Part shown: in pieces, positions 1 through 43,818 of the stretch
Numbering within the stretch: position 1 is the first letter of the stretch
How the letters are laid out: each line of letters starts with the position of its first letter
Source: Deltaproteobacteria bacterium
GTDB lineage: Bacteria; Myxococcota; Myxococcia; Myxococcales; Anaeromyxobacteraceae
Length of the DNA stretch: 43,818 nucleotides
NCBI GenBank assembly: GCA_016214955.1
Contig: JACRMN010000028.1
Coordinates: 1-43,818 of the forward strand
Direction: 5' to 3'
The notes under the pieces: model-generated
Seen by the model: the letters and a program-made list of their open reading frames with translations, nothing else
Database searches by the model: none
Told to the model about the DNA's origin: nothing
Made by a program: the position numbers and the translations under genes

Positions 1-925
1 TAAAGGGTCCCTCCAGGCGAAAGGAGAGCTCCGAGACCGACAAGTGAACCAGCCAGCGTCGCTTCGCTCCGATCACCATGCCCGATCGCGGTGATCACGA
101 TGCAGCGATCTCGGCGTTCACGATGGCCGGAATGCGCACTGGGCCGCGCCTTCGCACGCTTCGCGACGCCCTCCCGTGACCTGCCCTGCGGCAGGCTTCC
201 CGAATCGTTCCGAACTCTTGTGCGGCAAGCGCGCGTTCCGGCTCAGGATCTAGTTGACTGTCAGTGACCTTTCAAATCCCGCTTCCTCCTCCATCTTGCC
301 CCCGACAAGTCTCGGGCTTGTCGGGGTTTCCATTTTGGCCTCCTCCGAGGCGCGCGGTTATGCCGTCAGTTTGCCGTTGGACTGCTCTGCGACGGCGTCG
401 AGCAACTTCACCGCGTCCTGCTTCAAGTCCAGCGACAGGGGGCTGCATCGGAGCGTCACCACGATGCCCTCGTGTCCCGGGAACTTGCCTACTACTCGCC
501 CACCTCATAAGCGGCTGAACTAGGCCCTAAGCCATCAGCGCCGCCTCTCTCGCCAGACTTCAAGACTGCCCTGGCGCCCGAGCATGCCGGGAGACCGGAG
601 ACGGAACCGCTCAGCCGATCAGGGACGCCCGAGGTCGCGCTCCAAGGAAGCCATGGCCCGATAGAGAAGGCCCTTAAGTCGGCGGAGCCGGTCCTCGGTC
701 GTCTCGTCATCTTGCGCGAGGACCTGGAACGCGGCACGGAGGAAGGCGACGCCAATTCCGTTCCCCACGGGTTCCCCACGGTCCGTGACGCCTGATACGC
801 GAAGTGCGTCCAGTGCGGCAAGCGCCGATTCCGCGCCCCCAGGAGTTCCGAGCCCTTGCGCCTCGGTGAGCGTGGTGACGGTGGGTGCGCTCACGGAGGG
901 TGGAAATTCGGGACCAAGGGGTCGC
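1..925. other. Left flank without a supported gene
   Basis: I find no gene here that I can defend. A minus-strand reading frame ends at 619. Its last 80 or so residues, with segments such as ALAALDALRVSG and RLRRLKGLLYRAMASLERD, look protein-like and could be the tail of a broken gene. The same frame runs through the tRNA-like sequence at 926-950, where it reads GRQDLNLRPLGPE. That is the familiar false translation of tRNA antisense, so the longer open frame is not trustworthy. A terminator-like hairpin lies at 300-336. Inverted repeats GATCACC (71-77) and GGTGATC (90-96) are present without a clear role. Confidence 0.5.
300..336 (+). terminator. Rho-independent terminator-like hairpin
   Basis: A perfect 10-bp stem (CCCCGACAAG at 300-309 with CTTGTCGGGG at 317-326) encloses a 7-nt loop and is followed by a T-rich tail (TTTCCATTTT, 327-336). 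This has the shape of an intrinsic terminator for plus-strand transcription. No gene ending just before it is visible, so what it terminates is unknown. Confidence 0.6.
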
Positions 926-950
926 AGGTTCAAATCCTGTCTCCCCGACT
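926..950 (+). repeat. Candidate attL: tRNA-Pro 3'-end direct repeat, left copy
   Basis: These 25 bases are repeated exactly at 31,679-31,703. They read as the T-loop (GGTTCAAATCC) plus the 3' acceptor strand (CTCCCCGA) of a tRNA. On this copy the similarity to tRNA-Pro extends back to about 907: TTCGGGA looks like an anticodon loop with CGG, and CCAAG like the stem. The 5' half of a tRNA is absent. Integrases of genomic islands commonly use tRNA 3' ends as attachment sites, so I infer attL. A 15-bp hairpin follows directly. Confidence 0.7.
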
Positions 951-993
951 GAGGCCCTGGAACGATTGGAGAAATTGGTCGTTCCAGGGCCTC
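951..993 (+). terminator. 15-bp hairpin directly after the left tRNA-like repeat
   Basis: GAGGCCCTGGAACGA (951-965) pairs perfectly with TCGTTCCAGGGCCTC (979-993) around a 13-nt loop. Its place directly after a tRNA 3' end suggests a former tRNA terminator, but there is no U-run. A structured att-flanking element is an alternative. Confidence 0.5.
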
Positions 994-1180
994 CCACCCA
1001 CGCCCCCTTGGCTGCTGCACCACCGGCGCACCAAGGCTCACCACAGACGGCGCCTTGTGTAGGAGTTCACGCGCGGGCCTGCCGGTGAGCCCGTAGGCGT
1101 GGACGAGCGCGCGGTGAGGCAGGTGGCTGGCCAGCGCTGCAGCGCCCTCGGTGGACGAAGCTGGCAACTGTGAACCATGG

Positions 1181-1209
1181 TTGACACGCGTGGCGCTCGC
1201 GCCTACCAT
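1181..1209 (+). promoter_or_regulatory. Promoter of the first toxin-antitoxin operon, leaderless
   Basis: A perfect -35 hexamer TTGACA (1181-1186) is followed after 17 nt by TACCAT (1204-1209), which matches the -10 consensus at four of six positions. The GTG start of the toxin lies only 7 nt after the -10 box, about where transcription should begin. The transcript is therefore predicted to be leaderless. No Shine-Dalgarno sequence precedes this GTG. Confidence 0.6.
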
Positions 1210-1216
1210 CCCTCCC

Positions 1217-1507
1217 GTGCCGGCGATCTACACGACCCCGGTGTTCGACAGGTGGTTCGAGCGGCTTCGCGACCGAATGGCAGCCGCTCGGATCCAGGCG
1301 CGCATCGACCGTGCCGAATCCGGCAACCTGGGGGACTGGAAGGCAGTGGGCGGCGGTGTATCGGAGATGCGTATCGACTACGGCCCTGGCTACCGCGTCT
1401 ACTTCGTCCAACGGGGTGCCGAGGCCATCATCCTCCTCGTCGGAGGCGGCAAGGCTTCACAGGCGAGCGACATCGAGAGGGCGAAGGAGCTGGCGAGGCG
1501 ACTGTAG
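1217..1507 (+). CDS. RelE/HigB-like toxin of a type II toxin-antitoxin pair
   Basis: The 96-residue product matches the phage Gp49/HigB-like branch of RelE toxins. It has an N-terminal helix around FDRWFERLRDR, then RIDRAESGNLGDWKAVGGGVSEMRI, then the central strand GPGYRVYFVQRG and a C-terminal helix around ERAKELARRL. Such toxins usually cut mRNA on the ribosome. I chose the GTG at 1217 because it gives the normal family length and sits where a leaderless transcript would begin; an upstream in-frame ATG would add 22 unrelated residues across the promoter. The toxin is first and the HTH antitoxin follows 9 nt later, the order usual for this subfamily. The pair lies just inside the left candidate att site and may stabilise the island. 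Confidence 0.85.
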   Translation: MPAIYTTPVFDRWFERLRDRMAAARIQARIDRAESGNLGDWKAVGGGVSEMRIDYGPGYRVYFVQRGAEAIILLVGGGKASQASDIERAKELARRL

Positions 1508-1516
1508 GAGCGCGCG

Positions 1517-1819
1517 ATGGCAGGCAAGATCAAGCTCAGGAAGTGGGACTCGGCGGCGCACCTCGAGACCGAGGCGGACATCGCCCGGTACTGGGAGGCC
1601 TGTCTCGAGGAAGGTCGCGATGATCCCTCCTTCATCACCATGGCGCTCGGGAACATCGCTCGCGCGCGTGGGATGTCCCAACTCGCTCGCAAGACCGGGC
1701 TCACCAGGGAGGGGCTGTACAAGGCGCTCTCGCCCGGTGGCAACCCCGAGTTCGGAACCGTGATGAAGGTCATCCGCGCCCTCGGGCTCGAGGTGCATGG
1801 GGCAGCGGCGAAGGGTTGA
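1517..1819 (+). CDS. Antitoxin with helix-turn-helix, HigA-like addiction module antidote
   Basis: The 100-aa product is an addiction-module antidote protein. The second half contains an HTH (MSQLARKTGLTREGLYKALS, residues about 54-73), followed by the motif GGNPEFGTVMKVIRALGL that is typical of this family. It should bind and neutralise the RelE-like toxin encoded 9 nt upstream and repress the shared promoter. Unlike the toxin, it has a good ribosome binding site (TAGGAG, 6 nt before ATG), which would favour antitoxin synthesis. Family length is normal. Confidence 0.85.
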   Translation: MAGKIKLRKWDSAAHLETEADIARYWEACLEEGRDDPSFITMALGNIARARGMSQLARKTGLTREGLYKALSPGGNPEFGTVMKVIRALGLEVHGAAAKG

Positions 1820-1994
1820 CAGCGGCGAGGGATCACCCAGGCCCGCGGGATCGCACGAAACTGCTCTTGGCAACCCGGCGGACTCCCGCCCCCTTGGCGA
1901 TGAGACAAGCGGGCTCTAGTACACAGGACTGGTGGGCTCTCGCTCCGAGGCGCAGGAGTGGAGGGAGTTCAGCCCTCTGACTCCTCTGACTGCG

Positions 1995-2906
1995 TCACGG
2001 CGCGGCCGAGGTCTTGTTCGGACCCGCCTCCGGATCCCAGAACGGCATCTCAAGAGACAGGTACAGGAGGATCGACACGTCACCTGCACTGGGGCCCAAC
2101 CCCAGGGGCAGCGCAAGGCCGACGACGACCTGCTTCCTCTCCGGAAGATCGATGCCCCATCGAACACCCGGGCTCAGCAGCAAAGAGTGCGTCGAGGAAG
2201 TCGAGCCGCGCTCGAGGCGACTCGTGGACGTCCAGAGGAACTCGCCCAGGAAATTGAGTCGCGGGATGACGAGCCAGACGAGGCTCTGTCCCAGAGCAAG
2301 CGACCGCCATTGACCATGGTATGGGCCTGAGAGGCCATCCGGAACCCAGGCCCCCCCCAGGTTTGTATGCGCCGCAAGGGCCTGGGTGAGCTGCACGGAA
2401 ACGGGAAGCATGACCTGCAAGCCGAACCCACGGTAGCCAACCTTGGCGCCGCCGGGGAACACGGCGCTCAGCCGTGGGGCCACGGCCCAGACATCCATCA
2501 GCACGGCCTGGTAGCGGTAGTTAAGGAGGATGTCTCCCAGGCCGCTCGGGGACCCAGCGGCTCCGCGGGAGTAGGCCAGAGAGTAGCTCAGCTGGTGGCG
2601 TTGCTCCGGCGCAGGCCACTCCTGGGTGAAGGACGCGACCCAGCCCCTGGACGACACGTCGTGAGAGAACGCACCAATTTGCTGCACCACACCAGCGTCT
2701 TGGTTGTACGCCTCTTCGAGGAGAAAGCTGTTGTCGGCCAAGGGCGCGACACCTCCGGGTTCCGCTGCGCCGGCGAGTGAATGAGCCAGCGCGGTGAAGA
2801 TGAGGAGCGCAGGCCGGCCGCCGTTGACAATAAGGCCATGCGTGAGCGGTCGGCTCCGCATGGCGGAGGCAGCAGCACCTACGCCGCCGCGAGCGGTACG
2901 TACCAT
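1995..2906 (-). CDS. Predicted outer-membrane beta-barrel, transporter-like protein
   Basis: About 303 aa if the ATG at 2906 is used, or 288 aa from the ATG at 2861. The latter gives a cleaner signal peptide (MRSRPLTHGL..ALLIFTALAHSLAGAAE). The mature part alternates short amphipathic strands such as HQLSYSLAYSRG, LGDILLNYRYQAVL and VVVGLALPLGLG and ends in strand-like sequence, as in the MetA-pathway/transporter group of outer-membrane barrels. ATG 2906 lies 2 nt after the stop of the STAND NTPase gene, so the two genes are probably translationally coupled. An outer-membrane protein in an operon with HEPN and NTPase genes is unusual. Its role is unknown. Confidence 0.7.
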   Translation of the reverse strand: MVRTARGGVGAAASAMRSRPLTHGLIVNGGRPALLIFTALAHSLAGAAEPGGVAPLADNSFLLEEAYNQDAGVVQQIGAFSHDVSSRGWVASFTQEWPAPEQRHQLSYSLAYSRGAAGSPSGLGDILLNYRYQAVLMDVWAVAPRLSAVFPGGAKVGYRGFGLQVMLPVSVQLTQALAAHTNLGGAWVPDGLSGPYHGQWRSLALGQSLVWLVIPRLNFLGEFLWTSTSRLERGSTSSTHSLLLSPGVRWGIDLPERKQVVVGLALPLGLGPSAGDVSILLYLSLEMPFWDPEAGPNKTSAAP

Positions 2907-2908
2907 AG

Positions 2909-5900
2909 TCAGAACCCGCGGGACTCGAGGAGGCGCAGTAGGTCGATCACGGTCGTACGCCCAGCAGCGTCGGCCCTTATTGCCATTCGCAGCGGAACCT
3001 CGTCGGCGTTCAGTCGAAAGTCACCCCCGCCAACCCAGTGCTCGCCGACGACGCTAAGAGCTTCAAGGTGTGGCAGCTTCGACTCGGCCACGCGCCGCAG
3101 TCGCGAGTACCACTCCCCCTGTGGATCTGCCGGACTCCCAACGAGCACAAGCCATCGTAGTCGCCTGGCGCTTTGGAGCATCTCCGGATCTAGCCCAGCG
3201 GCCGGCAGCATCAGTCGCTCGATCCGGTCGAGCGCCGAGGCTTCGACGGTTGGCGGCTTACGGAGGCGGAGAACACATTTCCTGTGGCTCTCGCCCAGCC
3301 ATTCGAGGGTTGGCCCTGCCGCGGAGTAGACATCCAGGACTGTGTTTCCGGAGCATCCCGGGAATCGACTACCCAGTTGGCGAACAGTCTCCTCATCGAT
3401 ACCAATCCACGTGAGCCCAGGGAAGGAGCGCATTTGCTCGCCGAGAGCCGAGCAGGCGTCGTCCACCACTGCTCTCGTAGGGGTTCTGTAGGGACCATTC
3501 TTCACGGCGAGTGCCGCTTCGGACCCGCACAGGTGTACCTCGGATGCAGCATAGGTGTTGGGTGTCCGATAAGCGGCGGGGATGAGTTCCTGGTCCGGAA
3601 AGCGCAACGACAGAAGGAGGACACACACAGCCAGGATGACCTGTGAGACCACGACTCGCCCAACCATCGAGGAGAACGATCGGATGCGGCCGGCCCCGGA
3701 GAGCACCCGTGCGGCCAGTTGGCTGGCTCTGGACTCCGACCAGTCCGCGGCAATGGTAAAAAGGGCGATCAACGCTGCCAGCCCGATGGAGGCTATGAGG
3801 GCGGCTTCCTTGGGGAATGCAAAGGCGCCCCCGAGAGCCCAGACCTCGATTGTCCGATGGGCGTCTACGAGTTCACGCGCAGAGTAGACAGGTGAAGAGG
3901 CGGGGGTGTAGCGCGAAGCGTACCAATAGGTGGCCACGCCGGCGCACGCGAACGGGATGCCGCGCGCCAGTGCCAGTAGTCGGCGCGAACTGGCCCTACG
4001 AGCAGACGCTGGCGAGGAGAACCACTCCGCTCGCCTGCGCATCGATGCGCGGACGAGGGATCGAGGAGCATGCTGAAGGAACGACAGAAGGAGCGGAGCC
4101 GAGACGCAAGGCGTCATGGCCGCAGCGAGGGGAAGGGCGATGGCGCAGAGAAATGGAAGCGCCCAGCCGTCAGCTCCAGGTAGGTCGAGAGCCAAGCGGG
4201 TACCCCAGAGCAAAACCAGCGCAATGGACCCACCGAGAGTCGCTGTCAGGAACCGCGGGTAGTGTGCGCGGTAGCCCTCGCTAACCACAGAAAACGGAAC
4301 CAAGCCGATGTCGTGCAAATCCACGGCTGGGCGAAGGTCCAGCAGTGCTGCGATCAGGAGGGTAACAAGGTAAGCCACGAGGAAGACTATCAGGCCCACG
4401 AATGCAACGCGGAAGACGTTCCACGGGCTCACGAAGAGGGAAAGGATTTTATGCGTGGTGCTCTGAAGGACCATCGCTAGAGCTCCCACCAGAACGATCG
4501 ACGCAGTCGAGAAGAAGAGCAGGCTCTCCGCTAGCTTCTTCCGGAAGTCCCTCCGTCTCGCAAGGCCCGCGATAGCCGCTGTCATGATCTCCGCGACGAA
4601 GGAGACGCGCCTGTCGTGGATAATGGAGTCGGCTTGGTGTTCCTCGATCTTCTCCTCGATGAGGACGCCGGCGTCCTTGAGAGCGGCGAAAGGGGAATCG
4701 CCGGGTTCTGCGAGTGCGGCGAGGAGGCGGCGGTCGTGCTTCATCCTGGGCGGGGAGAGCTGGCTGTGGAGGAAGGCGGCGCCGCCGCGTTCCATGGTCT
4801 TGGCGACGACGTCGGCGAGGACGTTCTCGCGAGGGGTGATGAGGCCGTTGCGCAGGAAGCCCAGGACCTTCCTCCACCACGGCCACTGCCGCACCAGGTC
4901 GGCGCCGGTCACCTTGTCGGCGTAGCGAAGGAAGAGCTTCTCGCGGTCGGAGGTGAGGACCCGGGTCTCGCGGTGGTGGCACCGCAGGAAGATCATGAAG
5001 AGGAGAGGGTTGGAGGTGAGCTCTGACGCCTTGTCGCCGAGCCCTCGCAGGACCTCCTCCCAGACCATGGTGGGGGCCATGCCGTGCTGCGGCTGTCCCT
5101 GCAGCTTCTCGTAGAGCGCCTGCGCCTGGCTCTCGTCGAACGGCTCCACCTCGGTGATCCAGGCGTGCTTCGGATGGTTGCCCGGGAAGGCGAGCCCGGG
5201 GATGGAGGCCGGGACGCAGTCCCCCTCCAGCTGGTCGTAATCGTCGTAGGAGTCGGCCCGGAAGGAGAGGACTACCTTGAGGCCGGGCTGGGCGATGGAG
5301 GAGATCCACTCCAGCATCAGCTCCATGGCCCGGAAGCGGTTCCACTTGGCCGCGAGGCCATCGACCTCGTTGAGAGCGTCGACGAAGAGGAGCACCTGCT
5401 TGCCCGGAGGCAAGGAGCGTAGCAGCCCGGCGAAGCCCTCCTTGTCGAAGGGGCGCTGGTAGTGGAGCGTCCTGGCGAAGTAGTCGGGGTAGGGGTTTCC
5501 TGACCAGGCCACCTTGGCGAAGGTGAATCGCTGCGCGTTCACGAAGAGGACCGCGTGCCCGGCCTCGCGGGCTTCCTGGGCCAGATGGGCTGCCAGGGCC
5601 GACTTGCCGGTGCCCTGGACGCCCGAGATGGCGAGCAGGGGCCGCTCCGAGTCGAGGAAGCGGCGCAGGATGCCCGCGTTTCCATGCCAGGCGGGCCGGG
5701 GGATGTACCACTCGGGGCGGTATTTCCCCATCTCGCGGTATAGAGCCAGGGTCCGGTCGGTCAGCACCGCGGCGCGCTCGGAGAAGCTCGACCAGTCGGC
5801 GTTCTCCAACTCCACGTCGATGGCGCGGACCTTCTCGAGCAGCTTCTGGAGCTCACCGAGGAGCCTGGCCCCCTCCTCGCGGGCCAGGTCCTTCTTGGCG

Positions 5901-6649
5901 AGCTTGGTGAAGCTGGAGGCGCCGCGGTAGACGAGGCGGCGTCCCTCGAGGTCGGCATCCTCGAGGAGGCTCACGTCCTTGCCCTTGAGCTTGAGGAGCA
6001 GGGGACGGACGACCAGCTCCGACTGCGCCACGACCGTCAGGGAGCGGGGCTCGGCAGAGAGGCCCGGGGGTGCGGCGCCCATGAGCGGGGTGCCGTCCTC
6101 GAGGCGGAGGGGATAGCGGGAGAGGAAGGCGATGGAATCGAGGAGGGTGGCGCTGAGGTCGCGGACGATGGCGACGGTCTCGTCGAGGGCAGCGGGGTTG
6201 TCGAAGCGACCGTGGGCTCGGAGGTTCCGGTAGTCGACGAGGAGGCCGAGGAGAGGCTTGCCGTCGGGCGCGAGGGTGAAGTCGACGTCGGCGGCGAGGA
6301 GGAAGGAGAGGAGCTCGGGCAGGGCGCAGGGAAGGACCTCGTCGCGGTAGTAGCGAGCGGTGTCCCGGAGAAAGCCGACGTAGTGGCCGGCCAGAGGCCG
6401 GCCGAGGACGGCCTGGATGCGATGAAAGAGCTGGGGCGGCTGGCGGCCGGTGGAGACGAAGTCGGAGAGGAGCAGGTGGGCCAGGTACCGAACCACGGGG
6501 CCGAGCAGGTCCCGGGAAAGCCGCTCCCACTCCTCCCACCCATCCCGCGGCGGAGCATCGAGCAACTTCCGGCACGCAGACGCCAGCGGGTATGGCAGTC
6601 GGTCCGAGCCATCTGCCAGGCGATCCGTCAGCGATCTCCCAGGGGCCAT
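2909..6649 (-). CDS. Large membrane STAND-type NTPase with N-terminal HEPN-like motif
   Basis: 1246 aa. The N-terminal helical domain (about 1-190) carries DYRNLRAHG (R141-x4-H146), the RX4-6H signature of HEPN domains, many of which are RNases. A P-loop NTPase follows: Walker A GVQGTGKS (343-350), Walker B LLFVDALNE (D424) and an arginine-containing strand LSFRADSYDDY (about 461-471). This resembles the NACHT/STAND group. From about 705 to 1020 there are many hydrophobic membrane segments, then a soluble C-terminal domain of some 200 residues with leucine-rich stretches. A strong SD (GGAGGAAGC) precedes ATG 6649. It is the third gene of a minus-strand operon after a zinc ribbon and another HEPN-like gene. 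Inference: a membrane-anchored sensor NTPase of a defence system, with HEPN as effector or signalling domain. No exact family is recognised. Confidence 0.8.
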   Translation of the reverse strand: MAPGRSLTDRLADGSDRLPYPLASACRKLLDAPPRDGWEEWERLSRDLLGPVVRYLAHLLLSDFVSTGRQPPQLFHRIQAVLGRPLAGHYVGFLRDTARYYRDEVLPCALPELLSFLLAADVDFTLAPDGKPLLGLLVDYRNLRAHGRFDNPAALDETVAIVRDLSATLLDSIAFLSRYPLRLEDGTPLMGAAPPGLSAEPRSLTVVAQSELVVRPLLLKLKGKDVSLLEDADLEGRRLVYRGASSFTKLAKKDLAREEGARLLGELQKLLEKVRAIDVELENADWSSFSERAAVLTDRTLALYREMGKYRPEWYIPRPAWHGNAGILRRFLDSERPLLAISGVQGTGKSALAAHLAQEAREAGHAVLFVNAQRFTFAKVAWSGNPYPDYFARTLHYQRPFDKEGFAGLLRSLPPGKQVLLFVDALNEVDGLAAKWNRFRAMELMLEWISSIAQPGLKVVLSFRADSYDDYDQLEGDCVPASIPGLAFPGNHPKHAWITEVEPFDESQAQALYEKLQGQPQHGMAPTMVWEEVLRGLGDKASELTSNPLLFMIFLRCHHRETRVLTSDREKLFLRYADKVTGADLVRQWPWWRKVLGFLRNGLITPRENVLADVVAKTMERGGAAFLHSQLSPPRMKHDRRLLAALAEPGDSPFAALKDAGVLIEEKIEEHQADSIIHDRRVSFVAEIMTAAIAGLARRRDFRKKLAESLLFFSTASIVLVGALAMVLQSTTHKILSLFVSPWNVFRVAFVGLIVFLVAYLVTLLIAALLDLRPAVDLHDIGLVPFSVVSEGYRAHYPRFLTATLGGSIALVLLWGTRLALDLPGADGWALPFLCAIALPLAAAMTPCVSAPLLLSFLQHAPRSLVRASMRRRAEWFSSPASARRASSRRLLALARGIPFACAGVATYWYASRYTPASSPVYSARELVDAHRTIEVWALGGAFAFPKEAALIASIGLAALIALFTIAADWSESRASQLAARVLSGAGRIRSFSSMVGRVVVSQVILAVCVLLLSLRFPDQELIPAAYRTPNTYAASEVHLCGSEAALAVKNGPYRTPTRAVVDDACSALGEQMRSFPGLTWIGIDEETVRQLGSRFPGCSGNTVLDVYSAAGPTLEWLGESHRKCVLRLRKPPTVEASALDRIERLMLPAAGLDPEMLQSARRLRWLVLVGSPADPQGEWYSRLRRVAESKLPHLEALSVVGEHWVGGGDFRLNADEVPLRMAIRADAAGRTTVIDLLRLLESRGF

Positions 6650-6744
6650 GCTTCCTCCGCAAGAAGCGGTTCGGACAAGGCCACGGCCAGTCGTTCCCGC
6701 TCGAGTGTGATCCGCCTCGTTGGCCGGGCCTCACGGCAAGACCC

Positions 6745-7980
6745 TCACTTCCTCCACGGCCAGCGGAAGCCCGTCGGCTTGTGTGGCCAGATCAGACCGC
6801 CCAGCGACCCGCCCCGTGAGCGTGGTGGTCGGCGCAGGAGGCCCTCGAGCGGCTCAGGAAACCTGTCCCGGTTCGCGCGCTCGTCCTCTTCGAGTTGCTC
6901 AACAGTGCGCTGCACCAAGATCGCGAAGGCGTGGTGGAGCTTCGCGTCGCGCAGGTCGGCGAGCCAGTAGAGTAGCGATAGAAAGTCGCGCGAACCGATT
7001 GCTGTTGCGTCGAGCGCGATGTTCCAGAGGTGCCCAGCGGAGATGCTCGCCCCGATCAGCGGCGTGTCCGGGGTCGTGGCGACGCCCAGATGTCGCCCGA
7101 GAGCCTGCAAGGGGCTTTCCCCTGCCTGAAGCCGGAGGTGAACAGAGATCGCCCCCGCCTTGTTGCGCGCCAAAGCAGCCAGGGCATCGCTGAGCGACCC
7201 GGGTTCGAGCAGCAGCGCGGGCGCGCCCGGCTCGAGCGCCTTCGAGATCCACCAAGGGTCTGCCCCGGATGGGGCGGCCGGCTGCAGGCGCTCTGCCTTA
7301 CGGCGAAGGTCGTCCGGCGTCGGGTCCTCGAGCGCCGGGTCGAGTGCCCGAACGCGAGGCCACAGCGCTGCGAAGGCCCTCGTCGCGGCAGGCTCCGACG
7401 GCCGGAAGCACAGTCCCTCCGCGGGATCGAGGTGGCTGGCGTTGCGGACCTCGCCCGCGGAGCCGCACACGAGCGGGAAGAGGGGCGTGCATCCACCCTC
7501 CTCCAACCAGGCAACATGCGGCTCTTCCACGCTCAGCCGTAGCGCGTCAAACGTGTCGGGAGCCTGAACGAGGAGTTCGCGCGCACGCTCGATCGCCGCC
7601 TCCGGGCTCTCCTCCTTGGGGTGGAGCCAGGCATTGCGCAGGCGAACCAGGTCGGCCAGCCACGACCTGCCTCCCTTGGCTCCGGAGGCCAGGAAGGCCC
7701 CGAGGTTCGGGCGCCCTTGAACCAGCCCAGCGCCCGCGCCCCAGAGGATGAATTCGTGGAGTCCACCCAGGGTGGGTTTGGCCAGGGCCTCCTGGAAACG
7801 TCGAGAGAAGCCTCCGGGAACCCGGTCACCGGCGAGCGCGGGGGCAGCAACCGCAGCCAGCAACACCTTCAGGAAGGACTCGAGGCCGACCTCGAGGAAC
7901 CTGGCAGCCTCCTGGGCGGACAGGGGACTGCCCCGGGGCAAGCTGCCCGGGCCGACTGCCGCGGGGTGGACGAGCGGCAA
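6745..7980 (-). CDS. HEPN-like domain protein of unknown function
   Basis: 411 aa from a TTG at 7980, 15 nt after the upstream zinc-ribbon gene. No SD is visible, so the start is uncertain. The N-terminal helical part includes LVRLRNAWLHP (R115-x4-H120), the same RN-x3-H pattern as in the adjacent NTPase and typical of HEPN domains. The middle and C-terminal parts are not recognised. The C-terminal region has a helical stretch rich in acidic and basic residues (LYWLADLRDAKLHHAFAILV) and a Trp/Pro-rich tail. With the NTPase 95 nt downstream, it may form a two-component sensor/effector. HEPN proteins are often RNases in abortive infection and toxin systems. Catalytic activity is not shown here. 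Confidence 0.65.
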   Translation of the reverse strand: MPLVHPAAVGPGSLPRGSPLSAQEAARFLEVGLESFLKVLLAAVAAPALAGDRVPGGFSRRFQEALAKPTLGGLHEFILWGAGAGLVQGRPNLGAFLASGAKGGRSWLADLVRLRNAWLHPKEESPEAAIERARELLVQAPDTFDALRLSVEEPHVAWLEEGGCTPLFPLVCGSAGEVRNASHLDPAEGLCFRPSEPAATRAFAALWPRVRALDPALEDPTPDDLRRKAERLQPAAPSGADPWWISKALEPGAPALLLEPGSLSDALAALARNKAGAISVHLRLQAGESPLQALGRHLGVATTPDTPLIGASISAGHLWNIALDATAIGSRDFLSLLYWLADLRDAKLHHAFAILVQRTVEQLEEDERANRDRFPEPLEGLLRRPPRSRGGSLGGLIWPHKPTGFRWPWRK

Positions 7981-7995
7981 AGCGGATGCCCGCGG

Positions 7996-8172
7996 CTAGA
8001 CGTCGGCCTTGACGAAGTCCTTCGACCCGCAGCGGGGGCACTTGCTCTTCTGCGCGCGCTTGCAGTTGTCGCAGTAGTGGTACCCGCAACCGGCGCACTT
8101 CCAGGCGCCCGAGCCGGGGCGGAACGTGAAACCGCGGGACAACGTCGTATCGCAGGCTGAGCACTTGGCCAT
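7996..8172 (-). CDS. Small zinc-ribbon protein
   Basis: 58 aa. There are four CxxC pairs: CSAC (4-7), CAGC, CDNC and CPRC, with spacing typical of two small zinc ribbons. The start at 8172 was preferred over a frame start at 8193 because the shorter form begins directly with the first CxxC and has a G-rich SD-like stretch before it. The second half (CGYHYCDNC...KCPRCGSK) closely resembles the other zinc ribbon of this island at 18,586 (CGKKYCWKC...RCPKCSSK), so they are probably related. It is the first gene of the HEPN/NTPase operon. Likely an adaptor; a DNA, RNA or protein partner cannot be told. Confidence 0.75.
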   Translation of the reverse strand: MAKCSACDTTLSRGFTFRPGSGAWKCAGCGYHYCDNCKRAQKSKCPRCGSKDFVKADV

Positions 8173-8238
8173 GGGCCCCCCCAAGCAGCGCACCGGATCG
8201 ACTTTGCGAAAACCCTAGCAGAGTTGAGTCGCCGGCTC

Positions 8239-8344
8239 TTGACGGCCGTCAACACAAACGCAACTCCTCGTGAACACAGGCCCACGTGACCCGTCAATTG
8301 CGCCTCGGTCGCGCCAGGAGCAGGCGCCTGGGTTCCCGTTGACA
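8239..8344. promoter_or_regulatory. Divergent control region with TTGACGG/CCGTCAA palindromes
   Basis: The region between two divergent operons (8173-8425) holds a perfect 14-bp palindrome TTGACGGCCGTCAA (8239-8252), a further half-site CCGTCAA (8291-8297) and CGTTGACA (8337-8344), plus the palindrome CAGGCGCCTG (8321-8330). TTGACA at 8339-8344 could be a plus-strand -35 box, but the -10 is weak. The repeated half-site suggests an operator shared by both operons. The regulator is not identified. Confidence 0.4.
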
Positions 8345-8425
8345 GCACTTTCCTCGTCTGCCTGACTTGCGCAATGGCCTGGGGGGACCCGAGGCCCCGT
8401 GGCCTTGGACTGGGAGGATCATGCG

Positions 8426-8638
8426 ATGGCCCAGGAGAGACTCTGCAACTGCCCGCACTGCTCCACCGGGCACCAGTATCAGCCTGTTCCAGGTTATCGC
8501 CTCGCACGCACTACGGCCGACAAGCCTGACTCGTGGTACGCCCACGACAACCCGTCGCTGCTCTTCCAGGAGGCTCGTTGTGAAGACACGGGGCGCAGGT
8601 TCTGGATCGAGTTCCGGCCCACACCGCGCGACCCCTGA
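8426..8638 (+). CDS. Small Cys-rich protein of unknown function
   Basis: 70 aa from ATG 8426, which has GGGAGG 8 nt upstream. The product has CNCPHCSTGHQY near the start and EARCEDTGRRFWIEF near the end. A single CxCxxC group plus a lone Cys could bind a metal or form a degenerate zinc ribbon. No family is recognised. It opens the plus-strand operon divergent from the zinc-ribbon/HEPN/NTPase operon, so each arm of the divergent pair starts with a tiny Cys-rich gene. Confidence 0.6.
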   Translation: MAQERLCNCPHCSTGHQYQPVPGYRLARTTADKPDSWYAHDNPSLLFQEARCEDTGRRFWIEFRPTPRDP

Positions 8639-8679
8639 GCCGTGGCAGTGACCGGTGCCTCATGCTGCCAGGTGGCCTG

Positions 8680-10206
8680 ATGACACCCCTGGATGTCCAG
8701 GCGAGGTTTGTCTACACCTTTGCCTTCCGAAGGTCGGCCGCCAAAGCGGCAGAGGCGGCACTCTGCGCGGCGGAGGTGGCAGGATTCGCCCAGGCCTGGG
8801 AGCGTGCAGGACCGCTGGCGCAGTACCGAGATGAGCTGGTGGACCATGTTGCAGCCTACCTGTTCAGCGACAAGACGCGTGGGCCGCGCGTGCGGACGCT
8901 GCGCCTCGGCGAGCGGGCGACGAACCGGATCTTCAGGGGGCTTGTAGCGCACGTCAAAGGCAAGGACGAGTTGCCGGTCGAGCTGGTTCGCCCCGCGGGA
9001 TGCGAGCTCTTCCTCAGCAGCCAGGGTGTGGGCGTCCTCTCGATCTCGCTGAGCCTCGAAGGAGGATCCAGCCTCGAGCGCGCGCTGGAATTCAACTACC
9101 TGGCCATCCGGCAGCACGGTGACGGTGAGCTGATGTTCCAGATCCCCCATCCGGCATCAGACGCCGAGCGGTGGCGCCAGATCCCGGAGGCGAATCGCCG
9201 GGAGATCGCGCCGGCGCCGGCGGCGGATGCCCCGGCTGCATCCCGGATCGGGGCCGCGGGGGGATCCTTCTCGCTCTCCGAGCTGGCGGATCTGCTGCTC
9301 AAGCCTCTGGCCGCGCACGGTCTTCGAGTCGCGGAGGGCGCCCGGAGCACCTGTGGCGCGCCGATGGTGTTTGCAGTCGCCCGCTTCGGCGCGGATGTCG
9401 ACTTCGACGGCCCCGATTCCGTCCGCGCGATGTCACCCCTGATCGGCGCCATGGCTCAGGTCGAGGAGCCCCTCCACGCGGGCGCGCCCACCGGGAATCC
9501 AGGCGTGCCCTCCGAGATCCTCAATCGCAAGCACTGGGCCGGCGTCGGGATGCTCGGGTGTGCGCACCTGGTGGCCGACCAGGTGGCCGACGCCCAAGGC
9601 ACAGCTCCGGAGTTCAACAACCAGCGCGTCTCACGCGTCTTCCACAAGTACTTCGTCCCATACCTGCTGGCGGTGCTGCAGCGTACGACGCTCCAGCGGG
9701 CCCTGGACGATGCCGGGGCCGTTCTCGCGGCCGTGCGCCCAGCCGCACGGGAACGCCGACTGCGCCGCCTGCGGGCCGCTCTACTCGAGTTCGGTGTGCG
9801 CGGCAACTTCACGCAGGTCAGCACGCGGCACGCGCTCCACCGCTACTACGACCTGGCACGCAGGGGGCTCGGGGTCCCTACGCTCTGGAGCGAGGTCCGC
9901 CAGGCAGTTGCCGACCTCGATGCCCAGCAGACGGCGATCAGCCAGAAGACCCTGACGCAGGGAATGAGCCAGGGCCTGGCGCGCAGCAACAGGATGCAGG
10001 AAGCACTGCACGTCATCGAGGTCTTCCTGGTTGCGGTCTACTCCGCCCACCTGGTGCTCATGTTGCTCGAGACGGTTCATCCGATCCTCGAGCACCACCA
10101 TGAGCTCAAGCGGTGGGTGGAGTGGTCTGGCCCCGCCCTCGTCGGCGGTGCGGCGCTGATCGGCTACTTGCTGACGCGACGGATGCTGAGGGCGGGGGGG
10201 CACTGA
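8680..10206 (+). CDS. Membrane protein with C-terminal pair of helices, CorA-like
   Basis: 508 aa. ATG 8680 is preferred to ATG 8662 because AGGTGG lies just before it. The N-terminal 430 residues are soluble and not recognised. The end resembles the CorA arrangement: a long helix (RSNRMQEALHVIEVF) running into a first membrane helix (about 442-465), a short His/Glu-rich loop (HPILEHHHELKRW) and a second membrane helix (about 481-502). The GMN signature of CorA magnesium channels is absent, so ion transport is not claimed. The following gene encodes a protein with a similar end, suggesting a hetero-oligomeric membrane complex. CorA-like membrane effectors are known in defence systems, for example with type III CRISPR; no CRISPR array is present here. 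Confidence 0.6.
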   Translation: MTPLDVQARFVYTFAFRRSAAKAAEAALCAAEVAGFAQAWERAGPLAQYRDELVDHVAAYLFSDKTRGPRVRTLRLGERATNRIFRGLVAHVKGKDELPVELVRPAGCELFLSSQGVGVLSISLSLEGGSSLERALEFNYLAIRQHGDGELMFQIPHPASDAERWRQIPEANRREIAPAPAADAPAASRIGAAGGSFSLSELADLLLKPLAAHGLRVAEGARSTCGAPMVFAVARFGADVDFDGPDSVRAMSPLIGAMAQVEEPLHAGAPTGNPGVPSEILNRKHWAGVGMLGCAHLVADQVADAQGTAPEFNNQRVSRVFHKYFVPYLLAVLQRTTLQRALDDAGAVLAAVRPAARERRLRRLRAALLEFGVRGNFTQVSTRHALHRYYDLARRGLGVPTLWSEVRQAVADLDAQQTAISQKTLTQGMSQGLARSNRMQEALHVIEVFLVAVYSAHLVLMLLETVHPILEHHHELKRWVEWSGPALVGGAALIGYLLTRRMLRAGGH

Positions 10207-10228
10207 GCGCCTGGAGGAGGGGGAACCG

Positions 10229-12427
10229 ATGGGGAGGTGCCTGGGGGCAAGAGACCTCGGTCTATCGATCGACTGGCGTTACCGGTTCATCGGGCATGGC
10301 GAGCGCGCCAGCACGACGCCCGGCGTCGTCTACGTGGACGTCGGAGGAGCACTGGCCCCGGGAGTGCTGGATCACCACGGGCTGGAGGGGGGAAGCTGTG
10401 CCGCCGAGGTGGTGCTGCAGAACCGCGAGCTCGCCTACAACCACCTCCTGGGACCGTGGCTCGAGCGGCACGCGACTCAGGGCATCCCGGAGGGGACGCG
10501 CTGGCAGGCCACCATCGTCACCCACGTGAGCCCGGACTGGGACGGCGTCGTGGCCGCCTATCTCGTCCGCCGGCTCATCGAGGAGGGGGACTTCCCGGCC
10601 GGCGCTCACGAGGCGGTCGCCTTCACCCGACAGGTCGACCAGGGCCGGTACGCGATCGACGTGGGGCCAGGGCAGACGCGATGGGCAGTGCACCTCGCGT
10701 ACCTGGCGCTGCAGAGCCTGAAGAGCCAGGGGTCATTGCCCCCAAGTCAGGCGCACCTTCTCCGTGGATTCGAGCTGATCGACCACTGGATCGCCCGCGC
10801 CGCCGGCCCTTCACTGCTCTCCGTCCCGAGCCTGACGTCCTGGGCAGAAGAGCCGCCGTTCGCCGATCTGCGGGACATGCTGGAGGCCGACAGGCGAGCC
10901 TTCGAGCGAGACCGTGCACAAGCACGGCTCCTGGAGAAGGTGAAGCTCCCGGCTGCAGATGGCGGCGAACCGATCGAGGTCCCGGCATGGGTCGCGCCCC
11001 AGCCCACGGAGAGCCTGCTCAACAAGTACTGGGTTCGCGCGGCGGGATATCCACTATTTGTGTGCCCTTACGGCGAGAGCGAGATCGGGGGATCCGACCA
11101 CTTCCCGCGCGTCATCGTGTCCGTCGATCCGGTCTTCCGTGTCGCCGGGAGGGCGCCGACCCTTCGGGGACTCGGGTTCGCGCTCGAGCAGGCCGAGGAG
11201 GCAGAGAGGGCCCTGCGCAACGGGGGCGTGGACGACCGGGGCGGTCCACCGCGCTTCGACGACGGATCATGCAAGAACGCCGACCCCTGGTACGACGGTC
11301 GCGGCCACGAGTGGACGATCGTCGACGCCCCGCGGAACGGCACCGCTCTCGATTATGCCTCAGTCGTTCGGATCGCTACCGAGGGGCACTTCTGGGAGGT
11401 GCCCCTCGTTCGTGCATCGGTGACGCTCGTCTGGGACCTCGGCCAGCCAGGCGAACATGCGCCGGGGGCGTCGTCGGCGCTACGGCCCTTTCCCGGAATG
11501 GCGCCGACCCTGGCGCCCCTCTACGCTGACTCCACGGAAGCCACAGCGCGGCACGCGGACGCGTCAGCGAGAGAAGATGATCGCCTGCTCACTGCCGAGA
11601 GGCTTCGCTTCTACCCCATCCATTGTTCAAGCGCCCCGATGCGAGTCGTCCGGATCGATGCACAGCCTGGCGCGACCCTCGAGTCCCTGGTGGAATGCTG
11701 CCGCGAGCTGGAAGCGGACTGCGCCGCCGACTACCGCTTGGTGAAGGTGCAGCCAGGTGTGCACTTCGCACCGGCGGCGAGGGTGTCCGGGCTGCTCCGT
11801 GCCGTGGCCGGCGGCGACCTCGCGACGCTGGACGCGCTATCGAGCGAGCAAGAGACACTGCTGTTCAGCGGTCGAGCCGTCCTCAGTCGCCTGATGCCGA
11901 GCCCTGATGCGGTACACCCGCTGGGCCCTGACGCGGACGAAGAAGTCCTACTCTACGTGGCCTACCTGTGGCAGACCCTCCTGGCGTTCTCGCGTCGGAT
12001 CAGCGATCTCGTTCCCTCGGGTCGTGCGGGTCTGGACGGCATCCGTGTGCACCAGGTACGAACGGACTTCCTTCGCTTCCAGACTCGCTACTACCAACTG
12101 GAGGTGAGCCGACTCGACCGGGGCAGGATGCTCTTCGGCGCGTTGACGCAGGCGCTGGGCATGTTTGCGCTCTACGGTGAGGTCCAGAGCGAGCTGGATC
12201 GGCTCGCCGAGCTCGAGGAGGGCTTCGCCGTGGAGCGACGAACTCGGGCCGACGAGGTGATCCAGGCGACGCTCTACTTCCTGTCGGTGGCCGGCATCTT
12301 CCAGACGATCCTGGCCTTCCTCACGTGGCAGGAGCGTGGTCCCCAGATGTGGTGGTGGGTGACACCGATCCTGGTCGGCGCGGTTGGCCTCTACTCATGG
12401 GTGAGGTGGAAGGCGAGGGCGAGGTGA
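10229..12427 (+). CDS. DHH-like hydrolase domain fused to CorA-like membrane helices
   Basis: 732 aa with a strong SD (GGAGGAGGGGG). Near the N-terminus are DVGGALAPGVLDHHG (D48-H49-H50) and THVSPDWDGVVAAYL (H99, D103, D105). These resemble the DHH and HxDxDG metal-binding motifs of DHH phosphoesterases, but in reverse order from the usual layout. The middle of the protein is not recognised. The C-terminus resembles CorA: a long helix with RRTRADEVIQATLYFLSVAGIF leads into two membrane helices (about 676-700 and 708-726). It is the partner of the preceding gene, 22 nt away. Inference: a membrane effector or ring whose cytosolic domain makes or cleaves a phosphodiester signal. The DHH assignment rests on motifs only and could be wrong. 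Confidence 0.55.
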   Translation: MGRCLGARDLGLSIDWRYRFIGHGERASTTPGVVYVDVGGALAPGVLDHHGLEGGSCAAEVVLQNRELAYNHLLGPWLERHATQGIPEGTRWQATIVTHVSPDWDGVVAAYLVRRLIEEGDFPAGAHEAVAFTRQVDQGRYAIDVGPGQTRWAVHLAYLALQSLKSQGSLPPSQAHLLRGFELIDHWIARAAGPSLLSVPSLTSWAEEPPFADLRDMLEADRRAFERDRAQARLLEKVKLPAADGGEPIEVPAWVAPQPTESLLNKYWVRAAGYPLFVCPYGESEIGGSDHFPRVIVSVDPVFRVAGRAPTLRGLGFALEQAEEAERALRNGGVDDRGGPPRFDDGSCKNADPWYDGRGHEWTIVDAPRNGTALDYASVVRIATEGHFWEVPLVRASVTLVWDLGQPGEHAPGASSALRPFPGMAPTLAPLYADSTEATARHADASAREDDRLLTAERLRFYPIHCSSAPMRVVRIDAQPGATLESLVECCRELEADCAADYRLVKVQPGVHFAPAARVSGLLRAVAGGDLATLDALSSEQETLLFSGRAVLSRLMPSPDAVHPLGPDADEEVLLYVAYLWQTLLAFSRRISDLVPSGRAGLDGIRVHQVRTDFLRFQTRYYQLEVSRLDRGRMLFGALTQALGMFALYGEVQSELDRLAELEEGFAVERRTRADEVIQATLYFLSVAGIFQTILAFLTWQERGPQMWWWVTPILVGAVGLYSWVRWKARAR

Positions 12428-12550
12428 TTGCCTCTTGAGAAAGGGTCCGGCATCGCCCGCTGCTTGACTGCGCAGGTGATACGGGGCCGCCACCGAGCCA
12501 CCGGGAGTCGTCCTTCTACAATGGGTCGACCGTGCGGCCTCCTATTGTCT

Positions 12551-13014
12551 TCACGGTGCCGAATGCCCCAGGCGCTCGAGCTCGCGGAGTAGTAGACCAC
12601 GAGGCTGCAGGGTTACCATCTCCTCGCCAATCTGAAGCGACAGGGACTCGAGGTGAGGCATCGATGACTCGATGACCGCCCGCATTGCTTGGTACCGGGG
12701 TGACGACCTCGTAGTCGCACCGTCGCACCAGAAAACGTCCACCTGTAGACGGGCGCGTTAGGGAGCGGCGTTCGAGGGAGGAGCCACAGCCAGCGCAGGT
12801 GGTTGGCGCGAACCAGATGATGGAATGTCTCTTCTTCCTCGACGACGATGAGGCGGTCCAGTCTGTCAAGGTTGGCCGTGGTGTCGGCTAGCTTTCCCAA
12901 CAACAACACGTAGCGGGTCGCGCGGGTCAAGTCCCGACTGATGTGTAAATCGGACGCGCGGTGAAGCTCCTCGGGGGCTACCTCTGCAACCACCTTTCGA
13001 ATCGCTGCTTCCAC
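12551..13014 (-). pseudogene. Hypothetical gene, probably frameshifted
   Basis: The reading frame starting at ATG 13014 gives MEAAIRKVVAEVAPEELHRAS and continues to HHLVRANHLRWLWLLPRTPLPNAPVYR. It then turns into low-complexity Arg/Ser-rich sequence. At about 12,740 a neighbouring frame takes over with protein-like sequence (VDVFWCDGATTRSSPRYQAM, ending LLLRELERLGHSAP at 12,551). One indel near 12,740 would join them into a protein of about 153 aa. ATG 13014 overlaps the end of the upstream gene by 37 nt. Two separate overlapping genes (the second from GTG 12742) are the alternative. Function unknown. Confidence 0.5.
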
Positions 13015-13283
13015 TCGTCTAGCGGGACGAGCGTTTCTTCCTCAACGTCGTCGAACACGATCCAGCCCTTGGCCGCCTCGGAGAGCTCGCTGAGGCGCGC
13101 CAACTGCTCGTCGGTGATTTCGAGCCGACCGTAGGTCCGCGGCCCGCCAATCAACGCCTTCCAGAGATCGAACTCGAGGCCATCCATCCACCCCGCGCTG
13201 TACGCCTCTTCAGAGAGTTCGCTCATGAAGTCAGCAAGCGTTCGAGCATCGGGATTCAGTTGTTGAAGCACCAGGGCCTCCAC
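12978..13283 (-). CDS. Small acidic protein next to the IS, immunity-like
   Basis: About 101 aa from GTG 13283. The sequence TLADFMSELSEEAYSAGW, LEFDLWKALIGGP and WIVFDDVEEETLVPLDEWKQRF is compact, acidic and Trp-rich, like many small immunity proteins of toxin systems; I cannot name a family. The coding frame stays open up to the end of the IS256 transposase gene 14 nt upstream, so the true N-terminus may have been removed by that element. It could even be the tail of the truncated gene on the far side of the IS: its frame would join ...DERATV to DPVEAL.... Downstream it overlaps the frameshifted gene. Confidence 0.55.
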   Translation of the reverse strand: MEALVLQQLNPDARTLADFMSELSEEAYSAGWMDGLEFDLWKALIGGPRTYGRLEITDEQLARLSELSEAAKGWIVFDDVEEETLVPLDEWKQRFERWLQR

Positions 13284-13297
13284 AGGGTCGACGTGCG

Positions 13298-14485
13298 TCA
13301 GGCAGCCTTGCCGATCTGCTGCTTGGGCTCCAGCAGGTTCATGTCGAGATAGCGGCGGTCGGACCAGATGGCGGTGATCTGGAGGGCGACGGCGGTGACG
13401 AGGCGAAGCGCGCTGGCGCGGTCCGGGAAGGCGCCCACGGCGCGGGTGCGGCGCTTGATCTCGCCGTGGAGCCGCTCGAGGCCGTTGGTGGACCGGATTC
13501 GGTGCCAGTGCTCCTTGGGGAAGGCGTAGAAGTGGGTCGCCGCTTCGAAACCGCCCTCCAGGCAGGCCATGGACTCGGGGACCTGGCGGCCGAGGCCGGC
13601 CCGGAGCGCCTCCATGCGCTTCCTTGCTTCGGCCTTGGTCGGCGCCTGAAAGACCCGCCAGACCTCGCGCGCCAGCCGCGCCCGGAGGCGCTGGGGGGCT
13701 TTCCCGACGACGTTCCGCTGGAGGTGAACGACGCACCGCTGCTGCGGCGCCTCAGGGAGGTGGTGGCGCACCGCCTTGGCAATGCCAGCGTGAGCGTCGG
13801 CGACGACGAACTGGACGCCCGAGAGGCCGCGCTCGTTAAGCTGGGCGAGGATCTCGCTCCAGGACTCCTCCGACTCCTCGGCGCCGACGGTCACCGCCAG
13901 GAGCTGTCGCTTGCCGTCCAGGCCGACGCCGTAGGCGACCAGCGCCGAGACGTTCTCGACCTTCCGCGCCCAGCGGGCGTCCAGGAAGGTGGCGTCGAGG
14001 AAGAGGCACGGGATCGGTCCGTCGATGGGCGCCCTCCGCAGCTCCTCGACCTTCTCGCCCAGCGACTTCGTCACCCGGCTCACCGTCGAGCGGCCGACGT
14101 GTTCGCCCATGAGCGTCTCGGTGAGCTGGCCGATGTCGCGGGTCGAGGCGCCGTGGACGTAGGCGCTCACGATGGTGTTGTCGATCTCCTGGGTGCGCCG
14201 CTTGTACCGACCGAACACGGTGGCCCCGGCCGACCCGCCCTCGCGAGCGCGGGGGACCTCGAGATCGACGGCCCCCATCGACGTGATGAGCCGGCGCAGG
14301 TAGGTGCCGTTGCGGCTGTCCACCCGCTGGCCGAACCGCTCCCAGCGCCCCGCCCCGACCATCTCCCGCAGTTCCTCCTCCAGGATCACTTCCAGGACGA
14401 CGCGGATGGCGCCCTGGAAGACCGACTTCAAGTCGGTGCGGACGTTCTCTTGCGTCGGCAGCTCGACCTCGGCAACCTCGTCCAT
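13298..14485 (-). CDS. IS256 (mutator-type) transposase
   Basis: 395 aa, normal for IS256 transposases. The core shows CLFLDATFLDARW (first catalytic Asp), FVVADAHAGIAKA (second Asp), the QRCVVHLQRNVVGK signature and the late STNGLERLHGEIKRRTRAVG segment with the catalytic Glu. These are the DDE hallmarks of the family. The SD (GAGGAG) before ATG 14485 lies inside the 3' arm of a 13-bp hairpin (14,487-14,547), so transcripts reading through from outside should be poorly translated. The coding frame is intact, although one end of the element seems lost. Confidence 0.95.
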   Translation of the reverse strand: MDEVAEVELPTQENVRTDLKSVFQGAIRVVLEVILEEELREMVGAGRWERFGQRVDSRNGTYLRRLITSMGAVDLEVPRAREGGSAGATVFGRYKRRTQEIDNTIVSAYVHGASTRDIGQLTETLMGEHVGRSTVSRVTKSLGEKVEELRRAPIDGPIPCLFLDATFLDARWARKVENVSALVAYGVGLDGKRQLLAVTVGAEESEESWSEILAQLNERGLSGVQFVVADAHAGIAKAVRHHLPEAPQQRCVVHLQRNVVGKAPQRLRARLAREVWRVFQAPTKAEARKRMEALRAGLGRQVPESMACLEGGFEAATHFYAFPKEHWHRIRSTNGLERLHGEIKRRTRAVGAFPDRASALRLVTAVALQITAIWSDRRYLDMNLLEPKQQIGKAA

Positions 14486-14486
14486 C

Positions 14487-14547
14487 GGAAGCTCCTCGGC
14501 CTCGCCGGCAAGCGAGGCTTTCTTGGTTTGGTTACCGAGGAGCTTCC
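14487..14547 (-). promoter_or_regulatory. Hairpin that hides the transposase ribosome binding site
   Basis: On the transposase mRNA, GGAAGCTCCTCGG (14,547-14,535) pairs perfectly with CCGAGGAGCTTCC (14,499-14,487). The second arm contains the SD GAGGAG and ends next to the start codon at 14,485. A smaller hairpin (CCTCGC with GCGAGG, 14,500-14,517) sits inside the loop. Insertion sequences are known to use such structures against read-through expression. Confidence 0.7.
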
Positions 14548-14578
14548 GTTTCCTTTTCAGCCTCCGCGACTTTCCGAT

Positions 14579-15706
14579 TCACACAATCTTAGGGACACGA
14601 ACGGTCGCGCGTTCGTCGAGCCAGTCGAGCCGCGGCGTACCCGACGCTCGCACGACGATCACGGCGTTCAGAGGAAGGTCGAGCTGGCCGAGAGGTATGA
14701 AAGCGGGCTCACCGATGTGCAACTCATCGGGTCCGGTACATGTCTGATGACTACAGGAAGGACCTGCTATTGCCTCGCCGACGGTACTGTCGTGTGGCTT
14801 GACCGAGACGTTCGGCGGCTGCGTACTGTGAGGGTCGTCGAGGTAGGAGACGCGGACATACAGCAGCCGCTGGGCCCGCGCCAGGTGGTCGCGCGTGAGC
14901 CCGCTTGCGGCAGCAAAGGCGCGTCGATCGTCGCCGTGCCAAGCGGAGAGCCGCTCGCCCCAACTCGGGAACGCCGCGATCCAGGCGTCGATCGCGGCAT
15001 CGAGGGCACGAGGCAGCCTGCGGCCCTTGCGGAGGTCTCCGAGGAGCCGGACGCCGCCCTCGACCGTCTCGCCGCGGTCGGCCAGGGCGAGGCCGAAGAG
15101 GAGCGCGCCCGGGCAGGCGCGCACAGCCTGACGAAGCCACCCCCGCTCGTCGTCCTGAGAGAAGGAGAGAAGCCGGACCCGAAGGTCCGGGCGGAACGCC
15201 AGAACCTCGCGCCGCAGACCCGGATCGATTCCGCTCGCGAGGATCGCGCCGCCCTCCCCGAGGACCGGGCGCAGCGCCGTGGCGACGGCGCGCTGGGCAG
15301 GAGGCCTGCGGTGGCCGGCGAGCTTGCGCACTCCCCACTCCAGGGCGTACCCGAAGAAGTCGGCCGGATCGCGCGGAGGCCCGCCGCGGTGAAGGCCCCA
15401 GTGGATCGGCGCGCGGCGGTCGCTCTCGATGGCGGCGAGGAAGAAGGGCGTCGTCCGGGTGCGGATCCGGATGGAACCGAAGGCCTGGCCGGAAGCGGCG
15501 AGCCCGAGCTCCGCGCGGTCCCGTCCGCGCAGGCAGGCTACGAGGAGGATGCGGCCGTCCAGCGACATGCGGACCTTGAGCCCATCGCTCTGCGTCTGGA
15601 AGCGCAGGATCTCTGCGGGGCACCAGGCTGGTAACGCCGGTATAGGCAAGGTCAGTTGCACGGGACCCTTCGGGCGAGCGGGGATGCTATCAAGGACGCC
15701 AGACAT
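14579..15706 (-). pseudogene. Unknown gene truncated by the IS256-family element
   Basis: 375 codons from ATG 15706. The frame is protein-like throughout (for example PIHWGLHRGGPPRDPADFFG, VRLLSFSQDDERGWLRQAVR and SWGERLSAWHGDD) but its last six codons (RVPKIV) and TGA stop are read from the IS end at 14,598. The native 3' end is therefore missing or displaced. No known family is recognised; the protein appears soluble and Arg-rich. It is divergent from the macro-like gene with only 29 nt between start codons, so the promoters must overlap. Confidence 0.6.
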
Positions 15707-15735
15707 CGCCGGCGGGGTTCCGCGAGGAGGGCTTC

Positions 15736-16188
15736 GTGACGCTGCCGACCAGGGAGTGGTTCGAAAAGGAAGCGCTTGGAAGGCTCCGGAGCGGCGACCT
15801 GTTCGACCATCCGGTTCCCGTCATCCCCGTCATGACCCGCGGCAGGGCCTATGGCAGCATCTCGCGGCGCGCTGTCGCGGCGGGGGCCAAGATCCCGAAC
15901 CTGTCGCTGGCGCAGGCTTCCCATGACGACCGCTTCATCTACGTCGCACTGTGGGACGACGATAGCGCCTACAGCGACCTCTCCATCGCCTCGTGCGCGG
16001 TAGCGGCGCTCCGTGAGGCGTGTGCGCTCGGCCTGGAGCACCTCTTCCTCCCCGTCCTGGGCGGCAGGGAAGGGATGCGTTACCTTTGGGCAGCGGAGAA
16101 GGGCATCTTCGAGTACGCGGACGATCTGGAGGAGGCGGGTAAGGCCTACCCCGAGCACCACTACGTGATCACCGGCGAAGTGAGCTAG
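15736..16188 (+). CDS. Macro-domain-like small protein
   Basis: 150 aa from GTG 15736, with SD GAGGAGG. The order of motifs recalls macro domains that bind ADP-ribose or related nucleotides: VPVIPVMTRGRAYGSISRRAVAAGA, then FIYVALWDDDSAYSDLSIASCAVAALREACALG, then LFLPVLGGREGM. The Gly-rich loop before the C-terminal helix fits that fold, but the usual N-terminal strand/Asn motif is weak. The assignment is by pattern only. Macro-like domains accompany several NAD-dependent and NTP-dependent conflict systems, which would suit this island. It is convergent with the exported-protein gene that follows. Confidence 0.5.
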   Translation: MTLPTREWFEKEALGRLRSGDLFDHPVPVIPVMTRGRAYGSISRRAVAAGAKIPNLSLAQASHDDRFIYVALWDDDSAYSDLSIASCAVAALREACALGLEHLFLPVLGGREGMRYLWAAEKGIFEYADDLEEAGKAYPEHHYVITGEVS

Positions 16189-16228
16189 GGGCCACGTTCC
16201 CGGGGCTAGAGCAACGCCGGCCCACTCT

Positions 16229-16693
16229 TCAGTGGCCATCGTTGAAGACGCATCCGCCAAGGAGCCACCGGCCGTCGACACGGCTCGCCTGACAGCAGAA
16301 CATCCCCTCCTTCGCGTCACAGAGGGCGAAGGTGCCCGGCGTCGATCCGAGAAAGGCCCGAAGGTTGATCTCCCCGCGCGCGGCGTAGCTCCCCCAGAAG
16401 AGCGCCAGATCCTCCGATCCGCCGGACAGCGCGGAGAGCCTGCCGTCGTCGCCGCAGTTGAGAATGTCCGCAATCGCCTCCGCCACTACCCGCTGCGGGA
16501 AGTCGCCGTCGGCGACCAGGCGCGGCCGCCTGCAGCCGGAGAGCGGAGGGATCCCGACTTCGCCATGGCGCGCACAGGCAAGCCCGTCCAGCGCGAGCGT
16601 CGCCAAGACGATGGCGATGATTGGCCTTGCGGGCGCTCTCGCTCGAAGCCCCTCCAAGGCAAGGGCCGCCGAGGGCTCACCGTTCTCTGGCAT
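16229..16693 (-). CDS. Hypothetical, possibly exported protein
   Basis: 154 aa. Residues about 20-40 form a hydrophobic stretch (PIIAIVLATLALDGLAC) preceded by arginines. This may be a signal or lipoprotein signal (the Cys falls where a lipobox would end, though GLAC is not an ideal lipobox). The rest includes WGSYAARGEINLRAFLGSTPGTFALCD and ends in GGCVFNDGH, with several cysteines. ATG 16693 overlaps the end of the vWA gene by 17 nt, so they form an operon. No family recognised. Confidence 0.6.
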   Translation of the reverse strand: MPENGEPSAALALEGLRARAPARPIIAIVLATLALDGLACARHGEVGIPPLSGCRRPRLVADGDFPQRVVAEAIADILNCGDDGRLSALSGGSEDLALFWGSYAARGEINLRAFLGSTPGTFALCDAKEGMFCCQASRVDGRWLLGGCVFNDGH

Positions 16694-17525
16694 TCGGCCT
16701 CCGTCGCGGTCGCGGCGAGTCGTCTTGGTCGCGCAATCGAGAGCGCCCCCTGCACCTTGAATACCGGCGCGAGAGTTGTCGGTCCGGCGCGTCGAGGCAC
16801 CTGGCCGGGTGCGTGGCGATCCCCATCACCGAGAGCGCCAGGGCGGAGAGCGCATCGCGATCCACCCCGCCGCCCGCCATCAGCGCTCTCGCGCCGGCCG
16901 GCAGGCGGTACCCGAGGTGAGCCAGGCGTGCAGTGATACCCGAGGGCAGTGTGGTGGCCGAGTCGAACGCGGCCCGGGCAGCCGGATCCGGGAGCACCGC
17001 CGGCTTGGACGGAAACAGGATGCTGGGTCGATCCCCTGGTGCGAGAACAACGTTCACGAGTACGGTCGCGCCGCTCTGGGTGCGGACTCCCCGCAATGCT
17101 GCGGCCGCGCGACGCGGATCCCCGTCGGTAGCCAGCCCATCGGTCACGTGGACCACGACCGGCGCCTCGCCTGAAGGATGCGCCCTGGCCCACGCTCTTG
17201 TGAGGGTGATCGCTCGCCGAAGAGCAGCGCAGGTGCTGGTAGAACCCATCCTGGCCTTCGAGAAGGGCACGGGTCTCGGCCCTTGAGCCCCGGTCTTCCC
17301 TGGCCCCCGGAACGTGAAGGTCTCCGAGACCTCTGTGCCATATGCCAACACGCCTAGCCATGTGCGCCGGCGGCGTGACGCGGCGCGCGCGCCATCAAGC
17401 ACCGACGTGACCGCCTTCTCGACGGCTTCTGCCGCGACCTTGGCGCTGGAAGGGCGGACTGACGACGCACTCAGGTGCATCGAATCGGATTGATCCAGGA
17501 CAAAAAGCAAGAAGAGCGGGCGCAT
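16677..17525 (-). CDS. von Willebrand factor A (vWA) domain protein
   Basis: 282 aa from ATG 17525. The domain starts at once with FLLFVLDQSDSM, the DxSxS metal (MIDAS) motif. RMGSTSTCAALRRAI supplies the Thr region and VVVHVTDGLATDGDP the later Asp motif, so the metal site looks complete. The C-terminal 40 residues are Arg/Asp-rich and may be disordered. No signal peptide is clear; the protein is probably cytosolic. vWA proteins act as metal-dependent adaptors, often with AAA+ ATPases. It is divergent from the HTH gene that opens the Ycf46/HerA series and overlaps the next gene downstream. Confidence 0.8.
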   Translation of the reverse strand: MRPLFLLFVLDQSDSMHLSASSVRPSSAKVAAEAVEKAVTSVLDGARAASRRRRTWLGVLAYGTEVSETFTFRGPGKTGAQGPRPVPFSKARMGSTSTCAALRRAITLTRAWARAHPSGEAPVVVHVTDGLATDGDPRRAAAALRGVRTQSGATVLVNVVLAPGDRPSILFPSKPAVLPDPAARAAFDSATTLPSGITARLAHLGYRLPAGARALMAGGGVDRDALSALALSVMGIATHPARCLDAPDRQLSRRYSRCRGRSRLRDQDDSPRPRRRPNARER

Positions 17526-17706
17526 ACAGGGACGCGTCAATCGGCCGCTACGTCCCAAACGGTCGAGTGCTGTGGGCGAGTCGCGGGCGTCCCGCGTTCG
17601 TGTGCTCGCCGACCGTGCGTCGATGTGAGCAGGTCATACACACACCGTAAAGCCAGGTGCGTTGCAGGGCCAGCAGGCATCACGCAACGTCGTCCGTGGA
17701 GGGGTC

Positions 17707-18480
17707 GTGGCGCTCTTGTTGGAGCTCCGCTGGCCGTTGATCGACGCTCGGATCAGGGCCTGCGGAGGGATGATGGCCGTTACGCGGCGAGCGGGGTTGA
17801 ACCGCTCGACACTCGCACGCTGGAAGCAGGGGACCCTGCCAAACGATCCCCTCCGCTTCCTGCGTCTGGCCGAAGTTCTGGACATCGACCCGCTGCTTCT
17901 CTTCTCACTGGAGACGGAACGCTTCAGCCAGACATGCCTGTGGCTGGGGAGGCTTCTCCTCGCTCACCGGGTCGGTGCCGGCCTAGGCTCACTGAAGTTC
18001 CTGCAGGCGTTTTGGACGGCAGCGGGCTCCGAGTGGCCGCCCCCGCGGGTATCTGGATCACGGGGGAAGGTGAGCTACCGCTGGAACCTGCGGTCGTTCG
18101 TGAACGAAGGGCAGTTCGGCCCCGAGGGGGGCAACCGCAACTTCTACGCGTCCGTGGCGATACGCAGCCTCCGCGTCGCCGGGGGCGACGGACCGCAGGT
18201 CTGGCACTTCGCCTATCGGGACCGCGTGGGGTGGTCCGCCCTCTGGCACCCGTACGGCTCTGTTGCCCTCGTCGGCGAGACGCTCGAGTTGTACTCCTAC
18301 GCCGGCCAGAAGAAGGCCGTCCCCGCCCCAGGGCCCATCGCCGTCGAGACCTGGTTTGGCGAAGGCGACGCCGAGTTCCGCGTGGCCTCGCTTCATCCCT
18401 TCGAGCTCGACCTCACCCGGGCTCCACCACCTGGGCACGCCACCGTCCGCTTTGAGATGCCGCGGGTGGTCTGGTCTTGA
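17707..18480 (+). CDS. Helix-turn-helix regulator-like protein with unknown C-terminal domain
   Basis: 257 aa from GTG 17707, in frame with a possible upstream TTG at 17,662; GGAGG precedes it closely. Residues about 20-65 hold an HTH of the XRE/Cro type (MAVTRRAGLNRSTLARWKQG followed by RLAEVLDIDPLLL). The remaining 190 residues are soluble and unrecognised, with an aromatic-rich core (VWHFAYRDRVGWSALWHPYG). It stands at the head of the plus-strand series and is divergent from the vWA gene, the usual place for a local regulator. A DNA-binding role is inferred from the HTH. Confidence 0.65.
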   Translation: MALLLELRWPLIDARIRACGGMMAVTRRAGLNRSTLARWKQGTLPNDPLRFLRLAEVLDIDPLLLFSLETERFSQTCLWLGRLLLAHRVGAGLGSLKFLQAFWTAAGSEWPPPRVSGSRGKVSYRWNLRSFVNEGQFGPEGGNRNFYASVAIRSLRVAGGDGPQVWHFAYRDRVGWSALWHPYGSVALVGETLELYSYAGQKKAVPAPGPIAVETWFGEGDAEFRVASLHPFELDLTRAPPPGHATVRFEMPRVVWS

Positions 18481-18585
18481 GGAGGTGTTGCGCCAGGGCG
18501 GATGGCGGTGCAACGGCGCCTCTGACCAGATCGAGGCGAAGGAAGTGACGGTGCAGTGGACGGCAAGTCAACGCGGGGGAACGAC

Positions 18586-18780
18586 ATGGCGGACTATCGG
18601 AGCTGTCCGAACTGTGGGCACCAGCCAGGTGGCATCAGCGTCTCGCACATGGAGGTGTTCCAGTGCGACGACTGCGGAAAGAAGTACTGCTGGAAGTGCC
18701 CCGGCTCGGATCAGGGGCACAGATGCCCGAAGTGCTCGTCGAAGGCCTACAGAGTGGTGGGGACCTGCTACGCGCGATAG
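18586..18780 (+). CDS. Small zinc-ribbon protein, related to the one at 7996-8172
   Basis: 64 aa from ATG 18586 with GGGGGA as SD. Four CxxC pairs (CPNC, CDDC, CWKC, CPKC) predict two small zinc ribbons. The C-terminal half (CGKKYCWKC...HRCPKCSSK) follows the same pattern as the zinc ribbon at the head of the HEPN/NTPase operon. The likeness between two small proteins 10 kb apart suggests that both operons use the same kind of adaptor, or that one arose by duplication. Partner unknown. Confidence 0.75.
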   Translation: MADYRSCPNCGHQPGGISVSHMEVFQCDDCGKKYCWKCPGSDQGHRCPKCSSKAYRVVGTCYAR

Positions 18781-18857
18781 GCGGCAAGGAGTCTGAGGGG
18801 CATCGGTCCAGGAGGTCGAACGCTGTCGGCAAAGCGAAGGCTTCCGGGGGGAATCGC

Positions 18858-19328
18858 ATGGGAACGGTCATCACGATCGTCGTTCTGCTGGTAGTCGTCA
18901 GTGCCATTGTCAAGTGGGTCGTGGGACTCGGAGGTGGCCTGGATGTCGAGGCGCGCCTGGCCGACTCAGAGGCGAGGCTTGGGGCGCTCCGAGAGCGCAA
19001 TAGGAAGGTAGAGGCGGTGGCGCGGCGCAGCATCGAGCTGAAGCACGCGCGAGAAGGCGACCCCAGCGCTCTCTGGGCGGCTGCCGCAGGGGGCGATCTC
19101 GAGTGCGTCAAGCTCGGGCTCGACTCCGGTTTCGAGATCGACCAAGCGGACGACGACGGTTGGACCATGCTGCACTACGCTTCTTCGGGCGGCCATTCGC
19201 AGGTCGTGCGAGAGCTTCTCGGGCGCGGGGCAAAGGCACGCCGCCGCTGCGACTCCGGCCTCCCCATCGAGATGGCAGAGCGGAGGGGCCACGACGAGGT
19301 GGTCGCGCTCCTGCGCGCGGCGGGATGA
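18858..19328 (+). CDS. Membrane-anchored coiled-coil protein with ankyrin repeats
   Basis: 156 aa with SD GGGGGGAA. Residues 1-25 (MGTVITIVVLLVVVSAIVKW) form an N-terminal membrane anchor. A charged helix with RLADSEARLGALRERN and ARRSIELKHAREG follows. The second half contains ankyrin-type repeats (DGWTMLHYASSGGHSQVVRELLGRGA and a following partial one), a protein-binding fold. The first 70 residues are clearly paralogous to the 81-aa protein encoded at 20,219. Orientation: a short N-terminal anchor with the ankyrin part most likely cytosolic. Confidence 0.8.
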   Translation: MGTVITIVVLLVVVSAIVKWVVGLGGGLDVEARLADSEARLGALRERNRKVEAVARRSIELKHAREGDPSALWAAAAGGDLECVKLGLDSGFEIDQADDDGWTMLHYASSGGHSQVVRELLGRGAKARRRCDSGLPIEMAERRGHDEVVALLRAAG

Positions 19329-19725
19329 GACCGAGAGCACGCGAACGCATGCCGGATGGAGCGGGAGGGAGCCGCCGCAGCTCGCCCAGCCTGGCCGCCC
19401 CTGCCCAGGAGGACCCGGCCGGGGTGCGGCGTCATGAAGCAGGCAGCCGCCGCCGAGAAGATCACGGCATTTCGGCCGTGCACGGTGAGTGTCCTGCAGG
19501 TAGGGGGCGGACCAGCTTGCCCAGCATCAACGACAGGGTTCGCATGCAACTCGTAGTCTTCCTGAACCCGTCGCCAGCCAAGCGGGACTGGCCTCGGTTG
19601 CGCTCGCCGGCACAAGTCACCGGTAGGCCGACCGGGCTCGAGCCCGCTGCCCGCGAATGTCGGGCCGGCACAATGGGTCGCTCGGAGCTTGCCGCACTGT
19701 CGCAAACACGTGAGGGGGGCGGACA
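19329..19725. other. 397-nt stretch without a supported gene
   Basis: No open frame here has convincing protein character or a ribosome binding site. The only structure seen is the perfect palindrome CGGGCTCGAGCCCG (19,633-19,646). The stretch separates two small genes on the plus strand and might hold an internal promoter, but I see no clear one. Confidence 0.5.
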
Positions 19726-20172
19726 ATGCCGTGGAACGCAGGATTGCTCGTCGTTGTCGGGGCGCTGGTCCTGGGGTTGCCATCTCTCGCCGAGGCCGAC
19801 GCGGGCTGTGAGACCCGCTGCCGGAACTTGCACGGCATGGACCAGTCGGGGCTGGATCTCTGCAGGGCGAGCTGTCAAACGACCGAGCTCAAGAAGAAGG
19901 TCGGCCAGGGGGTGAAGAAGAACGCCCGGGCCTTGAAGGAGAACGCCAAGTCCGCAAGGTCTGACATGAGAGAGGGTGCGGCCTACGGTGCGGGGAGAAC
20001 GAGCCCGTCAGCCGAGGCCAAGCAGAACGCGGCGGCGAGGCAACACGCCATCGCGAAGCAGCAGCCGCCGTCGAGACAGCCCGCGATCACCAGGAAGGCG
20101 GCGGCTCCCAGCAGGGCGGTCGCGCCGAAGCAGGCCCCCCAGACCCCCTCGCTCTTCAAGAAGAGGCGGTAG
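19726..20172 (+). CDS. Small secreted or periplasmic basic protein
   Basis: 148 aa. The N-terminus is a typical Sec signal peptide (NAGLLVVVGALVLGLPSLAEADA), with cleavage predicted near residue 25. Four cysteines (CETRC and CRASC spaced by about 15 residues) follow, suggesting two disulfides in the export compartment. The remainder is Lys/Ala/Gln/Pro-rich and probably disordered, ending in FKKRR. No family recognised. It is the only clearly exported protein within the plus-strand series and lies between the two paralogous membrane coiled-coil genes. Confidence 0.65.
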   Translation: MPWNAGLLVVVGALVLGLPSLAEADAGCETRCRNLHGMDQSGLDLCRASCQTTELKKKVGQGVKKNARALKENAKSARSDMREGAAYGAGRTSPSAEAKQNAAARQHAIAKQQPPSRQPAITRKAAAPSRAVAPKQAPQTPSLFKKRR

Positions 20173-20218
20173 TGGCGCGCGGCAGGCGCGCGCGCGAAAC
20201 CGCATCGGGGACAAGGCA

Positions 20219-20464
20219 ATGGGTACCATCATCACACTCGCAGTCCTGCTGGCGGTTGGCATCGCCATTCTCAAGTTGGTGGTTGGCATTAGGGGGGGAC
20301 TGAAGGTCGCGAGGGGGGGGCTGAAGGTCGCGGAGCGGCTAGCGGACTCGGCTGAGCGCCTCGCCGAGGTCCGGGAGAGGAGCCGACGCCAGGAAGCCGA
20401 TGCGCGTCGCAGCATCGAGCTGAAACAGACACGGGAGGAGGAGGATAAGTCGAGGTCGAGGTGA
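20219..20464 (+). CDS. Small membrane-anchored coiled-coil protein, paralogue of 18858
   Basis: 81 aa. MGTIITLAVLLAVGIAILKL is an N-terminal membrane helix, followed by a charged amphipathic helix with LADSAERLAEVRERSRRQ and ARRSIELKQTREEED. Both parts align with the first 70 residues of the ankyrin protein at 18,858 (MGTVITIVVLL..., ARRSIELKHARE). The ankyrin part is missing here. A short internal duplication GGLKVARGGLKVAE is visible. Possibly a subunit that assembles with its paralogue through the shared helix. Confidence 0.7.
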   Translation: MGTIITLAVLLAVGIAILKLVVGIRGGLKVARGGLKVAERLADSAERLAEVRERSRRQEADARRSIELKQTREEEDKSRSR

Positions 20465-20537
20465 AGGCAGGATTGGGGGACCGGCATCGAGCAGGAGCGA
20501 TGGGGCAAGGAAACGAGGATCTCACCTGGGGGGCAAC

Positions 20538-20864
20538 ATGAAGTCGTTCCAGTACTACAAGCTGCGGGCAGGCGGGTTGGGCATCGTCGTGGCGCTGGCG
20601 GGGGCCTGGGGGGCCTTGCTGGGGGTGATGATGGCGCTCTCCAACAAGGACTGGGCGGCCGTGCCGGCGATGGCCCTGTGGGGCGCGGCCGTCGCGTTCA
20701 TCTACGGCATCCCCCTCGGCAGGTGGATCTCCCGGGAGGTCGAGTCCCTGCCTGCCACGATCTTCCTGTTCATCCTGCTAGTCATTCCCTTCTTCGTTCT
20801 CGTGTGGCCGGTCCGCATGCTTGCGCTGAGACTCGGATGGATCGAGACGCTGAGCGAGGACTGA
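20538..20864 (+). CDS. Small integral membrane protein
   Basis: 108 aa with SD GGGGGG. Three to four hydrophobic helices are visible: GIVVALAGAWGALLGVMMAL, VPAMALWGAAVAFIYGI, and a long segment ATIFLFILLVIPFFVLVWPVRML that could be one or two. The ends are charged (MKSFQYYKLR..., ...WIETLSED). No family recognised. It sits in the tightly packed plus-strand series and adds to its strong membrane character. Confidence 0.7.
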   Translation: MKSFQYYKLRAGGLGIVVALAGAWGALLGVMMALSNKDWAAVPAMALWGAAVAFIYGIPLGRWISREVESLPATIFLFILLVIPFFVLVWPVRMLALRLGWIETLSED

Positions 20865-20895
20865 GCGACCGATCACACCATCGGGGACAGAGCAC

Positions 20896-21372
20896 ATGCC
20901 CAGGCCACTCATCCCAGGCGTGAGGCAGCCCCTGAAGGTAAACGCTCTCGGGTCCAGGACCACCGCTGCACCGGCGACCACGGCGCGTACGGCCCTGCGC
21001 CGCCGGCGCTCGCCGGCCTACGTCGCCGCGATCGCCAAGCTCGATGCCGGGACCATGGAGACCAGCCGCGGGGCGATCGACGCACTGGTCGAGGCCGTCG
21101 CCGCGGAGTTCCCGGAACTCGGCACGCCGGACTACCCCCTCGGATTCCTGGCTCGCTGCTACCTCGGTGCGCCATACGAGGTGCACACCCTGGATTTCGC
21201 TGGCGGGATCATCTGCCACTACCGGCGGGGCGAACCGCTGCCGCCGGAGTTCGAGAAGGCTCGCGGTCTGGCCCAGCACCAAGCCTATGCGTTCATCGAG
21301 GTCTACAGGGACTCCATCCACTGCGTCGCCGCGGACGGGGCGACGACCCGTGTCGAGCCGACGCCCACCTAA
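20896..21372 (+). CDS. Hypothetical protein
   Basis: 158 aa. The first 40 residues are basic and likely disordered (MPRPLIPGVRQPLKV..., TALRRRRSP). A compact domain follows, with a helix-rich part (SRGAIDALVEAVAAEF), then YPLGFLARCYLGAPYEVHTLDFAGGIICHYRRGEPLPPEFEKAR and a final helix/strand. The pattern suggests a small soluble alpha/beta domain. No catalytic motif is evident. The next gene starts 17 nt downstream. Confidence 0.6.
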   Translation: MPRPLIPGVRQPLKVNALGSRTTAAPATTARTALRRRRSPAYVAAIAKLDAGTMETSRGAIDALVEAVAAEFPELGTPDYPLGFLARCYLGAPYEVHTLDFAGGIICHYRRGEPLPPEFEKARGLAQHQAYAFIEVYRDSIHCVAADGATTRVEPTPT

Positions 21373-21389
21373 CCTGACGAGGATCGACC

Positions 21390-23090
21390 ATGTCCACCCA
21401 ATTGACGATTTCCCCGGCAGATCTCAGGGCCATCGAGCGAGCGCTCACGCAGATCGGGTCGCTGACCCATGAGATGAACCAGCGCGTCGACACCCTGCAG
21501 GACCACCAGGTCCAGACATTCAATCGCGTCGAGGCCCTCGCGGCCGCGTTCGCGAAGTTCGTCCGCGACGATGCCAAGCACAAGCAGGTCCAGCTCGCCG
21601 AGACCCGGCTGGTCAAGGTGAACCAGGAGCTGGAGACCAGGTTCGGCCACTACGCGGAGGTGAGGCGCAGGGCCACGGGCATCCTGCAGGCCGTGGACAG
21701 CCGCCTGGTGGGGGCCGACACCATCCGCAGCACCACCGAGGACGTGATGATGAAGACGCCCGGCTACTGGCTGGCGCCCACGCTGGTTGCGCTGGCCTCC
21801 TGGATCCGGGACGACCGCCCGACCGCCGATCGAGCCCTATCCGAGGCCCTGCGGCGGGACGACTACAAGGCGTCGCTGTTCTTCTCGCTGGTCTTGCGCA
21901 GGCTCGATCGGCGGGGGGCCGCGCGCACCTGGCTGGGGCGGTATCTCATGCACCAGAATCCCCAGGCGCTGGACCGGGAGTTCGTCGTCCTCCTCGACGC
22001 GGTGGCGAACGGGATGTTCGGACCGGAGGCGCGGGAGGTCGCGGCCAAGACCATCGAGACCTGGCTGAAGGAGCTCGGCGACCGGGCGGGGTTCCTCGAG
22101 GCCCAGGAGAAGCGCTGGAAGACGGCACTGGAGGCACTCACGCCGACCGTTCCCGAGACGGAGTACCGCGTCCTGCGCAAGTTCAGCGCGACCTGGCCCG
22201 CGCTCGAGTCCACCCTGCGGACCTCGCGGCTCCACGCCCGGGTGGTCGACTACTTCCGGGCCATCTTCGAGGGCGAGATCGTCGTGTCTCCTCAGGTGAG
22301 CTCCGAGATCGACGCCATCCTCGACCGCCTGGTCACGCACTTCGACGACGAGGAGCTCCCGCTGCGCTCCGAGGCGCGTCGCCTCCAGCTCATCAGCGAC
22401 GCGGGCGGAGACGTTGACGTGGCCCAACAGCGCTTCGACGCGGAGCAGAAGGCCTTCGAGGAGAAGGTCACGTTCACAGAGCTCCTCACCAACGCCTCGA
22501 TGACTCCAGAGCTGGCGAAGGCCTCGCGGGCGACGCAGCGGTTCGCCCTGGCGCTCTCGCGCGACTGGGTCGCCTCGGCGCACGGCAGCATCGCAGCCTC
22601 GGCGCGCGCCGCCGTTCCCCAGGAAATCGCCCTCCAGACGGATGATTGGTCGGGCCAGACGACCGACGGCTCGAACGAGGAAGCGCTGCTGGCGGACCAG
22701 GGGGCCTTCTTCGGGAAGAAGGAGGCCGAGGCCGTGGCCCAGGTGAAGCTGCCGACCTTCGCGTACATCGCGCCGGTCCTCGGCCTGCTGACGTTCGCGT
22801 TCCTCCCCGCCATCGGGGCGGCCATCGCAGTGGCGGCCGGCGCCTTCTATACGTTCATCGAGGCCAAGGGCCTTGCGGGAAAGCGTGCCAAGATCAGGGC
22901 GCGGGTCGGAGAGGAGAAGGCGAAGGCCGCAGAGGTTCTGCGCGCGGCGCTCGCGGAAGTGGTCGACTACCGCGCCGACGTGAACCGGGAGGACAGGCGG
23001 GCGGAAGACGTTCGGACGCTCCTCGCCAACATCTCGCCGCGCGAGTGCACCCTGGTGCAGCAGGGTGATGCCCGCGCCGTGCTGGCCTGA
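21390..23090 (+). CDS. Coiled-coil membrane protein of unknown family, AAA+/HerA-associated
   Basis: 566 aa. Residues 1-90 look like an extended coiled coil (IERALTQIGSLTHEMNQRVDTLQ...). A helical domain with repeat-like segments follows (TPGYWLAPTLVALASWIRDDRPTADRALSEALRRDDYKASLFFSLVL), which could be TPR-like. Near residues 455-493 is a membrane hairpin (FAYIAPVLGLLTFAFLPAIGAAIAVAAGAFYTFI), and the C-terminus returns to a charged coiled coil. No enzyme motif is seen. It is probably a structural or scaffold component for the ATPases encoded downstream. I do not recognise a named family. Confidence 0.65.
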   Translation: MSTQLTISPADLRAIERALTQIGSLTHEMNQRVDTLQDHQVQTFNRVEALAAAFAKFVRDDAKHKQVQLAETRLVKVNQELETRFGHYAEVRRRATGILQAVDSRLVGADTIRSTTEDVMMKTPGYWLAPTLVALASWIRDDRPTADRALSEALRRDDYKASLFFSLVLRRLDRRGAARTWLGRYLMHQNPQALDREFVVLLDAVANGMFGPEAREVAAKTIETWLKELGDRAGFLEAQEKRWKTALEALTPTVPETEYRVLRKFSATWPALESTLRTSRLHARVVDYFRAIFEGEIVVSPQVSSEIDAILDRLVTHFDDEELPLRSEARRLQLISDAGGDVDVAQQRFDAEQKAFEEKVTFTELLTNASMTPELAKASRATQRFALALSRDWVASAHGSIAASARAAVPQEIALQTDDWSGQTTDGSNEEALLADQGAFFGKKEAEAVAQVKLPTFAYIAPVLGLLTFAFLPAIGAAIAVAAGAFYTFIEAKGLAGKRAKIRARVGEEKAKAAEVLRAALAEVVDYRADVNREDRRAEDVRTLLANISPRECTLVQQGDARAVLA

Positions 23091-23123
23091 CAGCGATGTG
23101 AACCTGGACCCAGGAGGAACGCC

Positions 23124-23486
23124 ATGACCGAGATCCCGCCCGGAGGACCGAAGCCCGTTCCCACCACGTCGCCCACTCCGAGGGGTGTCGCCACGCCGCC
23201 CGGAGCCCAGAGAGTTCCGGGGGCACCAGCCGCGGCGCCGCCGACCGCCGCGCCGCCTGGCGCCCCTAGGGTTGCCGGCGCAGTACCGGCCGCTCCCGGT
23301 ACCAGTCCCGCTGCGCCGGGAGCGCAGCGCACTCCGATGCCCACGCCTGCCTCGCCGGTCAGCCCCACTCCCCCGCCCGGCGCGGCGCGTTCCGCTGGCC
23401 AGGAGGTACCCGCCCCGGCCCAGTTCCCTGCATGGGACCTCCTGCCGGCGAGCCAGCCCATCAGCTTCCGGAGGCGCGGAGGATGA
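23124..23486 (+). CDS. Proline/alanine-rich disordered protein
   Basis: 120 aa with an excellent SD (CAGGAGG, 6 nt before ATG). Nearly the whole product is Pro/Ala/Gly/Thr-rich (TPRGVATPPGAQRVPGAPAA...), followed by a short C-terminal motif FPAWDLLPASQPISFRRRGG that may be a docking peptide. Coding is supported by the SD and by the 4-nt ATGA overlap with the next gene. A flexible linker or adaptor is the likely role. Confidence 0.6.
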   Translation: MTEIPPGGPKPVPTTSPTPRGVATPPGAQRVPGAPAAAPPTAAPPGAPRVAGAVPAAPGTSPAAPGAQRTPMPTPASPVSPTPPPGAARSAGQEVPAPAQFPAWDLLPASQPISFRRRGG

Positions 23487-24028
23487 GTCCCCCAGCCTCT
23501 CCCCGGACCTACGCGGACTGGTGCGCGGTCCTCGACCGGTTCCAGTCCGGGGACTGCCAGGCCGTCGCCGAGATGGAGTCGGGCTCCCTGGAGTGGACAA
23601 GCGGAGTGGCGGAGCGTTTCACGAGGCGGATTGACGAGGCCTTCGTCCAGCGGCTCAAGTTCCTCCAGAAGGAACTGCAGCGAACGCTGGAGGTGACCCG
23701 CTCCCGGCAGGAGCTCCACCACCTGGCGACGGCCATGGTGGGGTTCAGGCGCGCCCTGGATCCGCTTCTGCGCGCGGCGGCGATCCCGGCGCTCCCGGAG
23801 GAGGTGCGCGCGCACCTGCGCGGTCGGGTCGAGAAGCTCGCGGCGGGAGTGCAGTCCTCCCTGGAGGGCTCCGCCCGCGAGTTCCGGTCCGGTGGTGAGC
23901 ATGTGCTCGCCATCGTGCGGCAGAACCGCGTCGACGTGCGCCCGCCCGTCGCGCAGCCCGCCCCTTCCAGCGGAACGGACCCGCTCCCACCAGCCGGTGT
24001 CGCCCAGCGGCGCCGCATCCTGATCTGA
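23483..24028 (+). CDS. Helical hypothetical protein coupled to the Pro-rich gene
   Basis: 181 aa. ATG 23483 overlaps the previous stop codon (ATGA), indicating translational coupling. The product is mostly alpha-helical (YADWCAVLDRFQSGDCQAVAEM, then VQRLKFLQKELQRTLEVTRSRQEL, then ATAMVGFRRALDPLLRAAAI) with a Pro-rich tail that ends QRRRILI. No known motif. The Ycf46-like ATPase gene begins 7 nt later without its own SD, so all three genes are probably translated as a block. Confidence 0.65.
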   Translation: MSPPASPRTYADWCAVLDRFQSGDCQAVAEMESGSLEWTSGVAERFTRRIDEAFVQRLKFLQKELQRTLEVTRSRQELHHLATAMVGFRRALDPLLRAAAIPALPEEVRAHLRGRVEKLAAGVQSSLEGSAREFRSGGEHVLAIVRQNRVDVRPPVAQPAPSSGTDPLPPAGVAQRRRILI

Positions 24029-24034
24029 TCGACA

Positions 24035-25585
24035 ATGCCCGACGCCCTGAAATGCCGCGAGACGCTGAGCCGGTTCCTCAAGGCCCGCGTCCCCTTCATC
24101 TCCGTCCGCACACCCGAGCGCGGGCGCGCCATCGAGTTGCTCCGGCAACTCGCGACGGAGATCGGGATCGCCATCTACGTGCACACCCTGTCGCAGGGGA
24201 TGCGCGACATCGGGAACAACCGCGTCGTCAGCGAGGATCGCTCGGTTGTGGGAGCGCTGGACTTCTCGGCGCAGCAGATGGCGCAGCGACAGAACCTCAC
24301 CTTCGTCTTCACGGAGGTCTCGGATCTCGAGGACGACACCCCGACGGCGCGGCAGTTCTACGACCTGGTCATGCTCGCCAGCGAGCGAGGGGGTGCGCTG
24401 GCGGTGATCACCACCAAGCCGGTCTGGGGGCAGCTCCAGCGGCTCGGGATGACGGTCACCCTCGATCCTCCCACCGAGGACGAGATGCTGACCATCCTGC
24501 ACGAGAGCATCGACCCGTACCGGCCATCCATGCCCATCGAGTGGACCGACGCCCAGTTCCGGGAGGCGGCCTCGATCCTGGCGGGCATCACCCGCATCGA
24601 GGCGGAGAACGTCGTCGCCACCCTCCTCGCGAACGGCGCCATCAGCGCCGCGGACCTGGTCGAGCTGAGCCACGTGAAGGACCGGATCTTCAGCGACATC
24701 TCCGGGATCGAACGCGTCACCATCCGCAGCGAGGAGCTCGCCGTGGGAGGGTTGAACGGTCTCAGGACCTGGCTCGAGCGCGAGCGGCCGCTCCTCACGG
24801 CCGACCTCCGAGATCGCCATCTCCGGCCGCCCCGCGGTGTCCTCCTCGTCGGTGTCCCGGGGTGCGGGAAGTCCCTCTCGGCGAAGTCCATCGCGGCAAC
24901 GTGGAACCTGCCGCTCTACCGCCTCGACCTGGCGACGATCCACGGTCAGTACCTGGGACAGTCGGAGCACCGGCTGAAGGAGGCGCTGGCGACCGCCGAC
25001 CACGTGGCGCCCTGCGTCCTCTGGATCGACGAGATCGAGAAGGGCCTGGCGGGGGCCACCGGTGGCGGAGACGGGGGAACGTCCACCCGCCTGGTCGGGC
25101 AGTTCCTCTTCTGGCTGCAGGAGGCGCGGGCGCGAACGTTCGTGGTGGCCACCGCAAACGACGTGAGCCGCCTCCCCCCCGAGCTGCTTCGCCGCGGGCG
25201 GTTCGACGAGCTGTTCTTCGTGGACCTGCCGAGCGCGGAGGAGCGAAGGGACATCATCGACATCTACATCCGTCGCAACCTGCGCTATCAGGCGTCGGAT
25301 GTACTGGTGGGGGAGCTCATGGAGTCCTCCGAGGGGTTCGCGGGCGCCGACATCGAGGCAGCGGTACGCGAGGTCGCCAAGGAGGCTGTGCGCCGCGGCG
25401 ACGGTGCCATCAACGACGAGATCTTCCGCCGGAGCTTCGCGAACATCGTTCCCCTGAGCAAGACCAGCCCCGAGCAGATCGAGCAGATCAGGGCGTGGGG
25501 TCGCGAGCGTGCCGTGCCGGCGTCCGGGACGATGGGGGCGGCGCCCACGGAAGCGAAGGGTCCGAGGCGGGCCGTGCTGGTGTGA
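24035..25585 (+). CDS. Ycf46-like AAA+ ATPase
   Basis: 516 aa. The N-terminal half (1-230) matches the non-catalytic region of Ycf46-type proteins: a degenerate P-loop-like fold with FLKARVPFISVRTPERGRAIELL and TFVFTEVSDLEDD. The AAA+ domain has Walker A GVPGCGKS (273-280), Walker B CVLWIDEIEKG (D332, E333), sensor Asn N375 (VVATANDVS) and the arginine-finger region LLRRGRFDELFF (R386-R389). The C-terminal lid contains GFAGADIEAAVREVAKEA, as in FtsH/Cdc48 relatives. All ATPase residues are present. It likely remodels or translocates a protein substrate. It lies directly upstream of a zinc-finger membrane protein and a HerA-like ATPase. Confidence 0.88.
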   Translation: MPDALKCRETLSRFLKARVPFISVRTPERGRAIELLRQLATEIGIAIYVHTLSQGMRDIGNNRVVSEDRSVVGALDFSAQQMAQRQNLTFVFTEVSDLEDDTPTARQFYDLVMLASERGGALAVITTKPVWGQLQRLGMTVTLDPPTEDEMLTILHESIDPYRPSMPIEWTDAQFREAASILAGITRIEAENVVATLLANGAISAADLVELSHVKDRIFSDISGIERVTIRSEELAVGGLNGLRTWLERERPLLTADLRDRHLRPPRGVLLVGVPGCGKSLSAKSIAATWNLPLYRLDLATIHGQYLGQSEHRLKEALATADHVAPCVLWIDEIEKGLAGATGGGDGGTSTRLVGQFLFWLQEARARTFVVATANDVSRLPPELLRRGRFDELFFVDLPSAEERRDIIDIYIRRNLRYQASDVLVGELMESSEGFAGADIEAAVREVAKEAVRRGDGAINDEIFRRSFANIVPLSKTSPEQIEQIRAWGRERAVPASGTMGAAPTEAKGPRRAVLV

Positions 25586-25595
25586 GACCTTCGTT

Positions 25596-26426
25596 ATGGC
25601 CTGGGTCTGCGGGAGTTGTGGCTACGCGGGCAACGCCCACGACGGCGGGCCGTGCGCCATCTGCGGTGCCCGCCGTGCGCGGGCGATCCTAATCGCACCT
25701 GCAGCCGGGGCCCCGCACGGCGGTCCGGTTCCGGCGGCATCTCCGCCGCCCCAGGCCAGCCCCGGGCAATCCGCGCCTCCAGCCTCGCCGGTCGCCGGGA
25801 CGCCTCCGCGCGCCGTCACGGGCCCGCCGATCCACCAGGGCGGATCGGCGACCGGAGCCTCCCAGGCAGGTGCGGCCGGGACGTGGCGCGGGACCGTTCT
25901 GTCGGTCGATCCGCCCCTCCTCGTTCCCGCTCCCGGGAACCCCTGGCGGGCTGCCACGGTGGCCCTGGGCCTGATGGTCACCTTGCCGCTGCTGATCGGC
26001 CTGGTGGCCTCCATGCTGGCACTGACGCTCCTCTTCCGGCTCGTCCGTCTTTCCACGCTGGCTGCCGTGGTGAGCCCGATCGCCTACTTGACGGTGTGGC
26101 GCAAGGTATTCCCGCAGCGCATCGGCGGCGGGCGGTCGACCCTCCAGGTGCCGCAACGAGTGGCGCGCCTCCGCACCACGGATGGAGCCACACTCCCGGT
26201 GCGATTCGTGGGAGAGCTCGTGAGCGGGGAGGCGACCCCAGGCGACGACCTCAGCCTGCTGGGTGCGAGCCACGGCGGAACCCTCTACGTCACCGGGGGG
26301 ATGAACCACACCAGCGGCGCCCGGATCCTCTTCTCGCGGAACCCGTGGAAGGTCGCCTTCCCGGCACTCCTGTTGGCCCTCCTAACCGGGGGGCTCCTAC
26401 TCCTGCGAGCGTCCCAGCTCCGGTGA
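25596..26426 (+). CDS. RanBP2-type zinc finger protein with membrane helices
   Basis: 276 aa. The N-terminus MAWVCGSCGYAGNAHDGGPCAICGARR fits a RanBP2-like zinc finger (W-x-C-x2-C...C-x2-C). A Pro/Ala/Gly-rich linker of about 70 residues follows. Two hydrophobic segments (TVALGLMVTLPLLIGLVASM and the adjacent LTLLFRLVRLSTLAAVVSPIAYL) come next. The soluble part RLRTTDGATLPVRFVGELVSGEATPGDDLSLLG suggests a small beta domain. A last membrane helix (FPALLLALLTGGLLLL) closes the protein. Probably a membrane adaptor linking the two ATPases encoded on each side. Not assigned to a named family. Confidence 0.65.
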   Translation: MAWVCGSCGYAGNAHDGGPCAICGARRARAILIAPAAGAPHGGPVPAASPPPQASPGQSAPPASPVAGTPPRAVTGPPIHQGGSATGASQAGAAGTWRGTVLSVDPPLLVPAPGNPWRAATVALGLMVTLPLLIGLVASMLALTLLFRLVRLSTLAAVVSPIAYLTVWRKVFPQRIGGGRSTLQVPQRVARLRTTDGATLPVRFVGELVSGEATPGDDLSLLGASHGGTLYVTGGMNHTSGARILFSRNPWKVAFPALLLALLTGGLLLLRASQLR

Positions 26427-26429
26427 GCC

Positions 26430-29408
26430 ATGGACGGAACGCCCCCTCCTCACATCCTCGCCGGCACTGGCCCGATCGAGGAGAAGCTCGCGGCCATCCG
26501 CAGGGAGACCCTTTCCGGCGCGACCCTGGCGGCGCCGGACCTGAGCTTCCTGCGGCCCTTCCAGTTCCACGCCGTCCGCGGGCGGCTGGCCCGCGAGTCG
26601 GCCGGAGGGGGCCCACCCGCATTCGGGACGCGGGGCGCCGGCCTCTTCGCCGGCCTCCATGCCACCGAGAGCCCATGGGTGCTGTGCGCCGACCATCGCC
26701 CGCCCTTCACCTTCCTCTCCTGCGGGTCCCCGGCCCGGAGCGGGGGATCGATCGCGCCCCACCTGTCGGCCGACGTGGGTCGGCAGCACGTCGAGGAGGC
26801 CACGAGTGGCGAAGCGATCGTCACTGGACTGGCTGGCCTGGCCGCCACGTTCGCACTGACAGGCATCCCCCCGGTCTTGCCAGGCGAGCGGCCGTCCGCC
26901 GTGGAGGCCCTCGCGGGAGGGCTCACCGGGCTTCGCTGGGCGCTCCTGGTGATCGGGTTTCCGCTGCGCGGGGAGGTGGCGCTGAACGCCATGAGCGACC
27001 TGGCGCGCGAGCTGCGCCTCACCGACGAGACCTACCTCACTCCGGGAACCCTGAAGGAGAAGGACCGGCTGGCCCTGCGCTACCGGGAGCTCCTGGAGGG
27101 GCATCACGGCCGGTTCGCACTCGCCCAATCCTCCGGCCTGTGGCAGGCGGGAGCCTACGTGTTCGGGGAGAGCCAGGAGACCGCACGGCGCGGCGCGGCC
27201 TTGCTTGTGGCCGCGCTCCTCGGAGACCGGGGCCTGGTCCCCGGTGCCCCTGACGCCGCGCTGCCGGTGCCGCTCCGCACCCATCGCTGCGAGCCATCCG
27301 GCCAGCACGTCGACGCTCGTGTGAACGTCCTCACCTCGCCCGAGCTGGCCGAGCTCTGCGCGCTTCCGGTTCGAACGATTCCCGGGTTCCGGGTGGATCG
27401 CGATCCTGGCCTCCGTGTCGAGCGCAGAGCCAGGGATCCTGCCGACATCTCCATCGGGCACCTCGTGCACGAGGGTGCCACGACCGCCGAGGCCTTCGCC
27501 CTCCCCACCGCAGCCCTGACGCGGCACGCGCTGGTGTGCGGGACGACCGGGTCCGGCAAGACGCGAACCTGCCAGAGGCTGCTCCACGAGGCATGGATGT
27601 CACCGGCGACGCTGGGTCGGGGCCGAAGGGTACCCTTTCTTGTCATCGAGCCGGCGAAGGCCGAGTACCGAACTCTCCTCCGGGTACCGGGCTTGGAGTC
27701 GCTCGCCGTCTACACGGCCGGTGACGAGACCCCAGGTCGCTCGGCCCCGCTGCGCTTCAACCCGTTCTGGTTCCCACCGTCGGTACCCGTCCAGACGCAC
27801 ATCGACCTCCTGAAGGCCGCATTCAACGCCTCGTTCGTTCTCTACGCGCCCATGCCCTACCTCCTGGAGCTGGCGCTCCACGAGGCCTACGAGCGAAAGG
27901 GCTGGGACCTGGCGTCGAGCGAGAACCACCGCGGTCGCGGACCGGCCGCCTACCCGACTCTTTCCGGCCTGGCCGCTGTGGTCGATGACGTCTCGAGCCG
28001 GGCTGGGTACAGCGACCGGGTGGGCGCTGACGTCCGTGCCGGACTGCGCACGCGGCTGGCGACGCTCTGTGCAGGCGCCAAGGGAGGGATGTTCGACGTC
28101 CCCGGCGCTTCGACCCTCGGTGCGCTGTTCGACCGGCCGACGGTCGTCGAGTTGCAGGCGCTGGGGAGCGCCGAGGACAGGGTGTTCGTCATGGCACTCC
28201 TGCTCCAGGGCCTCTACGAGCACTGTCTCGCTACCCGGCCACGCAGCGCCACCCAGCTCGAGCACGTCACCCTCATCGAGGAGGCCCATCGGCTCCTGCG
28301 CGCCAGCTCCGAGGAGGTGAACCCGGAGGCCGGTGCCAACCCTCGGGGCCTCGCGGTGGAGACCTTCTCCAACCTGCTCGCGGAGCTGCGCTCGTACGGA
28401 GAGGGGTTCGTCATCGCCGAGCAGGTCCCGACCAAGCTGGCCCGCGACGTGGTGAAGAACACTGCTACCAAGATCATGCACCGACTCGTGGCCACGGACG
28501 ATCGCGCCACGGTGGGAGCCGCCATGACGCTCGAGGGCGACCAGGATCGTGAAGCGGCGCTCCTCTCCCCGGGCGAGGCCATCGTGTTCACGGAGGGGAT
28601 GCATGGCGCTGCGCGAGCTCGCGTCGACGCCCTCGCGCCCGCTCGGTCGGTGGATGACGTGGAACTCTTCGGGCTCCAGGCGAGGCGGATCCCGGAGGCG
28701 TCCATGGATCCGTTCGCCCCGTGGTGGGCTACGGGCCTTCCGGGAATCCCCTCGACCGTTGCCGGTCACTTCCGCGGCGCAAGGCGTTTCCTGTCCCCTG
28801 ATCTGGACGAGTCGATCGACGTCTACGTCTCGACCGTTCTGGCAGCGGGTGATGGGGCCGGGCCGGCGAGGGGTGTCGGCGCCGCGCTTCGGGCCCTCCT
28901 TCCGCCCCGGGCGCCAGCGGAAGCCAGGACGGCGACTCTGCTCGCGACCCTCGACCGCGCCTTCGACGAACGGGCCACCGCCTACAGCCTTCCCTTCGCG
29001 GTCGCGGGAGAGCTGGCGCGCGCCTGCTTCACGTCGATGGACGAGGCAGGAGGCGCGGCCGCATTCGCCGATGCGTACCGGCAGGCGATGCGCCTCCCGG
29101 ACGGCGGGCCTCTTGCCGGGTGCGAAGCGTGCCGCTCCGCCTGCCTTCATCGGTTCGAGGTCCGGAGGCTTGCCGAGGTCCTGGGGCTCTCCCGGACCGT
29201 GTCGGAGGTGCTCACGGGTCACCGGGCAGACACCTCCTTCGCGCCCATTGCGGAAGAGGCCCTGCGGTGCTCCCGGCGGCTCGTGCCCCCGGGAGGTGCA
29301 CCGGACGTCGCGCTCTGCTGGACCGTGCACGAGGTCCACGGACGGCGGCTCCGACACGATCTCCAGGCAGCGGTGGTACGCGGCGTGGCCTCGTACCTCT
29401 GGCGGTGA
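26430..29408 (+). CDS. HerA/VirB4-like P-loop ATPase
   Basis: 992 aa, starting 3 nt after the preceding stop. The ATPase core has Walker A GTTGSGKT (371-378), preceded by HALVCG, and Walker B VTLIEEAHRLL (E617-E618). It continues with FVIAEQVPTKLARDVVKNTATKIMHRL, the sensor region shared by HerA, FtsK and VirB4 relatives with a DUF87 core. PFLVIEPAKAEYRTLL after Walker A is also typical of HerA-like proteins of unknown role. The 370-residue N-terminal region is not recognised. Near the C-terminus a cysteine group (CEACRSACLHRF) may bind metal. It probably acts as a hexamer pumping DNA or protein. Pairing with a Ycf46-like ATPase and a metallopeptidase gene suggests a dedicated machine. Confidence 0.85.
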   Translation: MDGTPPPHILAGTGPIEEKLAAIRRETLSGATLAAPDLSFLRPFQFHAVRGRLARESAGGGPPAFGTRGAGLFAGLHATESPWVLCADHRPPFTFLSCGSPARSGGSIAPHLSADVGRQHVEEATSGEAIVTGLAGLAATFALTGIPPVLPGERPSAVEALAGGLTGLRWALLVIGFPLRGEVALNAMSDLARELRLTDETYLTPGTLKEKDRLALRYRELLEGHHGRFALAQSSGLWQAGAYVFGESQETARRGAALLVAALLGDRGLVPGAPDAALPVPLRTHRCEPSGQHVDARVNVLTSPELAELCALPVRTIPGFRVDRDPGLRVERRARDPADISIGHLVHEGATTAEAFALPTAALTRHALVCGTTGSGKTRTCQRLLHEAWMSPATLGRGRRVPFLVIEPAKAEYRTLLRVPGLESLAVYTAGDETPGRSAPLRFNPFWFPPSVPVQTHIDLLKAAFNASFVLYAPMPYLLELALHEAYERKGWDLASSENHRGRGPAAYPTLSGLAAVVDDVSSRAGYSDRVGADVRAGLRTRLATLCAGAKGGMFDVPGASTLGALFDRPTVVELQALGSAEDRVFVMALLLQGLYEHCLATRPRSATQLEHVTLIEEAHRLLRASSEEVNPEAGANPRGLAVETFSNLLAELRSYGEGFVIAEQVPTKLARDVVKNTATKIMHRLVATDDRATVGAAMTLEGDQDREAALLSPGEAIVFTEGMHGAARARVDALAPARSVDDVELFGLQARRIPEASMDPFAPWWATGLPGIPSTVAGHFRGARRFLSPDLDESIDVYVSTVLAAGDGAGPARGVGAALRALLPPRAPAEARTATLLATLDRAFDERATAYSLPFAVAGELARACFTSMDEAGGAAAFADAYRQAMRLPDGGPLAGCEACRSACLHRFEVRRLAEVLGLSRTVSEVLTGHRADTSFAPIAEEALRCSRRLVPPGGAPDVALCWTVHEVHGRRLRHDLQAAVVRGVASYLWR

Positions 29409-29430
29409 TCCCGACGGAAGGAGGCATCGC

Positions 29431-30159
29431 ATGGCAGAGAGCGAAGTAGAGGAGGCGGAGCGGTCCAGTGACCTCACGGAGAAGCACTCTGGTGAGCGCG
29501 CGCGCCTGGAGGCCGACCGAGCGGCAGAGCGAATCGCCGACCTGGAGGCGAGCCGGACGATGCGGGCCGGCCTGGCGGCCGAAATGGCCGGAGGCCAAGC
29601 CGGGAGCATCTCCGCCGGGAGCCGCCTGCGGCCCATAGAGCTTCTGGGGGGCGAGGCGTTCGATCGGGAAGTGAAGGCGCGGGGCATCGGCGTGCCGGAA
29701 CGCGGCGAAGTGCTCGGGATCACCGAACGTGACACGGGGAGGGCTCTGGTCCGGGACGCGGGTGACACCGCCGTGACCGCCGTCCACGAGCGGTATCACC
29801 AGTTCTCGGCCGACGCGGTTCGCGAGCTCGAGGAGGGAATCGCCGAGCATCTGGCGCGCGAGCGGACCGGATGGCTCTCGGAACTTGCCTCCCCTGGGCC
29901 TCACGGCGGCGGAACCGGTTCCCCGGAGGTCTATGAGGTCGAGAGGCGAGTTGCCGCGAAGTTGGAGGCAGCAGCGGGACGCGAGCGGATCGAGGCTGCA
30001 CTTCTCGACGGTGACCGAGGCGGACTTCGCGCGGCCACCGACGCCTACTTCGGCCCGGGGACCTTCGACGAGGTGATCGAGCGCATGGCCAAGGGGCGAC
30101 CAGACGAGGCAGATGGGCTGCTCGTGCCCGGCGCACCGAAGAAGGGTGTGCTTCGGTGA
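29431..30159 (+). CDS. Putative zinc metallopeptidase (HExxH), possible toxin effector
   Basis: 242 aa with a strong SD (GGAAGGAGG). The N-terminal 65 residues are a charged helix. The core shows the zincin motif H119-E-R-Y-H123 (AVHERYHQFS), then EEGIAEHLARE (134-144), which matches the EGxxE third-ligand helix of gluzincins. A helical part with EVYEVERRVAAKLEAAAG and YFGPGTFDEVIERM follows, similar in arrangement to metallopeptidase domains of polymorphic toxins. No signal peptide. It ends the ATPase series. Inference: an effector or processing protease acting with the AAA+/HerA proteins. Activity and substrate unknown. Confidence 0.65.
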   Translation: MAESEVEEAERSSDLTEKHSGERARLEADRAAERIADLEASRTMRAGLAAEMAGGQAGSISAGSRLRPIELLGGEAFDREVKARGIGVPERGEVLGITERDTGRALVRDAGDTAVTAVHERYHQFSADAVRELEEGIAEHLARERTGWLSELASPGPHGGGTGSPEVYEVERRVAAKLEAAAGRERIEAALLDGDRGGLRAATDAYFGPGTFDEVIERMAKGRPDEADGLLVPGAPKKGVLR

Positions 30160-30443
30160 AGTTGGGTGCCTAGTGGACCGAACTCGCGACAGTGGGACCG
30201 TCTTCGTGCCATCAGTTCCCCTCGCTAGAGCGCCGAGATTGGCTGACCACACCTGGGCAAGCGCGTGCACGGACCAGGCAACGGCATTCCTGGTCGGCAC
30301 GTTCGGATCGCAAGGTCTGCGTCGCTTAGGCGGGGTGGACCTACCAGCTGAGGTGCTCGGGGGGGCTGCGCGCGGCCGTGATGCGGTAGTGAAAGTGGTT
30401 GGAGAGAGGGCGACTCAACTCAAGCGTAGTAGGGGGACGATCG

Positions 30444-31460
30444 ATGCCGGAAATGAAGCCGGGAGCCGAGTCAAAGCGAGCCTACAAGGACGCCTCGCCG
30501 GACGAACTTGTCGCGTGGGCGAATGAGGGCGACAAGGAGGCGCTCAACATGGTGGTAACCGACGTCATTGTTCGGGCGGAAAAGCCGCTTGAGGCGAAGA
30601 CAATTGTCGACGCCCTTTCGTCGACGACACTGGGCCAGGCAGAGGGGAGCGCTCTTTACAGGTTTGGCAAGGTCTACCAACGCGTCGGCCAGTTGGACAA
30701 GGCGCTCACACTGCTCAAGGCCGCATCCGAGAAGGGCGATAAGGACGCGCCTTTGACGATCGGGTCCGAATGCGAGAGGGGAGGGGACCTCACGGAGGCA
30801 CTCCGGTGGTACCGGCTTGGGGCCGACCGAGGCGACGCTTTCGCACAGTTCATGGCTGCCAACTTTCTGTACTTCGGCAAGGGGTGCAATCCAGACAAGT
30901 TGGAGGCGCTTCGGTATGCGTCACTGTCCGCAGATCAAGGGTACGAAAATGGTCGAGGCTTCCGCGACCTAATCCAGAGCGACTTGGCCAAGCCTTCCGG
31001 ACCGTGCATCATCGCTACAGCATGTATCGGCGACGCTCGAGTGATGCCGCTTCGGCGCCTGCGCGACGAGGCCATCCTTGGCGATCCGGTCCTTCGAGAC
31101 TTCTTCCATGTCTTCTGGAGTCGCTACTACGAATGGTCACCTGGCGTGGCGAGGCTGGCCGCCCAAGATCGCCATGTGGCAGAGCATATCCGCTGGGCCT
31201 TTCTGAGCCCTTGGCTCTCATGGTTGGAGATTGCTTCGATCGTGGGACGCAGGGCTCCGAGCGCCATGCCCGAAGCGGACAAGGAGAGGGTGTTGCACTG
31301 CATTGCCACGAGGATGGAGGAATGGCTTCACGAGCTGCCCGCGATGATGGAGGGGAAGTGTCCGGCGGACACCAGCGAGGTCTTCGAATCCTTTGAGCGC
31401 CTGGGCGAAGCCACTCGCAGACTGTTCGAGAGCGGAGGCCTCACCACGGCGAAGCGGTAA
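30444..31460 (+). CDS. Sel1/TPR-repeat protein with CFI-box-type C-terminal domain
   Basis: 338 aa from ATG 30444 with SD AGGGGG. Residues about 65-175 form TPR/Sel1-like repeats (LYRFGKVYQRVGQLDKALTLLKAAS, EALRWYRLGADRGDAFAQFMAANFLYFG, EALRYASLSADQGYENG). The domain starting at C188 reads CIIATACIGDARVMPLRRLRDEAIL, then FFHVFWSRYYEWSPGVARLAAQD. This is the CFI-box pattern (CFIATAAYG...LR.FRD...F...YY..SP), here with Ile for Phe. The role of that domain is unknown. A helical tail of 80 residues follows. It is the last gene before the right att candidate and is separated by 284 nt from the metallopeptidase gene, so it may be its own unit. Confidence 0.75.
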   Translation: MPEMKPGAESKRAYKDASPDELVAWANEGDKEALNMVVTDVIVRAEKPLEAKTIVDALSSTTLGQAEGSALYRFGKVYQRVGQLDKALTLLKAASEKGDKDAPLTIGSECERGGDLTEALRWYRLGADRGDAFAQFMAANFLYFGKGCNPDKLEALRYASLSADQGYENGRGFRDLIQSDLAKPSGPCIIATACIGDARVMPLRRLRDEAILGDPVLRDFFHVFWSRYYEWSPGVARLAAQDRHVAEHIRWAFLSPWLSWLEIASIVGRRAPSAMPEADKERVLHCIATRMEEWLHELPAMMEGKCPADTSEVFESFERLGEATRRLFESGGLTTAKR

Positions 31461-31678
31461 GCGGCGCTTCCAGGTACAACCCCGGCTCAGGGCGCGGCCT
31501 GTACCAACACTTACACACGGTGAACTTCCGTCTCCCGTATGTCTCCCGGAATTCCGGTTCCAGGCGGGCTCCGGTGGGGAAGCTTGGGGAAGAGCGAAGC
31601 GGCCTCAAGTGCGCGCTAGAACGGGTGAAACGGCAGAAGGGCGTGGACTGCCGCGCAGTTAGCGAATCCCCGTTCTAA

Positions 31679-31703
31679 AGGTTCAAATCCTGTCTCCCCG
31701 ACT
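31679..31703 (+). repeat. Candidate attR: tRNA-Pro 3'-end direct repeat, right copy
   Basis: This is an exact 25-base copy of 926-950, starting AGGTTCAAATCCTG and ending CCCCGACT. The bases before it differ from those before the left copy, so the identity is limited to the 25 bases. No tRNA 5' half is present. Together with the left copy it frames 30.75 kb of accessory genes, as expected of att sites. Confidence 0.7.
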
Positions 31704-31716
31704 ACAAGTACCTGAC

Positions 31717-31747
31717 GGCCCAGGAGTTCCTCATGAGCTCCTGGGCC
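31717..31747 (+). terminator. 10-bp hairpin after the right tRNA-like repeat
   Basis: GGCCCAGGAG (31,717-31,726) pairs perfectly with CTCCTGGGCC (31,738-31,747). Its position relative to the repeat mirrors the hairpin after the left copy, but the sequence is different. No U-run follows. Confidence 0.4.
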
Positions 31748-32079
31748 ATCTCCCGAAAATCTCGCGGTTGTGCGCGGCAGCGCTCGCCAAGTCGTGGATA
31801 TTTCGCGAGGCATCGCCGCTCCACGCCGGCGCAGATTGTCTCCCTCCCGTTGTAGGGCGCCCACCGGCGGCTCCCAGGGCTGCTCGGAAGTTCCAGGGGT
31901 TGCGGCGAAGCGCGAGCGCTGCCGCGGTGAGAGGCCGCAGAGCCCGTGCTGCTGCGTCGGCGGAGATGGGCGGGTGCTTCGCTGAGTTGGCCCTCGGTGG
32001 ACGGACAGAACCGGCCAGTGATGGACGGCTGAAAACTGGCCAACGGAGTTGAGGACTCGGGACGTTGACGACGGCGAGT

Positions 32080-32960
32080 GGGCCATGGCCAGCCGCCCGA
32101 ATGGGCACCGTCTCGAGCGACGAGAAGAAGCAGCAGGTGGTGGCGCTGGGTCAGCAGGGCTGGCCCTGCGGCGCATCGAGGAGGTTACGGGCGTGCGCCG
32201 GGAGACGGCGAGCGCCTACCTCAAGGCCGCCGGTGTCCCGGTGCGCCCGCCGCGAGGCTGGGCCGGAAGCCGCCGGCAGGTCGACCACGGCGAGGGGCCG
32301 ATGGTGCGTCACCCGGAGACGGGCAAGTACAGGCGCACGCGGCTCTTGGTGATTACCTGGATCGCTGGGAGGAGCGCTGGGCCGCCACCCGCATCCACGG
32401 CACGACCAAGCGCCAGGTCGCCGCGATGTTCGCAGAGGAGAAGCCGGCGCTCCGGCCACTCCCGGTCGCGCCGTTTCGTTACTACGCCTTCGGCGTCCGC
32501 CAGGTGCACCTCGACAGCTGCGTGGAGGTGGAGGGCGCCTGCCACGCTCCGCCGCCCGGCTGGACCGGCCGCGAGGTCACCGCGCCCTCGAGCGCGCCTC
32601 CCGGCGCGCCTCGGCCTCAAGCGAGTCGATCCCCTCATCCGCAAGCTCACGGAGTGCCGCGACCTCATCGACCGCATGACCAGGAGCCCAGAATGGCCCT
32701 CGCCGAAGCCACCCGCGCCCTCCGCCAAGTCTCGGGCATGGCCGCCACCCTCGAAGCTCGCATCGTCGAGGCCCAGTGCTCCTCGAGGAGCTGGCCGAAG
32801 CCAGCCTCGACGGAACCCGCAAGGAGCACCTCGCCGAGCTTGCCACCGTGCCGTTGCTCATCATCGACGACCTCGGCACGCGCAAGCTCCCCGCCACCAC
32901 GGCCGAGGACCTGCTGGAGCTCATCAACGCCCTACCTGACCCCTTTACCCGACTACGGCT
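32080..32960 (+). pseudogene. Decayed IS21-family element (istA/istB remnants)
   Basis: Pieces of IstA occur in shifting frames: SSDEKKQQVVALGQQGWP near 32,115, then LRRIEEVTGVRRETASAYLK near 32,175. The C-terminal part LPVAPFRYYAFGVRQVHLDSC with PPPGWTGREV lies near 32,455-32,575. The central catalytic DDE core is missing. An IstB remnant follows (PLLIIDDLGTRKLPATTAEDLLELI, 32,848-32,930), matching the Walker B region of that ATPase. Several frameshifts and internal deletions show that the element is long dead. Confidence 0.75.
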
Positions 32961-33040
32961 TCACAGTTTACGGTCGCCTCCAATGAGCCGTGGGCCGGCC
33001 GGCTTCCTGCCGGCGGCTGCCCGGCCGGAGGTGACCTGCA

Positions 33041-33532
33041 ATGCCCATCGCCAGGCGAGTTGCCCACTCCAAGGCCTTCCCCGTGAGTGCCGCCCCGGAG
33101 CGGGTCTTCCCACTCCTCTGCCCCGTCCGCGAGTACGATTGGATCGACGGGTGGAAATGTCAGCTCGTGCACTCGGTGTCCGGCGTGGTGGAGGAGGGCT
33201 GCATCTTCGTGACCGACGGCCCTCCCGAGGGCAGGACAATCTGGACCACCGTCGTTCACGACCCGGCGGCGCACCGGGTCGAGTTCCTCCGCGTCACGCC
33301 CGACAGCCACGTGTCGCGGATGGTCCTGTCGGTGAGGCGCGACGGCGCCGGGTCCACGCTCGAGATCGGATACACCTTCACCGCCATCGACGCGCGCGGG
33401 GAGGCTCTCGTGGCGCTTCTCGACGACGGTCGGGCGCTCGACGCGCGCTCGGAGCGGCTGGTCCGATCGCTCGACCACTATCTGCGTACGGGCGCGATGC
33501 TGAAGCCGTACGGCGGGGCCGCTGCGGGATGA
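33041..33532 (+). CDS. SRPBCC/START-like ligand-binding protein
   Basis: 163 aa with SD GGAGG near the start. VFPLLCPVREYDWIDGWKCQLVHS, then GCIFVTDGPPEGRTIWTTVVHDPAAHRVEFLRVTPDSHVSRM and GSTLEIGYTFTAID show the alternating strands of the SRPBCC fold, as in polyketide cyclase or AHSA1-like proteins. Its stop codon overlaps the ATG of the MerR-type regulator, so both are co-translated. The regulator may respond to the ligand bound here, or control this gene. The exact ligand is unknown. Confidence 0.75.
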   Translation: MPIARRVAHSKAFPVSAAPERVFPLLCPVREYDWIDGWKCQLVHSVSGVVEEGCIFVTDGPPEGRTIWTTVVHDPAAHRVEFLRVTPDSHVSRMVLSVRRDGAGSTLEIGYTFTAIDARGEALVALLDDGRALDARSERLVRSLDHYLRTGAMLKPYGGAAAG

Positions 33533-34113
33533 CCAGCTCCATCCTCACGGTCGGCAGGCTCGCCCGGAGGTTCGGCCTCTCGAGGAGCACACTCCTCTAC
33601 TATGACTCCATCGGGCTCCTGCGGCCCTCCTCGCGGAGCCGGTCGAACTACCGCCACTACTCGGAGGAGGACGGCGAGCGGCTCGCGCAGGTGTGCCGGC
33701 TCCGCTCCGCCGGCGTGCCGCTCGCCGACATCCGCCGCATCCTGGAGAGCCGCGGCGGTGGGGTGGCGGCGGTCCTGGAGCGGCGCCTCGCCGAGCTCAA
33801 CCGCGAGATGTCCCGCCTGCGCGGTCAGCAGGAAGTGATCGTCCGGCTCCTGAAGCGCCCTTCGCTGCGTCGCAGGGTGCGAGCGCTCGACCGGCAGCAG
33901 TGGGTCGCTCTTCTGCGCGCTGCCGGGCTCGACGAGGATGGCATGCAGGCGTGGCACCGCGAGTTCGAGCGCCTGTCGCCCGAGGCCCACCAGGACTTCC
34001 TCGAATCCCTGGGCATCCCCGCGGCGGAGATCGGACGGATCCGCACCTGGTCGCGCCGCCGGGCCACCGGAGGAGGAGCGACGGGGCCGCCGCGCTTGCC
34101 GGCGCGCTCCTGA
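33529..34113 (+). CDS. MerR-family transcriptional regulator
   Basis: 194 aa, ATG overlapping the previous stop. The N-terminal winged HTH is clear: LTVGRLARRFGLSRSTLLYYDSIGLLRPSSRSRSNYRHYSEED, then LAQVCRLRSAGVPLADIRRILES. A coiled-coil linker (LAELNREMSRLRGQQEVIVRLLK) and a C-terminal region of about 75 residues follow. No conserved Cys pair for metals is evident, so an organic effector is more likely. MerR proteins usually activate from promoters with long spacers; no target promoter was identified. Confidence 0.88.
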   Translation: MTSSILTVGRLARRFGLSRSTLLYYDSIGLLRPSSRSRSNYRHYSEEDGERLAQVCRLRSAGVPLADIRRILESRGGGVAAVLERRLAELNREMSRLRGQQEVIVRLLKRPSLRRRVRALDRQQWVALLRAAGLDEDGMQAWHREFERLSPEAHQDFLESLGIPAAEIGRIRTWSRRRATGGGATGPPRLPARS

Positions 34114-34241
34114 CCTCCCCGAGGTGCGAGGCGATGGGCGAGAGCAACGCAACCCCTGCAGGTGAGCGGCCGGCCATCCCCGGCGCGCTCCGCGTCGTCG
34201 GGTACGGCCGCGCCGCATTTGGCCTCGCGACGATCCTCGCC

Positions 34242-34390
34242 GGCGGGGTAGACTCCGCATGTGCGGCAGAAGAAGTGGTTCACCATGCGGCTGCCGAAGC
34301 GGTAGACCGAGAGCGCCTCGCGGCCCTGGAGCGTGAAGTCGACTGGGGGGAAGTAGACGGTGGACATCGCCGCGCCGCGGACCGGGGTGA
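34242..34390 (-). pseudogene. Fragment of a GFA (CENP-V/formaldehyde-activating) family gene
   Basis: On the minus strand a short piece reads STVYFPPVDFTLQGREALSVY, then FGSRMVNHFFCRTCGVYP. This is the middle of a GFA-family protein, including the CxxC zinc ligand pair. Family members are about 120-160 aa. The N-terminal Cys motif is not recognisable and the frame after CGVYPAGE loses similarity. It is a gene remnant lying between the MerR gene and the AbrB/Doc operon. Confidence 0.6.
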
Positions 34391-34414
34391 GGGCCGAGGC
34401 GCTGGCGGCTGGCC

Positions 34415-34444
34415 GTTCGTACGGACCAGATATACAGTACGAAC
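34415..34444 (+). promoter_or_regulatory. Inverted-repeat operator and -10 box of the AbrB/Doc operon
   Basis: GTTCGTAC (34,415-34,422) and GTACGAAC (34,437-34,444) form a perfect 8-bp inverted repeat that ends 1 nt before the antitoxin ATG. Between the arms lies TATACA (34,431-34,436), a good -10 box. It is 9 nt from the start codon, so the transcript should be leaderless. No SD and no clear -35 are seen. The antitoxin probably binds the repeat and represses its own operon. Confidence 0.65.
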
Positions 34445-34445
34445 A

Positions 34446-34673
34446 ATGCGCAAGAAGCTCACCAGGACGGGTAACAGCCTGGCCCTGGTGCTCGACCGCG
34501 ACCTGCTCGAGGCCACGGGAATAGAAGCCAGCACTCCTCTCGAGGTCTCCACCGACGGAGAGGTCATCGTCATCTCGCCGGTCCGGAAGGGCAGGCGTAC
34601 CGAGCGCCTGCGAGCCGTGATGGATCGGGCACACGCCAGGTACGCCGGTGCCTTCAAGCGGCTGGCCGAGTGA
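34446..34673 (+). CDS. AbrB/MazE-like antitoxin
   Basis: 75 aa. The N-terminal 45 residues form a swapped-hairpin AbrB/SpoVT domain (KLTRTGNSLALVLDRDLLEATGI, then PLEVSTDGEVIVISPV). The C-terminal tail (RAVMDRAHARYAGAFKRLAE) should wrap the toxin. It overlaps the Doc gene by 4 nt (GTGA). It neutralises Doc and likely autoregulates via the inverted repeat just upstream. Length and order are as in other AbrB-Doc pairs. Confidence 0.88.
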   Translation: MRKKLTRTGNSLALVLDRDLLEATGIEASTPLEVSTDGEVIVISPVRKGRRTERLRAVMDRAHARYAGAFKRLAE

Positions 34674-35077
34674 AGCCGCGCCTTCGCCCGGTCTTCCTGA
34701 CGCTGGACGAGGTGCTGGCACTCCATGCCGACCAGCTCGAGCGCTACGGGGGCGATCCGGGCCTCCGGGACGTTGGGCTCCTGGAGTCGGCCCTCGCCAC
34801 GCCGCGCACCACGTTCGGCAGGGCGTACCTGCATGGCAGCCTTCCCGAGATGGCTGCTGCCTACCTGTTCCACCTGGTGGGCAACCACTCCTTCGTGGAC
34901 GGCAACAAGCGGGTGGGGCTGGCGGCAGCCATCGCCTTCCTCGGGCTCAACGGGCTCTGGGTCGAGGCGGAGCCCGATGAGCTCACCGAGCTCGTGCTCC
35001 GCTTGGCCCGGGGTGATGCCACCAAGGCGGAGGCAGCGGAGTTCCTCCGAGGCCACATCGTGGGGTACGGCAGCTAG
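34670..35077 (+). CDS. doc: Doc toxin (Fic family)
   Basis: 135 aa from GTG 34670, overlapping the antitoxin stop. The Fic-type motif HSFVDGNKRVG (H73 to R81) matches HxFxDGNKR, with the catalytic His and phosphate-binding residues present. FLTLDEVLALHADQLERYGGDPGLRDVGLLESAL is the classic Doc N-terminus. Doc toxins phosphorylate elongation factor EF-Tu and stop translation. The key residues suggest an active toxin. Confidence 0.92.
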   Translation: MKPRLRPVFLTLDEVLALHADQLERYGGDPGLRDVGLLESALATPRTTFGRAYLHGSLPEMAAAYLFHLVGNHSFVDGNKRVGLAAAIAFLGLNGLWVEAEPDELTELVLRLARGDATKAEAAEFLRGHIVGYGS

Positions 35078-35145
35078 AGGGGGCGGCGGCGAGGAGTTCT
35101 GCCACTCGGTTCTCGGCGCCTGCAAGTGAGCGGAGGGAGGTCAAC

Positions 35146-35718
35146 GTGCTGTTCCCCTACGACCGCTCTCGGGCCCCGCGGGACTCGTGCGTCATCGATC
35201 GCTGGGCCGGGCAGGGCTGGCGGCTCCTGGAGCGCCACGAGCTACAGGTCCGGGCTCCGGCGGCCGTCGCCGTCGAGGCCGTGGCCAGCACGACGCTCGC
35301 CGAGCTTCCCGCCGTGAGGGCGCTGTTCGCCGTGCGGGGCCTCCGGTTCTCGAAGGAGATGACCCTCCGTGCGTTCTTCTCCACGCCGCCCTTCGTGTGG
35401 CTCGAGGAGGAGGTGGGGCGCGAGGCGGTCTTCGGCGTGCTCATCCCGCCCGCGGGGCCCGGCGGCCGGAAGCGTCCCAGGTCGCCGGCCGAGTTTCGCG
35501 AAGCGCTGGGCGCCGCGCCGTTTGCTGCCCTCGGGACCTTCCGGGCGGAGCCGGAAGGGGACGGGGTCAGGCTGTGGACCGAGACGTGGTCGCGGACGAG
35601 GGGCGTCGTGCCCTCGCTCACCTTCGGCGCCTACTGGCTGGCGATCGGGCCGTGGAGCGCGTGGATCCGGAGGATGTTCCTGAGGGCCGCGCGGACGCGG
35701 GCCGAGGCTCCTGTGTGA
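35146..35718 (+). CDS. Hypothetical protein
   Basis: 190 aa from GTG 35146 with SD GGAGGGAGG. The sequence VRAPAAVAVEAVASTTLAELPAVRALFAVRG, then FSTPPFVWLEEEVGREAVFGVLIPP, then FRAEPEGDGVRLWTETWSRTRG and FGAYWLAIGPWSAWIRRMFLRAARTRAE suggests an SRPBCC-like fold: helix-grip strands with a long C-terminal helix. I cannot place it in a named family. It stands alone, 68 nt after doc. Confidence 0.65.
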   Translation: MLFPYDRSRAPRDSCVIDRWAGQGWRLLERHELQVRAPAAVAVEAVASTTLAELPAVRALFAVRGLRFSKEMTLRAFFSTPPFVWLEEEVGREAVFGVLIPPAGPGGRKRPRSPAEFREALGAAPFAALGTFRAEPEGDGVRLWTETWSRTRGVVPSLTFGAYWLAIGPWSAWIRRMFLRAARTRAEAPV

Positions 35719-35835
35719 AGGCAGGCCGGGGCGGGATCGCTCCCCACCGGGTCGGGACGGGTCCGGCCCGGAAGCGAAGTGCTCCGCCTCGCGGCCCGAG
35801 CTGCCTCGTCGAACTGCTGCTCGGTGGCGCCCGGC

Positions 35836-37266
35836 CTAGGGGCCCGAGGACAAGGCCTTCACCAGCCGGTACAGGTACTCGTGCCCCTCGTCGAAGGACT
35901 TGGCGAGGATGCGCTCGTCCTTGCCGTGGGCTCGGATGTCGTCGATCTCGCCAGCGAGCCCCGAGTGGCCGTACGTGGGAATGCCGGCGTTGCGCAGGTG
36001 GGACCCGTCTGTCGCCGCGGCGAGCATCGTCGGGATGACCGGGATCCCCGGCCAGAACTCCTCGGTGAGGCGCTCGGCAGCCCCGAGGATCTCGGGGTTC
36101 AGCGGTGACGGGGGGCTGAGCGTTGGCTTGCCCAGGGGCTCGACCAGGATCTGCTTGTCGGCCAGGACGCGCTCCAGCGTTCGCAGGACCTCTTCCACGG
36201 GCTCACCGGGGAGGATGCGGCAGTTGACGGTGGCGCGAGCGGTCTGTGGCAGGGCGTTGGGGGCGTGGCCGCCCTCCAGCTGGGTGGCGACGCAGGTCGT
36301 GCGCAGCTGGGCGTTGTAGATGGGGATGGCCGACAGGCGGGCCACCGCGTCTGCATCCGGCTGCGGGGAGGCAATCGACCGCATGTCGGACGCCAGCTGC
36401 CCGGACTCCAGGCGGGCGGAGCGCTCGAAGAACGCGCGGGTGGTCTCGTTGAGCTTCAGAGGGAAGTCGAACCGGGCGAGTCGCGCCAGGCCTTCGGCGA
36501 GGTGGTAGATGGCGTTGTCCCGCGTGGGGATCGAACTGTGCCCACCCCTGTTCTTCACCTCCAGGCGATAGCTGAGATTCACCTTCTCGCTCGTCTGGAG
36601 GCCGCTTCTCAACGGCTTGCCATTCTTCAGGCCGACGCTGGCGCCCTCGTTGAGGGCGAACTCGGCGTCGATGAGGTCGCGGTGGTGCAGGAGGAGCCAC
36701 TGGATGCCCATGACGTTGCGGTCGAGGATCTCCTCGTCCGTTTCCAGCGCCACGATGATGTCCCGGGCGGGCCGGAAGCCTTCCTGCCGGTAGCGGATCA
36801 GGTTGGCGACGAACGCCGCCGCCATGTACTTGTCGTCCGACACGCCGCGCCCGTAGAGGTAGCCCTCCTGCTCCACCAGCTTGAACGGATCGAACGACCA
36901 GTCCTCTCGCCGGGCCTCCACGACATCGAGGTGCGCCAGCAGGAGGATTGGCCTCCGGGCACCGGTGCCGCGCAGCCGGGCGACCAGGTTGCCCTTGCGC
37001 GGCGCGGGCGAGAGCACCTGCACGTCCTCCGCGGCGAAGCCGGCGGCTCGGAGCCGCGCCGCCATGGCGTTGGCCGCCTGAAAGGTATCTCCGGTCGCGG
37101 TGACCGTGTTGATCTCGACGAGCTCCCGGTGGATCTCCCTCGCGAGCTTCTGGTGCGGCGTGAGCGGCTGCGCGGTTGCCAGCTGGCATGCTGCAATGGC
37201 GAGGATGAAGAGAAGCGCCCGAGGTGGACGACGACTGGGAGGTGGCGCGGCGACGACCGTGGCCAT
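35836..37266 (-). CDS. M20-family metallopeptidase with signal peptide
   Basis: 476 aa with SD GGAGG. The N-terminus PPRALLFILAIAACQLATAQP is a Sec signal, so the enzyme acts in the periplasm or outside. M20 dinuclear zinc motifs are present: LLLAHLDVV (HxD), LYGRGVSDDK (bridging Asp), ALETDEEI (general-base Glu and next Glu) and LAAATDGSHLRNAGIPTYG. The dimerisation domain carries NRGGHSSIPTRDNAIY. Close relatives are annotated as carboxypeptidases or dipeptidases. The exact substrate is not evident. Confidence 0.9.
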   Translation of the reverse strand: MATVVAAPPPSRRPPRALLFILAIAACQLATAQPLTPHQKLAREIHRELVEINTVTATGDTFQAANAMAARLRAAGFAAEDVQVLSPAPRKGNLVARLRGTGARRPILLLAHLDVVEARREDWSFDPFKLVEQEGYLYGRGVSDDKYMAAAFVANLIRYRQEGFRPARDIIVALETDEEILDRNVMGIQWLLLHHRDLIDAEFALNEGASVGLKNGKPLRSGLQTSEKVNLSYRLEVKNRGGHSSIPTRDNAIYHLAEGLARLARFDFPLKLNETTRAFFERSARLESGQLASDMRSIASPQPDADAVARLSAIPIYNAQLRTTCVATQLEGGHAPNALPQTARATVNCRILPGEPVEEVLRTLERVLADKQILVEPLGKPTLSPPSPLNPEILGAAERLTEEFWPGIPVIPTMLAAATDGSHLRNAGIPTYGHSGLAGEIDDIRAHGKDERILAKSFDEGHEYLYRLVKALSSGP

Positions 37267-37480
37267 GGGACCTCCACCCGACTGGTTTCGCTGGAGAGTC
37301 GACCCGAAGACGCGCTGTGAGCAAACTACGCGCCCTGCTTCACGACTGGCAAACGAGCCGGCAGGCCCCGCTGGGTTGCCCCGATGGGCGCGCCTGCGGG
37401 GAGGGAGGCGGGCCTCACCTTCGACGGCACCACCAACCTTCCCCTTGGCTACCGAGCCAGGAGCTCGGCGGATTGGAGCC

Positions 37481-38770
37481 TCAGCCGCGACCGCGCGTCG
37501 CCCCGCCTCGCGGCCCCCGCGCGGTCGCCAGCGAGACCGTCGCGAAGCCGAAGCGGGCGCGGATGCTGTCGACGGCCGCGCCGACCCGCTCGTTGCGATC
37601 GAAGAGCGGGAGCTGCTCGAACATGCCCAGGTTGGAGAGCTGCACGCCGAGCAGGCGGATCGGCAGCGGCCGCGTCCGCGCCGCCACCAGCATCTCCTTG
37701 ACGATGGGGTAGAGCTCGAGCTCCGAGCTGGTGGCCGCGGTGGTGTGCGAGCGCGTCAGCGTGTGGAAGTCGGCGTAGCGCAGCTTGAGGGTCACCGTGC
37801 GCGCCTTGACGTGGCGCTTGCGCGCGCGCCAGCAGACCCGCTCGCACAGGCCGCACAGGACCGCCTCGACGGTGGCCGGGTCGGTCACGTCCTCGCGGAA
37901 GGTGCGCTCGTTGGAGATGCTGCCGACGGTCTCGCCCTCGGGATCGTGCTCGGCGAACGCCGGGCGCTCGCGGCCGAGGTCGCCCGAGCCCAGCCCCTGC
38001 AAGCCGCGCCAGATGGATGGCGCCCAGGCGCCGAAGATCCCCTGCAGGTCCGCGACGGAGGCCTCGGCGACCGCGCCCAGCGTCCGGTAGCCGGCGGCGT
38101 GCAACCGGGCCTCGGCGGCGGGACCGATGCCGGGAAACGCCCGCACCGGCAGCGGCGCCAGCACGGCGCGCTCCACGCCCGCGGGCACGAGCATCACGCC
38201 GCGGGGCTTGGCCAGTGCCGACGCCACCTTGGCCACGACCTTGCTGGTTGCGACCCCGGCGCTCGACGGCAGGCCCACCTCGTCGAAGATCGCCGTCGTC
38301 AGCTGCAGCACCGCGCCCTCGATGACCGCGTCGCCGGTGCGGTCCTCGCCGCCGCTCCCGCCGGCGGCGGCGCCGGACCCGTAGAGCCGCTCGCAGCCGG
38401 AGAAGTCGAGGTACATCTCGTCGATGCTGGCGACCAGCACCCGGGGCGCGAAGCGACGCGCGATGGCGCGCACGCGCTCGGCGTAGGTGCCGTAGACCTC
38501 GTGCCGGGTGGGCAGGTAGATGGCATGCGGCGCGCGCTTGCCGGCCTCGGTGAGCGACATGCCCGACTTCACGCCGAGGCGGCGCACCTCGTAGCTGCAG
38601 GCGGTGACCACGCCGCGGCTGCCCGGCTTGCCGCCGACGATCACCGGCTTGCCTTCCAGCGTGGGATCCAGCAGCCGCTCGACCGACACGAAGAAGGTGT
38701 CGAGATCGAGGCAGCAGATGCGCGGCGCCGCCAGCGGCTGCGCGCGCGCGAGCTCCGACGCCGTCCCCAT
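37481..38770 (-). CDS. dinB: DNA polymerase IV (Y-family translesion polymerase)
   Basis: 429 aa. Catalytic acids are present: D22 (CCLDLDTFFVSVE) and D117-E118 (VASIDEMYLDFSG), with F27 as steric gate. The palm and finger motifs (GVVTACSYEVRRLGVKSGMSL) and the HhH region (GIGPAAEARLHAAGYRTLG) are clear. QLPLF near residue 393 is a likely sliding-clamp-binding motif. The protein performs error-prone lesion bypass. A LexA-box-like site lies 15 nt upstream of the start, suggesting SOS induction. Confidence 0.93.
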   Translation of the reverse strand: MGTASELARAQPLAAPRICCLDLDTFFVSVERLLDPTLEGKPVIVGGKPGSRGVVTACSYEVRRLGVKSGMSLTEAGKRAPHAIYLPTRHEVYGTYAERVRAIARRFAPRVLVASIDEMYLDFSGCERLYGSGAAAGGSGGEDRTGDAVIEGAVLQLTTAIFDEVGLPSSAGVATSKVVAKVASALAKPRGVMLVPAGVERAVLAPLPVRAFPGIGPAAEARLHAAGYRTLGAVAEASVADLQGIFGAWAPSIWRGLQGLGSGDLGRERPAFAEHDPEGETVGSISNERTFREDVTDPATVEAVLCGLCERVCWRARKRHVKARTVTLKLRYADFHTLTRSHTTAATSSELELYPIVKEMLVAARTRPLPIRLLGVQLSNLGMFEQLPLFDRNERVGAAVDSIRARFGFATVSLATARGPRGGATRGRG

Positions 38771-38784
38771 GCTCCGGACGATAG

Positions 38785-38801
38785 CTGATCAAACGTTCAG
38801 G
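38785..38801. promoter_or_regulatory. Putative LexA (SOS) box upstream of dinB
   Basis: CTGATCAAACGTTCAGG agrees at 14 of 17 positions with the LexA-binding consensus described for Myxococcus, CTRHAMRYBYGTTCAGS, including the whole conserved GTTCAGS half. It lies 15 nt before the dinB start codon, where repressor binding would block transcription. It also precedes the divergent ferredoxin/MBL gene by 78 nt. Confidence 0.6.
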
Positions 38802-38879
38802 TTCAAGCCGGGAGCTGGGCGAGCGCCGGGACGGCCTCGCCGGGCGGCGCCCCGATGGGCCGCGGACTATCCTCGAGGC

Positions 38880-39752
38880 GTGGCCCTGCTCGCCCATCGC
38901 GTCCCCGAGGACGCCCCCGGCGACCTCTTCGTCGACACCTCCTGCATCGGCTGCGACACTTGCCGGCGCCTCGCCCCGGGGATCTTCGGCGGCGGAGCGA
39001 GCGGCCGGTCGTTCGTGGCTCGCCAGCCCCAGGGCGAGGAGGAGCGCCGGCGCGCGCTCCTGGCGCTGGTCTCCTGCCCGACCGCCTCCATCGGCAGCGC
39101 CTCGCACCAGGGCGTGGCCGAGGCCTCCCGGGCCCTGCCCGAGGAGGTGGCCCCGGGCGTGCTCGACTGCGGCTACGCGGCCGAGTCCTCCTACGGGGCC
39201 TCGGCCTGGCTGCTGCGCCGCCCGGAGGGGAACGTCCTCGTCGACTCGCCGCGGGCGGCTCGCCCGCTCCTCGAGCGGCTCCGGGCCATGGGCGGGGTCC
39301 GGACGATGTTCCTCACCCACCGCGACGACGTCGCCGATCACGAGCGGTTCCGCGAGGCCCTCGGCTGCGAGCGGGTGCTCCACGAGGCCGATCTCGCCCG
39401 GGGCACCGCCGACGTCGAGTGGGTGCTCGAGGGCGGCGAGCCGGTGGCCCTGGACCACGACCTGCTCGCCATCCCGGTGCCTGGCCACACCCGCGGCTCG
39501 GCGGCGCTCCTCTGGAAGCACACCTACCTCTTCACCGGCGACCACCTCTGGGCCGACCCGGAGGGCCGGCTGGAGGCCTCGCGCTCGGTGTGCTGGTGGA
39601 GCTGGGAGGCCCAGCTCCGCTCGCTGGAGCGGCTCCTCTCCTTCGAGTTCAGCTGGGTGCTGCCGGGCCACGGGCGGCCCACCCGCCGCGAGTCGCCCGA
39701 GGCGATGCGGCGCGACCTGGCCGACCTGGTGGAGCGGCTGGGCGGCCGGTAG
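38880..39752 (+). CDS. Ferredoxin domain fused to metallo-beta-lactamase-fold hydrolase
   Basis: 290 aa from GTG 38880. The first 75 residues form a single 4Fe-4S ferredoxin: CIGCDTC (C22, C25, C28) and C66 in SCPTASIG. An MBL fold follows: FLTHRDDVADH in the place of the HxHxDH metal motif, PVPGHTRGSAALL, YLFTGDHLW and WVLPGHGRPTR. The first metal motif is changed from HxHxDH to H-R-D-D-V-A-D-H, so the metal site may be altered or rely on spaced ligands. Possibly a redox-linked hydrolase; substrate unknown. It is divergent from dinB. Confidence 0.8.
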   Translation: MALLAHRVPEDAPGDLFVDTSCIGCDTCRRLAPGIFGGGASGRSFVARQPQGEEERRRALLALVSCPTASIGSASHQGVAEASRALPEEVAPGVLDCGYAAESSYGASAWLLRRPEGNVLVDSPRAARPLLERLRAMGGVRTMFLTHRDDVADHERFREALGCERVLHEADLARGTADVEWVLEGGEPVALDHDLLAIPVPGHTRGSAALLWKHTYLFTGDHLWADPEGRLEASRSVCWWSWEAQLRSLERLLSFEFSWVLPGHGRPTRRESPEAMRRDLADLVERLGGR

Positions 39753-39867
39753 GGTGCCGCCGAGCGCGGATGGAGCGGTCACCAAACGTGAAGCTCGTCT
39801 CCTGCGCCTGGAGGCTGGTGGGCGTGCCCGAGGGGTGCGCGCCCGCCGGGGGAATCGCCCGGTGCCG

Positions 39868-40755
39868 TCACGGTCCCTCGGGAATGTCACCCGAGTAGAG
39901 CCGGGTCAGCAGCCAGGGCTTGCGCTTCAGGAGGTCGGCGATGGGCGGGCTCACGTCGGAGCCTCGCCGTGCCTGGGCGGGGGTCTCGGGCCAGGCAAAG
40001 GGGAGCTCCAGGTAAGCATCGGGCGTGCGCGCCGCGTCGAGCAGGCCGAGGAGCGCCCGGAGGACGGCGCGCTGCCCATCGGCATCGCCGGGGCGACCCA
40101 TGGGGCGCGACATGGGGTGGGCGATGCCGGCGAGGCGGGGCACGCCGACGGCCCGGGTGAAGTCGGGAATCATGGACAGGGAGACGGTGGAGATCCCCTC
40201 GGCTTCGAGCACCCGCTGGACCAGTCCCACGGACCGGCAGCAGAAGGGTCAGGCAGGAACGAGCGCCGCGGCGTCCACGCCGCGCGCCCGCATCTCCCGG
40301 GCGATGGCCGGGGCGGTCTCGCGCTCCAGCACCTCTGGGCGGAGCTGGTAGCCCATGAGCGAGTAGTGGGTGTCCGCGGCCCGGCCGACGACCCCCTCGC
40401 CGGCGAGCTCCCGCAGCCGCCGCATGGGCAGCACCACGTCGAGGTCCGTGGCGCCGAAGCGCCGGTCGATGTGCAGGTGGTGGAGCCCCACCTCGCGCTC
40501 GGTGGTCTGCTGCGGGATGAGCCGGAAGGTGGGATCGCCCCACCAGGGGTTGCGGCGCTCGCCCTCCTCGTCGAAGGGCGCGTCGTCGAGGCGGGCAACC
40601 CCCGCCGTGGAGACGAGAGCCACCGTGGCCTGGGCCAGGGGCCTGGCCATGGGCGTCCAGGGGATGGCGCGATGGCCTCGTGCCTCGCGCTCCACCCAGG
40701 CCTTGATGATCTGGCGGCTCGCGAAGTCGAGGTAGCGGTAGGAGTCGATGGGCAT
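39868..40755 (-). CDS. Predicted selenoprotein, glycine/sarcosine/betaine reductase selenoprotein B-like family
   Basis: 295 aa if the in-frame TGA at 40,249-40,251 is read as selenocysteine. SD AGGAGG lies 7 nt before ATG 40755. The part before UGA (MPIDSYRYLDFASRQIIKAW, ATVALVSTAGVARLDDAPF, HHLHIDRRFGATDLDVVLPM) and the part after (SVGLVQRVLEAEGISTVSLSMIPDFTRAVGVPR) together make one protein resembling the small selenoprotein B-like family. The join reads U169-P-F-C172-C, a UxxC redox motif where many relatives have CxxC. A stable hairpin begins 5 nt after the UGA. Selenocysteine insertion needs sel genes elsewhere in the genome. The only alternative is a nonsense mutation, which the intact downstream frame makes unlikely. 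Confidence 0.8.
40213..40243 (-). promoter_or_regulatory. Candidate SECIS hairpin directly after the UGA
   Basis: Reading on the minus strand from 5 nt after the UGA, CTGCTG pairs with CAGCGG and CCGGTCC with GGACTGG around a GTG loop, with a two-base UC bulge on the 3' side. Bacterial SECIS elements are short coding-region hairpins in just this place, often with a bulged U. The fit is by position and fold only. Confidence 0.55.
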
Positions 40756-40890
40756 GGCCGCGCCTCCTGCAGCAAGCGGGCCGCCTCGGCCGGGCCCGCC
40801 GTTCGCCGGAAGCCTGCCGGAACGGACGACAGCGCTGCCCGCCCATCCGGCAGTTGCATCGAACGAAGCCCCTGGGCGCATACTCCACCG

Positions 40891-42190
40891 ATGTCGGACG
40901 CGCGAACGGGCGCCGGCCCGGAACTTGCGGGCGACGCAGGCATGTCCCTTGCCTTGCCTCCGCCTCGTCCCGAAGCCGGGCCGGCCTCGGTCCACGCCCT
41001 GCCGGCCGTGGTGCTGGCCGTCTCGGCGCTCTTCACGGGCGGACTCTGGCTCGCCCACTACCCCACCTGGCGGACCCTGGCCGCCGGCCTCCTCCTCCTC
41101 TCGATGACGCCCCGGTCGCGCCGGGCCACGCTGCCGGCACACCCGGGGACGGCGCGCCCCTCGCTCGCCCCGGCCCTCTCCACCGCGACGCACCTGGGCG
41201 TGGTGGCGCTCACCGGCGGGCTGCGCAGCCCGTTCCTCCTGGCGGTGGTCGGCCCGTTCACCGGCACGCTCCAGAACTACGGCTGGTCGAGGGCCTCGCA
41301 GGTGGCGCTGGGGCTCATCGCGGCCTCGGCACTGGCGATGGGCCTCCTCCCCGCGAGCTGGTTCGGCCCGGAAGTGGCCGAGCCGGTGTGGTCGCTGCTC
41401 ACCGCGCTGACCCTGGTTGCCGTGGCGGTCACCAACGTCTGGCTCTTCGTGGTGATGACGCGGGCCCTGGCGGCAGTGCAGGTCGAGGTCGACCGCGGCC
41501 GCCTCCAGATGGCCGAGCAGGCGCTGGCCCGGGCGCGGGAGCTGGAGCAGCTCTCGGCCCAGCTCTCCCACGAGCTCAAGAACCCGCTCGGCGCCATCAA
41601 GGCCCTGGTCCAGCTCTCGGCGCGCGATGCGGCCGAGGGGCGGAGCCGCGAGCGGCTGCAGGTGGCCGAGGGCGAGATCGAGCGGATGGACCAGATCCTG
41701 CGCGAGTACCTCACCTTCTCTCGCCCCTTCGGCAAGCTGCAGCCCGAGCCGGCATCCCTGGGTGCGCTGGCGGACGAGGTGCTCTTGCTCCTCGGAACCC
41801 AGGCCGCCGGCGCCGGCGTGGCGCTGCGCCGGCAGGGCGAGGCGCACCTCGAGGTCGACCCGCGGTGCCTGCGGGAGGCGCTCTTCAACCTGGTGGCCAA
41901 CGGGCTCGTCGCCACGCCGCCTGGCGGCTGCGTCCAGGTGGAGATCGAGGAGCTCGACGGGGTGGCGCGCATCTCCGTGCGCGACACCGGGCGCGGCATG
42001 GCTCCGGAGGTGCTGGAGCGGGTGGGGACGCCGTTCTTCACCACCCGCGAGGAGGGCAGCGGCCTGGGCGTGGCGCTGGCCCGCGCCGCCTTCGTGCAGC
42101 ACGGCGGGTCGCTCGAGTACCGGAGCGCCGAGGGGAAGGGGACCACCGCCACGGGCACGCTGCCGCGGCGCTTCCGGAGCGGGAGGGGCG

Positions 42191-42213
<23 letters not shown>
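40891..42213 (+). CDS. Membrane sensor histidine kinase
   Basis: 440 aa. The N-terminal 190 residues hold about five membrane helices (ALPAVVLAVSALFTGGLWLA, TLAAGLLLLSM, THLGVVALTGG, ASQVALGLIAASALAMGLL and LLTALTLVAVAVTNVWLFVVM). The linker coiled coil leads to the phospho-acceptor H227 (QLSHELKNPLGAIKAL). The ATP-binding domain has the N box (ALFNLVANGLVA), G1 (VRDTGRGMAPEVL), F box (TPFFTTREEGSGLGVALARAAFVQHGG) and a final GTTATGTLP. All kinase motifs are intact. It overlaps the response regulator gene by 23 nt, so the pair is co-expressed. The signal is unknown. Confidence 0.92.
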
Positions 42214-43543
<1,330 letters not shown>

Positions 43544-43571
43544 GCAGCACCGGCTGCCCGCTGTCGCGCGC

Positions 43572-43589
43572 TCCGGCAGGCCTGCCGGA
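43572..43589. repeat. 18-bp perfect palindrome downstream of the response regulator
   Basis: TCCGGCAGGCCTGCCGGA is perfectly self-complementary. The 13-mer GCCTGCCGGAACG that spans its right half (43,580-43,592) also occurs at 40,812-40,824, upstream of the kinase gene. It may be an operator for the response regulator, or simply a terminator stem. Confidence 0.4.
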
Positions 43590-43669
43590 ACGCCGCGCAG
43601 CCGGGGCTCCCGCCCCCGCCCATTCCGCGGCTCCCGCGCTCGGCACGGCGCGTGAATTGGCGGTCGGGC

Positions 43670-43818
43670 ATGAACGGCTCGATCCACCCACCGCCCCCGA
43701 CCCCCGGCCCCGGCCGCCTCGCCGGGCTGGCGCTGCGCATGCTGCTCGACACGCCGATGAAGAGTCTGGGGACGCTCATCGGCGTCGTGGTCTCGGTCTT
43801 CCTCATGGCCCAGCAGGC
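43670..43818 (+). CDS. ABC-transporter-permease-like protein, 5' part only
   Basis: The window ends after 49 codons. A short Pro-rich N-terminus (SIHPPPPTPGPGR) precedes LAGLALRMLLDTPMKSLGTL, which runs into a hydrophobic helix IGVVVSVFLMAQQ. That pattern is typical of the first membrane helix of FtsX/MacB/DevC-type permeases. It follows the two-component genes after 126 nt and could be their target. The assignment needs the rest of the gene. Confidence 0.5.
   Translation, partial: MNGSIHPPPPTPGPGRLAGLALRMLLDTPMKSLGTLIGVVVSVFLMAQQ

Follow-up and report, generated by a model that had tools for sequence, protein, structure and literature searches.

A PrdB-like gene with an in-frame TGA

We analyzed a stretch of 43,818 nucleotides, here called the window, which corresponds to contig JACRMN010000028.1 of a Deltaproteobacteria bacterium in the Anaeromyxobacteraceae (assembly GCA_016214955.1). 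It contains a gene for a PrdB-like protein that is interrupted by an in-frame TGA (Table 1). A preliminary description of this DNA had given the correct coordinates for the feature but left its strand unnamed; the protein is read from the minus strand, and the plus-strand translation of the same interval is unrelated to it. With the TGA read as selenocysteine (Sec), the translation around codon 169 is VPAUPFCCRSVGLVQR; the U-P-F-C motif described earlier is present at this codon and is followed by a second Cys (U-P-F-C-C). By eye, we also noted an open frame on the plus strand (38604-39752) that resembles a fusion of a ferredoxin domain with a metallo-beta-lactamase-fold protein.

Table 1 Features of the PrdB-like gene and its paralogue in the same genome.
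Feature	Position	Strand	Remarks
PrdB-like (PF07355) selenoprotein gene (predicted)	39868..40755	minus	295 aa, Sec = residue 169
Start codon ATG	40755-40753	minus	PrdB-like selenoprotein gene
Stop codon TGA	39870-39868	minus	PrdB-like selenoprotein gene
In-frame TGA, read as selenocysteine (codon/residue 169)	40249..40251	minus	UPFC motif; TGA in orthologues, Cys in Cys-form homologues
Shine-Dalgarno-like AGGAGG upstream of ATG	40761..40766 (approximate)	minus	Read from the sequence
bSECIS-like hairpin inside the coding sequence	40212..40244	minus	7-bp upper stem, GUG apical loop
C-terminal extension (PPI..LL.RKPWLL..LY.G.IP)	39871..39945	minus	Conserved in the window clade
Own-genome paralogue (L045)	G000:C11:2135-2842		PrdB-like, URLC type

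The codon 169 TGA and the downstream hairpin

The host genome (5.3 Mb, 95.6% complete) encodes the complete machinery for Sec insertion: SelA, SelB, SelD and tRNA-Sec, the genes that the preliminary description had proposed to look for, are all present. The tRNA-Sec carries the anticodon TCA (UCA) and scores 74.9 bits, and SelD is itself a selenoprotein, with its own TGA within GAGUACK.

A pattern search of genome contigs with the single protein gave no match; an alignment-based search then recovered orthologues. A search of 195 genomes of the phylum yielded an orthologue from another family that is 74% identical, carries the same TGA and aligns over residues 1-293, so that similarity does continue on both sides of the TGA, as had been suggested. 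Searches of genome contigs added orthologues from Eisenbacteria, two Gemmatimonadota and Thermoanaerobaculia, with 53-71% identity. Altogether, TGA occupies codon 169 in 5/5 orthologues (53-74% identical) and in one decayed copy, across four phyla counting the window. More distant relatives have either TGA or Cys codons (G001, G002 and a Roseomonas plasmid). In every homologue that we read, position 169 is Sec (TGA) or Cys, the outcome anticipated for a selenoprotein; UxxC is kept throughout, and the residue exchanged with Cys is the one at position 169. The decayed copy (L037, G119:C397) belongs to the same clade as the window gene; it lacks the 5' end and has lost an internal segment downstream of the Sec region, while the TGA and the hairpin are intact. 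On the Roseomonas plasmid, the Cys-form selenoprotein-B-like gene (L071, 4896-7281) lies beside selO.

Both before and after the TGA, the protein is under purifying selection. Between the window gene and its orthologue L052, dN/dS is about 0.23 before the TGA and 0.14 after it, and values are below 0.3 on both sides in all three pairs compared (window-L052, window-L055 and L056-L057).

Folding of the mRNA bears out the earlier observation of a hairpin that starts 5 nt after the UGA. Its apical loop is GUG, or CGUGG with the closing pair included, and the loop starts at the 19th nt after the UGA (18 nt spacing). With its 7-bp stem and a free energy of -19.2 kcal/mol, the hairpin fits the published model of the bacterial SECIS (PMC13188914); an Rfam search returned no SECIS match. 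The hairpin had been called stable, and here the earlier claim has to be tempered: the 39-nt element is modestly more stable than shuffled sequences (z -2.05) and the surrounding 66-nt window is no more stable than they are (z 0.24). Given that energy alone is unconvincing, we turned to covariation, using 15 sequences anchored on the UGA. In this alignment, 96.2% of cells are paired and double changes occur in 5/7 pairs; the covariation score is 0.546, against 0.224 for shuffles and no more than 0.15 in slid registers. Codon choice follows the same pattern: Gly177 is encoded by GGA in 11/11 sequences with Ser-Val-Gly, as the stem needs it, compared with 13/187 of the remaining Gly codons of these genes, counts that are uncorrected for shared ancestry. 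The hairpin stem is under selection, and the covariation is decisive on this point.

These observations bear on how the TGA is read. If the TGA were a genuine stop codon, an error of sequencing or a lesion in a pseudogene, the downstream frame would be a relic or a separate gene; a lone genome with a TGA would look just like this, and one relative (L037) does look decayed. But the TGA recurs in independent assemblies from four phyla, the region downstream is under purifying selection and contains a covarying hairpin, and homologues replace the TGA with a Cys codon. This reading is extremely improbable, and on these sequence grounds (TGA conservation, selection, covariation and Cys exchange) we regard it as refuted. 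Even less credible is that UGA encodes a different amino acid such as Trp, or is passed by general read-through, an idea that nothing but the open frame favors: the gene itself ends at a TGA, its orthologues terminate at the same point or close to it, the exchanged residue is Cys and never Trp, and a tRNA-Sec with the anticodon TCA is present. Sec is thus almost certainly inserted at codon 169.

Relationship to PrdB and GrdB

The part of the protein before the TGA matches PF07355 with 30.9 bits, above the gathering cut-off of 22; the UxxC motif and the assignment to the selenoprotein B-like family, both proposed earlier, are upheld. The best NCBIfam match is TIGR04483 (PrdB), with 130 bits and an E-value of 8.7e-38, far under the equivalog cut-off of 300 bits; TIGR01918 (GrdB) scores 40.4 bits, below its cut-off of 65.45. 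PrdB, the Sec-containing beta subunit of D-proline reductase, is homologous to the window protein, with about 31% identity over residues 33-255 and with Sec at the aligned position of UxxC. The two differ in that the motif is UPFCC in the window protein and UGTCH in PrdB, and in that PrdB lacks the C-terminal extension. With GrdB and the selenoprotein B family, UxxC is again shared, but the alignment covers only the C-terminal portion of the profile (positions 212-345 of 347).

In both reductases partner proteins matter, and the preliminary description had pointed out that no glycine or proline reductase genes lie nearby. This observation extends to the whole genome. PF09338, which covers the pyruvoyl proteins of the PrdA/GrdE type, has no match anywhere in the host genome at its 95.6% completeness, whereas prdA of a Terrisporobacter plasmid is detected in this search; GrdA (PF04723) likewise has no match in the host genome, in a search that was run without a positive control. 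Because neither the pyruvoyl partner nor GrdA was found, we do not class the window protein as a D-proline or glycine reductase.

A maximum-likelihood tree groups the window gene with L052, L055, L058, L056 and L057 (support 100/96), and this window clade lies apart both from PrdB and from URLC-type paralogues, one of which is encoded in the same genome (L045). Members of the clade have the motif UPxCC, and the C-terminal extension is common to its complete members; PrdB and most relatives that fall outside the clade do not have it. Judged from these sequence comparisons, the window gene belongs to the GrdB/PrdB (PF07355) superfamily as a stand-alone gene and falls in a separate clade. Members of this clade come from four phyla, yet none was found in the sampled congeners (two genomes, only 81-87% complete) or in other members of the family, a distribution that suggests horizontal transfer. 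By eye, L054-L058 and the window share no neighbor genes; as the neighborhoods are not conserved, no partner can be read from context.

It remains to weigh whether the window protein nevertheless acts as the Sec-containing PrdB in a D-proline reductase, or as a reductase of the GrdB type, on an amino acid that a pyruvoyl partner holds. The best NCBIfam match and the PF07355 score both point that way, as does an earlier catalogue that gives such proteins the name 'proline reductase' and lists Anaeromyxobacter dehalogenans with one (PMC1794560). We consider this highly unlikely, given the shortfall from the equivalog cut-off, the separate clade, the genome without a PF09338 match in a search that does detect prdA, and, with the caveat on its control already given, the missing GrdA. 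UxxC selenoproteins of pfam07355 have been catalogued as 'proline reductase PrdB' in the Sargasso Sea and GOS data and are abundant in bacteria outside Clostridia (PMC1088965, PMC2398784). The window protein is of this same kind, and these catalogues, including the A. dehalogenans entry, lump the PrdB-like subfamilies; the family is therefore known, but the distinct branch to which the window gene belongs appears to be undescribed.

A peroxiredoxin-paired sister subfamily and the proposed function

The own-genome paralogue belongs to a sister PrdB-like subfamily with the motif URLCHRT/UPxCHRT. We examined 27 loci of this subfamily (L021, L023-L036, L038-L045, L064, L066, L067 and L069), including some from Planctomycetota and Rhodospirillales, and a peroxiredoxin gene adjoins the PrdB-like gene in 27/27, a count that overstates independence because the loci are related. 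The peroxidatic site of the adjoining peroxiredoxin is Sec in 24 (TPVU or TPTU), Cys in 2 and unresolved in 1. In the host genome, Sec is predicted in both the peroxiredoxin and the PrdB-like paralogue, and the hairpin of the latter keeps 7/7 pairs with a GGUC loop. In two congeners, G002 (L042) and G001 (L043), both genes have Cys in place of Sec even though these genomes retain SelA; the TGC-bearing PrdB-like copies have lost the GU of the SECIS loop, which is now GGCG, and 4-5 of 7 pairs are left. These patterns indicate that the sister PrdB-like gene and the Sec-peroxiredoxin are a predicted two-selenoprotein gene pair. The papers that we consulted mention pairs of Prx with SelW and of Prx-like with AhpD-like proteins, but no pair of peroxiredoxin with a PrdB-like protein.

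In contrast, none of 7 window-clade loci has a peroxiredoxin beside the PrdB-like gene. The hint at function thus comes from a paralogous clade, and we carry it over cautiously. The window protein could serve as reductase for a peroxiredoxin whose gene lies at another site in the genome, just as the paralogue may do for its neighbor; the constant adjacency in the sister subfamily and the matching Sec/Cys states of the pair in three genomes of the genus would fit this arrangement. We think it rather unlikely, however, given the absence of adjacent peroxiredoxin genes in the window clade and the clade's own C-terminal extension and UPxCC motif, features that mean its partner may differ.

An AlphaFold model of the protein (pLDDT 89.5, pTM 0.91) has an alpha/beta fold in which Sec169 lies between a strand (162-166) and a helix (172-185); the C-terminal extension is modeled at lower confidence as two short helices. 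Searches against solved structures and folds gave no clear relative, the best Foldseek E-value (0.023) and the best VIA-align Z-score (8.1) being in the range of common arrangements.

Taking these data together, the best joint explanation, to which we assign a probability of roughly 0.88, is that the window gene encodes a true SelB-dependent selenoprotein, a stand-alone PF07355 member that works by a selenol/thiol redox mechanism. The UGA at codon 169 would be decoded as Sec through SelB and the in-frame bacterial SECIS hairpin just downstream. In the protein, the Sec169 selenolate, which the model places after a strand at the N-terminus of a helix, would attack a small substrate that is oxidized or electrophilic; the product would be resolved as a selenenylsulfide by Cys172 (or Cys173), and the selenol would be regenerated by thioredoxin or another cellular dithiol. 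We infer this chemistry from the UxxC at the start of a helix, the exchange of Sec with Cys and the lack of a pyruvoyl partner. Taken by itself, the thiol/selenol redox role is probable, and the protein is most likely a UxxC selenol/thiol oxidoreductase. Its substrate is more likely to be a peroxide, a disulfide or a similar electrophile than D-proline, since no pyruvoyl subunit was found and the sister subfamily is tied to peroxiredoxin; a specific link to peroxide or peroxiredoxin, which is drawn by analogy, is a more tentative suggestion.

In ocean catalogues, UxxC selenoproteins of the PrdB-like type rank among the more frequent selenoproteins of bacteria, but their name comes from an enzyme whose essential partner the host genome lacks. 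We offer as a conjecture, short of an even chance, that those outside amino-acid fermenters may form a separate class of Sec-dependent thiol/peroxide reductases rather than proline reductases, with one subfamily paired with a Sec-peroxiredoxin and the UPxCC clade free-standing and horizontally spread. The window gene is a clean example of a Sec gene that annotation is likely to miss, and its clade is marked by a distinctive motif and tail. The paralogue of the window gene offers a testable functional link: a Sec-peroxiredoxin beside a PrdB-like protein, with matching Sec/Cys states.
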